Below, piece by piece: positions 1-64,000 of a stretch of DNA of 64,000 nt; position 1 is the first letter of the stretch; each line of letters starts with the position of its first letter. The stretch is taken from the NCBI GenBank assembly GCA_900317745.1, contig ONHW01000001.1:124001-188000 (forward strand). Reading direction: 5' to 3'. A model generated the notes under the pieces. It did not search any database and had not been told where the DNA came from. It saw only the letters and a list, made by a program, of their open reading frames with translations. This DNA is from an uncultured Bacteroidales bacterium. GTDB taxonomy: Bacteria; Bacteroidota; Bacteroidia; Bacteroidales; Paludibacteraceae. The translations under genes and the position numbers were made by a program.

Positions 1-435
1 AAACTGGCAGCACCCTTCTTTACCAACAGTCAGGCTATAGGCTACTGGCAGCACAAGACGGGTCCCGGGCACAACGATTTTTCGGAAATGGAAACGATGA
101 ACCTGGATGCCTCGCTAATAAGCGCCAAATGGGACAAACCTGTAGTCGTGCTATGCAACCGACGCAGTTATTCAGCAACAAATCTGTATGTGAGTATGAT
201 GCGCTATGCGCCCAACGCCACTATAGTGGGAGGTGTAAGCGGCGGAGGAGGAGGCATGCCTATGAGTTACGAGTTACCATGCGGATGGATGGTGCGGTTC
301 TCCAGCATTAGGATGTACGACCTTGACAAGAACGATATTGAGGAAGGCATTGAGCCTGATGTGCTTGTTACACTGCAGAGTGAGAATAAAGATGACATCA
401 TAGAAAAAGCCATCGAACTGATTAACGCTAAATAA
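1..435 (+). CDS. S41-family (C-terminal processing) peptidase, C-terminal fragment
   Basis: The reading frame is open from base 1 to the TAA at 433-435, so the gene begins outside the window and about 144 residues are visible. The stretch NRRSYSATNLYV fits the nucleophile region of S41 tail-specific proteases, where a Ser follows a small loop, and the later glycine-rich turn and IEPDV motif are usual near the end of that fold (I see the motifs; the family assignment is from memory). These enzymes cut exported or periplasmic proteins. The N-terminus, any signal peptide and any PDZ domain are outside the window. The gene converges on the giant LamG gene and shares a two-way terminator with it. 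Confidence 0.75.
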   Translation, partial: KLAAPFFTNSQAIGYWQHKTGPGHNDFSEMETMNLDASLISAKWDKPVVVLCNRRSYSATNLYVSMMRYAPNATIVGGVSGGGGGMPMSYELPCGWMVRFSSIRMYDLDKNDIEEGIEPDVLVTLQSENKDDIIEKAIELINAK

Positions 436-442
436 CTGACGG

Positions 443-491
443 ATCATCAGACACAACAAAGGCAGGCTTAGCGCCTGCCTTTGCTGATGAT
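443..491. terminator. Bidirectional terminator between convergent genes
   Basis: A perfect 10-bp stem (458-467 with 473-482, five-base loop TTAGC) begins with AAA and ends with TTT, so it can end transcription from both sides. It is nested in a second pair, ATCATCAG at 443-450 and CTGATGAT at 484-491. It lies between the stop of the S41 peptidase (435) and the stop of the minus-strand giant gene (510). Confidence 0.8.
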
Positions 492-509
492 TATGGTTCG
501 CTGCCTAAC

Positions 510-3500
510 TCATCGCGTTTCATTCAATCTGACGCCAGTCACGTCATAGCGTTCACCGTTGCGGATAATCACAACGTGGTCGTTCTCGATAATCTTGCAC
601 GGCCTGTTGTCACCGGCTACAAGTTGTACGGGCGCGTTAAGCGTACCGGCGTGGCTGTCGGCAGCGTAACGGATCGTTTCACCAACAACAGTCAGCGGCT
701 GATCGTCAGCAGTTGTGAAGCGCAGTTCACCGTGGCTGTCGGACTGCACGGTAAGGAAGTACAGCACCTGATCATCTACGGTTACGGGAGATGCCACGCC
801 TACGAGCTGCTCGCCTATATACGCCTTCAGTCCATCACCTTCGACCGTAGCAATCATGGTCATGTTCGTGGCAGCGTTCGGGTTGGTATATTGAGTTGCC
901 TCGCCTGACAGACCGCTATCGCTGACAGAAGAACTGCGACGCGGAGCATTACTACTCCGGTTGTAGAAACGCAGATTGACGGAGCCATTGCCTAATCGAC
1001 GGAAGAGGTAGCCCTCACCGGGACGGAGAGCAGTGAGATCGCCCTTCCAGTGTTTGTCGGTGGAGAAGACTGCAAAGTGGTCGTGACTCTTGATGATATC
1101 ACCTGCCGAAGCATGGTCGTAATAGTCAGTCAGAGCCTCAGCAAGCGGCGTTATCCTGTCGAACAGGCATGGCAGCACATTCCATAATCCGTCGCCACGC
1201 AGCGTGATCTGTTTGCCGGCTTCGGACAGTTTGTCGCCGTTCAGGCGCAGGGTGTTACCCCGGGCTGCATACATCATGTATATCTGCTTGTAATCCCATC
1301 CGCCCAACGTGCCTACAAAGGCGTCAGACTGCTCGCTGTAGGTGCTGAACTGCCGGTTGGCAGGGTTCTTGATCAGGTCCCCTTCCGTCCACGGCTGTTG
1401 TCCTGTAACCGATAAACCGTTATCGGGTATCGACAGGTACGTAGAGATCCAGTTCCATCCTGTACTGAGATCGATGTTCTGTGTTTCGGAGCCGGAGGTG
1501 GTGAACACTATCGGTTGGTCGTCGCCGCAGCCATACACAAAGCCGTGTGTAAAGGTGATCTTGCGACTCGGATTGAGGTTGAACACCTTGCCCGTAGATG
1601 CCTGCCAGAGTTGGAAGTTCACCTCCTTGCGTGTCATCTCTTCGCTACCATATACGGTGAGGAACAGTTCGGAGTTGTTGGTGGCGGGATCAAAGGCTAC
1701 GTGAGCCATACCTACGCACTCGTTGCGATAGAGGGCATAGACTCGGTCGTTAGGATCGGTATCATATACCGTACTGCCGTCAGCCGTATGGATCATTACC
1801 TTACCGCAAATAGACATATTGAGCGAATATTTGCCCTTATCCACTTCTTCATACGGCGGATAAGCCTCCACATGATATTCAACCTCCAGCGGCTCGCTAA
1901 GGCCGTTCTCGTCGGTCAGATAGACAATGTCCATATATTCGCCTGCGGGCATGTCGGTGTTGTAATAGAAGCGTATCACCTTGTCCTGCATCGGGTCGAT
2001 TGAGCCGTAAGGCTTGTCCACGGTCAACCAGTCGGGCAGCGACTCGATAGTGTACTGATGGCGCTTGCCGCTCAAGTTGACAATCTGTATGTCGCTGCTG
2101 TTGTAGGAAATAGTCATGCCGTAGATGTGGTAGAGATCGAGATCATCATCCTCCCATTTGAGCGAGTTACGGTCAACAAAGGCTGTCCATGTCACAGGCG
2201 AAGCCATGGGGTTACCGTTCAGGTCCTCCACGTCACGTACGGTGATGTATATAGACTGCTTGTTAACCTCACGGTCGTCATTGAGCACGTTGATCATCAG
2301 TTCGTCGCCGTTGAACGACCAGTCGAAGTGGAGTTTGGCGAGTTGGCCGTGACTGTGTACAGGCGCATGCTCAACCTTGTCCGCCATGCTTTCGGCTTTC
2401 GCTATCTGGTTCTCGGCAATCAGCGGAACCACTTTGTTGATGACTTGTCCGCCGGACTTGAACTGCCGCCTGTCGTTAGGACTGAACACGATTTCGATAA
2501 TACCGTTCTCGTTCTCTTTCGCCTCCTCGAACGGCAGGTATGCCATCAGTCCCATCTCGTCGCCGAAAGGTGACAATGTGCCGAACTCTTCCAGCAAGAT
2601 CTTGGGCAATGCCTGCTCATATACAGCCAGGTCGTCAATGTTGCCTTCAAAGCCGCCTCCACCCAGTATCATCCGACCGCTTATACTGCCGAACTTAATG
2701 GCATCAACGGTCTGTACCATCCGGTTGTCGAGGAACAGGGAAGCATTGTTGAATGTGCGGTTGACGGTGAGAGATATATGATGCCAAGAGCCATCGGAGC
2801 ATTGGCTGTTAGTGATCTCAAACTTCTGATTGTTGCTATACATAACCAGGTCACCGTTCTCTATAGCGAGGCGGAATCCGCTGGCGGCTGAGAATATCGA
2901 ACCGTTGCTGCTTGTGGTCTTGAACCACAGCATGAGCGTCTCGTCCTGTATCGCCGAGCGTGCGAGCAAGTCGACCGCCAGGTCGATGGAGTCGGTAGCC
3001 GGTATATGCAGCGATATGCCTTTCTCGAGCGCCCATGTGGTGCTGTGGGTGAAGAGTGTAGCACCGTTGGCTTTGTCGTTGAGCGTCTCGCCTGTGCCCT
3101 CGTTCATCGGGTAGTACGCCAGCAGTTCCTGCTCGTATCCGGTGAGCGCATGGTTGGCGGTGTTAGCCACCTCGGCAGGCGTAAGTGCCTTGGTCCATAT
3201 ACGTGCTTCCAGGATATTGCCTGCGTAACCCATACCGAAGACGAACGGCGAGGGTATATTGTGCTCGAACGTAGCCGGTGCGGCAGTGTTATCCGTCAGT
3301 TCCTGCGTGCCGGCATAGAACCGTACGGCTTTGCTCTCGTGGTTATACGTTACCACCACGCGTGTGAATGCCGTCATGGGTTGTTCAAGCGGCAGTGAGA
3401 AGAACGAGTTGCTGCCCACGTGCAGAACCAGACGGTTGTTGTACGTCTTGCCGAACAGCAGCAGATCGTCGCCGCTGCCGTGCATGAAGAATATGTCGTC

Positions 3501-6500
3501 GAGGTTCGTGTTCTCGGGCTTAACCATCATATCGATACTGAACGACTTGTTAGCCAGGCTACGGCTTGCCTTGGTGTCAGCATACGAGCCCGGTGTACCG
3601 TCAAAAGCAAGCGAAGCACCGGTAGTGAGTCCTACTTCGTTGGTTACTCCCAGGAGCTGGAAGTTGTTGTCCTCGTCCAGGTAATTGCCGGCTATCGGTT
3701 CGTTGAACCTGAGCGTCAGGTTATTGCCCACGCCGAGAATGCTGTTGGCGGGTTCAGGTTGTCCGAACACGCGTGGCGGGCGGGTATCCTTGATACCTGT
3801 GAGCACCTTGGACGACCGCGAGATAAACCCGTTGCCGTGACGGCAGAAGCTTACGGCGCGCAGATCATACTTCTGCTCCATAGGATCGCGCTCGCCGTAG
3901 AACCGTATATTATCGATCCGTCCGCCACTGATCATGGCTTTGTTGCCGGAAGCCAGCGCATACAGGCTGTCGTTGGCGTAATAACTGCACTGGTTCACCC
4001 AGGCGTCGTCGCTCTGAGTGGAGAGTTTGTATTGGAACTCGATGTGGTCAAATTCCTTGTAATTGACATCAAATCCGTCAATCACAACGGGCATATACCA
4101 TCCTATCGAATCCTGCGGCGACAGGGTGTTCTGCACCCAACTGTCGTGCGGAGCGGATAGGTTGACGGGGCAGCTGACCGGCAGGTAGTGGACAGAGAAT
4201 GTGGCTCGCGAATAGATCTCTGTGTCGCATGACGACTTGAGTTGAACGGTTATATCCTCGTAGTCGTATCCTTCGCCGGCATACACCTCCATGGTTTTGT
4301 TGATTATCATTCCGGTGTGGATCTTTATGTCCCGTCCATCACCTGTGAGCGGCATGCCGTCCACATAGACCTTGGCACCATGGGGATTGCTGGGTTCGTA
4401 GAGTTTGAGTTGGAAGGTTATACCCGGCGTGCCCAATGTCTGCTCCATCTCGTTGGACAGCTTGAGGTTGAACCGTGCAGGCTGGTCGTGTGGTATATCG
4501 CTTCGCTCATGCACATCGATGTCCAGTTTGGGGTTCTCGAGCCGCAGCGTGCCCGGTGAGAGGAGTACGGGTTGTCCGTTCTGCTCGTAGAAGATTGACT
4601 CTTCAGGTCCCTCCCACGGGCACTTGGATGCACCGCCGTTGAGCGTATATACAAACGAGCCGTACAGGTAGTCGTCTTTGTCAAAGTCGTTGCCGTTATC
4701 CACCAGTTCGCGGTCGGATTCAGAACCTGTGTTGAAGTCGTTTTTCTTCTCGCGCAACCGTGATACAGTGACGTTCATATAACTGAACTGATCGGTATCC
4801 AGCGTGAATCCTGCAGTCTTCTTTTTCGAGGTTGTGTTGCTCGGGTCGCGGTTGAAGTCCATGTCGAAAATCGGGTTCAGCGAGAATTTCCACGTGGCTG
4901 CGGGCATGTCGGTTGTAATTGTAGTAGGTTCTTTGTTTTGTTGCTGGTTAGCGCCCTGTTCTCCACCGGCCTGCTGGTTGTTGCCGGGTTGCTGACCGGT
5001 CAGTTGTGCCAGTTGATTTGTGAAAGTGCTAGACGCTTTGTCCATGTACTTGGCGAAGTTCTTGAGCTGGATGTTGGCAGTAGGCGAAACCCCCGGATAA
5101 TTCCAGTAATAGGTGACTGTGTTGGAATGTTCGTAGGTTTCGGAATACGACTGCTTGGCACCATCAGAAATGGCATAGGTCTGTACTACGTCGCAGTTAA
5201 TGCCTTTTTGCAGTTGTATTTTCACTTCTTCGTTTTTGCGAATGAGTTCAACCCACTTCATTATTTGCTTGTTGTACAAGTCTATATCGTCAATTTCCAG
5301 CCATTTGTTGCTCACTCCGTTGGGATAGAGTTTCTTGTAGTCCGACAGTGCATAGGTATCCGCCTCGGGCGGCACTTTCGACCAATAAACCATCTCTTTC
5401 CTATTGTCAGCAATCTGCTGAACAGTAGCGCTATCGCCGCAGATAAGCAGAGCATTGCGTTCAGCAAGCAGTTTGGGTATAAGAGTGTTGAATATGTAGT
5501 CGGTAGTATAGGCGAACGATCCGTCGACGTAAGCACCGGCTTCCATTTCCTGTCCGATGACAAAGTAGTATTTTTGTCCGTTATCGCTTCGCCCTTCTGC
5601 CACGACGCGCATTGTGCCCTCATCGCCCATATTGTCAATGAGTTGTGCCGACAACGAGACGAAGGTGAGTGAGTCAATCGGCTTCACGGCATCCGTCAGA
5701 CCGAAATACACGCTCTGCGTCGTGCCGATATAGATATCTGCTTTCGAACCTACGTGCCAGTAGTCTTTGCCCGTCTCTATGCGTTCGTTGGTGGTGAAGG
5801 AGTATGATGCGGCATTCTTGTAGAACACCGAAGCGCTGATAGGCAGGCTGAAGGAGTTAGCAATCTGGTTACTCATCACATATCCGGTGTACAATCCCGG
5901 ACCTGCGGGTGGACCTGCGTATGTACCCAGGGTAAGGGTGTTCTGCGAGCCGTACGTAGCATTGATTACTATACCGAACTCCAGCGAGAAATCCCAACTG
6001 TAGTTGTACTTGTAGGTTGTACCCTTCTCGATATATGCAAAACTGTTTGCACCCGGCGGGTCACGGAGTATATCCAGCAGGTTGACGTCTGCTTTGACGG
6101 AGGTGACGAAGTCCCGTCCTTTGGCTTTGTTGCCTGCCACGTATGCACGTATAGGCTGGCTCTCGACATACATGCCCTGGTACTCCAGCGACAGGTCGAG
6201 CACGCGCAGAGCATCTTCGCCGGTCTTGCGGAAGGAAACATAATCAACAGGAATGGATATCAGCGTCTCACCGTTGTCGTCCAGATAGGTTGTCTGCCGC
6301 TGGGTGTTCGCTGCGTCGTGCAAGCCGTTATAAACCTTGAGCGCACCGCCTTTGAGTCGAACCTCTTCGTGCTTGACAGAGGTAGGGTCGTTGTTGTAGT
6401 AATAGTCCTCATGTGCGGTGATACGGAAGTCATAATTCCCCATATTGAACACCGGTGCACCGAACACGTACTTATATGTGCCGTCCGGTTGTTTTTCCGC

Positions 6501-9500
6501 CAGGGGGATACTGACCCTCTTGTTGGTAATCGCCTGACGCAGCATGTTTTGCTCGCCGAAATAATCCACCTCCATGCCGTATCTCAGTTGCTTGCATGTC
6601 AGGCTGATCGGGCTGTGGTAGGTGATACTGTAGCTGGCGTTGTAGTTCACGGTCTGCCCTTTGTATTCGGATGTCAGATGTGTGTCAGCCGCTTCACTCA
6701 GATCCAGCGTCTCGGTTGTCTTGCCTTCGGCAAACAGCGTTGAGTAGCCGCGCGCTGTGACCTGCGTGATCTTGTAGCGCACGGGGAACAGATCCACGGC
6801 GTACTCGCCCGTCTCAACATCCGGATTGATGATAATGCGTTTCTTGAGCAGTTGCGTGGTGGTTGCGCCTACGGTGTCGTAGATATGGTCGATAGTCAGG
6901 TCGGAGGGTACGTGTACTATTTGTGAGATATTGTCACCTTCCAGTTCGAATACCATCTTCAGGTCTTCACCCAGATTGTTGGTACTCAACCCGAATCCCA
7001 GCGGTTTGGATGCCTGATTGTTACCTCCGGTTATACGACCGATTAGTCGTACTTTGGTCTGATCGTAGATGCGTACTCCGTCCAGAGGTTTGCTGAGCGT
7101 GAGCAGGCTGTCGCCGTCCATACGCACATAGCCCTCACCGGCAAACGTATGCCCTGCCTTGTATGCCTGCAGGGTGAACGGAGCGCCTTTAGGTGCCATA
7201 AACTCGAAGTTACCCGAGGCATCGGTACGTGACAGCGAACCGTTGCGTTTCACCGGTACACCGTTCACGAGGAAACTGGCATCGCGCACAGGTATAGTGG
7301 TGTTCTCGTACAACAGACGTCCGCTCACGCGCACGGAGGAGATGTTCTCAAAGTTGATGTCCTGCGCTACAGCATGATCAAGCGACAGGGTAACCGGTGC
7401 AAAGTTGGCGCTGGTGCTGTTATAGCGGAACTCAGCCGTCTGGCTGACGGGCATTACGGCATACTGCGCATCACCGCAGTATAACACGCTATCGAGCAGG
7501 TAATATCCGTTCTCGTCCGTACGTACGCGTTGCACAACTGTTCCGTCCGACACACGCGACACATTCACCTCGATATCCGCACAGCCAGTGCCGTCACCAT
7601 ATACAACGCGGCCTCTGATCTTGCCGTAGGGGTTACGGCTGCCTGTGGTCTCTTGCGTATAACGTTTGGTCGTGCCGTTGCACTCGTATGTCATCACTAA
7701 CAGATAAAGCCATGTGTCGGTCACTGTAGGATCGGCCTGGGTGTCTTTATACCAGTTATCAGTCAGGCCATCTGCCAGCAGTGTCCAGTCAACGGATGTG
7801 TTCGGACGCGCATATACGCTATACGTACCAACATCGCCGTCTGTCAAATCCCAGGACAGCAATACAAACTCCGAATGTTCTTTCTGAGAACCTGTCAGAC
7901 CTTCAATGCTTGCCACGTCGGTATAGTACAAAACAGGACCTGCCATCACATGTGTGGGCAGCGTGTACGACTCGTAATCGGTTAAATCCTTCACTATGAT
8001 ACCTGTCGTGTCGATATACGTCTCGTACTTGTAGTTCGTACAGGGCGTGTATGCATGATCCGTGTAGTACAGTTGGATGTTATAATGTCCGTAGATATAA
8101 TTATGATCGGTGGAATACTTGGCAGCATTCACTGCCTTGATGATACTGTCCTGCGGAATCTCTATCAGCAGGGTATCATTGCGCTCCATCAGAATCTTGC
8201 GGAGCATCAGTTTCTGCTTGGGGTCGATATAGCGCGTCAGGTATCCCGGGTCGTTTTGGGTGAAAGAGCCGCGTATGCTGTTGTATAACCTCCAATTGAA
8301 AATCACCTCTCGTGATGTATCGAAATCCGGTGCTTTTTCGTAGCTGTACAGATATGACATCAGAGTGGCGAAGTTCTGGATGATATATTGTTTGTCCCGC
8401 GCTACAGTGGCAGTGACGGTAGCGGCTGCCGGATTGACATCCCAATTCCACGTGGCGGTGGATGCACGACGGATACGGTAGTAGATGTTGTAACTCTTCT
8501 CAACCGGATTCCACCAGGCGGCCTCCGTCGAATCAACGTATGTATAGGTCTGTATGTTGTTCACCGTGGTTGTTGAGTCATATACCATGGGGATCATCTG
8601 TATCGTTTCAGCATCCGAGAAATCGGATTTATAGGCGCGCTGCAGTTCAAACATATCGCCCGCTACTGCATCGTTTTCCTCGGGGTAATGTATCTCCCAA
8701 GTCAGCGATTTATACCTGTAGTCAGCATACCACCTGTCCAGCTCCGCATGGTAGTACGTGTACCCTTTTGCCCGGAAGTTACGGGGCTTGTGAAACGCGG
8801 GTACATCCACTCTGTTCGACCACATCCAGTGCTTCGTAGTGTTGTCCGTGCTGCGCAGCAGATAGAAGCACGCGCGAAAACCGTGCAGCACGGTATCCTG
8901 AGCATCCACGTACATCAAGCCGGACTTTTCTGTCAGCGAATATGTGGTGGGGCTCAACGACGTGCGGTACATGTACACATCCTGCATGCACACGTACGAA
9001 TACGCCAACTTGCCGAACGCTGCGGCTTCGCCGTTCTGGTTGATAGGATAGAAGAACGGATCGGACAGTATCGGTGCCTGATCCGAATCGGCGCCCGTGA
9101 ACAGATCGAAGTCATATGTCTTCGTTTTGAAGGAGGATTGGTTCCATTTATGGTGATCCGTGGTTATGTACAAACGGAAATCCTGTGCATCCAAGTCCTC
9201 GGGCGGATACCAGTCGAACTCAAACCACGTCAGGTGATTTCCTTCATCCTTGCGCTTCAACTCAATCTGTTGGACTGTACCGTCAGCTATAACAGTGCGC
9301 TTGATGCCGTCGTACGTGTTCGTGCACTCAATCACGCCACTCCACAGCTGTACCCATACTACACCTTTGTCCTTTGGCCATTTATGCGAACCGGCTGAAC
9401 CCGTATTGTTGTAATAGTTGTCCGCCCAGTAGTGGAGGTGAATCGCCGAAGCGTTGTTGCTGACGAGTTTGGTGTGCACACGGCTACCCGTAGCATGTGG

Positions 9501-9728
9501 CGTCGCATCAGGCTCGTTACCCAGACTCTGGTTATTACCGCGGCCTGCGTTGTGGTCATATCCTCGTTCGCTGAAGATAAGCACCTTTACGTGGATCTTT
9601 CCGTTGCCTGCACAGTAGGCATCGAAGTTGCTCTCGTTCTCAAAGTCCGCATCCGCCTCCGCTGCCAACAGGGCAACAGGAATGCATAGCAGCATGACTA
9701 ATACGGTTAGCTGTCGTAATAGTTTCAT
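510..9728 (-). CDS. Giant secreted multidomain protein with carboxypeptidase-regulatory-like and two LamG domains
   Basis: This 3072-residue protein starts with a clear signal peptide (MKLLRQLTVLVMLLCIPVAL then an Ala-rich cleavage region). Around residues 700-780 and 795-880 there are two carboxypeptidase-regulatory-like (beta-sandwich) repeats, recognisable by GRVVYGDGTG...DENGYYLL and GRLLYEN...DASGNFEF. Around 1990-2035 a segment resembles bacterial Ig-like domains (PANSILGVGNNLTLRFNEPI). Two LamG/jellyroll domains follow at about 2035-2400. The C-terminal residues (HVVIIRNGERYDVTGVRL) resemble the short sorting tails seen on secreted Bacteroidales proteins, which suggests type IX export, but I cannot prove that. 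Near the C-terminus (about 897-931) it carries a copy of the 16-base repeat also found in the FAD protein. The start lies 27 bases after the mutS stop, so it may be co-transcribed. Role unknown; surface adhesion or glycan binding is an inference. Confidence 0.8.
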   Translation of the reverse strand: MKLLRQLTVLVMLLCIPVALLAAEADADFENESNFDAYCAGNGKIHVKVLIFSERGYDHNAGRGNNQSLGNEPDATPHATGSRVHTKLVSNNASAIHLHYWADNYYNNTGSAGSHKWPKDKGVVWVQLWSGVIECTNTYDGIKRTVIADGTVQQIELKRKDEGNHLTWFEFDWYPPEDLDAQDFRLYITTDHHKWNQSSFKTKTYDFDLFTGADSDQAPILSDPFFYPINQNGEAAAFGKLAYSYVCMQDVYMYRTSLSPTTYSLTEKSGLMYVDAQDTVLHGFRACFYLLRSTDNTTKHWMWSNRVDVPAFHKPRNFRAKGYTYYHAELDRWYADYRYKSLTWEIHYPEENDAVAGDMFELQRAYKSDFSDAETIQMIPMVYDSTTTVNNIQTYTYVDSTEAAWWNPVEKSYNIYYRIRRASTATWNWDVNPAAATVTATVARDKQYIIQNFATLMSYLYSYEKAPDFDTSREVIFNWRLYNSIRGSFTQNDPGYLTRYIDPKQKLMLRKILMERNDTLLIEIPQDSIIKAVNAAKYSTDHNYIYGHYNIQLYYTDHAYTPCTNYKYETYIDTTGIIVKDLTDYESYTLPTHVMAGPVLYYTDVASIEGLTGSQKEHSEFVLLSWDLTDGDVGTYSVYARPNTSVDWTLLADGLTDNWYKDTQADPTVTDTWLYLLVMTYECNGTTKRYTQETTGSRNPYGKIRGRVVYGDGTGCADIEVNVSRVSDGTVVQRVRTDENGYYLLDSVLYCGDAQYAVMPVSQTAEFRYNSTSANFAPVTLSLDHAVAQDINFENISSVRVSGRLLYENTTIPVRDASFLVNGVPVKRNGSLSRTDASGNFEFMAPKGAPFTLQAYKAGHTFAGEGYVRMDGDSLLTLSKPLDGVRIYDQTKVRLIGRITGGNNQASKPLGFGLSTNNLGEDLKMVFELEGDNISQIVHVPSDLTIDHIYDTVGATTTQLLKKRIIINPDVETGEYAVDLFPVRYKITQVTARGYSTLFAEGKTTETLDLSEAADTHLTSEYKGQTVNYNASYSITYHSPISLTCKQLRYGMEVDYFGEQNMLRQAITNKRVSIPLAEKQPDGTYKYVFGAPVFNMGNYDFRITAHEDYYYNNDPTSVKHEEVRLKGGALKVYNGLHDAANTQRQTTYLDDNGETLISIPVDYVSFRKTGEDALRVLDLSLEYQGMYVESQPIRAYVAGNKAKGRDFVTSVKADVNLLDILRDPPGANSFAYIEKGTTYKYNYSWDFSLEFGIVINATYGSQNTLTLGTYAGPPAGPGLYTGYVMSNQIANSFSLPISASVFYKNAASYSFTTNERIETGKDYWHVGSKADIYIGTTQSVYFGLTDAVKPIDSLTFVSLSAQLIDNMGDEGTMRVVAEGRSDNGQKYYFVIGQEMEAGAYVDGSFAYTTDYIFNTLIPKLLAERNALLICGDSATVQQIADNRKEMVYWSKVPPEADTYALSDYKKLYPNGVSNKWLEIDDIDLYNKQIMKWVELIRKNEEVKIQLQKGINCDVVQTYAISDGAKQSYSETYEHSNTVTYYWNYPGVSPTANIQLKNFAKYMDKASSTFTNQLAQLTGQQPGNNQQAGGEQGANQQQNKEPTTITTDMPAATWKFSLNPIFDMDFNRDPSNTTSKKKTAGFTLDTDQFSYMNVTVSRLREKKNDFNTGSESDRELVDNGNDFDKDDYLYGSFVYTLNGGASKCPWEGPEESIFYEQNGQPVLLSPGTLRLENPKLDIDVHERSDIPHDQPARFNLKLSNEMEQTLGTPGITFQLKLYEPSNPHGAKVYVDGMPLTGDGRDIKIHTGMIINKTMEVYAGEGYDYEDITVQLKSSCDTEIYSRATFSVHYLPVSCPVNLSAPHDSWVQNTLSPQDSIGWYMPVVIDGFDVNYKEFDHIEFQYKLSTQSDDAWVNQCSYYANDSLYALASGNKAMISGGRIDNIRFYGERDPMEQKYDLRAVSFCRHGNGFISRSSKVLTGIKDTRPPRVFGQPEPANSILGVGNNLTLRFNEPIAGNYLDEDNNFQLLGVTNEVGLTTGASLAFDGTPGSYADTKASRSLANKSFSIDMMVKPENTNLDDIFFMHGSGDDLLLFGKTYNNRLVLHVGSNSFFSLPLEQPMTAFTRVVVTYNHESKAVRFYAGTQELTDNTAAPATFEHNIPSPFVFGMGYAGNILEARIWTKALTPAEVANTANHALTGYEQELLAYYPMNEGTGETLNDKANGATLFTHSTTWALEKGISLHIPATDSIDLAVDLLARSAIQDETLMLWFKTTSSNGSIFSAASGFRLAIENGDLVMYSNNQKFEITNSQCSDGSWHHISLTVNRTFNNASLFLDNRMVQTVDAIKFGSISGRMILGGGGFEGNIDDLAVYEQALPKILLEEFGTLSPFGDEMGLMAYLPFEEAKENENGIIEIVFSPNDRRQFKSGGQVINKVVPLIAENQIAKAESMADKVEHAPVHSHGQLAKLHFDWSFNGDELMINVLNDDREVNKQSIYITVRDVEDLNGNPMASPVTWTAFVDRNSLKWEDDDLDLYHIYGMTISYNSSDIQIVNLSGKRHQYTIESLPDWLTVDKPYGSIDPMQDKVIRFYYNTDMPAGEYMDIVYLTDENGLSEPLEVEYHVEAYPPYEEVDKGKYSLNMSICGKVMIHTADGSTVYDTDPNDRVYALYRNECVGMAHVAFDPATNNSELFLTVYGSEEMTRKEVNFQLWQASTGKVFNLNPSRKITFTHGFVYGCGDDQPIVFTTSGSETQNIDLSTGWNWISTYLSIPDNGLSVTGQQPWTEGDLIKNPANRQFSTYSEQSDAFVGTLGGWDYKQIYMMYAARGNTLRLNGDKLSEAGKQITLRGDGLWNVLPCLFDRITPLAEALTDYYDHASAGDIIKSHDHFAVFSTDKHWKGDLTALRPGEGYLFRRLGNGSVNLRFYNRSSNAPRRSSSVSDSGLSGEATQYTNPNAATNMTMIATVEGDGLKAYIGEQLVGVASPVTVDDQVLYFLTVQSDSHGELRFTTADDQPLTVVGETIRYAADSHAGTLNAPVQLVAGDNRPCKIIENDHVVIIRNGERYDVTGVRLNETR

Positions 9729-9755
9729 AGTTATATCTGTTTATTTGTTAAATTC

Positions 9756-12410
9756 TTATTTGTTGCCTACCAAACTGCTTATCTCGCTCAGTTTGTTCAG
9801 CGCCTCGATAGGTGTCAGATTGTTAACGTCCAGGTTCTTCAGTTCGTCGCGTATCTGTTCGAGCACCGGGTCATCAAGTTGGAAGAATGACAATTGCATA
9901 CCCTGTCGTTGCGAGGCAGCGGCTTGCAGGTTCGGTCGTTTTGCCGCCTGCGGGTTGGACGCTTGCGCTGCTTGAGCGGTGGCGACGCCTACTGCATCGT
10001 TCTCCAACTGCTTGAGGATGGTATTGGCGCGCTGCACTATGCTCTCGGGCATACCGGCTATCTTGGCTACATGAATACCGAAACTGTGCTCACTGCCACC
10101 GCGAACAAGTTTGCGCAGGAAGATTATCTTGTTGTTCACCTCGCGGACGGAGACGTTGTAGTTGCGTATGCGTGCAAACGACGCCTCCATCTCATTGAGT
10201 TCGTGGTAGTGTGTGGCGAACAGCGTCTTGGCGTGGCACTTGTTCTCATGGATGTACTCCACGATCGCCCATGCGATGCTTATACCGTCGTAGGTCGATG
10301 TGCCGCGACCCAGTTCGTCGAACAGCACCAAACTGCGCTCGCTCAGGTTGTTAAGGATGCTGGCAGCCTCGTTCATCTCCACCATGAAGGTTGATTCGCC
10401 CTGCGAGATGTTGTCGCTGGCACCTACACGGGTGAAGATCTTGTCCACAAGGCCTATACTTGCGCTTTCTGCGGGCACGAACGAGCCCATCTGAGCCATG
10501 AGTACGATAAGTGCCGTTTGACGCAGCAGAGCGGATTTACCTGCCATGTTCGGACCGGTGAGAATGATGATCTGCTGACCGTTGTTGTCCAGCAGTACAT
10601 CATTGGCTATATACTCCTCGCCCAGCGGCATATTTTTCTCTATCACAGGGTGACGCCCCTGACGAATGTCTATTACGAGGCTGTCGTTCACGTCCGGGCA
10701 TATATATTTGTTCTCCGCTGCCGTGGCTGCAAAACTGAGCAGACAGTCGAGTTGTGCCGCTACGTGAGCATCGGTCTGCATCATGGGCACGTACTCGATC
10801 AGGGCGAGCATCAGTTCCTGATAGACGCGATTCTCTATGACCGCTATACGGTCGTCGGCAGCTATGATCTTATCCTCCAGATCCTTAAGTTCGGGCGTTA
10901 TATACCGCTCGGCATTTGCCAGTGTCTGCTTGCGTGTCCACTCCTGGGGAACGCTATCTTTGTACGTATTGCGCACCTCCAGGTAGTATCCGAACACGTT
11001 GTTGAATCCTACCTTCAGGCTGCTGATGCCTGTACGTTCGGTCTCGCAGTCACGGATACGTTCGATAGCCTCGCGGCTGTTGTCTCTCAGGTCGCGCAAC
11101 TCGTCGAGTTCATCGTCCACACCCTGAGCAATGGTGTTCGGTCGCCCCTGTGCCAACGGCGGGTCGGGCACTATCTGCCGGAGTATGCGCTCGCGCATCT
11201 CGGTGCACAGACTGATGTTCTCGCCCAGGCTGTTCAGGTAACTGTTGTCCTCCGCCTGCTCGCAGATCTGCTTCACAGGTTGCAGTGCACCCAGGGCATT
11301 ACCGAGTTGCACCATCTCACGCGGACCGATACGTCCGGTACTGATCTTGCTGACCGTACGCTCCATATCCTGCAGTTGTGACAAGCACTCGCGTATCTGC
11401 TCGCGACGGTCGGGGTGGCGGAAGAAGTATTCGACCACCGACTGCCGGTTCCGGATCGGACGCACCTCTTTGAGCGGGAAAGTCATCCAGCGGTAGAGCA
11501 TACGTGCGCCCATGGGGGTGACAGTCTTGTCCAGTATGTCATACAGCGTACGGCTGTCTTCACTCTGGCGGTGAAGCAGTTCGAGGTTACGGATGGTGAA
11601 CTGGTCGAGCCAGACATACTTGTCGGTCTCCAACCGGCTGAGCGGATGGATATGTTTGGTTTGCAGGTGCTGGGTTATGTCCAGGTAGTGCAATATACCC
11701 GCAGCGGCTACTATACCGTCAGGCACGCCGGTGACACCGAACCCCTTGAGGTTAGTCGTCTCAAACTGCTTGCGCAACCGCTCCTCGGCAGTGGTAGAAT
11801 TGAGCATCCAATCCTCCAGTTCAAAGGTGAAGTATTTCGTGCCGAACAGCCGCTCAAACTCCTGCCGTTTGCCACGCATGAACAGCACCTCTTTCGGCGC
11901 GAACTTTGTGAGCAGAGTGGCTATATAATCGGATGTGCCCTGCGCCACCAGATACTCGCCTGTTGACAGGTCAAGCAGCGATATGCCTATGGATGTCTTT
12001 ACGAAATGCAGGCAGCAGAGCCAGTTGTTCTCTTTCTGCCCGAAACTGGCGTCGTTGTAACTGGCACCGGGTGTCACCAGCTCCGTCACACCGCGTTGCA
12101 CGAGTCCTTTGGCAAGTTTTGGATCCTCGAGCTGATCGCATATAGCCACGCGCATGCCGGCGCGAACGAGCTTGGGCAGGTAGGTGTCCAATGCGTGAAA
12201 CGGGAATCCCGCCATAGCCGTGCTGTCAACCGCACCGCCGCCGTTGTTACGCTTGGTGAGGGTTATATTCAGGATCTTGGCTGCACGCACTGCGTCCTCG
12301 GCGTAGGTCTCATAGAAGTCACCGCAACGAAACAACAGTAACGCATCAGGGTACTGCTCCTTGATGCTGCGGAACTGTTTCATCATTGGGGTTAATTGCT
12401 CACTTGCCAT
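9756..12410 (-). CDS. mutS: DNA mismatch repair protein MutS
   Basis: MutS recognises mismatched bases and starts methyl-independent mismatch repair with MutL. The 884-residue length is typical. The N-terminal mismatch-binding motif is present (GDFYETY, containing the Phe-x-Glu wedge), and the C-terminal ATPase has Walker A ([13 protein letters not shown]), Walker B/signature ([13 protein letters not shown]) and ATHYHEL. After the ATPase there is an Ala/Gln-rich linker (about residues 800-840) and the usual short C-terminal dimerisation helix. The gene lies 70 bases after the TonB receptor, in a gap filled by an octamer repeat with no clear promoter, so it may depend on read-through. Confidence 0.98.
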
Positions 12411-12427
12411 ATATTGTTTCTTTTATT

Positions 12428-12483
12428 TCGTGATGTCGAGATTTCGAGATTTCGTGATGTCGTGATGCCGTGATCAGTGATCA
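12428..12483. repeat. Octamer tandem array between TonB receptor and mutS
   Basis: Seven successive 8-base units of the type TCGTGATG / TCGAGATT / CCGTGATC / AGTGATCA fill most of the 70-base gap. The last units form a perfect 14-base palindrome (TCAGTGATCACTGA, 12474-12487) that overlaps the TGA stop of the TonB receptor. It belongs to the same kind of short-unit array as the heptamers elsewhere in the window but has a different unit length. Confidence 0.75.
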
Positions 12484-15087
12484 CTGAAAGTCGAATGCCA
12501 CTTTGATATTGTACCGTCTGCCGGTGAGGTAGTTCGGACTCGCCCACTGGTTGCCATCCACGTCGCTCACCCAGAAGTACGAGTTCACGTTTCGCCAATC
12601 AACAAGGTTGAATATCTCAAACCCTATCGTCCATTGCTTGAGGTGTTTGGCTTTTTTCATGTAGGCATAGTTGTGTGCGTTGCTCACGTGTGTCAGTCCG
12701 AGGTCAATGCGCCTGTAGTCGGGCATGCGTCCCTGTCCGCGCAGAGCGATGCTTCGGGGTGCGCCGTAGGGCAGACCTTCCGCCCATACGAACTTCAGGT
12801 GTGCATGCAGCTGCGGCAGTTGCGGCAGGTAGTCCTGAAAGAACATCGCAAACTGATACCTCTGCTCCTGCGGCGCATGCAGCCAGCCGAGTTCGGGGTG
12901 ATCCAACAACTGTTCGCGCGAACGCATGGTGCTGAAACTGATCCAACTGTCTGCACCGGGCACCAGCTCGCCGTACAGCTTCAGGTCCAGACCGATCGTG
13001 TATCCGCGCACGTCGTTCGCGCCCGAGTAGCGCACACGTACGTTATCCACGGTGTAACTCGTACCTCTGTCCATGTACTTGGCATATGCCTCGGCGGTGA
13101 GTTTGAACGGGCGACCCATGGCGCGGAAGTAATAATCCGTGCCGAACACGAGTTGCGAGGTGCGTGCCGCCTTGAGCTTGTCGTTGAGGCGAATACGCGT
13201 GATGCCGAAACCGTCGGTCACCGTGTCGCGCATCTCCTTGTAGAACGGTGCCTGGTAGTACAGACCGGTGGCTATACGGAAACTGATGTCACGTTTCCAG
13301 CCGGGAATGATCACCACCGATGCACGTGGCGAGACGAGCACCTCGTTGTTGAAGCTCCACCAGTGCAACCGTGCGCCGCCGGTCAGAATGACCTTCGCTG
13401 CCTCGGTATGCCAGGTGTACGAGTCCTGCAGGTACGCTTGCACGCGTCCGCTCAGCAGGTTGGCACTGGAGCGCATGGAGTAGTACAACTCCATTCCTTG
13501 TTCGGTATGCGGCATGGAGTATCCTGCCGAGTCGCGCCACTCCCACTCGCTTATGCGGTCGGTGATCTTCTCTATCTGTCCGCTCACGCCCCAGCGCATG
13601 CTGTTGGCGCTGTGCTTCCACTCGCCCGTGTGCTGCAGCGTAGCCACGCCGGCGGTCAGGGTGTTGCGCGCATGCTCGTGGTAAGTACCTTTGCCGAGTA
13701 CGGTGGCGGTCTCAGTCGTTTCGGAGGACACAACCTGACCGGTGCCGCTCACACCGGCATCCGAACCATCCATCGGATGGTCGCTCAGGATATACTCGCC
13801 CTGTATGTCGTAGGTCTCGCGTTCGTTGGTGTAGAACCCGCTCAGATCGAAACCTATCTTCACCTCCGGCGATACATGACCGCCTACGCTCAGTGCGGCA
13901 AAAGCGGTCTGGAACAGATCCTGCTCCTGGCCGTCGTAATAGATTGTCAGGTTGCGTGCCGTCTGCATCGTGCCGAACGACGAACTCATGCTGTCCGGCG
14001 TGAAGCCGTAGGAGTTCATACTATAGTTCGCCAGCAACGCTATCGTCCAATCTCCTGCCCCTTTAGGGGAAGGTCGGGAAGGGGCTAACCGCCACGTCAT
14101 ATACGTCTGATAGTCGAGGAAGTGCGGACGGTAGTTACCCTTCGTTTGCAGCGAACCGAGCATGTATTGCGAACTCTTGTAGCGTATGCCGTGCATCTGG
14201 CTGTACGTGCTGTCGCCCACACCTACATAGACGCTTCCGCCTTGGAACCCTGCCGTCAGCGAGGCCTCAAAAGCCGTAGGCTGCTTGTAGCGTATATCCA
14301 GCACGGAGGACGACTTGTCGCCGAAACGTGCATCGAACCCGCCGGCACTGAACTGCACGTTCTGCACCATCTCGGGATTAACAAAACTCAGTCCCTCCTG
14401 TTGTCCGGCACGTACGAGCAGCGGACGATGAATCTCAATGCCATTCACATACACGGCGTTCTCGTCAAAACTGCCGCCGCGCACGTTGTACTGGCTACTC
14501 ATCTCGTTGGTCTGACTCACGCCGGCAAACGTGATCAGCAGGCTCTCTATGCCTCCGCCGCTGATGTCGGGTATGACGCGCCGCGTAGTGGCGTCCACAC
14601 GATCCATCATATCCTGCTGGCGCTGGATACCCGTCACCTCCACCTCTGCCAACTGTTCGCCCGACTCGCGCAGTATGATGTTGATATTCAGCACCTGTAT
14701 AGTATTTCCTCCCTTTTGTGAGGGGAGTGGGAGGGGTGTCTCTACCGTCTCGTACCCTAACATCGAATACACGATCGTCACCGAATCCGGTTGACCGCTT
14801 TCGTCTTTCGACTCTTGACTTTCGACTTTCGACTTTCGACTTTCGACTATCAATTCATAATAGCCGTTCTTGTTCGTTGATGTACCGACAGCGGTGGTGG
14901 CTACACTCTCTTTCCAATACACGTTGCACGCCTCTATACCTCTGTTCTGCTCATCGAGCACATACCCGTACAGTCGCACACGGCGTGACGCGCCCTGCGA
15001 GTTGTTGCCCGCATGAGACGACGGCTGTGCCGATGCAGCTAAAGTGCAGAAGACAGCAAGCAGTATAGATACTAAACGGTTATACAT
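12481..15087 (-). CDS. TonB-dependent outer-membrane receptor with N-terminal carboxypeptidase-regulatory-like domain
   Basis: The protein has a signal peptide (MYNRLVSILLAVFCTLAASA), a beta-sandwich regulatory-like domain (about 35-120, LYGYVLDEQNRGIEACNVYW), a plug domain (about 150-270, with YNVRGGSFDENAVYVNGIEI and ARFGDKSSSVLDIRY) and a 22-strand-type barrel to the C-terminal Phe-Gln. It should import a substrate across the outer membrane using TonB energy. It does not look like a SusC protein and no SusD partner is nearby, so the substrate is unknown. Three repeat-derived insertions interrupt it: a heptamer array giving VESRKSKVESQESKDES, and two GC-rich elements giving PLPSQKGG and PSRPSPKGAGDW. 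A canonical promoter lies at 15135-15166. It may lead an operon with mutS and the giant gene. Confidence 0.92.
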   Translation of the reverse strand: MYNRLVSILLAVFCTLAASAQPSSHAGNNSQGASRRVRLYGYVLDEQNRGIEACNVYWKESVATTAVGTSTNKNGYYELIVESRKSKVESQESKDESGQPDSVTIVYSMLGYETVETPLPLPSQKGGNTIQVLNINIILRESGEQLAEVEVTGIQRQQDMMDRVDATTRRVIPDISGGGIESLLITFAGVSQTNEMSSQYNVRGGSFDENAVYVNGIEIHRPLLVRAGQQEGLSFVNPEMVQNVQFSAGGFDARFGDKSSSVLDIRYKQPTAFEASLTAGFQGGSVYVGVGDSTYSQMHGIRYKSSQYMLGSLQTKGNYRPHFLDYQTYMTWRLAPSRPSPKGAGDWTIALLANYSMNSYGFTPDSMSSSFGTMQTARNLTIYYDGQEQDLFQTAFAALSVGGHVSPEVKIGFDLSGFYTNERETYDIQGEYILSDHPMDGSDAGVSGTGQVVSSETTETATVLGKGTYHEHARNTLTAGVATLQHTGEWKHSANSMRWGVSGQIEKITDRISEWEWRDSAGYSMPHTEQGMELYYSMRSSANLLSGRVQAYLQDSYTWHTEAAKVILTGGARLHWWSFNNEVLVSPRASVVIIPGWKRDISFRIATGLYYQAPFYKEMRDTVTDGFGITRIRLNDKLKAARTSQLVFGTDYYFRAMGRPFKLTAEAYAKYMDRGTSYTVDNVRVRYSGANDVRGYTIGLDLKLYGELVPGADSWISFSTMRSREQLLDHPELGWLHAPQEQRYQFAMFFQDYLPQLPQLHAHLKFVWAEGLPYGAPRSIALRGQGRMPDYRRIDLGLTHVSNAHNYAYMKKAKHLKQWTIGFEIFNLVDWRNVNSYFWVSDVDGNQWASPNYLTGRRYNIKVAFDFQ
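14056..14090. repeat. GC-rich palindromic element inside the TonB receptor gene (copy 1)
   Basis: The run CTGCCCCTTTAGGGG followed by AAGGTCGGGAAGGGGC holds a CCCC-TTTA-GGGG hairpin. It is read in frame as PSRPSPKGAGDW, a low-complexity phrase that breaks the flow of the barrel sequence. It resembles copy 2 at 14706-14740. Confidence 0.6.
14706..14740. repeat. GC-rich palindromic element inside the TonB receptor gene (copy 2)
   Basis: The segment begins TTCCTCCCTTTTGTGAGGGG and ends GTGGGAGGGGTG. It is read as TPLPLPSQKGGNTIQ between the regulatory-like domain and the plug. It shares the CCTCCC...GAGGGG...GGGAGGGG plan with copy 1. Confidence 0.6.
14801..14849. repeat. Heptamer array inside the TonB receptor gene
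   Basis: Seven 7-base units in a row, mostly TCGACTT on the plus strand (AAGTCGA on the coding strand), encode the charged stretch VESRKSKVESQESKDES. This variant of the heptamer has no TGA or TAG, so it can be read through. It falls in the regulatory-like domain. Confidence 0.85.
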
Positions 15088-15134
15088 CGGGTGTATAAAG
15101 GATACATGTAGATTTTATGCCACATAACGCCGTG

Positions 15135-15166
15135 CAAAGATACAAAAAAAAATGCACATTTGCAAA
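15135..15166 (-). promoter_or_regulatory. Bacteroidota promoter for the TonB receptor
   Basis: On the minus strand TTTG (15163-15166) is separated by exactly 20 bases from TATCTTTG (15135-15142), matching the Bacteroidota -33/-7 consensus TTTG-N20-TAnnTTTG. The box is embedded in ATGCACATTTGCAAA, a stretch also present at the promoter at 40045. The gene starts 47 bases downstream. Confidence 0.85.
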
Positions 15167-15339
15167 CTTTCCCGAAGAAAAATGTCAGTGCTCGTGCGTT
15201 TTGCTGATTTTTGACCAAAAATGACAGGTGAAATGCAAATAAGTCTCGGGTTAACCTGCTTTCAATTCGCTCTTGCGTTGCTCTTGCCCTCGTCTCATAC
15301 ACGTCTCGGGTTATGCGGAAGGAACAGGAAGAACGGGAA

Positions 15340-15534
15340 CGCGGAACTGAAGTCCCGCGCAGTAAACGAAATAAAAAATGTACTGGCAGAAGTGGCAAAT
15401 GTTTATAAAGAGCGGCTAATCGGATTTGCCCGGAAAAGAAGAAAAGGGCGGAGCTGGGCAGGCGCATGGACAGAGAAGAAGCATGGACGGCGGAATACCG
15501 CCTGAAACAGAACACCGCTGCGCTTAATGGTAGT
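15340..15534. repeat. Dispersed hairpin element, short copy; main content of the 15088-15708 gap
   Basis: Apart from the promoter, this 620-base gap holds no convincing gene. It contains a stem CGCGG (15340-15344)/CCGCG (15355-15359) and a stem GGCGG-AATA-CCGCC (15489-15502). The latter is followed by AAACAGAACACCGCTGCGCT, a 20-base run found exactly at 35312-35331, and then TTAATGGTAG, close to the end of the 35-kb copy. The 35-kb hairpin differs by a compensating base-pair change. The rest, up to 15708, is AT-rich, with a direct repeat TTTTAGGAAAA(A/G)TCA at 15662-15676 and 15697-15711. Confidence 0.7.
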
Positions 15535-15708
15535 TTTTTTACATGAAATTTTTGAGAAAGATAACGGAAAGAGTCTCAAGAGCCTCAACTGTCTCATGCA
15601 TTTTTTACACAATCAAAGATGGATGCATGGATTGACAACGATTATAGGAAGATGTCAAGTCTTTTAGGAAAAATCAATTAAAAAACTGTCTACTAATTTT
15701 AGGAAAAG

Positions 15709-16257
15709 TCACTTCCACAGTCCAATGCAGAGCAAGTACGCTATAAAGGCAAGCCATAGCCATGGGGAGACAAGAACGTTCAGACACCAAAGCATCATTT
15801 CAAACCATTGACGTGTATTGAATGTTACCATGCCATCTGAGCCTATGTAGTGGTACGGACTGAGTGAATACGGTTGCCCATTGTTGGCAGATACGCTACC
15901 GAGAACTTCAACCATGTTACCGTTGGTATCCATATAGTAGCACTCTTCTATCCTCATCCCTTCCCATATACACTCGACATGATGGAGTTCTCCCCCGTTC
16001 ACAAGCCTTGCATCAGAGATAATGGAATCGGATAGAACGGTATCAGGGAGGACATATGAACTTTGCCGACCTGTTAGACATGCCCACGCTGTTCGTAATT
16101 CGATCCGAGCATCTGTTCGCTCCTGTTCCCACTTGGGGACATCAAGTACATATTCATACGGGCGATCACCGCCAAATGTGGGAACACATGCTGCGCACAT
16201 CAGGCAGCACAATACAATCATTCTTGTTTTCATATTCATTCGTTGTGTTTTTACCAT
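15709..16257 (-). CDS. Hypothetical exported protein with C-terminal membrane anchor
   Basis: I do not recognise this 182-residue protein. The N-terminus is a signal peptide (MIVLCCLMCAACVPTFGG after a basic start; C-A-A-C could also be a lipobox), the middle is soluble (about 30-150) and the last about 28 residues are a hydrophobic helix (VSPWLWLAFIAYLLCIGLW). The most upstream ATG overlaps the previous stop (ATGGTAA), suggesting translational coupling; an internal Met at residue 7 or 9 is an alternative start. It is the last gene of the operon that begins with the kinase, so it may be an envelope partner of the TerY-P triad (inference). Confidence 0.7.
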   Translation of the reverse strand: MVKTQRMNMKTRMIVLCCLMCAACVPTFGGDRPYEYVLDVPKWEQERTDARIELRTAWACLTGRQSSYVLPDTVLSDSIISDARLVNGGELHHVECIWEGMRIEECYYMDTNGNMVEVLGSVSANNGQPYSLSPYHYIGSDGMVTFNTRQWFEMMLWCLNVLVSPWLWLAFIAYLLCIGLWK

Positions 16258-17309
16258 ACAGGTATATCGAAATCAAAGTGCCCGAAAATATCCGCCTGGT
16301 ATTTTTTGGGGTTGAAAGCCTCGTTTCCGTAGAACTTCTCATACAGGCAGGAATAGGACAGCAAGCACTCTGACCGCCCACCTTCGCCATCGTAAATTTC
16401 CAGATACCACCATCGGGTATCCTCGTCGAAGTAGCACATCACATCCTCCAGCGCATCCTGATATGCTCGCTCAAAGATCGAACTGAGGTATGTCACTGTG
16501 CTGTCGTTCTTGATGGCGCGTGCTTGCCGGTAGGCAGCACGCATGATCTCTTCGGCTTTGCGGGTGTAGCCTTTTTCGGCGATAATCTTTTGTAGCCGCT
16601 CTTCATCATGGTATCCCCCTCTATGGTCACGAATTGCAATGTTTTTTTGCTCGATATATCTTTCTATTCCTTTATACAAGGCATACAAACACAACGCACC
16701 ATAGGCGCACCACAGGTACACGTTCCAATGCCCCCTGTCAATATAATCGAAGAATAGCGAGATGAGATATGTCGGTACGCCGAATATTACACCGCAAATC
16801 CATATAACTGTGGTAAGGACAAAGTTCAACATCCCTCTCCATGCATAATCCCGTATGTTCTCCCAAAGCGTATAGGGCGGATAGGGCACTTGCGGGTGGG
16901 CGTCGAGTTGTTGCTGCCGCTCGGCTCGGTTACGCACCTTTACGCGCCGGTTGTTCTGCTGCAGCGGCACGGATGCAACGAGCCGGCTTGCCGATTGGTA
17001 GTTGGCATCGGCTACAGGCGACGGCATCTGTTTGCCCATGGCATGCATGCAGGTTTCTATCACCTGCTCCACCATATCTTCGTCCACGTTCAGCACGCGC
17101 GTGTAACTGTCCACCAGTCCGCGCACGTCCTGCCATGTGGCTATATCATTCAGCTTGCCGTAACGCAACAGCATGTACGCTATCCGCTGTTCGCCTGTGC
17201 CGCTGCCGAACGCATCCGCCGTGGCACTCTTGATCTGTGCATCGCTCAGTTGCTGCAAGTCGGGATGCTTGCTCAGCAGTTGCTGCAATAGTTGTTCTTG
17301 GGTAGTCAT
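16251..17309 (-). CDS. Hypothetical membrane protein with two central transmembrane helices
   Basis: This 352-residue protein has no family I can name. The first about 110 residues are helical and Gln-rich (MTTQEQLLQQLLSKHPDLQQ), followed by a basic linker, two hydrophobic helices (about 165-190 and 200-222: FVLTTVIWICGVIFGVPTYL and YLWCAYGALCLYALY) and a soluble C-terminal domain with RKAEEIMRAAYRQARAIK and a Trp/Tyr-rich end. It begins 26 bases after the PP2C stop and overlaps the next gene. Its place in the kinase-vWA-phosphatase operon makes it a candidate membrane target or effector of that switch. Confidence 0.75.
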   Translation of the reverse strand: MTTQEQLLQQLLSKHPDLQQLSDAQIKSATADAFGSGTGEQRIAYMLLRYGKLNDIATWQDVRGLVDSYTRVLNVDEDMVEQVIETCMHAMGKQMPSPVADANYQSASRLVASVPLQQNNRRVKVRNRAERQQQLDAHPQVPYPPYTLWENIRDYAWRGMLNFVLTTVIWICGVIFGVPTYLISLFFDYIDRGHWNVYLWCAYGALCLYALYKGIERYIEQKNIAIRDHRGGYHDEERLQKIIAEKGYTRKAEEIMRAAYRQARAIKNDSTVTYLSSIFERAYQDALEDVMCYFDEDTRWWYLEIYDGEGGRSECLLSYSCLYEKFYGNEAFNPKKYQADIFGHFDFDIPVW

Positions 17310-17335
17310 ATCTCAATCGGTATTAGTTACAATAA

Positions 17336-18178
17336 TTAGTTCCTCATGAATAATCTTCGCCATGCGGGCAGCGGCTTGCACAGCACGCCCGCGATGGATA
17401 TATCGTCGTGCGAGCCTTGCTCCGACATCCTGGGCAGGAAGTCCTGCAGGTCGGCTACCGCCTTATCAGTATCCGCCTGCAGCATCTTCCACAAGGCTTG
17501 GTAGAAGGCGTACAGGCGCTCGTCGGTCGTGTAGGTGTCGTCCACTCCGTCGCTGGCTAGGAATACCGCCACGGGCAGATCGCGCGTCATGTATGCGAAT
17601 CGAAACAGACTGATGGCATCGTTGTCGCATAGCGAGGTCGTCCGGTTCAGGAAGCACCGCTCGTCCCAGGGGATAGGTTGCTGCATCTGCCCCGCGGCAT
17701 CCACCGCCACACACTTGCCGTCGCCTATCTGTAGCCCGAACAGGCAGTCCCGGGTCAGCACCGCGGCGATCAGCGTTGTGCCGTAGGCAAACTGCCACCG
17801 TCCTGCCTCTATCTCCTGCCTGTCACTGTCCGTCAGCGCGCCCAGTTCCTCGTCGGTGAACGCTTCCTCGGCACGATCCTGCTCTATGCGGTCGTTCCAG
17901 CGCGAGATGATGCTGGCGGCTATCTGCTTCTGCCAGTCGCCCTCGGGCAGCTGCCGCATGTTCCGGGTGGACGTCAGTAGCTCCTCAAGGATGGCCATCG
18001 TCACCTCTACCGCATACCGTGCGCCCCGCTCGCTACGGAAATACCGCTCGCTGCCATGACCGTCGGCCACAATGCCGATGGCGTAGTCCTTGGTATAGCT
18101 GCTCGCCGCATAGTCCTGACAGGGCTTACCTGCCGGGATATGCGAGGAGCCGCGTGTTATGGCATGAAAAGCATACAT
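17336..18178 (-). CDS. PP2C-family serine/threonine phosphatase of a TerY-P triad
   Basis: The 280-residue protein carries the metal-binding and structural motifs of PPM/PP2C phosphatases in order: CQDYAAS (about 21), VADGHGSE (about 37), GTTLIAAVL (about 134), GDGK (about 153), LASDGVDD (about 209) and HDDISIAGV (about 255). It should remove phosphates from Ser/Thr, most likely those added by the kinase two genes upstream. It starts one base after the vWA stop. Kinase, vWA protein and PP2C together form the set described as the TerY-P triad of Ter-type stress systems. Confidence 0.9.
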   Translation of the reverse strand: MYAFHAITRGSSHIPAGKPCQDYAASSYTKDYAIGIVADGHGSERYFRSERGARYAVEVTMAILEELLTSTRNMRQLPEGDWQKQIAASIISRWNDRIEQDRAEEAFTDEELGALTDSDRQEIEAGRWQFAYGTTLIAAVLTRDCLFGLQIGDGKCVAVDAAGQMQQPIPWDERCFLNRTTSLCDNDAISLFRFAYMTRDLPVAVFLASDGVDDTYTTDERLYAFYQALWKMLQADTDKAVADLQDFLPRMSEQGSHDDISIAGVLCKPLPAWRRLFMRN

Positions 18179-18179
18179 A

Positions 18180-18938
18180 TCAGAATCCGTCAGTCAGTTG
18201 ATCCAAATCATCGTTTACGTCCTTGAAATCCTTCACCTGCTCGGCAAACTCCGCCTGCTTGGTCTCCTGTCCGGCTACGCCACTGCCGCCACCGCTTACG
18301 CTGCTGCCGCCTACACCTATGCCGCTGCTGCGCGAACCGATCTTCGACGATGTCACGCTCACGAATCGGATCATCTGCTTCAGTGCCTCGGGCGTGTGGG
18401 CGGTCAGCACCAACTCTGGACTACCTGTGAACTCAGCCAACACTTTTTTGTCGGCATCATCACCGATGGCTATAGCTACGCGAATAGCGACCTTGAACCA
18501 TCGGTTCTCACTGAGGTTAGCCAAAGCCTGCTTGTATTCATCGGTAGGTTGACCGTCGCTCATCAGGAATAGCACCGGCGCAAAGTTCCCGGTGGGCGAA
18601 TCAAGGAACTCGTTGCGGGAGAGGCGTTTGTTTAGTTCATTGCACGCCTCCCCGAACATCGTCATTCCACCTGCATTTAGGTCAGTCCATGTCAGCCCTT
18701 CCACCTCTGTGGGGCGGAACAGCCAATCCACATCGGTGGCGAACTTCAGGCACGCTACATTGATCTTCGCATCGGCGTTCTCCGACGACAGGTAGGCTAT
18801 CTCCGGGAGCACTTCCCGTATAGCGGTGTTTACTGCGGCGATCTTCTCGCCATCCATACTGCCCGATGTATCGACAATGAAGAACAAAGTCATCTGTCTG
18901 CGGGCAATCTCTACTGCTTCTAATGGATTCATATGCAT
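18180..18938 (-). CDS. TerY-like von Willebrand factor A domain protein
   Basis: A single vWA domain fills most of the 252 residues. The metal-ion-dependent adhesion site is intact: FFIVDTSGSMDG (about 19-30), a Thr loop near GGMTMFGEAC, and FLMSDGQPTDEY. Such domains bind partner proteins through a divalent metal. The last 50 residues are Gly/Ser-rich (IGSRSSGIGVGGSSVSGGG) then charged, a flexible tail that could be phosphorylated by the neighbouring kinase (inference). It lies 14 bases after the kinase gene and directly before the PP2C gene. Confidence 0.88.
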   Translation of the reverse strand: MHMNPLEAVEIARRQMTLFFIVDTSGSMDGEKIAAVNTAIREVLPEIAYLSSENADAKINVACLKFATDVDWLFRPTEVEGLTWTDLNAGGMTMFGEACNELNKRLSRNEFLDSPTGNFAPVLFLMSDGQPTDEYKQALANLSENRWFKVAIRVAIAIGDDADKKVLAEFTGSPELVLTAHTPEALKQMIRFVSVTSSKIGSRSSGIGVGGSSVSGGGSGVAGQETKQAEFAEQVKDFKDVNDDLDQLTDGF

Positions 18939-18952
18939 AAAAATTTAAAAGG

Positions 18953-20233
18953 TTATTGTATAGTTGCTTGTATATCGTGTGCGAAGTGCACCTCCACGCC
19001 TTTGTATATTGGCAGTCCCGTATTGGGCTTTATCTCCAGCTCCTTGCCGTTGGGATACACGGCGCGCCACGTATCCCGCGTGCGGTTCATCAAGCCCCAT
19101 ACATTGGGATTGTTCTTGTTAACGACCACCTCCCCCGTCGCGGTGAACAGGTCGCCGGTAGCGGAGGTCTGGTTGGCATAGATCTTCATCTTCGGGTACA
19201 AGGCTACGCGCTGCTTGCCTATACTGAGTACCAGCGGCTTCTCCACCGACTTCTGGCAGTTGAAGCAGATGGTGAACGTCTTGTCGATATCCACAAACAT
19301 CTCGTTGCCGCAACTGTGCGTGATGGTCTGGCTGCGCAGTTGGGTTAGGATTCGTACCCAATCATTGTCGGATTTGCGTAGGTTCGGCTCTTTCAGCACA
19401 TCCTCATCAAAAGCCTCGATGAACGCCTGCCGTACGAACTCAGGGAACAACGGCCAACGGTTGATCACGTTCGTATGTATGCCCCGCACCGGGCGGTTCT
19501 GTTGCTTGCCGGGGTCAAAGATGAAGATAGGGTTCTCGCCATACACATGCCGCTCTATCGCATCGTTGAGGCAGGGTATGTCCGCTACGCGTTTGCCGTC
19601 GAACGGATGGTTGTTGAATAGCAGCATGAACAGCACCACGCTCAGCGAGAAGTAGTCCGAGAGGTTGTTCGGATTCGTATTGCCAATAACTACCTCGGGA
19701 GCCATGTATCGGCACTTGCCCTTGATGCCCAGGTTCGTACCCGGCGGACAGACATTATCGTTGTCGCAGATGAGCACATCGCCCGTCTGTGGGTGGAAGA
19801 AGAAGTTGCCGTCGTTCAGATCTTGATACGACAAGCCTTTCCTGTGCAACTCGCGGAAGGCGTATGTGATCTGTATTGCCGCATTGATCATCGCGCTCCA
19901 TGAGGCGAAGCGCGCTTTGGCTACCAGGAACTTGCTGAACTCCACATACTCCTTCGGCCGTATGTCCATCACATAGCCGAATATCCGCGAGGATTGGATA
20001 GTCCACAGTGGCCACAGGAAGTGCTTGGTGGGTGCACCCTTCCGGACATTGTCTTCAAGGTTCTGTATGAACTTCCTGTTCGGCATCTTGGTATATACCT
20101 TCATCGCATAGTCGCGCCCGTTGACTGTGACGCGATACACCGTGCCCTGGCCGCCTTGGCCAAGTGCCTCTTTGATAGTTGCCACGCTCCCGTTGGAGAG
20201 ACGAATACTGGTGTTGTCTTGGAAAATTTTCAT
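18953..20233 (-). CDS. Protein kinase with C-terminal zinc ribbon (TerY-P triad kinase)
   Basis: The N-terminal 270 residues are a eukaryote-like Ser/Thr kinase: Gly loop GQGGQGTVYRV, ATP-binding Lys in YAMKVY, catalytic loop YQDLNDGN (HRD changed to YQD but the Asp and Asn kept), DFG replaced by DND, and an APE-like MAPEVV. Catalysis looks possible. From about 320 there is a zinc ribbon (HSCGNEM...CFNC) and a beta-rich end. This architecture matches kinases of the TerY-P triad. First gene of a five-gene run (kinase, vWA, PP2C, two membrane-associated proteins), with a promoter at 20255-20286. Confidence 0.9.
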   Translation of the reverse strand: MKIFQDNTSIRLSNGSVATIKEALGQGGQGTVYRVTVNGRDYAMKVYTKMPNRKFIQNLEDNVRKGAPTKHFLWPLWTIQSSRIFGYVMDIRPKEYVEFSKFLVAKARFASWSAMINAAIQITYAFRELHRKGLSYQDLNDGNFFFHPQTGDVLICDNDNVCPPGTNLGIKGKCRYMAPEVVIGNTNPNNLSDYFSLSVVLFMLLFNNHPFDGKRVADIPCLNDAIERHVYGENPIFIFDPGKQQNRPVRGIHTNVINRWPLFPEFVRQAFIEAFDEDVLKEPNLRKSDNDWVRILTQLRSQTITHSCGNEMFVDIDKTFTICFNCQKSVEKPLVLSIGKQRVALYPKMKIYANQTSATGDLFTATGEVVVNKNNPNVWGLMNRTRDTWRAVYPNGKELEIKPNTGLPIYKGVEVHFAHDIQATIQ

Positions 20234-20254
20234 CGTTTACGTTCGGTTTTGGTG

Positions 20255-20286
20255 CAAAGGTAGGGCAATTATCGCTAAAATACAAG
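20255..20286 (-). promoter_or_regulatory. Promoter of the kinase-vWA-PP2C operon
   Basis: Minus strand TACCTTTG (20255-20262) lies 20 bases from CTTG (20283-20286), one mismatch from the -33 consensus. The kinase gene starts 21 bases downstream of the -7 element. Confidence 0.65.
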
Positions 20287-20335
20287 CGGTAATCACGCAC
20301 CGTAAGGTTTATCTAACTAACTTAGGGATTCTACT

Positions 20336-20371
20336 TTACGATCGCTCCCTCGAAGGAATGTGTCTTTTCAT
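20336..20371 (-). other. Possible leftover 5' end of a duplicated small gene (11 codons)
   Basis: An ATG at 20371 gives MKRHIPSRERS and then TAA. The first six residues nearly copy the start of the acidic protein at 21431 (MRRHIP), and the leader also resembles it (CACTATG after an ATTAAG-like stretch). It may be a truncated duplicate or a chance leader peptide. It lies between the TPR gene stop and the kinase promoter. Confidence 0.3.
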
Positions 20372-20398
20372 AGTGGTAGGTTTTAATACTTAATGGTT

Positions 20399-21160
20399 TC
20401 ATTTTCCGAACTTCTGTTCTATCTTATCCTGAGTCTCGCGTAGCATGCGGCGCTCGTCGCGCTGGCGGTAGATCTCTGCGCACTTGTCGAACTGCTCGCG
20501 TGCCTCCACTTTGCGGCCTACGCTGTACAGAATCTCGGCATAGGTGTCCAAGATGTTCGGATCGTCCTGCGCACCTTCCAACTGCATACATTTCTCTATG
20601 TACGGCAGCGCCTTCTCATATTCGCCGAGTTCCCACAGACCGTATGCCCACTCATTATAATCCCGTGCATCTTGGAGTTTGCTCTCAGTCCCATCGTAAT
20701 AGTATTGAGCCAGATCGTAATCGCCTAACTCCGTGCAGATCTTCCAGATGTACAATCCGCCTGCTATCACATTAAAATCAAAGACCGCATACGCATCTTG
20801 TATCATATCCACGGCATCTTCAAGCCGCTTTCTGTCGTCCTCATAGCCGCTTACGCGGTTTTCGTACAACATACGCCCTATGTAGAACGAGAAACCGCTA
20901 TACACATCGCATGCAGCTTGGTAAGCTTCCCAAGCCTTTCGGTCGGTTTCCGGAGTGCGCTCCATGTCATAATATACATGTCCGAGCAGAAGATTGGCAT
21001 CTTTGCGTCCGTTCTCCACGGCAGAACGTAGCCATTCGATTGCTTTCTGTGTATCCGGCTCAACGCCTAATCCCCAATAGTATATCCGCGCTATGCGAAT
21101 CATCGCACGCGTTGACCCCTCTTGTACTTGCTTGTATAGTTCTTGAAGTTCGTTTTTCAT
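20399..21160 (-). CDS. Sel1/TPR repeat protein
   Basis: The 253-residue protein is alpha-helical repeat throughout. The first part has Sel1-like units (ARIYYWGLGVEPDTQKAIEW, about 23-45), and the C-terminal part has TPR units (EWAYGLWELGEYEKALPYIE, about 163-182, and a following one). No catalytic motif and no signal peptide, so it is probably a cytoplasmic scaffold. It follows the 87-residue acidic protein by 7 bases and shares its promoter. That promoter has the operator also found before DUF2130 and hsdM. Confidence 0.75.
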   Translation of the reverse strand: MKNELQELYKQVQEGSTRAMIRIARIYYWGLGVEPDTQKAIEWLRSAVENGRKDANLLLGHVYYDMERTPETDRKAWEAYQAACDVYSGFSFYIGRMLYENRVSGYEDDRKRLEDAVDMIQDAYAVFDFNVIAGGLYIWKICTELGDYDLAQYYYDGTESKLQDARDYNEWAYGLWELGEYEKALPYIEKCMQLEGAQDDPNILDTYAEILYSVGRKVEAREQFDKCAEIYRQRDERRMLRETQDKIEQKFGK

Positions 21161-21167
21161 AGTTGTA

Positions 21168-21431
21168 TCATTTAATTATTGCACCTTCCATCAGCAGACA
21201 CTCCTTCGGAACTGCCCGTAGCACTTTCTGGTAGTCAGGGTCAGGCAGGTCGTCATCGAAGTCGAAGTCCCCGTCGTTGTAATTCTCACAGATATACAGC
21301 AGCGACTCCCATATCTCCTGCTTCTTCTCTTCCGGCATCATGTCTGCCGCGTTGACGATGAAGTGGTCGGATATCTCCGCCACGCACTCAAGCATCTCTT
21401 CGATGTTTCCTAATGGGATATGTCTTCTCAT
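21168..21431 (-). CDS. Small acidic hypothetical protein
   Basis: I do not recognise this 87-residue protein. It is strongly acidic in the middle (CENYNDGDFDFDDDLPDP), probably helical at the start (NIEEMLECVAEISDHF), and has no membrane segment. It is the first gene after the operator promoter at 21472 and precedes the TPR protein by 7 bases. The pair could be a scaffold and its small partner (inference). Confidence 0.6.
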   Translation of the reverse strand: MRRHIPLGNIEEMLECVAEISDHFIVNAADMMPEEKKQEIWESLLYICENYNDGDFDFDDDLPDPDYQKVLRAVPKECLLMEGAIIK

Positions 21432-21471
21432 AGTCGTTAGATTTAATGGTGTAACTTTTTATTTTCCGATG

Positions 21472-21508
21472 CAAAGTTACTACATCGTTGTGCAACCTAT
21501 TTGCACAA
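21472..21508 (-). promoter_or_regulatory. Operator-type promoter, copy 1 (acidic protein/TPR pair)
   Basis: The -7 element TAACTTTG (21472-21479) is present but there is no TTTG at -33. In its place is a perfect inverted repeat TTGTGCAA-N5-TTGCACAA (21488-21508), starting 8 bases from the -7 element. The same arrangement recurs at 25781 and 32171. A regulator binding here would sit where RNA polymerase binds. Confidence 0.75.
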
Positions 21509-21563
21509 ACTCCCAAAAATCGTACAATTGCAGCGCTCATCGCGCTGGCAGCGTCAATACATG

Positions 21564-22115
21564 CTATTCATTGGCTTTGTTATTTGACTCAATATCGCCA
21601 AATAATTTTGCCATATCTTCTTCTATTTCTATTTGTATTCGTTCGCGTTCTTCCGGGTCTTCAATATGATCCAAGTAATCAACTAACGATAGCCCTTTTC
21701 GTGGCTTATCGCCATATAGACATCGATGTGTATATTTATCATAGATAGCTACGATTCTATCCAGTAGCTCGGTTTTTGTCGGACGTTCTGTTGGATATAA
21801 AGCGCCAAGGTACTCTATACAGATTCTATCTGTTACAAAATGTGCCCCTCTTCTTTCTTCCGGACGGGAGGACGTTTGGTTGATATGATCTATAATCAAT
21901 TTCTTGTCCCGTAATAACTCTTTTATTGCGGTGACATCGCAATCGTCCAGTTTCTGGGCTGCCCAATACTTGTCATTTGCTTCTCCCCTTCCAGAATCCG
22001 GGATAAAACGATGAGATAAAACATCGGTCGAATCATCGTATTCAACTTCCAATGTCGGTGTGGACATAAATGAATCGAATGTCCCTTTATACCAAAGTTT
22101 AACTTGATTATTCAT
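21564..22115 (-). CDS. Hypothetical protein coupled to the gluzincin-like gene
   Basis: No family recognised in these 183 residues. It is soluble, with charged helices near the end (DPEERERIQIEIEEDMAKLF) and a Trp/Tyr-bearing start (MNNQVKLWYKGTFDSFM). Its ATG overlaps the stop of the upstream 704-residue protein (ATGA, 22112-22115), so the two are almost certainly translated together and may act as a pair. No separate promoter is visible. Confidence 0.6.
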   Translation of the reverse strand: MNNQVKLWYKGTFDSFMSTPTLEVEYDDSTDVLSHRFIPDSGRGEANDKYWAAQKLDDCDVTAIKELLRDKKLIIDHINQTSSRPEERRGAHFVTDRICIEYLGALYPTERPTKTELLDRIVAIYDKYTHRCLYGDKPRKGLSLVDYLDHIEDPEERERIQIEIEEDMAKLFGDIESNNKANE

Positions 22116-24226
22116 AGATTTGCGATTTTATATTCAACAAATGCAATCTCAGCATCCGTCAGCCCAAATAGCCGATAGAATGCGTCGTCATCCCACGGCT
22201 GCGACAAGACGGCTGCGCCATTGCTTCTGACATAATCATTAATGACTCCTACGATGTTCGGCAAATAGCCCAAAGCAATCTTCGTTATGGTGGGAACAGA
22301 ATACTTAGTTACCCCTGAATACGTCATCGCAATAAACGTTGCCAACTCTGACTCAAAGAATGCATCCAAAATTGCCTCCGGCACATGGAATAACATATCT
22401 GGATTACTTGGCGGATACGGATTAACAGGATTAATAATCGATATGGTGTTCGCATTTTTCTTTGTCGCAATCCCGGTCTTTTTCACCATCCGGTACTTGC
22501 CAGTAACTCGCTTCAGAAATCGGCTTAATTGAATGGTATATGTTCCGACACCTTGTGCATTATTGAGCATTAAATAACCCATAGACCTGCCACTGCACTT
22601 TTCTATGATTTTTAAAGACATCTCGTCTCGTATGATGATATTAAAAAATCGTTGATGCGAAAAACTTGAACCATTAGATAATTGTATCCCTATATCGTGA
22701 GACCAAGCACGCGATCGCGTGAGGTCGATGATACAAGCACCTTTCGACAATCTGGGATATTGCGGGAGAATCATTTGTGAATCCTCATAATCATATATTC
22801 TTTCTACTTTTTTTCTTAGCCTATTATAAAAGTTCTGCTTGGTATAATCACGCGCATTCCAGTAATAATACCAATCTGCAGGAACGCAGAATTCTCCGCA
22901 CCTAGTAGTTACGTATAAACTATTTCGAACAGCATTCTGCCAAACCGCTATTTGCTTACCACGAATAGTCTCGTAGAACGGTGGGATTCCCATAACAACG
23001 TAGAATTGTTGACGTGGAGAAGTTTGCCCTAACAGATTCTGATAATATGTGCTGTCCGGCATTTTGAATGTTCGATAATCTTTTGCCCATACATGAATAT
23101 CTGACGAATCTTTCCTGCGGAAAATCTGCTTCTCACGGATATGTTGCCGACGAGCATTTTCGTCAGGAATTTCCTCAGATAATCCCTCCATCAACATTTC
23201 CTCTACTGCGTTTACAAAATCATCTGACAGATAGAACGGATCACAAAATGTGATTCTTGTGCTTCTGTAGAGAGAGGGGGGCAAGCTATTCAACGCATCA
23301 TTAATAGCATCCTGATTGCATTTAGTTGGATTACCAGCCTTCGAACGAGATATCTTACCCGACGATTGTCCGTTGTGTAAGATCTTCCATAACAACTCAG
23401 CATACTCCTCCTCGTGTGGCCATGGGTATGCATTGAGACGGAAAGGAAGACTATATGTCCTTATCAGCTGGCTATTCATCAGCGGCTTGCCGGCAACCAC
23501 CAACATCTGCGGCTGTATCTGCCCTTGCCTAAATATATATTCCCCGAATCCATAATCAGGAAGGTAAATTTTCTTCCATTCTACGCTACTGATGGCACTC
23601 TTATGAAACCCTTGGTGTTGCGAATTCTTATGCTCAAACGCTTTCGCCCACTGCAACATTCCCAACTCAGCCATCGGCTCTTCTATGAATGTGTTGACAT
23701 CACCTACTGACGGCTGTGTATGATAGGCTGCATGATGCATCTCATGTGCATAAGTTTGCGCCAACAGCCAAACGGCTGAAGTGTAGAACTTAACATCATT
23801 GCGGATGGTATATAAATACAGGTACACACGCTTGCCCTTCTCGTCATCTATAAATTCGCCAAGAGTTTTAGGAATCTTTGCATCATGTTCTCCGGCGCGT
23901 GCAGACAACACTTGTCTGTAGTAATGGAGATTTTTGTCAAGATTCTTTTGCTCCTCCGCTGTAAGCGTGCCGTCCTGCATTTTTCTCAACAACTCATCCT
24001 GCTCTCTTTTTGCCTGCTCTTGCAGCTCCTTCAGTTCAGCCTCAGTCACAACCACCTTACGCTGACGAGACTCTTCCTTCCTCGTCAATATATACACCGG
24101 AACCTGCTGATGAATATCACCCAGCGACTTCGCGTACGATATCTCGTACGGACATGCATCAGCCGCCTGCAATATCTCTAATTCCTGCTGAGTTAATAAA
24201 TTCTGCGGATCTATAAATGGTGCCAT
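22112..24226 (-). CDS. Putative zinc metallopeptidase (gluzincin-like) of unknown family
   Basis: The 704-residue protein contains AHEMHHAAYH near residue 164, an HExxH zinc site, followed about 20 residues later by EEPMAELG, where a Glu could be the third ligand, as in gluzincins. A charged helical segment (about 50-115) precedes it. The C-terminal 400 residues match nothing I know; the last stretch (AFYRLFGLTDAEIAFVEYK) resembles the tail of Eco57I-type enzymes, but no methylase motif (NPPY) is present. There is no signal peptide, so it probably acts in the cytoplasm. Its stop overlaps the next gene's start. It lies in the restriction/stress island, 139 bases after DUF2130. Confidence 0.6.
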   Translation of the reverse strand: MAPFIDPQNLLTQQELEILQAADACPYEISYAKSLGDIHQQVPVYILTRKEESRQRKVVVTEAELKELQEQAKREQDELLRKMQDGTLTAEEQKNLDKNLHYYRQVLSARAGEHDAKIPKTLGEFIDDEKGKRVYLYLYTIRNDVKFYTSAVWLLAQTYAHEMHHAAYHTQPSVGDVNTFIEEPMAELGMLQWAKAFEHKNSQHQGFHKSAISSVEWKKIYLPDYGFGEYIFRQGQIQPQMLVVAGKPLMNSQLIRTYSLPFRLNAYPWPHEEEYAELLWKILHNGQSSGKISRSKAGNPTKCNQDAINDALNSLPPSLYRSTRITFCDPFYLSDDFVNAVEEMLMEGLSEEIPDENARRQHIREKQIFRRKDSSDIHVWAKDYRTFKMPDSTYYQNLLGQTSPRQQFYVVMGIPPFYETIRGKQIAVWQNAVRNSLYVTTRCGEFCVPADWYYYWNARDYTKQNFYNRLRKKVERIYDYEDSQMILPQYPRLSKGACIIDLTRSRAWSHDIGIQLSNGSSFSHQRFFNIIIRDEMSLKIIEKCSGRSMGYLMLNNAQGVGTYTIQLSRFLKRVTGKYRMVKKTGIATKKNANTISIINPVNPYPPSNPDMLFHVPEAILDAFFESELATFIAMTYSGVTKYSVPTITKIALGYLPNIVGVINDYVRSNGAAVLSQPWDDDAFYRLFGLTDAEIAFVEYKIANL

Positions 24227-24356
24227 ATCGGTATTGATTTATCGGTTAATAGCTTCTCGGACTTTGCCGGTCATACAACGGCTCACAAAAATCATGCCAT
24301 CCCATGCAATCTTTTGGGTTTATTTTCTTAAATCCCCATTGTTGAAGGCTTTCACC

Positions 24357-24381
24357 CACCGGGAACTATTCGTCCCCGGTG
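24357..24381 (-). terminator. Stem-loop at the end of the DUF2130 gene
   Basis: CACCGGG (24357-24363) pairs with CCCGGTG (24375-24381) around an 11-base loop that contains the stop codon. No U-run follows on the minus strand, so this is more likely an attenuator or an mRNA-stabilising stem than a strong terminator. Confidence 0.35.
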
Positions 24382-25739
24382 ACTATCCTTGTCTCCTCAA
24401 ACTTCTCCTTCATCGTCGGATTGCCGCGCGTGAGTTTCTTGATCGTCAGCGCTTCGGCTTTGTCGTTCGCCAGACGCAGGTTGTTCTCCGAGCCGACCAG
24501 GGCTTCGCGAATCTTCTGCAGGTGGGTTATCGACTTGTCGATCTCCTCGATGGCGGTCTTGAACTTATCCGATGCCAGGCGGTAGTTTCTGCCGAACTTG
24601 TCCTTGAAGTCCTCCAGCTCGTTCTCGAAGTTCGTCACGTCTATCGACTGCGACTTGGCTACTGCCAGTTGGTGCTGCAGCTCGATGGTCTTCTTGTTCG
24701 CCTGCACCAGCGTGGTGATGAGCGGGATGAAGAACTGCGGACGGATTACGTACATCTTCTCGTACTTGTACGACACATCCACTATGCCTCCGTTGTACAG
24801 CTCGCTTTCCGGCTCCAGCATCGATACCAGCACCGCGTACTCGCAGCCTTTCTCGCGGCGATCCTTGTCCAGCTTGGCAAAGAAGTCCTCGTTCTTGTGC
24901 TTCGAGGCGGTTTCGTCCATCTCGTTCTTCATCTCGAACATGATCGATACGTACTCCTGCCCGTCCACCGAGTCACGGAAGATGAAGTCGCCTTTCGAGC
25001 CGCCGCTGGCGTCGTTGTCCTTCTCGAAGTAGGCGCTGGGCATCAGCGGACGCAGATTCTGGTTGAACAGCGTGGAGCAGTGTATCTCCAGCGTCTCGCC
25101 CACCATCTTCGTGGACATACGCGTCTTCAGATCCTTGTAGTACGCCACCTGCTCTTCCGACAGCTTGAGTTTCTGCTCGTACTGCTCTTTTATATTTTGT
25201 TCGCGCATGAGCGCCTGCGATGCAGCCAGCTGCTGGTCATTGCGCAGCTTCATCAGCTCGGTCTCTTTTTCCCGCAGCGATGCCTCGGCTTTCTGCTGCT
25301 CCTCGAGCACAGCTACCCGTTGCGCCGCTTCCAGATCACGGATCTTCTGCAATGCCTCGCTGAGCTGCTTTTGCAGTTTCTGCTCGGCGGCACTGAGCTT
25401 CTGCTGCATGGCAGTCTCTTTCTCGCTCACCGCCTGCTTGAGCTCGGCAGCTTTGATCTGCTCCACGGAGCTCAGGCGCTCCTTGAGCGTCTGTATCTCG
25501 GCTTCGCGTTCCTGCAGCTTCTTCTCCTGAACATTCAGCGCCTGCTGATGCGCATTCTCAGCCTTCAGACTGGCAGCTTCCTGCTCCTGCAGCCACAGCG
25601 AACGCAACTCGCTCACCCGCGAGTCGACCTCAGCCTTGAATTCATCGTTCTTCACTTGACTAAGCAGTTGTGCATAGTCGGCATCATCAATCGAAAACGG
25701 TTTCCCGCAATTGGGGCAAATCAAATTTTTCATAATCAA
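24366..25739 (-). CDS. DUF2130 domain protein with zinc finger, coiled coil and nuclease-like core
   Basis: The 457-residue protein has an N-terminal CPNCGKPF zinc motif, a long Gln/Glu/Lys-rich coiled coil (about 60-220), then the DUF2130 domain. In that domain GDFIFRDS...[12 protein letters not shown] resembles the D...ExK pattern of restriction-endonuclease-like folds. Function is not established for this family; a DNA-related role is inferred from the motif and from the type I restriction genes beside it. Met3 (25733) is an equally good start. Its promoter shares the inverted repeat with hsdM. Confidence 0.85.
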
Positions 25740-25780
25740 AAGTATTAAATGGTTTAACAGTTGTTTTTCAAATTCCGCTG

Positions 25781-25817
25781 CAAAATTACACTATCGTTGT
25801 GCAAGCTATTTGCACAG
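25781..25817 (-). promoter_or_regulatory. Operator-type promoter, copy 2 (DUF2130)
   Basis: The -7 element TAATTTTG (25781-25788) is followed 8 bases upstream by TTGTGCAA-N5-TTGCACAG (25797-25817). The half-sites sit at the same offset as in copies 1 and 3, and there is no -33 TTTG. Confidence 0.72.
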
Positions 25818-25869
25818 CAAGCAAAAATCTGCATATTCGGTATCATTTATGCGCCCCAATGGCATCTTT

Positions 25870-28800
25870 TTATGCTGTAATCACCTTATGCAGGCGGTCG
25901 ATGTATTGCGGAACGGCTTGCGCCTTGTTGCCGAACAGGTCAAGGCAGTCGTACAACCGGAACGGATCGGTCTGCATTGTCCGGCGCTCGATGTCGCCGT
26001 TCTCGCACACGTAACGGATGATGTTCCTCAGGTACTCCTCCTGCATCGAGGTGAGGTGCTGCCCTTGAATCAGTTCGACGAACTTATCCAGCGCGATGTT
26101 CATATCCACGCCGATGATCGTGCGCAGGAACGCGGCTATATTGCCGCCATAGAGTTTGTAGCGATCCTGATGCAGATAGGTGCGCTCGTAGTCCTCTTTC
26201 GTGCCCAGTTCCAGCCAAAAGATGCGCTCCAGCTCGCGGATGTCGAGTTGCGTCAACTGCTCCACGGTCTGAATCTTTTGCAGTACAGGGTTGTCGGTGT
26301 TCTCCGCCAGATAATCCATCACCCGCTGCTTGTAAGACATTTGCGTGATGATCAGTTCGGTCTCGCCCTCATCGGTCACCACATCGCTTATATCCACGGT
26401 GAACGACTTGTTGCCGTCGCCCATCAGGTATTGCACAATCTCGCGCAGCTCCTTGCGTACATGCTCCAGCCGTTCGAGGTTCACGTTTTCCCAGAACACC
26501 GGCGTCTGCACCATGCGTATCGTATCCATCTTAGCCATCACCTGCGGGATAGAGGCTTTGCCTTCCAGCGCCTTACCAATCTGGATGATCTTGTTCTCGG
26601 CTTTCGTGCCCTTGACCTCGGGATTGATGAGCGAGAGTTGTTTTTGCAGCACAATGAAGTCAAACCGCCGTGCCGAGAGGTCGCTCTGCGCATTGATGAG
26701 CAGCGGTGCCAGATTGGACTTGATCATCACTGCATCCACCTCGCTCACGTATTGCCAGTTGTCGCGCACCTTGTACTTCTCAACCAGTGCCCATTGCTTG
26801 CGCACCGCTATACGTGCCGTTTCCAGCTCGCCAATCTGCGCACAGAGGATATCCTTCAGTTCGTCATGGAAACTCTTAGCAAACTCATCGGTCTGGTAAT
26901 CGACATGTTGCAGGATGACGGCTATCTCCAGCCGTGCGTTGAACAGCCGCTCCGCCAATCCAATCGTGCGCGTACCTTCCGCACCGTTGGGGTTCTGACC
27001 AAAGAACTCCAGGTTACCGCACCAGTCGAAGATATAGAACTCTTGCTTGTCCTTACCTGCGCCGAAGATGTCCGGGCAAAGCCGCGTGCCGCGACCAACC
27101 ATTTGCCAGAACTTGATCTTCGACTTCACCTGCTTGAAGAACACCAGATTCAGCACCTCCGGCACATCCACACCCGTATCGAGCATATCCACCGACACAG
27201 CTATCTGTATCTTCCGCTTGGCGGTCTCGCGCGGTTCGCTGAAGTTATCCAGCAGGTTCTGCGCGTAAGGCGCGTAGTTGTCTATCACTGTGCAGAAGTC
27301 CGCCCCGAACTGCGGATACAGCACACGGAACCGCTGCACAATCAACTCGGCATGTTCGTGACGGTGGGCGAAGATGATCGTCTTGCCGATGCAGTCGCCG
27401 TCGTCCACTTTCAGCCCGTGCTCCATCAGGTCGGTCAGCACCTTGTCCACCGTATCTATATTGTAGATGTACTCAAACAACTCACGGCTCTCGATGTCGC
27501 GCGTATAGACGCTGTTCGGGTCAAGCAGTTTCTTTGCTTTCTCGTACCGCCACACATCCTCCAGTTGCTCTTTCTCCTCGGGCGACAGATCATCGTAGCG
27601 GATACCGTTGCTCAGCAGGTTCGTCTCGCGCGTAAAGCCGCGGAAGTTCACCAGAAAATGGTCATCCACCGCCTCTTGCAGTTCGTAGGCGTAGGTCGGT
27701 TCGCCATGCTCCAGCCCGAACAGGTCGTAGGTTGAGCGATCCACCTCATCGCGCGGCGTAGCCGTCAAGCCTATCAACAGGCTGTCGAAGTAGTCGAAGA
27801 TACTTCCGTACTTACCAAACACCGACCGGTGCGCCTCGTCCACGATGATCAGGTCAAAACGCCCGATAGAGAACGGACGTTTGCTGTCGTCGATATAGTT
27901 AACCATCGTCTGGTAAGTGGAGAACATCAGTCGTGCGCTCAGGTCTTTGTCCTTGTCCTGCGTGCGGTCGTCGGAGAGCGTGCAGGATGATACCGACGGC
28001 ATGAGTTTGGCGAAGTTCCTCGCTGCCTGGTTGACCAGCGTCGTACGGTCGGCAAGGAACAGGATGTTCTTCGCCCAATTGTTACGCATCAGCAGTTCGG
28101 TCAGGGCGATACTCACGCGCGTCTTGCCCGTGCCGGTAGCCATCACGAGCAGCGCACGACGAAAGCGCTTGTTCAGGTGCTCGCACACGGCATGGATAGC
28201 GCTTATCTGATAGTGGCGTCCGGCGATGGCTGTATCCACTGCAAGATCGGTGATGTCTTGGCGAGAGCGTTTCTGTATGAGCAGTTCAAGGTCTTGCTCC
28301 GTATGGAAGTCGTACACCTCACGATCAGGATAACCCAATCCGTCAATCACCTTCGTCTGGAATCCGTTGGTGTAATATATCACCGGTCGCACGCCGTACT
28401 CCTGTTCGAGGCAGTCGGCATACAGCATCGCCTGATTACGTCCCACCTCCACGTTTTTCGTTGTGCGCTTGGCTTCGATCACCGCCAGCGGCTTGCACGA
28501 GGCATCAAACAGCACATAATCCGCATAGCCCTTGCCCTCGGCGTTCGGCATGCCCGTCACCTCAATCTCCACGCACGCTTTCGAACCCATCTTCGCGCCT
28601 TCGGTGTGCTCTATCGTCCATCCGGATTCCTCCAGCATCAGGTCGATATACAGTCGCCGTGTCTCGGCTTCGCTGATGGCATCCTCCGTAGCCAAAGTCC
28701 TGCTTGCCTCGTCGGCTATCGGCTCATCCAGTTTGCCTTCGTATTTCGCTGCCGTTTCGGCAGGGATGGCTTCGGGTTTCTCCGGTGCTTGCAAGGTAGG

Positions 28801-29238
28801 CGACGGCGTAGCGGGTATAAGCGCGTTATCGAACGGCGCAAAACGGACAATCACTCCCATCCGCTGCAGGATTGTACCCACAAACACATGCAGATTAAGC
28901 AACGCAAAGAACGCCTGCCGCTTGCCTACGCGCGAACCTACTGAGTCGTGTGCAGCATTGTTACCGCACTTGCGGATATAATGGATGCGCATCATCAGAT
29001 CATCCGAACCGATGAACGCCTTGAAGTCGTAATCATCCACGAGCGAGAACAGCGACGCACGCTCGGGTATATCCCAACCTTTGACCGTATAGATGAGTTT
29101 AACCAGATATTCCAACGCACGCCGCGAGGCAACTGCCGACTTCTCGGGGTCGCACAGTTGGTAGGTCTCCGCTGTATCGCAATAGCGGTACAACGGCTCA
29201 AACTCACGGACGTTTTTCAGAAAGTCAAAGTTTTTCAT
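25870..29238 (-). CDS. hsdR: Type I restriction enzyme, R (endonuclease/translocase) subunit
   Basis: HsdR cuts unmethylated DNA after ATP-driven translocation, in complex with HsdM and HsdS. Visible parts: an N-terminal DUF4145-like domain (about 20-110), an HSDR_N nuclease region (about 195-290, with YADYVLFD..CKPLAVIEAKRT, a D...ExK site), then helicase motifs MATGTGKTRVS, DEAHRSVFG and LTATPRDE, and QMVGRGTRLCPD in the second RecA-like domain. The longer frame extends to 29301, but the ATG at 29238 is preceded by AAAGGA and starts the conserved region, so I chose it (1122 residues). Lies 211 bases after hsdS. Confidence 0.95.
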   Translation of the reverse strand: MKNFDFLKNVREFEPLYRYCDTAETYQLCDPEKSAVASRRALEYLVKLIYTVKGWDIPERASLFSLVDDYDFKAFIGSDDLMMRIHYIRKCGNNAAHDSVGSRVGKRQAFFALLNLHVFVGTILQRMGVIVRFAPFDNALIPATPSPTLQAPEKPEAIPAETAAKYEGKLDEPIADEASRTLATEDAISEAETRRLYIDLMLEESGWTIEHTEGAKMGSKACVEIEVTGMPNAEGKGYADYVLFDASCKPLAVIEAKRTTKNVEVGRNQAMLYADCLEQEYGVRPVIYYTNGFQTKVIDGLGYPDREVYDFHTEQDLELLIQKRSRQDITDLAVDTAIAGRHYQISAIHAVCEHLNKRFRRALLVMATGTGKTRVSIALTELLMRNNWAKNILFLADRTTLVNQAARNFAKLMPSVSSCTLSDDRTQDKDKDLSARLMFSTYQTMVNYIDDSKRPFSIGRFDLIIVDEAHRSVFGKYGSIFDYFDSLLIGLTATPRDEVDRSTYDLFGLEHGEPTYAYELQEAVDDHFLVNFRGFTRETNLLSNGIRYDDLSPEEKEQLEDVWRYEKAKKLLDPNSVYTRDIESRELFEYIYNIDTVDKVLTDLMEHGLKVDDGDCIGKTIIFAHRHEHAELIVQRFRVLYPQFGADFCTVIDNYAPYAQNLLDNFSEPRETAKRKIQIAVSVDMLDTGVDVPEVLNLVFFKQVKSKIKFWQMVGRGTRLCPDIFGAGKDKQEFYIFDWCGNLEFFGQNPNGAEGTRTIGLAERLFNARLEIAVILQHVDYQTDEFAKSFHDELKDILCAQIGELETARIAVRKQWALVEKYKVRDNWQYVSEVDAVMIKSNLAPLLINAQSDLSARRFDFIVLQKQLSLINPEVKGTKAENKIIQIGKALEGKASIPQVMAKMDTIRMVQTPVFWENVNLERLEHVRKELREIVQYLMGDGNKSFTVDISDVVTDEGETELIITQMSYKQRVMDYLAENTDNPVLQKIQTVEQLTQLDIRELERIFWLELGTKEDYERTYLHQDRYKLYGGNIAAFLRTIIGVDMNIALDKFVELIQGQHLTSMQEEYLRNIIRYVCENGDIERRTMQTDPFRLYDCLDLFGNKAQAVPQYIDRLHKVITA

Positions 29239-29291
29239 CTTATTTTTCCTTTGTAAACGATTGTATAATAGCATATTACCAGCGCATTTCC

Positions 29292-29319
29292 AAATAAGCA
29301 CGCTCGACCGTGCTTATTT
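29292..29319. terminator. Strong hairpin between hsdS and hsdR
   Basis: An 11-bp perfect stem AAATAAGCACG (29292-29302) / CGTGCTTATTT (29309-29319) with a 6-base loop. The plus-strand side ends in a T-run, while the minus side has only TTT. It could attenuate read-through from hsdS into hsdR, lowering nuclease relative to methylase. Apart from this stem the 211-base gap has nothing clear. Confidence 0.45.
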
Positions 29320-29449
29320 TTCCGCACGCTATACACCGTATTTCTTCTCTCCATTTTTCGATTAGTGCGCCGTGCATCAGCGCGGCGTTTGTCCCTCTAT
29401 ATCTATCAACTGGTGTCATCATCTTTCGGTTACTTCTATTCTCCGCTGC

Positions 29450-30616
29450 CTATGCAAAATGAAATTCCATTCGTTGCGCGAGCAACGACTCAAACTCGGC
29501 TATCGACTGATTAATCAACCGCTTCTGCTCCTCTATGGCTTGCACCTTCTCCGCAAACGCCTGCTGCAATGAAAGAGGAGGGAGAGGGATAGCAGTATTC
29601 TTTATAATTGCCTGTGATATATTAGGCTGCGCACCTCCGGCTGCAATAGTAGTATACTTTGGCTTCATCGACATCAAGACGTACATTAAGTATAAAGGTG
29701 TCGTATCTTCATTAGGCAAAATATTACAAATAGCTTGATTTGTACACATCGGCGATTTTATTATGCCAACCTCTCCAACTGTTGCACCGTACATTGCTAT
29801 GGCTACTGTATCTATGGGAACAATTTTTGCGTTTGAGTTATCCAAGCCTTCCTGAGTAATAAATAATTCTGTTTTATATATCATTCCTTGCGAAACCTCA
29901 CCACTACGTAGCCAAGGGATAGTTCCTCCTTCATAATATTCTTTATGAGCCTTTGATGGAGTTCCACCAGAGGTCGTATATGCTATCTCTTCTATCTTCT
30001 TCACCTCCCATCCTTTGGGATTGGTGATTGGGTCGCCGAAGGTGTCGAGGAAGATGGCTTGGGCGAGATTATCCAACTCAAGCACTTGCTGCTTCTTTGC
30101 CGATATAACCGAAGATATACTATCCAATTCACGAACAATCAACTCTTGGGTGGAAAGAGAGGGAACGGGAACTGAAATATTAGATAATTGCCCTAAGTAT
30201 ATGCCTTTTTGAGCAACACCATGCGCCTCTTCAATTAACTTATAACTTTCTGCTTGAAGTAAATATTTGAGAAAACTTGAATTTATAAGTTCTTTTTTGG
30301 GAGAAAGAACAGCAACACTTCGTTGTAATGTTATATTCTTATGCTCCGCATGAACGACAGCAGCTCGTCCTACTGTACCAACAATAGTGAGCAATACATC
30401 TCCTTCTGATATCCTTGTGCGCTTATCTTCTTGCTCAAAATCCTCTTTTGTCAAGTAGCGAACTCCTCTATTAAGGTCAATGCAATCATTACCAATATTT
30501 TGTGAGCTTATCATCAAATAACCAGAATGGGTCACACCTTTAGGCGGATTGTGACTACCATCTGTTAGTCGTTCACAAAGATCTCCCAACCTCTTATATG
30601 TCACGCTCTCTCTCAT
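29450..30616 (-). CDS. hsdS: Type I restriction enzyme, specificity subunit
   Basis: HsdS recognises the bipartite DNA target for both methylation and cleavage. The 388 residues contain two target-recognition regions separated by conserved helices: LSTQELIVRELDSISSVISA (about 153-172) and PLSLQQAFAEKVQAIEEQKR (about 350-369), the usual spacer and C-terminal repeat. The start overlaps the hsdM stop (ATGA, 30613-30616), so both subunits are translated together. No second or inverted hsdS copy is present, so phase-variable shuffling is not evident here. Confidence 0.95.
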   Translation of the reverse strand: MRESVTYKRLGDLCERLTDGSHNPPKGVTHSGYLMISSQNIGNDCIDLNRGVRYLTKEDFEQEDKRTRISEGDVLLTIVGTVGRAAVVHAEHKNITLQRSVAVLSPKKELINSSFLKYLLQAESYKLIEEAHGVAQKGIYLGQLSNISVPVPSLSTQELIVRELDSISSVISAKKQQVLELDNLAQAIFLDTFGDPITNPKGWEVKKIEEIAYTTSGGTPSKAHKEYYEGGTIPWLRSGEVSQGMIYKTELFITQEGLDNSNAKIVPIDTVAIAMYGATVGEVGIIKSPMCTNQAICNILPNEDTTPLYLMYVLMSMKPKYTTIAAGGAQPNISQAIIKNTAIPLPPLSLQQAFAEKVQAIEEQKRLINQSIAEFESLLAQRMEFHFA

Positions 30617-32103
30617 AGTATTCCTCTCAGACGGTTGATGTTCTCGATGATAGTGTTCTCCAGCGTCTCAATGCGCTCCAGCACCTCGTGCGGGTTCTCC
30701 TGCTTGACTGCGGCACGCTCCACCTGTTTGTACTTGTTGAACGTGAAGTCGTAGTCATTCTGCCGTATCTCGTCCACCGGCACGAGGAACGACTGCTCCG
30801 TGCGTGCGCGCTCCGCTTCCGCCTCGCGGTTCTGCCAACGGCGGATGATGTCGGGTATATCGTTGTCGTCTATCGGATCACGTGTGTCATTGAGCGTGAA
30901 GCCGTCAGCGTGCATGTCGTAGAACCACACCTTATCCGTTCCGCCGTTGTCGGTCTTGGTGAAGATAAGAATAGCCGTGCTCACACCTGCATAAGGCTTG
31001 AATACGCCCGAGGGCATAGAGATGACCGCTTCGAGTTTCTGATGATCCACCAGCTCCATCCTCAGCGCTTTGTGCGCCTTGCTGTTGCGGAACAGCACAC
31101 CGTCAGGCACGATGCTTGCACAGCGTCCGCCAATCTGTAAGATTCGGATAAACAGCGCAAGGAACAGCAACTCGGTCTGCTTGGTGTTCGTGAGCGTCAA
31201 CAGCGACTTGCTGACAACCTCGTTGTCCAGACTGCCCGTGAACGGCGGGTTAGCCAGACACAAGGTGTAACGGTTGGCATCGGTGTTGTCGGCAGAGAGC
31301 GAGTCTTGCCAGGCGATGTTCGGCGCATCAACACCGTGCAGCATCATGTTCATCGCACCGATACGCAGCATGTTCTGGTCGGTATCGAAGCCGTTGAACA
31401 TATCCGAACGGAAACGCTGCCGCATGTTCGGCCCCATCAGTATCCTGCCGTAATGCTCCTTGATATATTTAGCAGCCTCGACGATGAATCCCGCCGAACC
31501 CATTGCCGGATCGCAGATCTTGTCGTCAGGCGCAGGCTTCATCAGCTCCACCATCATCCGGATGATATGTCGCGGTGTGCGGAACTGCCCGTTCGTGCCG
31601 GACTCCGCCATCTTGCCGAGCATGTACTCATATACATCCCCCATAGCATCGCGGTCAGTCATATCCAACGCATCAATGCCATCCACCACCTTCTGCAACG
31701 TACGCTCCGAAGGGATAAGGAAGATGGCATTCTGCATGTAACGCGAATACGCCGACTCCTGACCGCTGCCGATGTTCTTTATGAACACAAACACGTTCTC
31801 GCGAACCATCTTGAACATGTTCTGCGAACCGGTGTTCTTAAACACATGCCAGCGCATATCATTGTAGGGGACGAGATTGCCCGTCTCGGGATTGCGCCAC
31901 GAGCCGGCAGGGAACGTCGGGTTCTCCAGTTTGTTGCCGAACAACTGCGCATTGGATTCCTCGCGCCGCTGCGTGTCGTCGAGCATCTTCATAAAGAACA
32001 TATACGTCATTTGCTCCAATATCGTGATGGAGGTCGTGACACCGCTGTTCCAGAATGCATCCCATATCTGGTCAACCCGATTCTTGATCTCGCCTGTTAT
32101 CAT
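30613..32103 (-). CDS. hsdM: Type I restriction enzyme, DNA methyltransferase subunit
   Basis: HsdM transfers a methyl group to adenine at sites chosen by HsdS. An N-terminal helical domain (about 1-150) is followed by the SAM-binding fold with PAMGSAGFIVEAA (about 197-209) and catalytic CLANPPFTGS (about 283-292, an N-P-P-F motif). Length (496 residues) is typical. First gene of the hsdM-hsdS-hsdR set. Its leader carries a 16-base direct repeat (GTTAAACTATT type, 32113-32145), and the promoter at 32171 carries the shared inverted repeat. Confidence 0.97.
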   Translation of the reverse strand: MITGEIKNRVDQIWDAFWNSGVTTSITILEQMTYMFFMKMLDDTQRREESNAQLFGNKLENPTFPAGSWRNPETGNLVPYNDMRWHVFKNTGSQNMFKMVRENVFVFIKNIGSGQESAYSRYMQNAIFLIPSERTLQKVVDGIDALDMTDRDAMGDVYEYMLGKMAESGTNGQFRTPRHIIRMMVELMKPAPDDKICDPAMGSAGFIVEAAKYIKEHYGRILMGPNMRQRFRSDMFNGFDTDQNMLRIGAMNMMLHGVDAPNIAWQDSLSADNTDANRYTLCLANPPFTGSLDNEVVSKSLLTLTNTKQTELLFLALFIRILQIGGRCASIVPDGVLFRNSKAHKALRMELVDHQKLEAVISMPSGVFKPYAGVSTAILIFTKTDNGGTDKVWFYDMHADGFTLNDTRDPIDDNDIPDIIRRWQNREAEAERARTEQSFLVPVDEIRQNDYDFTFNKYKQVERAAVKQENPHEVLERIETLENTIIENINRLRGIL

Positions 32104-32170
32104 AACTTTTCTTATTTAATAGTTTAACATTTCAATAGTTTAACAATGTCCCCTTTTTCATTTCCCGTTG

Positions 32171-32207
32171 CAAAGGTACTACATCGTTGTGCAAGCTATT
32201 TGCATAA
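32171..32207 (-). promoter_or_regulatory. Operator-type promoter, copy 3 (hsdM)
   Basis: TACCTTTG (32171-32178) then, after 8 bases, TTGTGCAA-N5-TTGCATAA (32187-32207). Same geometry as copies 1 and 2. The 28 bases from TACTACATCG onward are almost identical to copy 1 at 21478. Confidence 0.75.
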
Positions 32208-32249
32208 TCCGTATAATTCGTGCATTTTTTTGAAATAGCCGCAATTTTA

Positions 32250-33695
32250 TTATCCGAACAAGTCATCTAAAGTTACGACATTTACAAAATCACCAAAGTA
32301 TTGGTTATATGCCAAACCATAAGTAGTTACCAACGTACTATGAATAACTGTTTTCCGACTTACCTTCTCCACCAGCGTATTCATCCTGTGCACCAATCTC
32401 ATGTGGTACGATTTATTTACCGAGAACTCTTCACTATAAAATTTCATCTCGCACATATTCACCACATTATCTTTTCGCTGGATAAGCAAATCGATTTGCG
32501 TCCCTTCTTGCTGGTCATCGCCATTTACTGCCCATGCAGATTGCGAGGACGATATACCGGCAATCTGTAAAGCACGCTTGATAGCACCAATATGGCGCAG
32601 GCACAAATCTTCAAAAGCGAAGCCGCGCCAACTATTGATTTTGGGCGATTCGACATTGTTCATCCAGAATGCATCATCCATTTCCGATTGCTTATCCACG
32701 AACTTCAGATAGAACAAGCAGAATGGATCAATCAAGCGGTAATGTTCATTACGCTTACTTTCACCAAAGGGCACATAACGCTCCACAAAATCACTTGCCA
32801 CCAGTGCCTTGAGCCATTGGGAGAGATGCCCGTTACACCCCAAGTTTGTACCTTCAGCGATGCATTCACGTGTAAATCCTTTTCTTTTGGTTGCAAGATA
32901 GCGCACGATACGCATCATTTCCTCCGGGTTAGTAAATATGGAAGCAAAGAGTTTGGTGAATTCGTCTTTCAGTTTGGCGTTTTGTGCGAAGAACAGGTTG
33001 TCGATATTCTGCGCAAGGCTCTTACCACGCGTAAAATATGTCATATAGTACGGAATTCCGCCAAGAATCATATTTGCTTGAGCGATATCATAACGGGAGA
33101 GTTGTATGCCTTGGCTCTGGTAGAACTGTTCGCATTCAGCTAAAGTAAATGGCGTAAGTTTGATCTCGTATGTCGTGCGGCCATACAATCCGCCATGATT
33201 ATTCACCAAGTTATCCAACATCCACGAATTGGCACTACCGCACACAACGAGCATCATATTCGTGCGATGACATGCCCATCCGTTCCAAAACGCTTCCAGA
33301 GCTGTTATAAACCCGCTTCTCGGCGTATCCATCCATGGCAATTCGTCAATGAACACAACTTGTCGCGCACCGGTATCAATAGTTTGCAGGTGCTGCTCTA
33401 ACATAAAGAATGCCTCCAGCCAGTTCTTCGGGCTGCTCCTACCTTTCCATCCTTGAATCAAGAGAGAATGATAGAAATGCAGCAATTGTGCCTTCATGTT
33501 ATTCGACTTACCATTCTCATCGATAGGACTTAATCCGGCATGACGAAAAGTAATATCCTCGCGAAGTGCTTCATCTACCAAAAAGGTCTTTCCCACACGG
33601 CGACGACCATAGATGGCTACAAATTCAGCTTTAGGGCTTGATACAAGTTTTTTCAACTCGTCAACCTCTTTGTTTCTTCCAATAATTGCGCTCAT
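32250..33695 (-). CDS. Predicted ATPase of the DUF234/archaeal-ATPase type
   Basis: The 481-residue protein has an AAA+-type N-terminal domain: Walker A IYGRRRVGKTFLV (about 29-41) and Walker B VFIDELPWMD, and later a region typical of DUF234 C-terminal domains with SWRGFAFEDLCLRHI and QIDLLIQRKDNVVNMCEMKF (D...E-x-K, nuclease-like). Members of this family are often near mobile or toxin loci; function is not known. It has its own canonical promoter (33767-33798), overlapping the end of the WYL gene, and a 65-base gap before the hsdM promoter. Confidence 0.85.
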   Translation of the reverse strand: MSAIIGRNKEVDELKKLVSSPKAEFVAIYGRRRVGKTFLVDEALREDITFRHAGLSPIDENGKSNNMKAQLLHFYHSLLIQGWKGRSSPKNWLEAFFMLEQHLQTIDTGARQVVFIDELPWMDTPRSGFITALEAFWNGWACHRTNMMLVVCGSANSWMLDNLVNNHGGLYGRTTYEIKLTPFTLAECEQFYQSQGIQLSRYDIAQANMILGGIPYYMTYFTRGKSLAQNIDNLFFAQNAKLKDEFTKLFASIFTNPEEMMRIVRYLATKRKGFTRECIAEGTNLGCNGHLSQWLKALVASDFVERYVPFGESKRNEHYRLIDPFCLFYLKFVDKQSEMDDAFWMNNVESPKINSWRGFAFEDLCLRHIGAIKRALQIAGISSSQSAWAVNGDDQQEGTQIDLLIQRKDNVVNMCEMKFYSEEFSVNKSYHMRLVHRMNTLVEKVSRKTVIHSTLVTTYGLAYNQYFGDFVNVVTLDDLFG

Positions 33696-33766
33696 AATTG
33701 CATTAAATGGGCTTCGAATACTTGTTTTTGCTATTTCGTAGCCCGATATAACTTATTTTTCGGCAG

Positions 33767-33798
33767 CAAAGATACTACATTTTTCTTAATTTTGCAAA
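33767..33798 (-). promoter_or_regulatory. Promoter of the ATPase gene
   Basis: TTTG (33795-33798), N20, TATCTTTG (33767-33774) on the minus strand, an exact consensus match. The -33 half lies inside the last codons of the WYL gene. Confidence 0.82.
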
Positions 33799-34790
33799 TT
33801 TTTATGGTATAATTCGTGCATTTTGTTGATTTTTTCTTGTATTTGCAGCCTTAACGATTCAGGTGCAAGCACCTCAACATCTTCGCCGAACCACAAGATC
33901 TGCGCTTCCAGTTCGCGGTTGGGAATAACGGTTATCTCAATCAGTCCCTGCTGTTTGTCTTTAGTCTTCTGCGAGGGATGCAGCGGCTTGGATAGTACGT
34001 AAGGCAACCGGTTCGGTGCAAACCGCAGCAACACATGTTCCGGCTCTTTGCCTTGCGGGATACTCACGCCTATAACGTCATCGAAATATTCAGAGAAATC
34101 AATATCCGTCTCCTTATACGCAACGCGACTCGGTTCGATGCCTTGTATCCTGTCCAGCGCAAAGTTCTTCATCTTACCTGTATCCGCATCCTCCGCGAGC
34201 AAGAACCACCGGCTGTTGTGCTGCTTGATATAATACGGATGCAGCGTCAGCACTTGCTCCTGTTTACCAAACGGCTGATACGTCAGCTCTATCGACTGCT
34301 TGTTCACGATATAGTTAAACAGCGTCTCCAAGTGCTCCAAGCCTTGCAGATACTCGTTCCCCTCAAAGCCGATGATGCTCTCCGTGTGATTGTTAAGGTG
34401 CATCTTGGTCTCTATCTCCGCCAACGTCTCTGCCATCCAATCGAACTGCGGCAATCCTTTCAGCCGCGACAACATCAGCACCGTGTCTTTCAGCTTGGCA
34501 ATCTCCTCATCCGTCAAAGGAGCCTGCTGAATGCTGAAATTCGTATCTTCATACCGGTAATACACCCTGCCATACGCATCACGCAGGTGCAGCACATTCA
34601 CGTGATAGATACTCTCAAACTCGTTGATATCGTATTTGAGCGTCCGCTCACTCACAGGCGTGCAGTCATATCGCACCAAGTCCTTGTTGCATTCCGCCAA
34701 CAAGTCCTCAATATAGTACCGCTTCGTCTTGTTCCGAAAACACCGATCCAACGCGAAGTGACGTATCTGTTTCTGCTTTATTACCGGCAT
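33786..34790 (-). CDS. WYL-domain transcriptional regulator
   Basis: From Met at 34790 the protein has about 334 residues: an N-terminal winged-helix DNA-binding part (FALDRCFRNKTKRYYIEDLL, then PVSERTLKYDINEFES), a central WYL domain (about 155-235, with YNAYQ-like LTYQPFGKQEQVLTLHPYYI and WFLLAEDADTG) and a C-terminal domain. The frame runs 39 codons further upstream, but that part is AT-rich leader containing the promoter. WYL proteins often regulate defence islands by binding nucleic-acid or nucleotide ligands. It is a candidate for the regulator of the three operator promoters (inference). Confidence 0.9.
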   Translation of the reverse strand: MPVIKQKQIRHFALDRCFRNKTKRYYIEDLLAECNKDLVRYDCTPVSERTLKYDINEFESIYHVNVLHLRDAYGRVYYRYEDTNFSIQQAPLTDEEIAKLKDTVLMLSRLKGLPQFDWMAETLAEIETKMHLNNHTESIIGFEGNEYLQGLEHLETLFNYIVNKQSIELTYQPFGKQEQVLTLHPYYIKQHNSRWFLLAEDADTGKMKNFALDRIQGIEPSRVAYKETDIDFSEYFDDVIGVSIPQGKEPEHVLLRFAPNRLPYVLSKPLHPSQKTKDKQQGLIEITVIPNRELEAQILWFGEDVEVLAPESLRLQIQEKINKMHELYHKNLQN

Positions 34791-34816
34791 ATTTATATAT
34801 TTTTCCTGAAAACCTA

Positions 34817-34848
34817 CAAAGTTACAAAAAATATATGACTTTTGCAAA
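34817..34848 (-). promoter_or_regulatory. Promoter of the WYL regulator
   Basis: Exact consensus: TTTG (34845-34848), N20, TAACTTTG (34817-34824). It does not contain the inverted repeat of the other island promoters. The gene starts 27 bases downstream. Confidence 0.82.
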
Positions 34849-34913
34849 TGAAAATAAGAAAAAGTGCAAAATATCAGCAAGAAAGTACGAAATTTAACGG
34901 GAAGCAAGGGGAG

Positions 34914-35490
34914 GGCATATAGATATGCCAGGCATAGACGCGATTATCGGCGGCACTTACAGAGCCGCTGTCCGGATATTATCCGAACGTAATGAACGCT
35001 GCTAAGGACGGCAAAGCCGATGCCTGCATCAAATGCAGGCGCAATAAACATAGTGACGTAAAACAAAATGACGTAACAAAGTAATGTAAACAAAGTAACA
35101 GGCGGGCGTAAATATCCGCCCGAAGGGGAAAATGTAAGGGGACAATGGAATCCAGCCTCAAAAATGCGACGGAAAGGAACAGCCGCATGGTATGCGGAGG
35201 AAGAAGAGAGGGAGATCGCCCAAGTTTGGTCGATGCATGGCGACTCCGGGAGCCGATGCCCGAATACGATTCGGGCGTAATGGACAAAGACAGGACGCCG
35301 GAATACCGGCTTAAACAGAACACCGCTGCGCTATACTCGGCGGGACATCGCCGAGCACTGAACGACTGCAAATATCCGGCGTTGGAAGCACCGGACACAG
35401 AACACCAATACTCACAGGAACATTGCCGAACACAGAACAAAGAACGCGCTGAATGGTAGGAGGAAATATAACACTGCCGCATTTTTGCGG
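34914..35490. repeat. Hairpin-dense non-coding block (about 10 short stem-loops)
   Basis: This gap of more than 600 bases holds no convincing gene but many perfect short hairpins: GGCATAT/ATATGCC (34914-34929), GCGGC/GCCGC (34950-34968), CGGATA/TATCCG (34973-34985), GCCTGCAT/ATGCAGGC (35022-35040), CGGGCG/CGCCCG (35103-35122), CCGCAT/ATGCGG (35183-35197), GCCCGAAT/ATTCGGGC (35258-35276), GCCGG/CCGGC (35297-35310), CTCGGCG/CGCCGAG (35336-35355) and CCGCA/TGCGG (35477-35490). It also contains three CAGAACA blocks and shares an exact 20-base stretch with 15340-15534. Between the FAD gene stop and the WYL promoter. Confidence 0.75.
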
Positions 35491-35523
35491 TTATGTAGTA
35501 CGGGGAATGGGGTAGTTCTAAGC

Positions 35524-37152
35524 TTAGCACTGTCCGGCGATGCGCAGGGCGGCATTGATACCGTCGAGGGCGGAGGAGGTGATACCACCGGCATAGCCGG
35601 CACCTTCACCGCAGGGATAGAGGTTAGGGTGGGAGAGGGATTGTAAGGTCTCGGGGTCGCGAGGGATACGCACGGCACTGCTGGAGCGGCTCTCGGTAGC
35701 GAGAATAATCGCATCGTTGGTCAGGAACCCCGGATACTTGCGATCGAAATCGCGAAAGCCCTGCCGCAGACGGTTGGCAATGAACGGCGGCAACCACTCG
35801 TGCAGCGCGCTGCTGCGGGTACCCGGCAGGTAACTGCATGCCGGCAGATCGGCGGAGCGCTTGCCGCGAACAAAGTCCGCAAGGCGCTGAGCCGGTGCTA
35901 TAGCCGGTGCTCCGCCATGCACAAATGCCAGGTGCTCAACCCACTCCTGGGCGCGCAAGCCGGAGAGGGAATCGCTGGCGCTGTTAGACCGCTGCGCTGT
36001 TAGACCGCTGGCGCTGACAGACCGCTCTGCTGACAGACCGCTGTGCTGACAGACCGCTTCGCTGATAGATGGGATGTCTTCGGGGTTGATCTGCACCACT
36101 ATGCCGGAGTTGGCGTAGGGCGAGTTACGGTGCGAGGCACTCATACCGTTCACCACGCAAGCATCGGTGCTGCTCGTAGCCGGCACCATGTGCCCGCCCG
36201 GACACATACAGAACGAATAGACGCCACGACCGTCCACCTGCGTGACGAGACTGTAGGCGGCGTTGCCTATGAAGCGAATCAGATCGGCTTCGCCTGACAG
36301 ACCGCTCTGCTGACAGACCGCTGCGCTGACAGACCGCTGCGCTGACAGATGATACATAAGGCGGTTGATGAGCGACTGAGGATGTTCGACGCGAACACCC
36401 ATTGCAAAACCTTTCGGCTGCAAAGTTACGCCCAGGTCACCGAGCATGCGATAGGTGTCGTGTGCCGAGTGACCTATGGCGAGGATAACGGGCGAATCGG
36501 CGAGCCATAGCTTAAGTTCCGCCTCACCGACACAGTGACCGAAATGCACCTCACCGCCATGCTCAATGATACACTCACGCATAGCGCGGATGATACCGGG
36601 CAGTTTGTCGCTGCCTATATGGGCGTGCGTCTCATACAGAACGGTGTCCGGTGCACCGAAGTAATGAAAGAGCTCCATCACGCGCTGCATGTTGCCGCGT
36701 TTCTTCGAGCGGGAGAAGAGTTTGCCGTCGCTGAACGTGCCGGCACCACCCTCGCCGAAGCAGTAGTTCGACTCGCCGTTCAGACTGATGTTCCGGTTGA
36801 GTTGGGCTATATCTTTTTTGCGCTCACTAACCTCCTTGCCACGTTCGTACAGGATAGGCTTGATGCCATGCTCAATGAGTGTGAGTGCTGCAAACAGTCC
36901 TGCCGGACCGGCACCCACGATACGCACGAACCGCTGCGCATGATGAACGTCCTGATAGACAGGCGGGGCATACAAAGGAATAGGGGCGTCCTTGGGTACA
37001 GGACGCCCGTTCTGATCCGTCAGGAGTGTCAGGTTAACCTTCAGTTGCCGCTGCCGTGCGTCGATCGAACGTTTGACAACGCGGTACTGCCCGGCTACCT
37101 GATACGCCTGCTCGGGAGTAAGAGTCAGTATTTGCTGCGACAGTTCACTCAT
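35524..37152 (-). CDS. FAD-dependent oxidoreductase (COG2509-type) with repeat insertions
   Basis: The 542-residue protein has an N-terminal FAD-binding loop GAGPAGLFAALTLIEHG (about 81-97), followed by YERGKEVSERKKDI, and a C-terminal FAD motif NLYPCGEGAGYAGG. The family is a group of flavoprotein dehydrogenases of unclear substrate. Two segments are made of a 16-base tandem repeat: about residues 268-288 (SAQRSVSAAVCQQSGLSGE) and about 361-393 (SGLSAERSVSASGLTAQ and on). Without them the protein would have the usual length. It follows recA by 53 bases, in a heptamer array. Confidence 0.9.
   Translation of the reverse strand: MSELSQQILTLTPEQAYQVAGQYRVVKRSIDARQRQLKVNLTLLTDQNGRPVPKDAPIPLYAPPVYQDVHHAQRFVRIVGAGPAGLFAALTLIEHGIKPILYERGKEVSERKKDIAQLNRNISLNGESNYCFGEGGAGTFSDGKLFSRSKKRGNMQRVMELFHYFGAPDTVLYETHAHIGSDKLPGIIRAMRECIIEHGGEVHFGHCVGEAELKLWLADSPVILAIGHSAHDTYRMLGDLGVTLQPKGFAMGVRVEHPQSLINRLMYHLSAQRSVSAAVCQQSGLSGEADLIRFIGNAAYSLVTQVDGRGVYSFCMCPGGHMVPATSSTDACVVNGMSASHRNSPYANSGIVVQINPEDIPSISEAVCQHSGLSAERSVSASGLTAQRSNSASDSLSGLRAQEWVEHLAFVHGGAPAIAPAQRLADFVRGKRSADLPACSYLPGTRSSALHEWLPPFIANRLRQGFRDFDRKYPGFLTNDAIILATESRSSSAVRIPRDPETLQSLSHPNLYPCGEGAGYAGGITSSALDGINAALRIAGQC
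35973..36071. repeat. 16-base tandem repeat inside the FAD protein gene, array 1
   Basis: Six units of the form GCTGACAGACCGCTCT (with GCTGTTAGACCGCTGC variants) run head to tail. Because 16 is not a multiple of three the frames change from unit to unit, yet the array stays open across the FAD protein. Confidence 0.85.
36289..36351. repeat. 16-base tandem repeat inside the FAD protein gene, array 2
   Basis: Four units of the same repeat, preceded by TTCGCCTGACAGACCGCT. The string TCGCCTGACAGACCGCT also occurs at 900-916 in the giant LamG gene, so the repeat is not limited to this gene. Confidence 0.85.
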
Positions 37153-37162
37153 GCATGCATGA

Positions 37163-37218
37163 GTTGAGGGTTGAGGGTTTCTAAACTTCGCTAAACTTTC
37201 AACTCTTAACTCTCAACG
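37163..37218. repeat. Heptamer array between recA and the FAD gene
   Basis: Eight 7-base units (GTTGAGG, GTTGAGG, GTTTCTA, ..., TTCAACT, CTTAACT, CTCAACG). The two ends are inverted with respect to each other, so the array can fold as a long imperfect hairpin (GTTGAGGGTTGAGG with TCAACTCTTAACTCTCAAC). It provides the last codons and the stop of recA (VES-stop) and may act as a terminator. Confidence 0.8.
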
Positions 37219-38222
37219 TCTTTGCCGTTTCCCATAATCTTTGCCTCGATCTCGTCAGCCAGATCAGGATTCTCCTGCAGGAGTTTCTTCACAGCATCGC
37301 GACCTTGGGCAAGTTTCTGACCGTCATAACTGAACCATGAGCCTGACTTCTGGAGTATGCCTTTGGCAACGCCAAGATCAACCAGTTCGCCACTGCGGGA
37401 TATGCCCTCATTGAACATCAGGTCGAACTCAGCCTTCTTGAACGGCGGTGCCACTTTGTTCTTCACAACCTTGACGCGCACCTGGTTACCTATCACCTCG
37501 TCACCATCCTTGATGGGGCTCACGCGGCGAATATCCAGACGTACTGAAGCATAGAACTTCAGTGCATTACCGCCGGTGGTTGTTTCGGGATTACCGAACA
37601 TCACGCCGATCTTCTCACGCAGCTGGTTGATAAAGATGCAGGTGGTCTGCGTCTTATTGATAGTGGCAGTGAGTTTGCGCAGTGCCTGACTCATCAGTCG
37701 TGCCTGCAAGCCTACCTTGTTGTCGCCCATATCGCCATCAATCTCAGCTTTGGGAGTGAGCGCTGCTACAGAGTCAATCACAATCAGGTCAACGGCTGCC
37801 GAGCTGATCAGTTTGTCGGCTATCTCCAAGGCTTGTTCTCCGCTATCGGGTTGGGCGATAAGCAGGTTGTTGGTATCTACACCTAACTTCTCGGCATAGA
37901 AGCGGTCAAAGGCGTGCTCTGCATCAATGATAGCAGCTATACCGCCTTGCTTCTGCACCTCAGCCATCGCGTGGATAGCCAGCGTAGTTTTACCGGAGGA
38001 TTCGGGACCATAGATCTCTATCACTCGTCCACGCGGGTAACCGCCAACACCCAACGCCATGTTAAGTGTGACACTGCCGGTCGAGATGATTTGCACATCT
38101 TCCACCTTATCGTCACCAAGGCGCATGATAGCTCCTTTGCCAAAATCCTTGTCGATCTTGTCCATAGCCAACTGCAGAGCTTTAAGTTTCTCTGCAGAAG
38201 GCTGTTTTTTCTCGTCTGCCAT
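37206..38222 (-). CDS. recA: Recombinase RecA
   Basis: RecA coats single-stranded DNA, drives strand exchange and triggers LexA cleavage. Walker [16 protein letters not shown] (about 69-83), the Walker B strand [20 protein letters not shown] and the L2 region ([28 protein letters not shown]) are all standard, and the length is typical. Unusual points: it lies 11 bases after the GGGtGRT gene, so it is probably transcribed from the promoter at 40045 with Fe-S-related genes, and its last residues and stop fall in a heptamer repeat. No LexA-like box was evident. Confidence 0.98.
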
Positions 38223-38233
38223 AGTGGTAGGAG

Positions 38234-39244
38234 TTATTTGTTAAGAGCGAGAGCTACGTTTACCGCGCAAGCAACGGTGCAACCTACCATCGGGTTGTTA
38301 CCGATACCCAGGAAGCCCATCATCTCAACGTGTGCGGGAACGGAGCTGGAGCCTGCGAACTGTGCATCGCTGTGCATACGTCCGAGGGTATCGGTCATAC
38401 CATAGGATGCCGGTCCGGCTGCCATGTTATCGGGGTGCAACGTACGGCCTGTACCGCCACCTGATGCAACCGAGAAGTACGGCTTGCCGGCCAGGATACG
38501 CTCTTTCTTATACGTACCTGCTACCGGGTGCTGGAAGCGCGTCGGGTTGGTGGAGTTACCGGTGATCGATACATCCACGTTCTCATGCCAGAGGATAGCT
38601 ACACCCTCACGGACATCATCTGCACCATAGCAGTTCACTTTCGCACGCGGACCGTCGCTGTAAGCTTTCTTACGAACGATCTTCAGTTCGCCTGTGAAAT
38701 AGTCGAACTCGGTCTGTACGTAGGTGAAACCATTGATACGGCTGATGATCATTGCGGCGTCTTTGCCCAGACCGTTCAGGATGCAGCGCAGCGGGTTCTT
38801 GCGAACCTTGTTAGCCATCTCGGCAATCTTGATAGCACCCTCGGCAGCAGCGAACGACTCGTGGCCTGCCAGGAAGGCAAAGCACTGGGTCTCCTCGCGG
38901 AGCAGACGGGCGGCCAAGTTACCGTGACCTATACCTACCTTGCGGTCGTCAGCCACCGAGCCGGGGATACAGAATGCCTGCAGACCGATACCGATAGCCT
39001 CGGCAGCATCAGCGGCGTTCTTGCAACCTTTCTTCAGGGCGATAGCGGTGCCTACAACGTAAGCCCACTTGGCGTTCTCGAAGCAGATACGCTGTGTCTC
39101 CTCGCATGTCAGATAAGGATCGAGGCCGTATTGTTCGCAGATCTGGTTAGCCTCCTCGATGGATGCTATACCGTTAGCGTTCAGAGCGGCGAGAATCTGT
39201 TTCTCGCGGCGGTCTTGCGACTCAAATTTTACTTCACGAATCAT
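38234..39244 (-). CDS. GGGtGRT protein
   Basis: The motif [12 protein letters not shown] (about 286-297) identifies the family named after it. The 336-residue soluble protein contains a few conserved Cys ([15 protein letters not shown] near the start, NCYGADD) but no known catalytic site. Its function is unknown; in this window it is 12 bases after a NifU-like scaffold gene and before recA, and the pairing with the scaffold suggests a role in iron-sulfur handling (inference). Confidence 0.88.
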
Positions 39245-39256
39245 AGTCTCTCCTCC

Positions 39257-39958
39257 TTAGTTTTTGCGTGGGTCAATTGATTTAACAGCGCCTTGCTCCT
39301 TCGTGGTGCGGCCATAGGTACCGGTAACGGACTTCAGAGCCTCGTCAGCAGGCACACCTTTCTTTACGGCGTCCATGAACTTGCCCATGTGTACGTACTC
39401 GTAGCCACAAACCTCGTTGTCCTCGTCAAGGAACTCCTTGGTGATATAGCCTTCGGTGAGTTGCAGGTAACGAACGCCCTTAGCCTTGGTGGAGTAGAGC
39501 GTACCGCACTGCGATACCAAACCTTTGCCGAGGTCTTCCAGACCGGCACCGATAGTCAGACCGCCCTCGCTGAAGGCAGACTGCGTACGGCCATAAACGA
39601 TCTGCAGGAACAACTCGCGCATAGCGGTGTTGATAGCGTCGCATACGAGGTCGGTGTTCAACGCCTCGAGGATAGTTTTGCCCGGCAGAATCTCGGCAGC
39701 CATAGCAGCCGAGTGGGTCATACCCGAGCAACCGATGGTCTCAACGAGGGCTTCCTCGATGATACCGTTCTTCACGTTCAGGCTGAGTTTGCACGCGCCC
39801 TGTTGGGGTGCGCACCAGCCGATACCGTGCGTCATACCCGAGATGTCCTTGATCTCGGTTGCCTTAACCCACTTGCCCTCTTCGGGGATAGGGGCAGGAC
39901 CGTGCTTCGGACCCTTGGCTACTACGCACATTTCTTGTACTTCTTTCGAGTAAATCAT
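39257..39958 (-). CDS. NifU-like iron-sulfur cluster scaffold protein
   Basis: The 233-residue protein has a NifU/IscU-type N-terminal domain with conserved Cys in GWCAPQQGACKL, ETIGCSGMTHSAAMA and LVCDAIN, spaced as expected for cluster ligands. Such proteins assemble Fe-S clusters and pass them on. It is longer than IscU (about 130 residues), with a C-terminal extension of about 100 residues of unknown role. First gene of the operon NifU-like, GGGtGRT, recA, FAD protein. The promoter lies at 40045-40076. Confidence 0.9.
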   Translation of the reverse strand: MIYSKEVQEMCVVAKGPKHGPAPIPEEGKWVKATEIKDISGMTHGIGWCAPQQGACKLSLNVKNGIIEEALVETIGCSGMTHSAAMAAEILPGKTILEALNTDLVCDAINTAMRELFLQIVYGRTQSAFSEGGLTIGAGLEDLGKGLVSQCGTLYSTKAKGVRYLQLTEGYITKEFLDEDNEVCGYEYVHMGKFMDAVKKGVPADEALKSVTGTYGRTTKEQGAVKSIDPRKN

Positions 39959-40044
39959 GTGGATAAATATTGATTGTTAAAGATTAAATTGTCAGATTTT
40001 CGGCACACAAGCACCACTTGATGCCTATATACCAAATTACGGCA

Positions 40045-40076
40045 CAAAGGTACGAAAAAAAATGCACATTTGCAAA
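40045..40076 (-). promoter_or_regulatory. Promoter of the NifU-like/GGGtGRT/recA operon
   Basis: TTTG (40073-40076), N20, TACCTTTG (40045-40052) on the minus strand. The box lies in ATGCACATTTGCAAA, the same 15 bases as at the TonB receptor promoter (15152-15166), beyond what the consensus needs. Confidence 0.85.
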
Positions 40077-40177
40077 TTTTTGGCTACTTTTTTGAAAAAT
40101 AAATTGCAATGGTGCTTTTTCCTGCCCCGTAAACGTCAATTGTACCGCTCAATCGGCACGATATGACAGCAGAACTA

Positions 40178-42928
40178 TTACAGATGGACGCGCAGCAGCA
40201 GATGGATATCCGAGCGGGTGAGTGAGCGTGCAGACGATTGCGGGCGTGCTATCCACGACGGGTGATAAACGGTCTGGCTGACACGCAGATAGAGCGAGAG
40301 CAGGCGGGAGAGATTGTACCGAGCATTCATGTACCAGCGTCCGCCCAACCCGTAGGTAGCCGGAATAGAGAATGCGTACAGCACATCATTCTCATAGGTA
40401 TAGATACGATTGCTCCAGTTGCGGATATCGAACCCCTGCAGGCGCAGTTGCAGCACCATAGGTATGGCACGGACATGATACTCTATATCCTGGCAGATGC
40501 TCAGTCCCCAGGTGAGTGCCGGAGATTGCGCAGCGTTCTGCACAAGCGACAGGTCGGCACGCGAACGAAAACGCCAACCGTCAGCAGGACAGATAACCTC
40601 CAAGCGGGCACGATGCGTGCGCAGATCGCCCTTGCTGCGGCTACGCAGTTGCAGCATAGCGGAGCAATACCTGCCCAGATAATCCGCCTGCCCCGACACG
40701 TCATAACCAAGCGTTCCTGACCGGCGTATGCCGTACTTGGGTCCGGCAAAACGGAACACGTCGCCATAGGCAGCCAGACGCAAGCGCTTCAGTCCCTTGT
40801 ACTCCACACCTATATACCCGCCATGTTCATCACCGAGGCGTGAGGTCTCACTCAATGCGTAGCCGTAGCGGTTGTCGAACGTGGGCGAGTAGTAGCGGTA
40901 CATGGCTACTATCCCCAGATCGGACAGCGGAGTGAGCCGTACACCGGCTATACCGCCTACGCCCCACCGGCTGTTCTCAGCCGCAGCCAGTTCGGCAAAC
41001 ACGTACACCCAACGCCACGAGTAGCGCACATCGGCACCTGCCACCAACTGGTGCCTACCACGAAAATATGCCTGATTATAGTACGTATTACGCACCGGCA
41101 GCGAATCGGAGTACAGATGTTCCATCACGGTTACCCCTACACGCAGGTGACTGAAGTTGGCACTGACGTTAGCGCCTATGGCGTGATGCCAGACCTTGTT
41201 GCTATCCACCGAGTACCAGGCGCTGACCTCGGTATGTCTGCCGGCGGTGAACGTAGCACCTATGCCCTGATAGCGCTCGCTGCCTGCCGACGACACCTTG
41301 CTGAGTCCCTGCCGTCCGCTGCCCGTAAGCATCACACGGCTGCTCTTGCCGGTGTGGAAGAATTGGTTGGTGACCAGTCCTTGCCCGAAGCGCACCTGAT
41401 AACAACCGCCCACCAAACGCTTGAGGTGACCTATATTGCTCAGTTGCACATATCCGCCGTACTGCAGGTCGTGCCAGCCTCCGGATTGCGGTCGGCGAAG
41501 TGTAACACCGGCTGCAATCTGCCGCTTGAACTGATAGCCGTACTTGACTTGAACGTACACGGGGTCGGAACCCTCGTAACCCTCGATGTTTCTGGCATCG
41601 GTTCGCAAACTGATGTCATGCCTGCCGTAGGCGACCAACTCACGCGGATAGACAGGCTCGGGCTGCGGTTCACCTACCTGCACGAACGGCAACAGGTTGC
41701 GTATCTCATAATCCTTCAGCCCGCTGACGAGTTGCAGTTCGTACAGGCTCTGCATGGGCAGGTCATTAACCTTGAGCAGTATATTGCCTATCTGCGACTC
41801 GCTCAGAAACGGCAGTTCAGCCAATGCGTCGTAACTGCCTTCGTTGAGCGGAACGGGGTGTGCCATCAGCGAGAGCAGTTCATCCGACAGCGACTCAAAA
41901 TCCTGGGTACTGCCCTCGGCTGCATCCTCGGTGATCTGCAAATAGATATCCTCGAGTATCCCGGCAATAGGCACATCAGGTACAGTGCTGTCGCTGTGGT
42001 CGGGTATATCCAATACTATAGGCAGGTGATCGGAGTAGCCCTCCGGCTGATAACTGTAACCGACATAGGTGCGGCACGGCTTATAACCCGTAAACGGTTC
42101 ATCCGTAGTCTGCAGCCACGGTGTGTCATAAACGAATGCCTGCACCGTATCCGCCAACGCTGCTGATACATAAAACTGGTCGATACAACTCCACACGCCC
42201 TGATACTTATACGTGCCTTTACCTTTCTGCTCAGCGGAAAGCATGAGGTTGGTCATACCGGGCAGATCGTTCTGTGGCGCACTGTTCATATCGCCCATAA
42301 CCACTATCCTTGCACGTGGCGCATGGGCTGACACACTATCGATATGAGCAGCGATCACCTGCTTGGTTCTCAGGCGCAAAGATACACGCGCAGCACCGCC
42401 CAACTGACTGGGCAGGTGGCACAGATACACATGCAGGGTGTCTCCCTCGGGCATCGTACCGGATACGTACAATATGTCACGCGTCGGGCGTTCACCATCA
42501 TACGTGGGAACACGCAGCGGACAGGCATGAAGGATGCGGAACATATCGGTACGGTACAGCAGTGCCACATCTATACCTCGCGGATCCGAACTGTCGAAAT
42601 GCACATAGGAGTACGGCAGGGCTTTGAGGTTCTGCCTGCACAGGTCACGCACACAGCGCTCGTTCTCCACCTCGCATAACCCAACCAGCGCAACGCCTGT
42701 CCAACCGCCAATGTTGACAATCGTACGGGCTATACGCTCACGCTTGGCGTAGTAGCGTGCCGGAGTCCAGCAACGCAGACCTTCAGCAGTGAACTCGCTA
42801 TCGTCGTACGTGCTGTCACGTGTGCAATCAAAAAGGTTCTCGACATTGTACGACACAATGCGAAAACCATATACTTTCGTCAGACCAACCAGCATCAGCA
42901 CTGCAATATATCCCCAACGTCTGAGCAT
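40178..42928 (-). CDS. Fusion: endonuclease/exonuclease/phosphatase domain, HhH domain and outer-membrane-like barrel
   Basis: Residues 1-22 form a signal peptide (MLRRWGYIAVLMLVGL). Residues 23-315 are an EEP-fold nuclease/phosphatase with all motifs: RIVSYNVENLFD, LCEVENERC, FDSSDPRGIDVALLYR, VMGDMNSAPQ and YSDHLPIV. Residues about 360-425 are helix-hairpin-helix units (LAELPFLSESQIGNILLKV, LQLVSGLKDYEIRNLLPFV) of the kind found in Bacteroidota HhH proteins, and 440-916 look like an outer-membrane barrel with alternating hydrophobic strands. The two halves are usually separate genes as far as I know. It could bind and cut DNA at the outer membrane. Lies 37 bases after sufS. Confidence 0.8.
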   Translation of the reverse strand: MLRRWGYIAVLMLVGLTKVYGFRIVSYNVENLFDCTRDSTYDDSEFTAEGLRCWTPARYYAKRERIARTIVNIGGWTGVALVGLCEVENERCVRDLCRQNLKALPYSYVHFDSSDPRGIDVALLYRTDMFRILHACPLRVPTYDGERPTRDILYVSGTMPEGDTLHVYLCHLPSQLGGAARVSLRLRTKQVIAAHIDSVSAHAPRARIVVMGDMNSAPQNDLPGMTNLMLSAEQKGKGTYKYQGVWSCIDQFYVSAALADTVQAFVYDTPWLQTTDEPFTGYKPCRTYVGYSYQPEGYSDHLPIVLDIPDHSDSTVPDVPIAGILEDIYLQITEDAAEGSTQDFESLSDELLSLMAHPVPLNEGSYDALAELPFLSESQIGNILLKVNDLPMQSLYELQLVSGLKDYEIRNLLPFVQVGEPQPEPVYPRELVAYGRHDISLRTDARNIEGYEGSDPVYVQVKYGYQFKRQIAAGVTLRRPQSGGWHDLQYGGYVQLSNIGHLKRLVGGCYQVRFGQGLVTNQFFHTGKSSRVMLTGSGRQGLSKVSSAGSERYQGIGATFTAGRHTEVSAWYSVDSNKVWHHAIGANVSANFSHLRVGVTVMEHLYSDSLPVRNTYYNQAYFRGRHQLVAGADVRYSWRWVYVFAELAAAENSRWGVGGIAGVRLTPLSDLGIVAMYRYYSPTFDNRYGYALSETSRLGDEHGGYIGVEYKGLKRLRLAAYGDVFRFAGPKYGIRRSGTLGYDVSGQADYLGRYCSAMLQLRSRSKGDLRTHRARLEVICPADGWRFRSRADLSLVQNAAQSPALTWGLSICQDIEYHVRAIPMVLQLRLQGFDIRNWSNRIYTYENDVLYAFSIPATYGLGGRWYMNARYNLSRLLSLYLRVSQTVYHPSWIARPQSSARSLTRSDIHLLLRVHL

Positions 42929-42965
42929 GCGGTGAATAGTTGCTTATCGGCGTGCTGATCGGTAA

Positions 42966-44183
42966 TCAAGATAACATCTGTACAGCACGCTGGAGTGCAG
43001 CAACGAAGAGGTCGATATCCTCACGGGTGTTATATAACCCGAACGAGATCCTGAGTGTGCCGGGTACGCCGAGATGATTGATGAGCGGTTCGGCGCAGTG
43101 GTGTCCGGTACGTACGGCAACGCCTTGATGGTCGAGAAGCGTACCAAGGTCGAAAGGATGGATAAGCGTGCCCTGCGGGGTATAGACATTGAGCGAAAGA
43201 ACACCTGCCTTGGGTTGGCGACCGGCATAGATATGTACACCGGGAATGCGCGCAAGAGATTCTTCAGCATAAGCAGCGATGTCCTGCTCGTGCGGCAAGA
43301 TCCGTTGCCATCCGCAATCCAGGATATACTGTACGGCAACGCCCCATGCATAGGCACCGACATAATCGGGTGTACCTGCCTCGAAGCGGTAAGGAAGTGT
43401 GTTGTAGGTGGTGCCTGACCAGCGGACGTGTTCAATCATCTCTCCGCCCCCCTGATACGGCGGCAGCTGCTCAAGCCAGTGCTGCTTGCCATAGAGCAGC
43501 CCTATGCCGGTAGGACCGTACATCTTATGTGCAGAGCAGGCAAAGAAATCGCAATCAAGATCCGAAACATTGACAGGCAAATGCGGTGCAGACTGTGCAC
43601 CATCGATGCAGACAGGTACGCCTTGGGCGTGTGCCAGACGGATAATCTCCTGAACGGGGTTGATGATCCCCAGCACGTTGCTTACATGGGCAACGCTGAC
43701 GAGCTTGGTGCGTGGCGAGAGCAGGGAGCGGAACGCATCGATATCAAGAGTGAGATCGTCGCGCAGAGGTATGACCTTGAGTACTGCCTGCTTGCGCTGA
43801 CAAAGCATCTGCCAGGGAACGATGTTCGAGTGGTGCTCAAGGGCGGAAACAATGATCTCGTCACCCTCACGGATGAACGCTTCGCCAAAACAGAACGCAA
43901 GCATATTGACGGCCTCGGTAGTACCCCTCGTGAAGAGTACCTCGTGGCTGTGAGCAGCGCCTATGAACTGCGCCAGAGCGGTACGTGCCTCCTCATGGTG
44001 GCGGGTGGCTACTTGGCTCAGATGGTGCACACCGCGGTGGATATTGCTGTTCCAATGCGTATACGCCTCAGCGATCGCATCGATCACCTGCTGCGGCTTC
44101 TGGCTTGTAGCCGCATTATCGAGGTACACCAACCCTCGTCCGTGTACCTGCTCCTTCAGTATAGGAAAATCTTCTCTATTCAT
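42966..44183 (-). CDS. sufS: Cysteine desulfurase, SufS type
   Basis: SufS removes sulfur from cysteine, using PLP, to feed Fe-S cluster assembly. The PLP-binding Lys is in SAHKMYGPTG (about 226), the cofactor loop residues in EHHSNIVPWQM, and the catalytic Cys in RTGHHCAEPL (about 361). Start YLDNAATSQKP is typical. Length 405 residues. No sufBCD genes are adjacent; it sits in a mixed operon behind an acyltransferase (9-base gap). Confidence 0.96.
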   Translation of the reverse strand: MNREDFPILKEQVHGRGLVYLDNAATSQKPQQVIDAIAEAYTHWNSNIHRGVHHLSQVATRHHEEARTALAQFIGAAHSHEVLFTRGTTEAVNMLAFCFGEAFIREGDEIIVSALEHHSNIVPWQMLCQRKQAVLKVIPLRDDLTLDIDAFRSLLSPRTKLVSVAHVSNVLGIINPVQEIIRLAHAQGVPVCIDGAQSAPHLPVNVSDLDCDFFACSAHKMYGPTGIGLLYGKQHWLEQLPPYQGGGEMIEHVRWSGTTYNTLPYRFEAGTPDYVGAYAWGVAVQYILDCGWQRILPHEQDIAAYAEESLARIPGVHIYAGRQPKAGVLSLNVYTPQGTLIHPFDLGTLLDHQGVAVRTGHHCAEPLINHLGVPGTLRISFGLYNTREDIDLFVAALQRAVQMLS

Positions 44184-44192
44184 AGTTATTTT

Positions 44193-45281
44193 TCAATTCT
44201 TGATTTGTTTTGTTTTCTCTCCCAGTACGCACCATCTGATAACAGGAATTCGGCGTATTAGTTCTACTAACAGAAGCAACACGTACATCGCAACCGGAGG
44301 AAGCGTTGTATAAACCTTCATGCTATACCCCAAACCGGAGATGATTATATAGTGAACTACATAGATAGCAAAACTATTGCGGCACATGTAATCTGCAAAC
44401 TTGGATTTCCGGTCATCAAAGCAGGCAGCGAACCATCCGATCATGGCAAGACACATCAGCCATCCATACACACAATTGAGTGGACTGCTTAGGTACACAG
44501 GAGTCGTGTTATCTTCACCGAAGGTAGTGATTAATAATGTTATACCGCTTGCTACGGCGCACACCATCAGTGGTATCCATCCTTTTCGTAATGACGTTAA
44601 TACATTTTCATGCGAGAAGACGAAGTATCCGCTCAAAAAGAAAAGAAGATAAAAGAATGGTTTATATCCGTTGTAAAGACTATCCAAACTTTCGGGACGA
44701 GGGTTCATGATCAGCGTTCGGGTACCTAACCAATACAATACGCCCAACAGGATAATTCCTGCCAAACCCATCTTCCCGCAAAGCGAGTAGAACCGATCTT
44801 GTGCATCAACCTTCCGAACGAGCAGCAAAACCAGACTAAACAACCATAGATTCTGTATAAACCATAATGGTCCCGTACCGCTCAGTGACCACGCCACATA
44901 CTTAATGATGCCCGGAGTGTCGGCAAGCATGTCTATTCCATTCGTATAACTAAGTGTATGCGTGTTGAAATAACCGGCGATCCATTGAAAAACAAATAAT
45001 CCTATTGTAGCAGGTACTAATAACTTGCGGGTGCGACTTTTGAACCACTCTTTCTCTGAATGAGCATCCAATGCGTACCGGGCACTGATACCTGCCAGCA
45101 AGAACAAAAGAGGCATAAACCAAGGATATAGCAGATACATGATTCCGTCTTGGTACTGAGGACCTCCGAAACCACCTATTCCGCCTACTACACCTTTGCC
45201 GTTATAGTAGTAAATAACATGGTAAAAGAGTACCAACAGTACGGTCACCCAACGCAAATTATCTATCCAATGTTTTCGCAT
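44193..45281 (-). CDS. Acyltransferase 3 family membrane protein
   Basis: The 362-residue protein has about ten hydrophobic helices and begins with RKHWIDNLRWVTVLLVLFYH, the family signature in which the His near residue 21 is thought to be catalytic. These enzymes acylate surface sugars or lipids at the inner membrane, using acyl-CoA. The specific substrate is not evident. It is in the gldB-sufS stretch of a long operon, 13 bases after gldB. Confidence 0.85.
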   Translation of the reverse strand: MRKHWIDNLRWVTVLLVLFYHVIYYYNGKGVVGGIGGFGGPQYQDGIMYLLYPWFMPLLFLLAGISARYALDAHSEKEWFKSRTRKLLVPATIGLFVFQWIAGYFNTHTLSYTNGIDMLADTPGIIKYVAWSLSGTGPLWFIQNLWLFSLVLLLVRKVDAQDRFYSLCGKMGLAGIILLGVLYWLGTRTLIMNPRPESLDSLYNGYKPFFYLLFFLSGYFVFSHENVLTSLRKGWIPLMVCAVASGITLLITTFGEDNTTPVYLSSPLNCVYGWLMCLAMIGWFAACFDDRKSKFADYMCRNSFAIYVVHYIIISGLGYSMKVYTTLPPVAMYVLLLLVELIRRIPVIRWCVLGEKTKQIKN

Positions 45282-45294
45282 GTTTTCTTATGGT

Positions 45295-46212
45295 TTATAA
45301 TAACTTCTCCACAATTCGCCAGCCGAGCCAGATACCCAAACGACCCGGACTGTCCTGGGACACTTCCGACGTGAAGGGTCCGTCGTTCAGATAACTCGTC
45401 AGCACCAGACTCTCGGTCTTGAACAGATCCCGCTTGTCCATCACCAGATGCCAGATAGCCTCTTCGTTCCGCACACACCAGTCCCATTGCTCTTTCTTCC
45501 ATCCCATCACTTCGTACCCGGGCTGGTCGTCGTAGATCAGCGAGGTCAGGTACATCACTTTTCCGCGGTAGATCATCTGGTCCAAGAGACGGCTTCTGGT
45601 GCCGGTGTAGGGTAGGGTACGGAAGAGATATGCACTCACTACATCGACCGGAATACACTCCTTTCGCATGGTCTGTTTCTGGTAGTCATACACCACCTGG
45701 TTGTAGTATTCATAATCGCTCCCAAGATACATGTCTGCACCGATACCGATCAGTTCGTCGCCGAAATAGATAGGAGTCTGAAAGCCGGAGATGAAGAGGT
45801 AGATAGTAGGTATCTCCGCCTCGGGATACAGATACTTGATCCTTGTAAATCCCTTATTTACAGCCGATTGTAGATCCCCTACATCTGCGAACAACTCCTG
45901 CTCCCGTTCGTTCGTTGCCTTGAAGCCATAAAGCGTGTCGTTCAGAAAGAGCGGCAACTGGTGCTCCAAAAAGGCTGTATCGCTGCTCGGAATACCTAAG
46001 ATATCCTCCACCCACAGCGGCATGAACACCGGATATTCGTTATACAGCACCCGGATATCCTCCGCAACAGTAGCTTCGTTCACATTCAGGATAGCGTTGT
46101 CAAAACGCACCATCTCCATCTCTTGCGGCGGAAGGTCTTTCGGGAAATAGCTCCTCCCTTTATGGCAAGCCGTAAGCGCTAATACGCATACTATAAAGAT
46201 AAGTTTTTTCAT
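45295..46212 (-). CDS. gldB: Gliding-motility lipoprotein GldB family
   Basis: A lipoprotein signal ([16 protein letters not shown], lipobox LTAC with Cys16) precedes a soluble domain of about 290 residues. The sequence ([41 protein letters not shown]) matches GldB proteins, which in gliding Bacteroidota are required for motility and associated secretion; in non-gliding Bacteroidales the role is less clear. The 4-base overlap (ATGA, 46209-46212) with the ABC ATPase gene shows tight coupling. Confidence 0.88.
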
Positions 46213-46859
46213 TTCATCACTCCGTCTTTGAGTTCGATTATTCGGTCGGATATGGCCGCCAGCTCCTTGTCGTGTGTAACAATGACAATGGTCTGCCCGA
46301 ACTTTGTGCGCATGTGCTGCAGCAGTGCGTGCAGTTCGCGTTTGTTCGTTTCGTCAAGGCTGCCTGACGGTTCGTCGGCAAGGATGACGTCAGGGTTCAT
46401 CATCATTGCCCGGGCTGCGGCTACGCGCTGCCGTTCACCTCCGGAGAGTTCGTTGGGCTTGTGCGAGAGTCGTCCTGCAAGCCCGAGGTCAGTAAGCAGT
46501 TGCTCGGCACGCATACGTGCATCACGACTGTTATCGCGGTGTATGAGTGCCGGCAGCATGACATTCTCGAGTGCCGTAAACTCCGGCAGCAACTGGTGGA
46601 ACTGGAAGATAAATCCGATATGCGTATTGCGGAACGCCGCCAGGTCTTTCTCGCCAAGACGCAAGAAATCGGTACCACCGATCGTTACGCTGCCACTATC
46701 AGGTCGGTCGAGTGTACCGATGATCTGCAGCAGAGTTGTCTTGCCGGCACCGGACTTGCCGATAATAGACACTATCTCGCCGCTATTGATAGTGAGCGAT
46801 ACCCCCTGCAGGACGTGCAGGTTACCGAAGGACTTATGGATATCTTTAACCTCAATCAT
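46209..46859 (-). CDS. LolD-type ABC transporter ATP-binding protein
   Basis: ATPase of 216 residues with Walker [13 protein letters not shown] (about 34-45), Q-loop [19 protein letters not shown], signature [15 protein letters not shown] and Walker [16 protein letters not shown]. The length and motifs fit LolD/MacB-type ATPases that extract lipoproteins or drive envelope export; the permease partner is not in the window. Downstream coupling to gldB, a lipoprotein, is suggestive. Confidence 0.92.
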
Positions 46860-46861
46860 GG

Positions 46862-46896
46862 AAGTTGAAAGGTGAAAGTTGAAAATTGAAAGATAA
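46862..46896. repeat. Heptamer array between queC and the ABC ATPase
   Basis: Five units AAGTTGA, AAGGTGA, AAGTTGA, AAATTGA, AAGATAA cover most of the 39-base gap. They belong to the heptamer superfamily found at several other gene borders in this window. Confidence 0.8.
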
Positions 46897-46898
46897 GA

Positions 46899-47552
46899 TT
46901 ATTGTTCGTATTCGGTTGGGTCGGCGATGCCGGCGAGTGCGAGTGCCTCGCGTCGCTCCTGACAGGTGCCGCACTTGCCGCAGTGCTTGTCGCCGCCCTT
47001 GTAGCAACTCCAGGTCTTGGCATAATCGACACCGAGAAGTTTGCCCCGGCGTGCTATATCCGTCTTTGTCCAATTGGTATAAGGGGTGAACAGTTCTACT
47101 CCGTTATATGTACCTTCGCGCACTGCTCCGGCGAGTGCATTGACGAACGCCGGCCGGCAATCGGGGTAGATAGCATGATCACCGCTGTGGTTAGCCATGA
47201 GTATGCGGCTCAGGTTACGGTCTTCCGCCATGCCGGCAGCAATGGCGAGCATGATACCGTTGCGAAACGGTACAACGGTGGATCGCATGTTATCATCGTC
47301 GTACTTGCCCTCAGGTATATCCGCTGCACCGGAGAGGAGCGAGGAGTGGAAATACTGCTTGATGAACCCAAGGGGGATAATAATATGCTCTATCCCCAGC
47401 CGCTCGCAATGATACGCTGCGAACGGCAGCTCCTTGCGGTTATGATTGCTGCCATAGTCAAAACTCAACGCCACAGCGATAGAGTCGGCATAGTCGTAGA
47501 GCATGGTAACGGAGTCCATACCTCCGGATAATATGATAATACTGTCTTTCAT
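46899..47552 (-). CDS. queC: 7-cyano-7-deazaguanine synthase QueC
   Basis: QueC converts 7-carboxy-7-deazaguanine to preQ0 with ATP and ammonia, in queuosine biosynthesis. Motifs: SGGMDSVTML (PP-loop ATP site) and zinc Cys cluster CYKGGDKHCGKCGTC near the C-terminus. I chose the ATG at 47552, giving 217 residues beginning MKDSIIILSGGM; the frame extends 49 codons further but that overlaps queF. It starts 4 bases after queF. Confidence 0.96.
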   Translation of the reverse strand: MKDSIIILSGGMDSVTMLYDYADSIAVALSFDYGSNHNRKELPFAAYHCERLGIEHIIIPLGFIKQYFHSSLLSGAADIPEGKYDDDNMRSTVVPFRNGIMLAIAAGMAEDRNLSRILMANHSGDHAIYPDCRPAFVNALAGAVREGTYNGVELFTPYTNWTKTDIARRGKLLGVDYAKTWSCYKGGDKHCGKCGTCQERREALALAGIADPTEYEQ

Positions 47553-47556
47553 CGGT

Positions 47557-48042
47557 TTATCGCAGTTCTTCACGCATAGCGGCTGAGCACTGCTCGCGCA
47601 GGCGTTGCAGTTTAAGATCCTGATGGTCGGCATCGGCATAGTTGGCAAACGGATAGATACGTATGCCTCCACGGGGAGTGAACAGGCCCGTGACCTCAAG
47701 GTACTTAGGGTCCATGAGTTTGACCAGATCCTTCATGATGATGTTCACACAATCCTCATGGAAATCACCGTGGTTGCGGAAAGAGAACAGGTAGAGCTTG
47801 AGAGACTTGCTCTCAACCATCCGTTCGCGCGGGATATACGAGATGATGATAGTGGCATAATCAGGTTGCCCTGTGAGCGGGCAGAGCGTGGTGAACTCTG
47901 GACAATGGAAAGTAACGAGGTACTCGTTGTCAGGATGCTTGTTGACAAACGACTCCAGTATCTCCGGCGCATAAGTAGTGGGAATAGCAGCACGCTTGTT
48001 GCCCAGCAGACTCACGCCTTGTAATTCTTCTTGGGTACGCAT
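47557..48042 (-). CDS. queF: NADPH-dependent 7-cyano-7-deazaguanine reductase QueF
   Basis: QueF reduces preQ0 to preQ1, the next step after QueC. The catalytic Cys is in [14 protein letters not shown] (about 54), and the QueF motif [16 protein letters not shown] is complete. Length 161 residues matches the short (unimodular) type. queD and queE are not in the window. First gene of a long operon from the promoter at 48095-48126. Confidence 0.96.
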
Positions 48043-48094
48043 AAGGGTATTTACGATTTAGATATTTACTATTTACAATTATTAATGATTTCTG

Positions 48095-48126
48095 CAAAGT
48101 TACAATAATATTTTGACATTTGCAAA
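48095..48126 (-). promoter_or_regulatory. Promoter of the queF-queC-ABC-gldB-sufS operon
   Basis: Exact consensus TTTG (48123-48126), N20, TAACTTTG (48095-48102). No preQ1 riboswitch fold was found in the roughly 52-base leader that follows. Confidence 0.85.
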
Positions 48127-48189
48127 TTTTTCGGCTATATACGTGCATTTTGTTGTGCCTGAGAAACAATAATTGTATCTTCGCATGTA

Positions 48190-49107
48190 TTATTTGCCGT
48201 CGAAACGCAGGTAGGGAAGCAGTCGTTGTCTTTCGTCGGGCGAAAAGACGGCAGACAGTTCATCGGATGAGTGCAGGCGGAGTTTGCGCCGCCTGAGGTC
48301 ATAAAGTTGCTCAGCCTGCTTGTAAGAGATATACGGATGGCTATAGAGTTGCTTGACAGAGGCGCGGTTGACGTCAATCGGTGTGATGAGCGACGTATCG
48401 GCATAGAGGTGCGGAAGGAGGCTGTCGATACGATCATTGGCAATCTCGCTGATCTCATAGAGTTGGGAGGTGGAATAATAGCCACCCAAGGCCTGGCGGT
48501 AACGGATGATCTGCATAGCGGTGAACCTGCCTACACCGCGCAATAGCATAAGTTCGGTGGTATCGGCAGTGTTGAGGTCAAGAATCGTATCACGCTTGAT
48601 ACGTGGAGTATAAGCGGTAATGACAGTATCGGTGTCCGATATAATACTGCCAATCCCAAAAAAACTTGCGAACATGGCAGTGTCGATCTGTATAAACGGA
48701 AGAAGAGTGGAGTAGAGCGAGTCGTTCATACCGTACAGCCGTTGCAGGTCTTCAGAACGGCGAAAAACCTTGCCGGCATTGCGGTAGCGGATCAGGTTGC
48801 GAGCCATCCATGGTTTGAGTCCGACCGTAACAAGCAGTGTGCTGTCGGCAGTGTTCGGATCAAAAGGCTGCAGACGGATAACGGGTTGCGGATAACGGGA
48901 GGCATATTGTGCACGTCTGGCGGCACGCTCCGACTCGTCCAACGAATCGAGGTAACTGAGGAAAGCCTGTTCGCGCTCGGGCTGAAGTGCAAAAAGTTCG
49001 GGAGCAGGGTGAGCAGCCTGCCACTTGCGGGTCAAATAAACACACGTCTCTACTGCCGTAACCATCAGCAGAACGATTACCAATCCTATCCACTGCTGTT
49101 TGCTCAT
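48190..49107 (-). CDS. Helix-hairpin-helix (ComEA-type) protein
   Basis: A membrane anchor at the start (IGLVIVLLMVTAVETCVYL, about 7-25) is followed by at least four HhH units in 305 residues: FDPNTADSTLLVTVGLKPWM (about 79), LDLNTADTTELMLLRGVGRF (about 174), VNRASVKQLYSHPYIS, and RRKLRLHSSDELS. ComEA-like HhH units bind DNA non-specifically; here the protein would sit outside the inner membrane. Its start overlaps the xseA stop (ATGA, 49104-49107). The fusion at 40178-42928 has a similar HhH part. Confidence 0.85.
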   Translation of the reverse strand: MSKQQWIGLVIVLLMVTAVETCVYLTRKWQAAHPAPELFALQPEREQAFLSYLDSLDESERAARRAQYASRYPQPVIRLQPFDPNTADSTLLVTVGLKPWMARNLIRYRNAGKVFRRSEDLQRLYGMNDSLYSTLLPFIQIDTAMFASFFGIGSIISDTDTVITAYTPRIKRDTILDLNTADTTELMLLRGVGRFTAMQIIRYRQALGGYYSTSQLYEISEIANDRIDSLLPHLYADTSLITPIDVNRASVKQLYSHPYISYKQAEQLYDLRRRKLRLHSSDELSAVFSPDERQRLLPYLRFDGK

Positions 49108-50258
49108 TGGGTAACGGAAGTCAGTTCGCCATCGGCAAGAACGGTGGTGATGGTTGTACCTGCGGGTACGTCGGCAGCGTGGCGGAGGACCTTGCCATCA
49201 CACAGAGTAAGAGAGTAACCCTTCCTGAAAATCTGTTCGGGCGAGTGCAGTCGGACAGCCTGCTCGAACATTCGAAGTTTGCCAAGCTCTGCCTGAATCG
49301 TGTTGCTGACCGTGTATTGCAGGGTGAGGCGCAGCTGTTCGATCTGCCTGCGGCGGAGGGCTACCATCTGTGTGGCTACATGAGCCAGGCGCTGGCGCAG
49401 TTCGTCAATACGTACGAGCTGGCGGGCGTTGTGGTCGATGAGTGCTTCGGCTACAGCGGTAGGCGTCTTGAGCGACTGATGCACCACCATATCCACGATA
49501 CTCACGTCGCGCGTATGACCTATACCCGACAAGATAGGCAGCGGAAACTGTGCACAATGCGAGGCAAGGGAGTAATCGTCAAAACAAGTAAGATCGGTAG
49601 TTGCACCTCCACCGCGAATGATAACCACGCTATCGAAGTCGTCGGCCACCCCGGCAATGGCACTGAGTGCGTTGATGATCGATCGTGCCGCCTGTTCACC
49701 CTGCATGACGGCAGGAAAGAGCTGTGTGCTGAACAGCAGGCGGTACGGGTTATCCGTCAGCTGGTGGCAGAAGTCGCCGTAGCCGGCTGCATCCTCGGCA
49801 GAGATAACGGCTATGCGGCGGATAATGGTAGGCAGGCTGAGCGACTTATTCATATCCAGCACACCATCTTTCTCCAGTTGTTGCAGAGTGAGTTGGCGCT
49901 GGCGTGCCAGGTCGCCCAGGGTAAAGGCAGGGTCGATATTACGGATATTCAGGCTTAACCCGTATATGGGGTGAAAATCCACACTGACCTCCACCAGCAC
50001 CTGCATGCCCGGTTCGGGACGTTTGCCTGTCTCCTGCTGAAAATAGGCGGATATAAGCTGCCAAGTATTGCTCCAGCAGGTAGCGCGAATCTTGGCGGCA
50101 AAGATTCCTTTCTCGCCTTTCTCAACGAGCTCAAGGTAACAGTGCCCCTTGTCCGTCAGTTGCGCAATCTCTGCACGCACCCAATACGTACCGGGCAGTC
50201 CCTGTTGAATACATTGATCCAACTCAGCGCATAACTCGGATAGGGATAATGATGTCAT
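49104..50258 (-). CDS. xseA: Exodeoxyribonuclease VII large subunit
   Basis: XseA with XseB degrades single-stranded DNA into short oligonucleotides. An N-terminal OB-fold (about 1-95, YWVRAEIAQLTDKGHCYLEL) is followed by the catalytic domain (VISAEDAAGYGDF, VVIIRGGGATTDL, LPILSGIGHTRDVSI). Length 384 is shorter than E. coli XseA (456). xseB is not adjacent. It overlaps, by ATGA, both the upstream PD-(D/E)XK-like gene (50255-50258) and the downstream HhH gene. Confidence 0.95.
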   Translation of the reverse strand: MTSLSLSELCAELDQCIQQGLPGTYWVRAEIAQLTDKGHCYLELVEKGEKGIFAAKIRATCWSNTWQLISAYFQQETGKRPEPGMQVLVEVSVDFHPIYGLSLNIRNIDPAFTLGDLARQRQLTLQQLEKDGVLDMNKSLSLPTIIRRIAVISAEDAAGYGDFCHQLTDNPYRLLFSTQLFPAVMQGEQAARSIINALSAIAGVADDFDSVVIIRGGGATTDLTCFDDYSLASHCAQFPLPILSGIGHTRDVSIVDMVVHQSLKTPTAVAEALIDHNARQLVRIDELRQRLAHVATQMVALRRRQIEQLRLTLQYTVSNTIQAELGKLRMFEQAVRLHSPEQIFRKGYSLTLCDGKVLRHAADVPAGTTITTVLADGELTSVTQ

Positions 50259-51238
50259 AGCCCGTAGAATTTCTTCACTGATTGATCTAAATCAAAATCA
50301 CACAGCACTTCTTGATAAGAAAGCGACGTTTCCAAAACCTTTAATTTCGATTCTGCTTTAATCATATTCAACTTGCGTGCGAGTTGCTTATATAAATCAA
50401 CATAAGAGTTGTATGACTTATGACCTTTATCTACGTCCTCGCTGAACTTAAATAAAATCTCTCCTAAATAAATATGGTCGTAATTCTTTCCATCGCCCTC
50501 AATGAAACTATTCTGTATTCCAAGATAGTGCGAAATCATCTGCTTGATACCTTGGCAATACTGCTGCGGTTTCCCCTTTGACGCTGAAATGGACCAAGTC
50601 TCAGTTCCACGAACAATCTCCAAATCTCTAATAGGCTGACCATCAGCAATCAAAGCACGGTAAATATCATCATACACAAAACTAATTTGGTCATATTTAC
50701 CATGCGTCAAATACTCTGAGAATTTTGATTCTAAGAACAATATAACGGACTCGCCAGCATCATTCCTGCCAATCAAAACCACGTCCATATTTGAGTTATG
50801 CTGACCTTCCTTATCAATAGGATTCTTCTGCTCAAAAAGACTCTTGTAGAATTCAACTTTTCTACCGTCAATCTCCATCGTTAACGGATGGTCTTTCGAT
50901 AAGGAGTAAAAGCACAACAGAGCCACCAATGAAGAAGAATGTAAAGTGGAAATCCGGCGATACTCTTGTCCATCGCCCGAAATAGCCATACAATACTTCC
51001 CTCCAAATAATTCATCCGTAATGCCAAATATATCCTTCAGATTTGCATATACCTGACATTCACTGACGTTTTTACCCATGTCTATAAAAGAGCATGAGTT
51101 TTCTGAGTACTTCCCCTGCCAATATGTCTGGAAGAGTTTTCCTTCCTTAATGCACTTCTCTACAAGAGGATTTTCCTTAAAGAATTGCTGATACAATTTG
51201 TCTTTCGGCAATTGCTGTTCTGAATTTATCTTAATCAT
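50255..51238 (-). CDS. Putative PD-(D/E)XK nuclease-like protein upstream of xseA
   Basis: I do not recognise this 327-residue protein as a named family. Around residues 149-173 NMDVVLIGRNDAG then SVILFLESKFSEYL gives the D...E-x-K pattern of PD-(D/E)XK nucleases. The rest is soluble, with no signal peptide. It has its own promoter (51312-51343) and its stop overlaps the xseA start, so XseA translation depends on it. It may be a restriction-type nuclease captured in front of a housekeeping gene; the catalytic role is inference. Confidence 0.55.
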   Translation of the reverse strand: MIKINSEQQLPKDKLYQQFFKENPLVEKCIKEGKLFQTYWQGKYSENSCSFIDMGKNVSECQVYANLKDIFGITDELFGGKYCMAISGDGQEYRRISTLHSSSLVALLCFYSLSKDHPLTMEIDGRKVEFYKSLFEQKNPIDKEGQHNSNMDVVLIGRNDAGESVILFLESKFSEYLTHGKYDQISFVYDDIYRALIADGQPIRDLEIVRGTETWSISASKGKPQQYCQGIKQMISHYLGIQNSFIEGDGKNYDHIYLGEILFKFSEDVDKGHKSYNSYVDLYKQLARKLNMIKAESKLKVLETSLSYQEVLCDFDLDQSVKKFYGL

Positions 51239-51311
51239 AGTTTTTATATTTTTCTCAACAAATTTGTGACTATCTTGGATAATTACGTTATTGTTCGCAA
51301 TTTTGCGACTG

Positions 51312-51343
51312 CAAAGTTAGTAAATTTTTCTAAAATTTGCAAA
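51312..51343 (-). promoter_or_regulatory. Promoter of the nuclease-like/xseA/HhH operon
   Basis: Exact consensus TTTG (51340-51343), N20, TAACTTTG (51312-51319), in the 123-base gap after the 106-residue gene. Confidence 0.83.
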
Positions 51344-51361
51344 TAATTGTCTAAAATTCTT

Positions 51362-51682
51362 TCATGAATCTTTTTTTTTGTGAAAATTCCTGTAATTCCA
51401 CCAGTAAGCAATGCGCTGGAAACAATTGAGATCCTCATTATAACAGCCATCCGGCGCTTCAATTTCAGCGATGATGTTTCGGATAGGATCCGTTATTGTC
51501 CACCACCAATATCTCCATAAAGGTTCTTGCGAGCAATAACAATATGGATGATCGTACTCTTTTGTCAGTTCGCAATACTTATCGATGATATCCATCATCA
51601 TTGCGATTTGCTTCTGTGACCCATATACCACAAATTCCGATTTCTGGTTAGGGCCATGATAAAATTCACCTCTGTAAATCAT
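51362..51682 (-). CDS. Hypothetical Trp-rich small protein, end of the polymerase-core operon
   Basis: These 106 residues match no family I know. They are rich in Trp/Tyr (PLWRYWWWTITDPIRN) with Cys (PYCYCSQEP) that could bind metal. Start overlaps the preceding gene's stop (ATGA, 51679-51682). Last gene of the six-gene operon that begins at 54587. Confidence 0.55.
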   Translation of the reverse strand: MIYRGEFYHGPNQKSEFVVYGSQKQIAMMMDIIDKYCELTKEYDHPYCYCSQEPLWRYWWWTITDPIRNIIAEIEAPDGCYNEDLNCFQRIAYWWNYRNFHKKKDS

Positions 51683-52026
51683 ATTTTAATAATTTTGACG
51701 TTTTTACCAGTTTGCTCCATTTTCCGAATGGAGTCAAACGTTCCTTTCGATTCTCCGGACGGGAAGGCGACCATCGCATCTGCGTCATCCACGATGAGCG
51801 AGTTTCGCACTATGGGAGCCCGTCGTCCGTAAAATGAATAATCAGGCAAATGTTCGATGAGCTTCAGGCGGTTTTCTTCGGCTAAACGCCTCGCGAAAGC
51901 GTCAATACCAACAGCACCGCCGGAAACAATTGTATCCACATTTGCCGAGATTACCCGACCAAGTTTTTCCTTGAATTCTTCATACGAGATACTTGGATTT
52001 CTCGTTCCAACAATAGCTAATTTCAT
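51679..52026 (-). CDS. SLOG-type Rossmann protein (DprA/YspA-like)
   Basis: From the ATG at 52026 the protein has 115 residues: MKLAIVGTRNPS at the start, VSGGAVGIDAFARRLAEE in the middle and ADAMVAFPSGESKGTFDSI at the end. These are the nucleotide- or sugar-binding loops of the SLOG superfamily, whose members include nucleotide sensors and DprA. The longer frame begins at 52155 but overlaps the sigma fragment. It starts 7 bases after the sigma-like gene. Confidence 0.7.
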   Translation of the reverse strand: MKLAIVGTRNPSISYEEFKEKLGRVISANVDTIVSGGAVGIDAFARRLAEENRLKLIEHLPDYSFYGRRAPIVRNSLIVDDADAMVAFPSGESKGTFDSIRKMEQTGKNVKIIKI

Positions 52027-52033
52027 ATTGACT

Positions 52034-52315
52034 TTAATTTTGGTTAAATGGTTTTCCTTCCATCGCTTGACGAATGAACCATACGGCATAAGGAACAAAT
52101 TTGCATCCACTTTCAGGATTGTACCGATGCCAAGCTTCCACCAATCCTGTTTCACCTCTGGTCAGAAGTTCCTCCATTGGAGCCGGGTTGCCGCCGCGCA
52201 GTTGACGACGAGCAACCGACTCAACGAAGGGATGAAACTGTTGTTTGACCTGTTCGTCCGTGAGATTTTTAACTCCAGACTCAATGTTTTTTACAAATTC
52301 CAAATTTTCGTTCAT
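52034..52315 (-). CDS. Truncated sigma-70 region-2-like protein
   Basis: The 93-residue protein (from the ATG at 52315) matches sigma-70 region 2: HPFVESVARRQL aligns with region 2.1 and ELLTRGETGLVEAWHRYNPE with 2.2, then KFVPYAVWFIRQAM with 2.3-2.4. It stops right there, lacking regions 3 and 4, so it cannot recognise a -33/-35 box but may still bind the RNA polymerase clamp. It may be a decoy or a partner of the polymerase-like protein upstream. Lies 84 bases after the DnaE-like gene. Confidence 0.75.
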   Translation of the reverse strand: MNENLEFVKNIESGVKNLTDEQVKQQFHPFVESVARRQLRGGNPAPMEELLTRGETGLVEAWHRYNPESGCKFVPYAVWFIRQAMEGKPFNQN

Positions 52316-52399
52316 ATAGAAAAACATTTAGTGTTACAATTCAGTATGTAAAAGATCGCTATATTATATATATACGAACGAGAGGTGTTATTGTTTTTG

Positions 52400-53572
52400 C
52401 TAACGGGTAATGGAACGCAGTTCTTCTTCGAGGAGTTTATAACAATCGCTATCTTTATCCCGAATAGTTGCAAACGCGTCCAAAAACTCCATTGGATAGT
52501 GCGCTTTGAGATATGCTACTTGGTATGCAAGCCATGTATAGCAAACGGAATGAGCCTTTAGGAAGGAGAAACGCGAATCATACATGGACTGCCAAATACG
52601 ATCAAGGGTCTGTTCGTTGTATCCATTTTGGTTCCCGCCGGATATAAACTTAGTTTTCATTACTTCCACTATAGGTTGATTCATACGTACGAGTGCCCAA
52701 CGTAGCATATTACTTTCTGCTGGTGTGAAATGGGCTATACGCTGAGCCAATAACATTGTTTGCTCTTGATAAACAATCATCCCATAGGTCTCCTTGAGAC
52801 ATTCTCCCACAATGGGAGGTCTTTCTTTGATCTCATCCTTACGATGCTTGCAGGCAATAAACTGCGGAATCTGTTCCATCGTAGGTGGTCGGTATAAAGC
52901 ATTCAGCGCAAGAAGATCATTGATGTTTTCCGGAGTAAGTTCGCGTAAGTATTTCTGCATACCTTCCGATTCGAATTGGAATACACCAACTGTACGACCT
53001 TCTTGGAAGAGACGGAATGTATGTTCATCATTTTGTGGGATGGCTTTTAGGTCTATGTCTATACCATGTTCCTGCTTGATATTGCTCAGGCATCGCTTAA
53101 TCATCGTCAGAACGGTAAGCCCTAAGATGTTCGTCTTCCCCGGACGTGTTTCTCCGAATTTCTGTGCTAAGTAATCCGTCACTTTATCACGTTCGCAAGA
53201 TTCGACATCAATATCAATTAACGGTACGACACTATTGTCTGAATAGAAACGTTCAAACAGCAGACCATATCTCAGCGGATCAATGTCGGTTATCTTGAGG
53301 CAGTACAACACGAGTGAGCCTGCTGCGGAACTGCGACCAGGTCCAACATCAATGCCCATTTTACGTGCGGCATTCACATAGTCTGCAACCATTAAAAGAT
53401 AACTGATAGTACGTTCATTGGAACATAGTGTTTGGTGTTCTGTTTCTGCACGATGGGTGAAAGCAGGAGTATGAATAAACTCGTTTCCATAACGCTCAAT
53501 AGCGCCTTGTAATACTTGTTGACGCAACTCTTCTTTGGATGAAGAGGGAGAATTAAATAAATGTGTGTTCAT
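52400..53572 (-). CDS. Minimal DnaE-like polymerase core
   Basis: The 390 residues align with the palm, thumb and finger domains of the bacterial replicative polymerase DnaE: GIDVGPGRSSAAGSLVLY, then PLIDIDVES (the two catalytic Asp), GVFQFESEGMQKY, INDLLALNALYRPP (third Asp), YGMIVYQEQTMLLAQ and FLKAHSVCYTWLAYQVAYLK. The N-terminal PHP domain and the C-terminal HhH, OB and tau-binding parts are absent. All three catalytic acids are present, so activity is possible. It starts 18 bases after the 248-codon frame. Canonical DnaE is about 1200 residues. Confidence 0.85.
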   Translation of the reverse strand: MNTHLFNSPSSSKEELRQQVLQGAIERYGNEFIHTPAFTHRAETEHQTLCSNERTISYLLMVADYVNAARKMGIDVGPGRSSAAGSLVLYCLKITDIDPLRYGLLFERFYSDNSVVPLIDIDVESCERDKVTDYLAQKFGETRPGKTNILGLTVLTMIKRCLSNIKQEHGIDIDLKAIPQNDEHTFRLFQEGRTVGVFQFESEGMQKYLRELTPENINDLLALNALYRPPTMEQIPQFIACKHRKDEIKERPPIVGECLKETYGMIVYQEQTMLLAQRIAHFTPAESNMLRWALVRMNQPIVEVMKTKFISGGNQNGYNEQTLDRIWQSMYDSRFSFLKAHSVCYTWLAYQVAYLKAHYPMEFLDAFATIRDKDSDCYKLLEEELRSITR

Positions 53573-53590
53573 TATAATAGTTGTTTTTAT

Positions 53591-54325
53591 TTAATACGGG
53601 ATACCTTTCTTGTTAAAATACATAGCAGTAGCCATGTTGGAGGGTTTGAGGCGAACAACAAAAGCCAAGCGCTGTTTGAAATCGTCCTTCTCAATAGCAA
53701 GTTGCACCGCATCAAATGAGGTGACTTTTGCAAGCGGCAGGTTAAGAAGATATTGAGCCCTTACGTAGCCGATCTCAAAACGCTTCTGAAAGCGCGCACA
53801 TGCCTCTTTGAGGTCTTTGGAAATGCGAACGAAATGAATAAACTCCTCCAAATTATCTACCACAAGCCCACAGCATTCCAATTCGTCAAGATGTCGTTTG
53901 ATTGCACTTATTTCCGCATCAATATGATTCATCATATACCATGCGGAGGTATGAAGCAAGCGAACGTTACGAATACGAATGGATTTCGTATCCGAGGTTT
54001 CGAAGTCAGGCAATCCTTCATCAAAATCATCAGGTTCTTTCAGGTAGTTTTTGGGCGGTTCGGTAAATGTACGTTTGTACGTATCAACGTAGTGCTGCAA
54101 AAATGCAGCACGTTCAGTCGAGTCAGCTTGTTGGATTTCCTGTTCCACATTCTCTATGGGGCTGAAGCCGAAATTCTCCAAGAAGGAGATTTCGTTGTAG
54201 TTCGGCATGTCAATCACAGCTTGTCCTGTAGGCGTGAAGTCTAATAGATTGGGTCTCATAGTTTCTGCATTTTGAAGGCAATGCTTAGCATTGCGTGAAA
54301 CATTATTGATTCGAATCTCGCGCAT
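53591..54325 (-). CDS. Hypothetical protein before the polymerase core
   Basis: No family recognised in about 244 residues starting at the ATG 54325 (the frame extends to 54337 with a TTG). It is soluble, acidic in the middle (YLKEPDDFDEGLPDFETS) and probably helical in the second half. It overlaps the upstream 94-residue gene by 23 bases, so it is co-transcribed, and lies 18 bases before the polymerase core. Confidence 0.6.
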   Translation of the reverse strand: MREIRINNVSRNAKHCLQNAETMRPNLLDFTPTGQAVIDMPNYNEISFLENFGFSPIENVEQEIQQADSTERAAFLQHYVDTYKRTFTEPPKNYLKEPDDFDEGLPDFETSDTKSIRIRNVRLLHTSAWYMMNHIDAEISAIKRHLDELECCGLVVDNLEEFIHFVRISKDLKEACARFQKRFEIGYVRAQYLLNLPLAKVTSFDAVQLAIEKDDFKQRLAFVVRLKPSNMATAMYFNKKGIPY

Positions 54326-54587
54326 AGTAAATGTCAAAATAGCTACTTACGATGGAAGCGACTTGCGCTTCAGCTTGCTTGTCGGTGTATTGCCAGCCGC
54401 TTTCACACACGGCATAGTCAGCCAACTGAGCTTTGATGGCCAGGTGGTTGGAGGTCAGATAGTCCATGACCAGTTCTTGCAACTTGCCGCAGATTTTCTG
54501 CTGCCAATCAGCAGGTGGGTTGACGAGACAGCCCTGCATGGACTCTAAGTTGGGGAGAGCGAATTGAATTTTGATTTGATTTTCCAT
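54303..54587 (-). CDS. Small hypothetical protein, first gene of the operon
   Basis: This 94-residue protein shows no known domain. It starts MENQIKIQFALPNLESMQG and is helical in the second half (KQAEAQVASIVSSYFD). Its ATG is next to the large inverted repeat at 54588-54650, which probably controls it and the five genes behind it. Confidence 0.55.
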   Translation of the reverse strand: MENQIKIQFALPNLESMQGCLVNPPADWQQKICGKLQELVMDYLTSNHLAIKAQLADYAVCESGWQYTDKQAEAQVASIVSSYFDIYYARDSNQ

Positions 54588-54650
54588 ATTAGCAAAAATT
54601 AACGTTATAGTACCTTAATACGAATGAGAAACGTTAGTATTTTTGCTAAT
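54588..54650. promoter_or_regulatory. Large inverted repeat in front of the polymerase-core operon
   Basis: ATTAGCAAAAATTAACGTT (54588-54606) is matched by AACGTTAGTATTTTTGCTAAT (54630-54650), which is its reverse complement with two extra bases, around a 23-base centre. A regulator could bind as a dimer; the XRE protein next door is the obvious candidate. No canonical promoter box was clear. Confidence 0.7.
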
Positions 54651-54666
54651 TTTGATATGGACATAT

Positions 54667-54702
54667 AGAAAAAAGCCTTGTATTCAAATGGATACAGGGC
54701 TT
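54667..54702 (-). terminator. Intrinsic terminator of the GtrA/XRE operon
   Basis: On the minus strand a 13-bp imperfect stem (54673-54685 / 54690-54702, two G-U pairs) is followed by TTTTTT. It lies just after the XRE gene stop and insulates it from the polymerase-core operon. Confidence 0.8.
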
Positions 54703-54733
54703 ATGGCGGGATTAGGAGAGGCGAAGATTTTTC

Positions 54734-55354
54734 TTAATTTTCCTTCAAAAGTTGTTTATAGAACGAACTTTCCTTTACGCGTTTGGCTGACCAATTACGC
54801 ATGTATGTGTGTTCTTTACGCACCAATGCAACAAGACGTTTGCTCTCTTTTTCGGCTGCTTTCTCGCGCTCTGCTTCTGCGCGCTCTTCCACATTGATAG
54901 GCGCAGGAGTTGCGGGCTCTATGTTTAAATAGATATCAAGGACATCAGCAATACGCAGGAGCGTTTTGTATGTGGGCGAAGTTTGTCCGCTCTCGATGTG
55001 TGAGTAATTGGGTGCGGCGATACCTACGAGCATAGCCACATCCTTAGCCACAAGACCCCGTTTAAGGCGCACCTCACGAATGAGCGCACCGATATTCTGA
55101 CGCACATCCTCGTCCTCAAAGAAGAGACGAGGCACGAACCCCTCGCGCTTACAATGCTTGATGACATACGAGATGACATCTATGCGATCCGCAGACTTGA
55201 TATCATCGTAAAAAAGATGCTCTATTCGAGTAGCCATCCAATCATAGGTAAGTTTACCTCGCTCTGGGGGCAACACGAACGAACAGAACAATTCGTCCTT
55301 CATCGTAAAAACCTGAACGATTTTTTCGTTGACCAATTTAACCTTAACATCCAT
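54734..55354 (-). CDS. XRE-family DNA-binding regulator with an unknown N-terminal domain
   Basis: From Met at 55354 the protein has about 206 residues. Residues about 80-145 contain a helix-turn-helix: IGALIREVRLKRGLVAKDVA and MLVGIAAPNYSHIESGQTSP then LLRIADVLDIYL. The N-terminal 75 residues are unassigned and the C-terminus is a charged helix (EERAEAEREKAAEKESKR). A longer start at 55366 is possible. It follows gtrA closely and faces the inverted repeat at 54588, so it may regulate the polymerase-core operon (inference). Confidence 0.8.
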   Translation of the reverse strand: MDVKVKLVNEKIVQVFTMKDELFCSFVLPPERGKLTYDWMATRIEHLFYDDIKSADRIDVISYVIKHCKREGFVPRLFFEDEDVRQNIGALIREVRLKRGLVAKDVAMLVGIAAPNYSHIESGQTSPTYKTLLRIADVLDIYLNIEPATPAPINVEERAEAEREKAAEKESKRLVALVRKEHTYMRNWSAKRVKESSFYKQLLKEN

Positions 55355-55380
55355 CAGTAAATACAAATATAAAGATAGGG

Positions 55381-55869
55381 CTATCGGCGGAAAGTGAAAT
55401 ATTTCTGCCCGAGGAAACTGATAACAACCGTGAGCAGGGTGATACAGATCTTAGAGGGCGTTGGATACCAGGCAAAATGCTCAACCAACAATTTGAGACC
55501 GAAGTAGTTGACTGCGAGGTTGACTCCAACAATCATTATATATCTGCCAAGCTGGCGTGCGCCATGCAGGGATGATTGGGTGAACGTGACATACTTGTTT
55601 AGCCAGAATCCTGTCAGCAGCGTTATTGGGAACACTATACACAGCGAGGCTATATGCGGCGTGAGGCAAAGCGAGTGACCTGCCAAACTGAGATAAACGA
55701 GTTCATGTCCGACCACAAAATTGTACGTCAGGAAGTACAGCACCCAGTCAAGCACCATATTGCCTCCGCCGCAGGCTGCGTACCGAAAAATCTCCTTTGG
55801 TACGTACTTTTGAAACGGAGAATATACAAAATCAATAATTTTTGTAATTATTTGTGATAATTTTTGCAT
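55381..55869 (-). CDS. GtrA family membrane protein
   Basis: Four hydrophobic helices in 162 residues, with a start typical of the family (EIFRYAACGGGNMVLDWVLY) and GFWLNKYVTFTQSS in the middle. GtrA-like proteins are thought to flip lipid-linked sugars for surface glycans. Ends close to the XRE gene; the promoter is at 55923-55954. Confidence 0.88.
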   Translation of the reverse strand: MQKLSQIITKIIDFVYSPFQKYVPKEIFRYAACGGGNMVLDWVLYFLTYNFVVGHELVYLSLAGHSLCLTPHIASLCIVFPITLLTGFWLNKYVTFTQSSLHGARQLGRYIMIVGVNLAVNYFGLKLLVEHFAWYPTPSKICITLLTVVISFLGQKYFTFRR

Positions 55870-55874
55870 TTATG

Positions 55875-55906
55875 CTTGCATAAATTAAAAAAAAATATTA
55901 CTTTTG
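55875..55906 (+). promoter_or_regulatory. Possible promoter for rsmA-corA
   Basis: Plus-strand TACTTTTG (55899-55906) lies 20 bases from CTTG (55875-55878), one mismatch from the -33 consensus. It overlaps a perfect inverted repeat ATTTATGC-TT-GCATAAAT (55868-55885). The rsmA start is 124 bases further on. Confidence 0.5.
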
Positions 55907-55922
55907 TGCACGAAAGCGTGTG

Positions 55923-55954
55923 CAAAGATACGACAAATAATCCAAATTAGCAAA
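55923..55954 (-). promoter_or_regulatory. Promoter for gtrA and the XRE regulator
   Basis: Exact consensus TTTG (55951-55954), N20, TATCTTTG (55923-55930). It is divergent from, and close to, the rsmA promoter. Confidence 0.83.
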
Positions 55955-56030
55955 TTTTTGTTGCATTTTTGTTAGAAAAACGCACATTTTGTTGAACCAA
56001 TCACACTAAGTATGGACTATCACCCGGATA

Positions 56031-56819
56031 ATGCAGCAAGTACGTGCCAAAAAATTTTTGGGGCAGCACTTCCTTACGGATTTGAGTATAGCCCAGCGTA
56101 TAGCCGACACACTGTCATCGGCTAAGTGCCCCGTACTGGAAATTGGTCCGGGTATGGGTGTTCTGACCCAGTACCTGATAAAGAATCCGAATATTCAGTT
56201 AACCGCCATTGAGATTGACCGTGAGTCAGTCGCTTATCTGCGTGAGTGGTATCCTGAACTTCACCTGATTGAAGGTGACTTCCTAAAAGCAGACCTGAGC
56301 ACAATCTTCCCGACCGGTCCGTTCTGCGTCATAGGCAACTATCCGTACAATATTTCCAGCCAGATCTTCTTCAAGGTGCTGGAATATAGAGACAGAATAC
56401 CCGTATGCAGCGGCATGATCCAGAAGGAGGTTGCCCTGCGCCTGGCAGCCAAGCCGGGTAAGAAGGATTACGGCATACTCAGTGTACTGCTGCAGGCGTA
56501 CTACGATATAGAGTACCTGTTCACGGTAGGTAACCACGTGTTTAATCCTCCGCCCAAGGTCGAATCGGCAGTCATTCGCCTGACGCGTAACCAGCGCGAA
56601 CGGCTGGACTGCGACGAACAACTGTTCAAGACGGTCGTCAAGACGGCTTTCAATCAACGACGAAAACAGATGCGCAATTCTCTTCAGCAGTTGGTAGGAA
56701 AAGGCAATCCCCTCCTACAAGAGAATATCTTCACCAAGCGCCCCGAACAACTGCACGTCGATGAGTTTGTTGAACTTACTAAAATGATTGAACATGGCAG
56801 AACTCAAAATATTCTATAA
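56031..56819 (+). CDS. rsmA: 16S rRNA dimethyladenosine transferase RsmA (KsgA)
   Basis: RsmA dimethylates two adjacent adenines near the 3' end of 16S rRNA during 30S assembly. The start (QVRAKKFLGQHFLTD) is typical, the SAM loop is LEIGPGMGVLTQYL (about 36-49), the catalytic IGNYPYNISSQIFFKVL (about 104) is intact, and length (262 residues) matches the family. corA overlaps its last codons. Confidence 0.97.
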   Translation: MQQVRAKKFLGQHFLTDLSIAQRIADTLSSAKCPVLEIGPGMGVLTQYLIKNPNIQLTAIEIDRESVAYLREWYPELHLIEGDFLKADLSTIFPTGPFCVIGNYPYNISSQIFFKVLEYRDRIPVCSGMIQKEVALRLAAKPGKKDYGILSVLLQAYYDIEYLFTVGNHVFNPPPKVESAVIRLTRNQRERLDCDEQLFKTVVKTAFNQRRKQMRNSLQQLVGKGNPLLQENIFTKRPEQLHVDEFVELTKMIEHGRTQNIL

Positions 56820-57741
56820 GGACAACGAGAAGATCAAAGTAGCACGTACCATCAGCGCGCTCAAGCAACTCGATAAGAAAGATATCATCTGGATCGACCT
56901 GCTCGACGTATCCGACAAGACAGAGGATACGCTGGAGGGATTCCTGAAGATCGACATCCAGGAGGATGAAGAGATGGAGGAGATCGAGATGTCCAGCCGT
57001 TATATACAGACGGACGACAGTATTGTAGCGAACTCCAACTTCCTGCACACGAATTTCGACGTTGAGCCGGTGAACTTCATTCTGAAGAACAGTATCCTCG
57101 TTACCTCGCACGACAATGAGTTAGGGTCGTTCAACGAGACGGTAAAGCGAATGTTCGTCAATGCCCGAAACTTCCCCACAGGTTTTCACGTGCTCGTAGC
57201 ACTGATGGAGACCCGAGTAGAGAGAGATGCCGATATGATTGAGGATACGACGGATATGATTACCGAGCTGTCCACCACTATCAACGCATCCGACCATGTG
57301 GATCAGGAAATCCTGATACAGATCAAGAACTTACAGGAAAAAGTGACTATCCTCCGCCAGAACATCATGGATAAACAGCGCGTGATAAGCAACTTCCTGA
57401 AGTGCGATTTCTTCCCCGAAGAACTGCAACCGCGATTGACCATGGTGATCAAGGATATCAACTCACTGTTTGAATACACGCGCTTCGGATTCGACCGTCT
57501 GGACTACCTCCAGGATACGTTCCTCGGTCTGGTTAACATCGAGCAGAACAAGATTATCAAGATCTTCACCGTGGTGAACGTCATCTTCCTGCCACCAACA
57601 CTGATTGCCAGTATGTACGGCATGAACTTCAAGGTTATGCCCGAGCTGGAGTGGACGTTCGGTTACCCGTTCTCCATCGGACTGATGATCGTATTCACAC
57701 TGATTGTACTGCTGATCTTCAAACTGAAGAAGTGGCTGTAA
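56794..57741 (+). CDS. corA: CorA-family magnesium/cobalt transporter
   Basis: A cytoplasmic N-terminal domain (about 1-240) is followed by two membrane helices with the selectivity motif YGMNF between them, and the basic C-terminal end FKLKKWL. The protein forms a pentameric Mg2+ channel in the inner membrane. I prefer the ATG at 56794 over the TTG at 56788. It overlaps rsmA by 26 bases. Confidence 0.95.
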   Translation: MAELKIFYKDNEKIKVARTISALKQLDKKDIIWIDLLDVSDKTEDTLEGFLKIDIQEDEEMEEIEMSSRYIQTDDSIVANSNFLHTNFDVEPVNFILKNSILVTSHDNELGSFNETVKRMFVNARNFPTGFHVLVALMETRVERDADMIEDTTDMITELSTTINASDHVDQEILIQIKNLQEKVTILRQNIMDKQRVISNFLKCDFFPEELQPRLTMVIKDINSLFEYTRFGFDRLDYLQDTFLGLVNIEQNKIIKIFTVVNVIFLPPTLIASMYGMNFKVMPELEWTFGYPFSIGLMIVFTLIVLLIFKLKKWL

Positions 57742-57771
57742 ATTTCCACTACAACACAGCATAAAGACAAC

Positions 57772-57794
57772 AAAAGCGGTTACTCACCGCTTTT
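57772..57794. terminator. Bidirectional terminator containing the stop codon of the ABC exporter
   Basis: A 9-bp perfect stem AAAAGCGGT (57772-57780) / ACCGCTTTT (57786-57794), loop TACTC. Both strands have an A/T run after the stem, so it serves the convergent corA and ABC genes. The TAA stop of the ABC gene (57780-57782) lies in the stem-loop. Confidence 0.85.
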
Positions 57795-59657
57795 ATTGTT
57801 TTGTTGCATCTCTATCAACCGCTTGTAGTACCCGCCCAGAGCGAGCAGTTCGTTATGCGTGCCTTGCTCGACTATCCGTCCTTCGTGAAGTACGCAAATA
57901 AGGTCGGCATTTCTGATGGTACTCAGCCGGTGTGCAATCACCAGCGTTGTTCTGTCACGCATGAGTTGCTCCAATGCCTCTTGTACCAATTGTTCGGACT
58001 CGGTATCCAGTGCTGATGTCGCTTCATCCAGCAGGAGGATAGGCGGATTCTTGAGTATAGCCCGCGCTATACTGATACGCTGGCGCTGACCGCCCGACAG
58101 ACGCGAACCGCGATCACCTATACAGGTCTGATAACCGTCAGGCGTATCCATAATGAACGAGTGAGCATTGGCAATCTTTGCCGCACGCTCCACTGCCTGT
58201 TGCCACGACAAACCTTCCGGCGCAGGACGCGAAGTATCTACACCGAAAGTGATATTGTTGTATATCGTATCGTTGAACAGAATAGCGTCCTGATTGACGT
58301 AACCTGTCATCTCACGCAGATCATGAATCTTCAGGCTGCGTATATCTTTGCCGTCGATGGTTATACAGCCTTGCTGCACATCGTAGAACCGCGGCAGCAG
58401 ATCAGCCAGTGTTGTTTTGCCGCTGCCCGACTGACCGACCAACGCCACAATCTGCCCCTTGCCTATACGCAGATTGATATCCTGCAGTACGGGACGTGAA
58501 ACATCATAACCGAAGGTGACGTGCTCGTAGCATATACATTCGCCAAAACCGTTGATACTCGAAGCCTCAGCTGACTCGGTGATATTGGACTTCGTATCCA
58601 GCACCTTGTCGATACGCTCCAGCGAAGCTTGTCCCTTGCGGATAGAGTATCCCGCCTTGCTCAGGTCCTTGGCTGGGTTAATGATCGAGTAGAAGATAAT
58701 CAGGTAATAGATGAACGTAGCCGCATCAATGGTGCTATGGTGATTGAGTATCAACATTCCTCCAAACCACAGGATAACGGCTATCAGACATGTACCCATA
58801 AACTCCGACACCGGGTGAGCCAGATAATACCGCCGGTTGATTCGGTTGAAGGTCTGCCGTGTGGCGTCAATCAGTACGGCAAAACGTGCACGGAGCTTGT
58901 TCTCGGCATTGAACGCCTTCACCACACGCAAGCCCGACAGGGTCTCCTCCACCTGGCTGAGTATATCCGCGTTCTGCTCCTGACCACGTTTGGAGGCACG
59001 CTTCAGGCTGCGGCCTATCCTGCCTATCAGCAACCCGGCTACGGGTAGCAATATGAGTACAAACAGTGTCAACTGCCAACTGATAACAAACAACGTAAGC
59101 AGATACACGGTGATCATAATCGGATCCTTGAACAGCACGTCCAGCGCGCTCATGATGCTGGCTTCCACCTCGTTGACATCGTTTGTCATGCGCGATAGAA
59201 TATCGCCTTTGCGCTCCTGCGTGAAGTATCCCAGAGGCAGACTGACAATCTTGTCGTACAACTGCCGTCTCAGGTCGCGTAACACACCCGTACGTATAGG
59301 TACCATATAATAGTTAGCCAGCCACGCAGTAAGGCATTTAAGTCCGGTCATAACGCCCAAGAACAATCCCAGCCACGCCAGCATTACTCCGCCGCCGTAC
59401 GTACCTATCATCTCACCCAGCAGGTAATACAGGTTACCCTTGGCTGCCACCAGCCATTGCTCCAAACCTTCCGTACTGCCCAAATCGACATACACCGTAT
59501 CCACCTGACTGATGCCGAACAATATACGCAGCACCGGTATAATAGCGGCAAACGAGAACAACGAAAGGATAGTGGACAGCAGGTTGAACACAAGGTTCAG
59601 AACCACCAGCCACTTGTAGGGCGAAGCAAATCGGCGTATCAGACGGATAAACGACAT
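57780..59657 (-). CDS. MsbA-like ABC exporter (fused permease and ATPase)
   Basis: A 625-residue half-transporter: transmembrane domain about 1-340, then an ATPase with Walker A VALVGQSGSGKTTLADL, signature LSGGQRQRISIARAIL, Walker B ILLLDEATSALDTESEQ and AHRLSTI. Such exporters flip lipids; the neighbouring lpxK (17 bases upstream) makes a lipid A-core flippase (MsbA role) likely, but this is inference. Confidence 0.92.
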   Translation of the reverse strand: MSFIRLIRRFASPYKWLVVLNLVFNLLSTILSLFSFAAIIPVLRILFGISQVDTVYVDLGSTEGLEQWLVAAKGNLYYLLGEMIGTYGGGVMLAWLGLFLGVMTGLKCLTAWLANYYMVPIRTGVLRDLRRQLYDKIVSLPLGYFTQERKGDILSRMTNDVNEVEASIMSALDVLFKDPIMITVYLLTLFVISWQLTLFVLILLPVAGLLIGRIGRSLKRASKRGQEQNADILSQVEETLSGLRVVKAFNAENKLRARFAVLIDATRQTFNRINRRYYLAHPVSEFMGTCLIAVILWFGGMLILNHHSTIDAATFIYYLIIFYSIINPAKDLSKAGYSIRKGQASLERIDKVLDTKSNITESAEASSINGFGECICYEHVTFGYDVSRPVLQDINLRIGKGQIVALVGQSGSGKTTLADLLPRFYDVQQGCITIDGKDIRSLKIHDLREMTGYVNQDAILFNDTIYNNITFGVDTSRPAPEGLSWQQAVERAAKIANAHSFIMDTPDGYQTCIGDRGSRLSGGQRQRISIARAILKNPPILLLDEATSALDTESEQLVQEALEQLMRDRTTLVIAHRLSTIRNADLICVLHEGRIVEQGTHNELLALGGYYKRLIEMQQNNKSGE

Positions 59658-59667
59658 ATATAACCTT

Positions 59668-59695
59668 TAATTTTTCAATTTTCCCCTTTCAATTT
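59668..59695. repeat. Heptamer array at the end of lpxK
   Basis: Four units AAATTGA, AAGGGGA, AAATTGA, AAAATTA (minus strand) that encode the last LpxK residues KLKGEN and provide its TGA stop. Confidence 0.75.
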
Positions 59696-60700
59696 ACGCG
59701 TGCTCTCGCTAACGTATGCCAACACATCATCATCCAGCGTACGGACTTCGGCATCTACCGTCACGCGGATAGGCAGAGGTATAACCGGCTTATCGTATCG
59801 CTCAAACAAATCGGTCTGACGTAGGCGCTGCATATCCTTCTCGGTCGTAAGGATACAGTCGCAATGTTCTGCCCGCTGCAGGATAGTTGATACATCATTC
59901 GCCGTGAAACGGTGATGATCGGGATATGTCAGCACTTCGGCATTGCTGTAGCGCGAACGCACATGTTCCACCAGATACTCCGGCCGGGCTATGCTGGCTA
60001 TCAGCAACGGCACACCTTCCACCTGAACAGGCTCATACTTGATCTTCGAGAAATACAGGTGCTGGAAGGTAGCCAGTTTTAAACTGTTGTCCACCACACG
60101 TTTGTCTATCGGGCGTATATTGTCCGGACACTTGGTCACCACCACAATATTGGCCTTGCTGGCACGGAAAGGTATATCCCTCAATGTCCCGAGCGGTAGC
60201 AGGTGGTCGTGAACATACAGGTTGTCGTAGGCGGTAAGCAAGATATTCAGCCCGCACACTATCGACCTGTGCTGATACGCGTCATCCAGCAGCACAACAT
60301 CAGGTGGGGAAGGCATGTTCTGGATTCGCCTTATACCTATCACCCTCTCCTCACACACTGCTACCAGCACGTCGGGAAACTTGCTGTGTATCTGCATCGG
60401 CTCGTCGCCTATCGTATCGGCTGTGGATTGGGCACCGGCAATCTGAAACCCGTGTGTACGGCGTTTGTATCCGCGCGACAGCACACCTACCTTGTAACCG
60501 TGCTTCTGCAACAGACGAATCAGATACTCCACCATCGGTGTTTTACCTGTTCCGCCCACAGCCATGTTACCTACACAGATAGTAGGTATATGCGGCGTGT
60601 ACTTCGGTAGCACGTGCTCGTCATAGAGCAGGTGACGGAGAGTAATCACTCCTCCGTACAACACCGCCAAAGGCGCAGCCAACCATCGCCATTTACCCAT
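59675..60700 (-). CDS. lpxK: Tetraacyldisaccharide 4'-kinase LpxK
   Basis: LpxK phosphorylates the 4' position of the lipid A disaccharide at the inner membrane. An N-terminal hydrophobic segment (MGKWRWLAAPLAVLYGGVIT) precedes the P-loop ICVGNMAVGGTGKTPMVEYL. The longer start at 60736 is made of heptamer repeat, so I use the ATG at 60700 (341 residues). The last residues (KLKGEN) and stop come from a heptamer array. Confidence 0.95.
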   Translation of the reverse strand: MGKWRWLAAPLAVLYGGVITLRHLLYDEHVLPKYTPHIPTICVGNMAVGGTGKTPMVEYLIRLLQKHGYKVGVLSRGYKRRTHGFQIAGAQSTADTIGDEPMQIHSKFPDVLVAVCEERVIGIRRIQNMPSPPDVVLLDDAYQHRSIVCGLNILLTAYDNLYVHDHLLPLGTLRDIPFRASKANIVVVTKCPDNIRPIDKRVVDNSLKLATFQHLYFSKIKYEPVQVEGVPLLIASIARPEYLVEHVRSRYSNAEVLTYPDHHRFTANDVSTILQRAEHCDCILTTEKDMQRLRQTDLFERYDKPVIPLPIRVTVDAEVRTLDDDVLAYVSESTRKLKGEN

Positions 60701-60701
60701 T

Positions 60702-60771
60702 TTCACTCTAAACGCTAAACACTCAACTCTCAACACTCAACCCTAAACACTCAACTCTAAACACTCAACTA
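60702..60771. repeat. Heptamer array between sppA and lpxK
   Basis: Ten 7-base units in register (TAAACAC, TCAACTC, TCAACAC, TCAACCC and so on on the plus strand), reading TGA or TAG once per unit on the minus strand. It fills the whole gap and supplies the TAG stop of sppA. Confidence 0.9.
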
Positions 60772-62529
60772 CTTAATCACCACTTCCTCCATAAGCATCA
60801 TTACCCGAGGCTCCTTGGCAAAGGTCTTCAGGCGAGTAATCAGTTTCTCCTCCTCCGACTCTTCGCCGCTCAGCAACTTCAGCATCTCCTCCAGTTGATC
60901 TTTGCTCTCGGGATAATAGTTGATATCATAACTCTCAATGCCCGCCAGTTCGGCAGCCTTGGTGATAGCGTCACTCATGTTACCCATATCATCCACCAGA
61001 CCGATCTGCTTGGCATCCTTGCCGAGCCATACACGACCTTCGGCAATCTTCTTTATATCGTCCTGTGACATCTTTCTGCCATCGGCACAACGGCGTGTGA
61101 ACAAGTCATAACCGCGCTCGATCATAGCCTGCATCATAGCCTGCTCCTCGCTGTTCATACCCTGATAAATCATATTCAAACCCATGGTTGAGTGCTTGTG
61201 CGTACCTACTCCGTCAATATCCAGACCTACTTTGTCTCTGATCTTCTTTACATTAGGAATAGTTCCAAATATACCTATCGAACCGGTCAGCGTGGTAGGC
61301 TCGGCATAGATATAGTCAGCAGCACAGGATATATAATATCCGCCCGAAGCAGCCAGGTCGCTCATCGACACTACTACCGGCAGACCTTTGGCTTGCAGGT
61401 CTTTCACTCCGTGCCATATCTCTTCACTTGCATCGGCACTACCGCCGGGACTGTTCACGCGGAACACAACGGCTTTTACCTGGTCGTCTTTCTTTATTTC
61501 CTTCATCTGCTTGAGGATCTCCTTGGCGGTTATACCTTCACCGTCGTCACCTACTATCTGCCCTTCGGCATACAGCACGGCTATGCGGTTCGGCAGTTTG
61601 GCTTTCGGACGCTCAACCTGCGCCAGCTTGGCGGTACTCATCAGTTTGTAATCCTTCGAGCCGCTCATAATACGCAGAATCTCGTCCATCTGTTCACGAT
61701 AAACAACCGTATCTACCAGATGGCAGTCAGCAAACGTTTGTGCGTTTTGTAGTTCGATATATTCGTCCGCAAACTTGTCGAGATCAGCTTCGCTTATGCC
61801 GCGCGAAGCACTGACTGCACTCCTGTATTCTTCCCATATACCGTTCAGGTAAAGCTCCGTCTGCTTGCGGTCGGCTTCTGACATCGAGGTGCGGAAGAAC
61901 GGTTCAACGGCACTCTTGTACGTACCAACCTTCAGAATCTGCATCTCTACGCCCACTTTCTCCATCAGGCGTGTGTAATACATCTTTACTGCTGCCAAAC
62001 CGTGCCAATCAACATGACCCGTAGCATTCAGGTAGATCTTGTCTGCCACACTTGCCAGATAGTAGTTCGTTGCATCATAATTGTCAGCGTAGGCAATAAC
62101 CCACTTACCCGAACGCTCTTTGAACAACTGCAACCTGTCGCGGATAGCCTTGGCGGAAGCAGGTGCCATTGACATCTCACCGTCCAGAATATATATACCC
62201 TTTATCTTGTCATTCGTCTCTGCCAAACGGATGTTTTCCATTATCTGATCCAAACCTGTTGATACTGTCTGATTGCCGTACATAGGCATATCTTTCAGTA
62301 TATCAGCAAACGGGTTAGCAGACTGACCTTGTTCTACCAGATTACCCTTCAACTCCAGTTTGTAGATACTGTAATCTTCCAGTTTGACTTTTGCCGGTGT
62401 AAACATGTCGCCGAGAATCAGACCGAAAATAAAACTCAATCCGAAATAGATTGCCAAACCAATCAGGCAACCGCGCAGACAACCGCCGTGACGCTGCGGC
62501 TGCTGACCATTGTTACTTGCTAAATTCAT
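60769..62529 (-). CDS. sppA: Signal peptide peptidase SppA
   Basis: SppA degrades released signal peptides in the membrane. It has one N-terminal membrane helix (LIGLAIYFGLSFIFGLILG) and the tandem domains of the long (67K) type, 586 residues. The catalytic Lys is in GTYKSAVEPF (about 207) and the Ser in LAASGGYYISCAAD (about 394), both intact. Expected substrate: membrane-embedded signal peptides. Its stop codon is provided by the heptamer array. Confidence 0.95.
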   Translation of the reverse strand: MNLASNNGQQPQRHGGCLRGCLIGLAIYFGLSFIFGLILGDMFTPAKVKLEDYSIYKLELKGNLVEQGQSANPFADILKDMPMYGNQTVSTGLDQIMENIRLAETNDKIKGIYILDGEMSMAPASAKAIRDRLQLFKERSGKWVIAYADNYDATNYYLASVADKIYLNATGHVDWHGLAAVKMYYTRLMEKVGVEMQILKVGTYKSAVEPFFRTSMSEADRKQTELYLNGIWEEYRSAVSASRGISEADLDKFADEYIELQNAQTFADCHLVDTVVYREQMDEILRIMSGSKDYKLMSTAKLAQVERPKAKLPNRIAVLYAEGQIVGDDGEGITAKEILKQMKEIKKDDQVKAVVFRVNSPGGSADASEEIWHGVKDLQAKGLPVVVSMSDLAASGGYYISCAADYIYAEPTTLTGSIGIFGTIPNVKKIRDKVGLDIDGVGTHKHSTMGLNMIYQGMNSEEQAMMQAMIERGYDLFTRRCADGRKMSQDDIKKIAEGRVWLGKDAKQIGLVDDMGNMSDAITKAAELAGIESYDINYYPESKDQLEEMLKLLSGEESEEEKLITRLKTFAKEPRVMMLMEEVVIK

Positions 62530-62559
62530 AATCTATAATTTTTTTTATTTATAATTTCT

Positions 62560-63246
62560 TTAGTCTTTGAGCAGGCTTTGCCTGCGGTCTTTTGACTTTC
62601 GACTTTCGACTAATCTAAAACTTTTCCTGTGATACTTTGTCACCCCGTATTTCTGTATCGCCTCATAGTGTGCCGCGGTAGGATAACCTTTGTTCTCGTC
62701 CCAATGATACATCGGATATTCCTCGTGCAACCGCAGCATATAATCGTCCCTGTACGTCTTTGCCAGCACACTGGCGGCAGCTATGCTCATATACGTTGCA
62801 TCACCTTTCACCACCGTTCGTGCCGGCACTTCCAGTAATCCGCCTTCAGACACGTAGGGTTTCCATTTGTTGCCGTCAACCAGTATATGTTCCGGCGTAA
62901 GAACTTTTCCTCCACGCACTACCAGTCCCGGTATATCTTTTCCATCAGCGCCTAACCCGTCCAACGCCCTATGCATTCCTGTCAGCGAGGCTTGCAGTAT
63001 ATTTATCCTGTCTATCTCCTCTGCCGACACTTCCACTACTGCCCACGACACAGCTTCTTTCTCTATCACCTCGCGAAGAGCGTAACGTTGTTTCTCCGTC
63101 AGTTGCTTCGAATCGTTCAGTATATCGTTGCTGAAGTCCGGCGGTAGCACCACAGCCGCAGCAAACACACTGCCAGCCAACGGTCCTCTGCCAGCCTCAT
63201 CGCACCCGGCCTCCAACACGCCTTCTATCATACATCTTTTCAACAT
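62560..63246 (-). CDS. rnhB: Ribonuclease HII with repeat-derived tail
   Basis: RNase HII removes ribonucleotides from DNA and RNA:DNA hybrids. The acidic site is in CDEAGRGPLAG (about 14-24) and LNDSKQLTEKQR, with ASVLAKTYRDDYM further on. The normal fold should end near YHRKSFRL; the extra residues VESRKSKDRRQSLLKD are read from a heptamer repeat and an adjacent hairpin. The start could also be Met6 (63231). Confidence 0.95.
   Translation of the reverse strand: MLKRCMIEGVLEAGCDEAGRGPLAGSVFAAAVVLPPDFSNDILNDSKQLTEKQRYALREVIEKEAVSWAVVEVSAEEIDRINILQASLTGMHRALDGLGADGKDIPGLVVRGGKVLTPEHILVDGNKWKPYVSEGGLLEVPARTVVKGDATYMSIAAASVLAKTYRDDYMLRLHEEYPMYHWDENKGYPTAAHYEAIQKYGVTKYHRKSFRLVESRKSKDRRQSLLKD
62571..62611. 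repeat. Hairpin plus heptamer array at the end of rnhB
   Basis: A perfect stem GCAGGC-TTT-GCCTGC (62571-62585) and three heptamers TTTGACT, TTCGACT, TTCGACT (62591-62611). They encode the RNase HII tail and may also act as a terminator. Confidence 0.75.
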
Positions 63247-63275
63247 TCACTTTCTTCTTTCAGCGCAGCAATCTC

Positions 63276-63317
63276 TCAACACTCAACTCTAAACACTCAA
63301 CTCTCAACACTCAACTC
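63276..63317. repeat. Heptamer array between the BamA-like gene and rnhB
   Basis: Six units TCAACAC, TCAACTC, TAAACAC, TCAACTC, TCAACAC, TCAACTC in exact register; on the minus strand they follow the BamA-like stop codon, which is formed at the array edge. Confidence 0.88.
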
Positions 63318-64000
63318 TAAAACGGATATCCTATAGCAAAGTGGAACGTCATATCGTCTTTCCAGCACAATCCGTTCTTTACCGTGCGCCATTGCGTGCC
63401 TGCCAACTTGCCTTCCATGCGGCTCGGGTCATACAATTTAACTCCGAAATCCACACGGAAAAGCAGTATGTTGAAGTCCAGACGCAATCCCACACCGTAC
63501 GACATAGCTATCTGCGTATAAAACTTATCCCACAGGAATACTCCGTTCGGCTGCGCTTCATAGTCGTCAATCGTCCAGTTGTTTCCCGCATCTACAAACG
63601 CCGCCAACTCGATGATCCGCCACACGCGCCAGCGATACTCCACGTTCATATCCAGACGTATATCGCCCACTTGCAGGTCGTAACTCGACAGACTGTTGTT
63701 GCCTCTGTAACTGCCCGGACCCAATGTCCTTGCCTGCCAACCGCGCACACTGTTCGCTCCGCCCGAGAAGAAACGCTTCTCAAACGGCACGTTCTTTGAG
63801 TTAAGATACGGAACAGCAGCACCTATACCTACATGGAACACCAATCGATGGTTGGTTGTCAGCAACTGGTTGTACGACAAGTCCACATTCAACCGCGCAA
63901 ACTGCGAGTACGGCACATTCACTATCTCGTATATTCCCGCCTCGTTAGGTTTCTCGTCAGCCAGCCGGCTCAAGGCGTATAACATGTTTCCTGCCGTCTC
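63317..64000 (-). CDS. Omp85/BamA-TamA-like barrel, C-terminal part
   Basis: The frame is open to the window end (about 227 residues visible). The motif FFSGGANSVRGWQAR (about 95-110 of the visible part) is the VRGF-like lid loop of Omp85 proteins, and the sequence ends in Phe (AIGYPF) as expected for outer-membrane barrels. These proteins insert or secrete barrel proteins. The POTRA domains lie outside the window, so BamA and TamA/TamL types cannot be separated. Confidence 0.88.
   Translation of the reverse strand, partial: ETAGNMLYALSRLADEKPNEAGIYEIVNVPYSQFARLNVDLSYNQLLTTNHRLVFHVGIGAAVPYLNSKNVPFEKRFFSGGANSVRGWQARTLGPGSYRGNNSLSSYDLQVGDIRLDMNVEYRWRVWRIIELAAFVDAGNNWTIDDYEAQPNGVFLWDKFYTQIAMSYGVGLRLDFNILLFRVDFGVKLYDPSRMEGKLAGTQWRTVKNGLCWKDDMTFHFAIGYPF

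Follow-up and report, generated by a model that had tools for sequence, protein, structure and literature searches.

The Bacteroidales DNA polymerase III alpha subunit (DnaE), whose C-terminus carries the tau- and clamp-binding parts that attach it to the replisome and whose thumb grips DNA, is homologous in palm and fingers to the central protein of the locus described here (DnaEc). However, DnaEc lacks the PHP, thumb, OB and tau-binding parts, has lost the third catalytic Asp and is kept in an island with a nuclease. That nuclease shares with the REase-ARP and PGN_0703 endonucleases a PD-(D/E)XK domain with its D, E and K, but in the island it is fused or coupled to apparently dead replisome pieces, and no methyltransferase was found among the island proteins scanned. 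The MZA system contains a sigma-70-related protein, MzaA, which is weakly matched by the sigma fragment of the locus (Sig2; 20.4 bits in PADLOC and 26 bits in NCBIfam, where the cut-off is 800); however, no other MZA component was matched, and Sig2 is a 97-residue region-2 piece. The BrxR (WYL) family co-localises with phage-defence systems according to PMC9122601. The likeness to BrxR and CapW lies in WYL-WCX proteins, assigned at the WYL-WCX level only, beside four variants of the island, whereas the locus in the window (the whole stretch of 64,000 nucleotides that was analysed) has an HTH_3 protein unrelated to these, together with a specific leader element. PARIS, Panoptes, PrrC and Ronin, in which phage action on a host or decoy component fires an effector, respond to anti-restriction proteins, to DNA mimics or to nucleotide sponges (reviewed in PMC12409349); the island would resemble them if the bait reading given below is right, but what it would use as decoys are copies of the core enzymes of replication and transcription.

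A PADLOC 2.0 search with eight window proteins and ten relatives did not assemble the component set of any system, the partial single matches being to ShosA, PsyrA, MzaA, HTH_VI, RmrA, other HTH models, WYL, Cas3c, mad8 and PDC-S11. No description of the gene set was found among the titles and abstract openings of the open-licence papers listed. In our best reading, the locus of this gut bacterium belongs to a defence-type island, regulated and with shuffling parts, that occurs in one Paludibacteraceae genus. Several of its conserved proteins appear, from their sequences, to be truncated and mostly dead or dying copies of the host machinery that replicates and transcribes DNA (palm and fingers of DnaE, the GyrA C-gate and sigma-70 region 2, with DnaB in other species), and we put at roughly 0.4 the probability that the nuclease is coupled to these as baits mimicking the replisome and RNA polymerase.

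Organisation and regulation of the locus

The cluster extends from 50255 to 55366 and encodes, in order of transcription, the HTH protein, p94, GyrF, DnaEc, Sig2, the SLOG protein, p106 and the nuclease. Its features are as follows:

50255..51238, minus strand: nuclease, PD-(D/E)XK, 327 aa, REase-ARP family
51362..51682, minus strand: p106, 106 aa, no Pfam match, recurrent island member
51679..52155, minus strand: SLOG/DprA-like Rossmann protein (PF02481, 8e-11; phrog_289, 1.3e-19)
52034..52327, minus strand: Sig2, sigma-70 region 2 fragment, 97 aa (PF04542, 1.2e-9)
52328..52403, minus strand: conserved leader element 5' of Sig2, TTAGCAAAAAYDNTAAC...TTCGTAT
52400..53572, minus strand: DnaEc, apparently dead DnaE palm-fingers piece, 390 aa
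53591..54337, minus strand: GyrF, N-terminal part without known family and C-terminal part like the GyrA C-gate/coiled coil
54303..54587, minus strand: p94, 94 aa, no Pfam match
54588..54655, minus strand: conserved leader element 5' of p94, bracketed by a 17-nt inverted repeat
54737..55366, minus strand: HTH (HTH_3) protein (9.2e-11), likely regulator of the leader element

An earlier note on this DNA had proposed six co-directional ORFs at 51362-54587. These all lie on the minus strand, but the boundaries proved too narrow, as the nuclease (50255-51238) and the HTH regulator (54737-55366) accompany the set. The ATGA overlap between the SLOG and p106 genes (51679-51682) was upheld, whereas that between the SLOG and sigma ORFs is likely apparent, since the SLOG start is probably the ATG at 52026 rather than the listed GTG at 52155; a further ATGA overlap joins the nuclease gene and xseA. 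The large inverted repeat mentioned in the note was not recovered, none being both long and good (the longest is 30 nt at 73%); the repeat adjoining the operon (54583-54599 / 54639-54655) is 17 nt long at 88% and flanks a conserved gene leader.

The leader at 52328..52403 is the first copy of a direct repeat, D1. A conserved leader precedes the cassettes in HTH-type loci, full copies occur only in loci carrying the HTH gene, and 58 kb of non-island sequence in the window contain no copy. WYL-WCX regulators were identified in L052, L058, L068 and L071, which are those loci without an HTH gene in which a candidate was scanned; the feature of a WYL-regulated defence operon, a WYL-WCX protein nearby, was thus found in four other loci, and the window locus has HTH_3.

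DnaEc, an apparently dead polymerase piece

The 390-residue DnaE-like core is well supported (Pfam finger domain 2.1e-50, pol3_alpha 1.1e-32) and, as first described, is without the PHP domain and the C-terminal OB and tau-binding parts; the thumb, not listed then as missing, is also absent. The predicted model (pLDDT 90) resembles 14 Pol III alpha chains with TM scores of 0.86-0.89, the closest solved folds being 4iqj, 2hpi and 7pu7. The claim that all three acidic residues are kept had to be corrected. D120 and D122 are present, but residues K146-T147-N148 align with K616-M617-D618 of the Taq enzyme and the E. coli chains align from residue 553 at DnaEc residue 146, indicating that the third catalytic Asp (E. 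coli D555, Taq D618) is Asn148 in DnaEc; we take D401, D403 and D555 to be the catalytic acids of E. coli DnaE. The Asp within INDLLALNALYRPP is a different residue. The spacing from the second to the third Asp position is 25 residues in DnaEc as against 167 in host DnaE.

An active C-family polymerase would thus be matched in palm and fingers fold, but not in its three Asp or its thumb. That DnaEc is a minimal, active accessory polymerase, as the earlier note read it, is extremely improbable: two catalytic Asp, a good predicted fold and related thumbless forms with three Asp speak for it, but in the window subfamily the third Asp is Asn, His, Gln or Thr and the thumb is missing, and we reject such activity for the window protein. 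The proposal that the module copies nucleic acid is not supported for DnaEc, because both the thumb and the third catalytic Asp are gone. DnaEc appears instead to be a kept pseudo-polymerase, and since two Asp remain, as does a large part of the fingers, residual binding of nucleotides or DNA is possible.

By their branching, the DnaE pieces fall within Bacteroidales DnaE and form one eroded clade, with P0052 apart. Each of the 20 rows with short spacing has N, H, Q or T in place of the third Asp, and P0052, one of these rows, has lost the first Asp too. All 44 nuclease-fused rows (which include P0153, without DnaE, and in which L054 equals P0121) depart from D-D-D, with a gap in the third column of every row, and the first two Asp are kept in two of them. 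All three Asp persist in 27 of the 52 non-fused rows of the clade; the spacing is below 100 in 22 of these, and five combine three Asp with near-full spacing. Compared with host DnaE, these five longer forms are 10-20% identical in the thumb and 50-52% in the fingers; however, the contrast is not sharp, as P0069, a DnaE outside the clade, is nearly as low in the thumb (22%, with 55% in the fingers). A scan for the 541-residue dead DnaE family (P0119), run without a positive control at 1e-95 against 374 genomes of the order and 178 of the genus, gave no match, a result of no evidential weight.

The alignment shows conservation of most of the GPGRSSAAGS loop, of two Asp and of the fingers KxH, and SLOG proteins bind nucleotides. 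Both features would suit a sensor of dNTPs or DNA ends, in which palm and fingers bind nucleotides and, with the SLOG protein, report an altered pool to the nuclease. We regard this as improbable, as the surroundings of the fingers site are altered (by eye, LRW in place of LRR in the window protein), the third Asp is lost and the majority of nuclease-fused DnaE segments show changes at the first two as well.

The nuclease and its fusions

The window nuclease matches Pfam PF22558 (1.5e-6; 28.4 bits against a cut-off of 27) and contains, by eye, the motif N-M-D...E-S-K. It is therefore, by profile and D...ExK motif, a putative DNA-cutting enzyme of the PD-(D/E)XK class (REase-ARP). It has 745 homologues, and a relative, P0189, is named at NCBI as a PGN_0703 family putative restriction endonuclease.

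In the window locus the nuclease is a separate, unfused gene. In draft assemblies of other members it is joined to DnaE (P0123), to DnaE and DnaB (P0121, P0136, P0150), to DnaB alone (P0153) or to dead DnaE and Sig2 (L069, where Sig2 residues 29-65 are matched at 78% identity), and GyrA-like pieces are fused to DnaE in L057-L061. Of 40 fusion proteins, 39 have the loose motif N-x-D...E-x-K and 33 a stricter form, and none of the nuclease fusions keeps the polymerase triad. Inspected by eye, the DnaB_C parts of L054 and L055 have ERT/GRT where the Walker A GKT is expected, and those of P0136, P0150 and P0153 keep Walker-like motifs; in P0136 and P0150 these are motifs that a pure bait would not need.

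The direct fusion of the nuclease to DnaE, DnaB_C and Sig2, the Walker-like motifs of P0136, P0150 and P0153 and the retention of region 2 in Sig2 (part of sigma region 2 binds the beta' clamp) could also be explained by targeting. The pieces would then act as addresses directing the nuclease to the forks or transcription complexes of an invader, dead DnaE making fork or nucleotide contacts, DnaB co-assembling with the helicase and sigma region 2 touching RNA polymerase. We consider this unlikely, given that the replisome-attaching C-terminus and the thumb are among the parts DnaE has lost and that the host's own forks are not obviously spared.

GyrF, Sig2 and the smaller proteins

Three of the proteins had been described as belonging to no family. 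This holds for p94 and p106 as regards Pfam, but not for the product of 53591-54337 (GyrF), which is related to GyrA at its C-terminus. Residues ~147-232 of GyrF match GyrA of the genus (hhalign probability 96.3%, E 1.9e-9), and the Pfam DNA_topoisoIV match is under the cut-off (9.6e-5). The match to full GyrA covers 86 columns of the C-gate region only, the DNA gate with the catalytic Tyr and the C-terminal pinwheel being absent, and the relation rests on sequence profiles, as the predicted structure is too poor to use (pLDDT 42.8).

The Pfam matches likewise bear out the SLOG/DprA-like protein (8e-11) and the sigma-70 region-2 fragment (1.2e-9); Sig2 consists of region 2 only and, lacking regions 3 and 4, does not qualify as a sigma-70 factor with regions 2 and 4. 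p106 is 90% identical in L050 and 40-50% in L025, L054, L055 and L056, in which four loci SLOG is also retained, and p94 is 82-91% identical across four loci. L025 retains only 21-25 N-terminal residues of GyrF and L050 has a broken Sig2, indicating that single pieces are dispensable.

All these fragments derive from multi-subunit essential machines, the GyrA region matched by GyrF is a dimer gate, and an HTH or WYL protein probably regulates the operon. They might accordingly be dominant-negative subunits, derepressed to stop host replication and transcription in a form of abortive infection by mimicry, with the nuclease as a second, parallel effector. However, such poisoning needs no direct nuclease fusion, and DnaEc, without known replisome-binding parts, has little to compete with, which makes this explanation quite unlikely.

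Distribution, selection and origin

The HTH gene is present in 8 of 178 genomes of the genus, a patchy distribution, and in a sample of 393 genomes of the order the set was found once, in the source genome itself. The genes do co-occur elsewhere, in other loci of the genus, and in its other species the island parts are shuffled and fused. Together with the nuclease within or fused to the set, the WYL-WCX regulators and the defence-candidate neighbours (present in three loci, L050, L058 and L068), this patchy spread favours the suggestion of an accessory, perhaps defence, module.

Purifying selection acts on DnaEc (dN/dS 0.12-0.16 at dS above 1). Values are 0.11 for the nuclease against L025, 0.04-0.12 for p94 and 0.07-0.20 for GyrF, save one near-identical pair at 0.51, with most pairs of GyrF, p94 and HTH at or below 0.20. 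Raised values were obtained in close pairs of DnaEc (0.32-0.34), of a 534-residue form (0.30-0.47) and in one nuclease-fused pair (0.75). These raised pairs, and the breakage of Sig2 in L050 and GyrF in L025, would be expected of debris, that is, decaying duplicates of dnaE, gyrA and rpoD gathered beside a restriction nuclease. This is very unlikely in view of the low dN/dS of DnaEc and of most GyrF, p94 and HTH pairs and of the DnaEc form of 373-390 residues, which is preserved down to 60% identity. A degrading full dnaE, named beforehand as an origin that would count against the proposal, is ruled out by the DnaEc dN/dS and by recurrence; a lack of co-occurrence, named likewise, is contradicted by the other loci.

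A phage derivation, also suggested, finds no support: the DnaE pieces lie inside Bacteroidales DnaE, and single-protein IMG/VR scans with GyrF and the L058 nuclease, within reach of close relatives only, found no close relative. Viral matches of DnaEc are distant (28-31%), all matches in the phage and plasmid records searched with it are below 60% identity, and four such records (L074-L077) have DnaE ORFs of about 909-1268 residues. A comparison for an empty site gave no clean example, since in G132, which has the closest relative of xseA, other genes adjoin it.

A proposed role of the dead replisome pieces as baits

Under the bait reading, the HTH protein (WYL-WCX in other loci) would keep the cassettes silent. 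Phage proteins that target host DnaE, DnaB, gyrase or sigma, and so shut down or hijack replication and transcription, would bind the mimic instead; this would unleash the fused or co-encoded nuclease and abort the infection, and the SLOG protein may contribute a nucleotide signal. Consistent with this are the dead sites, the fusions, the purifying selection, the DnaEc fold, the WYL-WCX regulators and the defence-candidate neighbours, while the unfused window nuclease, the three-Asp forms of the clade, the raised dN/dS in several close pairs and the dispensable pieces argue against it.

More specifically, and tentatively, the island may be a form of integrated-decoy immunity, in which a nuclease effector is accompanied, in one protein or one operon, by inactivated versions of host proteins that phages have to seize. 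Copies of DnaE, DnaB, gyrase and sigma-70 would be swapped between species, as decoys are in the integrated-decoy immune receptors of plants, and attack on the replisome would itself trigger defence.

Irrespective of the bait reading, pseudo-polymerases and fragments of the replisome have diversified in the island while being preserved, are linked to a nuclease and share one leader. Should the bait reading prove true, bacteria would have a counterpart of the integrated-decoy receptors of plants, directed against the seizure of replication and transcription by phages, and the identity of each dead piece would predict which host protein is attacked by local phages.

Gene content and genomic setting of the island

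The island lies on the minus strand, bounded by xseA (49104-50258) and by GtrA-like and ksgA genes (55381, 56031). Its GC content, calculated in 2-kb windows, is 0.40-0.43 vs 0.49-0.52 in the flanks, and values near 0.42 were also obtained at 21-24 and 32-34 kb of the window. The order of transcription is an HTH_3 protein, p94, GyrF (with a GyrA-like C-terminal part), DnaEc (a palm-fingers piece of DnaE), Sig2 (region 2 of sigma-70 and no other region), SLOG (a DprA-like Rossmann protein), p106 and the REase-ARP nuclease. The first of these is:

54737-55366, minus strand, HTH_3 protein, first gene of the island in transcription order

At 50255-50258 the end of the nuclease gene overlaps the beginning of the housekeeping exonuclease gene xseA in an ATGA, and because of this overlap the two may be translationally coupled. 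The genome itself (G000), a draft with 38 contigs and 2.6 Mb in total, is counted in the genus sample of 178 genomes. All genomes used were draft assemblies, including the nearest named relatives (Paludibacteraceae; L025, P0121), and the function given for each island part is a prediction.

DnaEc and the erosion of its relatives

Alignment of DnaEc with Taq Pol III alpha gave two matching blocks, residues 37-167 (loose in the last part) and 146-377, with Pfam matches at residues 15-145 and 155-317. D401, D403 and D555, which we take to be the catalytic residues, and the presumed thumb location were placed on DnaEc by alignment. The thumb-bearing segment is absent, the second and third catalytic positions being separated by 25 residues vs 167 in the full DnaE of the same genome, and the third Asp position is occupied by N148. 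DnaEc is nevertheless predicted with high confidence to fold (pLDDT 90.1, pTM 0.89), and the model superposes on Pol III alpha with a TM of 0.86-0.89 by query length (14 best chains).

The DnaE alignment comprised 108 rows, namely the host DnaE, the window protein, 14 proteins from the loci and 92 taken from a list of 160 proteins. Among the 52 rows of the eroded group that are not fused to a nuclease, 42 have a spacing below 100; one or more Asp have been lost in 25 and all three are kept in 27. Both changes occur together in 20 and neither in five. The third Asp is replaced in all 20 rows of shortest spacing. None of the 44 nuclease-fused rows, which include P0153 without DnaE and L054 as a duplicate of P0121, has D-D-D intact; all 44 show a gap in the alignment at the third position, and two retain the first two Asp. 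The remaining 12 rows consist of 11 with three Asp and full spacing, and P0029, a fragment lacking the region.

Identity to the host DnaE was 10-20% in the thumb and 50-52% in the fingers for the longer three-Asp forms (L051, L060, L061, L062, P0016), and 22-61% and 55-84%, respectively, for eleven other DnaE proteins. The contrast is not sharp, since the lowest of the eleven, P0069 (22% and 55%), nearly equals the eroded forms. A plasmid DnaE from Prevotella sp. E2-28 (L077 1768-4494; 909 aa; PHP, palm and fingers by Pfam) has a diverged thumb (21%; fingers 66%) and a dinB gene nearby. P0119, P0076, P0065 and P0112 (541-545 aa) form a separate dead-DnaE family, with the first Asp changed to Ala and the third to Asn or Gly.

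Origin and selection

In a midpoint-rooted tree of 66 finger regions, all eroded forms except P0052 fell into one group (41 rows, support 99/92) within a Bacteroidales group (50 rows, 100/99), and P0052 joined just outside the eroded group (42 rows, 85/90). The larger group also holds, outside the eroded one, the host full DnaE, those of Bacteroides and Phocaeicola, and that of L074, an unverified human-gut phage scaffold. From this nesting, the DnaE pieces derive from a dnaE of Bacteroidales, either a cellular one or one on a mobile element. One capture with later erosion is a better fit than repeated captures, although the first DnaE copy of the nuclease-fused proteins was too degraded for placement.

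Pairs saturated in synonymous change were excluded from the dN/dS analysis. DnaEc is kept by selection, with values of 0.12-0.16 in all eight pairs with dS >1 and 0.32-0.34 in two close pairs. Values were 0.07-0.20 for GyrF (except 0.51 in one near-identical pair), 0.04-0.12 for p94, 0.08-0.17 for HTH, 0.11 for REase-ARP (one pair) and, less surely as the ORFs overlap, 0.11-0.44 for Sig2 and SLOG. Higher values were obtained for the DnaB_C pieces (0.23-0.50), for close pairs among the 534-aa forms (0.30-0.47) and for one nuclease-fused pair (0.75 at dS 0.02); constraint may be weaker there, or the changes too few.

GyrF, module exchange and distribution

Over 86 columns, the C-terminal part of GyrF (53591-54337) aligns at 26% identity with the genus GyrA in its C-gate/coiled-coil region (probability 96.3, E 1.9e-9); single-sequence matches were weak (Pfam 9.6e-5, below cut-off; PDB GyrA 0.006). 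A GyrF-related segment forms the N-terminus of the DnaE relatives in L057-L061, and in L062 the contig end cuts the sequence where it would lie. The 948-aa protein of L061 (1288-4134) starts with a short nuclease-like remnant, read by eye, followed by the GyrA-like segment, PHP and DnaE. In L025 (2182-3429; = L065) GyrF has shrunk to its first residues, which are fused in frame to DnaEc in a 415-aa ORF. On another contig of the same genome (G098; L053) GyrF is complete and lies with a second DnaEc that runs off the contig end.

Gene order varies. It is window-like in L050 and L051, and in L054-L056 it runs Sig2, SLOG, p106, HTH, one or more further genes, nuclease plus DnaE, GyrF and DnaB_C. 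In L069, HTH is followed by a single 620-aa protein joining nuclease, dead DnaE and Sig2 residues 29-65 (78% identity). The 818-aa protein of L054 combines nuclease, DnaE, a DnaB_C piece and DnaB_N, and P0136 combines nuclease, two DnaE segments (read by eye) and DnaB_C. All 40 proteins found by the nuclease region, under a length window that left out stand-alone nucleases, carry a DnaE or DnaB domain (Pfam); 39 have the loose motif N-x-D...E-x-K and 33 a stricter form. In L050, Sig2 is broken over two reading frames (5418-5679) with p106, 90% conserved, behind it, and SLOG was not found in that locus. P0215 (519 aa, ABC-ATPase domains), which matches 40% of the window nuclease at 86% identity, is either a chimera or an assembly error.

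Strong GyrF relatives (E <1e-80) were found in 8 of the 178 genus genomes; at 0.001, 108 genomes were tallied, mostly through matches to GyrA itself. HTH was likewise found in eight, seven having both, on one contig in six and on different contigs in G098. The L058-like nuclease, alone or fused, occurs in 15 of 178 at 1e-15, a count that leaves out the more distant nuclease of the window.

Leader element and regulators

A leader, TTAGCAAAAAYDNTAAC followed by TTCGTAT (variant TTCGATAT in L051), was found with at most one mismatch in 17 copies across eight HTH-type loci. Fifteen sit 48-76 nt upstream of an island ORF. The remaining two stand ahead of Sig2, which is broken in L050 and in L054 starts within a longer ORF. 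The count leaves out two-mismatch matches in L056, L058, L069 and L090. The leader does not occur in the other 58 kb of the window. Direct repeat D1 (54 nt; 52350-52403 and 54596-54649) is this leader element. The parts look as though they share one switch and, as it precedes several cassettes, the leader could also be a recombination point for cassette shuffling.

The HTH-less loci scanned contained no full leader copy, L068 having one further one-mismatch match without the TTCGTAT part and with no ORF behind. In four of these loci (L052, L058, L068, L071) the candidate regulator scanned is a WYL-WCX protein. PMC9122601 describes a WYL regulator of BrxR type as the repressor of a phage-defence island, with defence systems beside about half of the homologues. 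A PADLOC scan of ten neighbours in six loci matched defence candidates in three, a Fic protein in L050 and PDC-S01 ATPases in L058 and L068, which lend weak support to a defence role because such families are common.

Proposed mechanism

A nuclease with its motif kept stands beside largely killed, yet preserved and module-exchanged, copies of host machine parts. The killed DnaE and other copies would act as bait tied to the nuclease, binding phage proteins and thereby releasing it. Walker-like motifs persisting in some DnaB_C parts, the three Asp persisting in half of the non-fused DnaE relatives and dead pieces without a known binding partner weigh against this reading. The copies might instead be address tags directing the nuclease to the fork or RNA polymerase, or dominant-negative subunits poisoning the host machines; both, however, would favour retention of docking parts. 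We prefer the bait reading because the lost parts are those required for catalysis and for docking to the host replisome, whereas the fold is retained, as is much of the palm and fingers.
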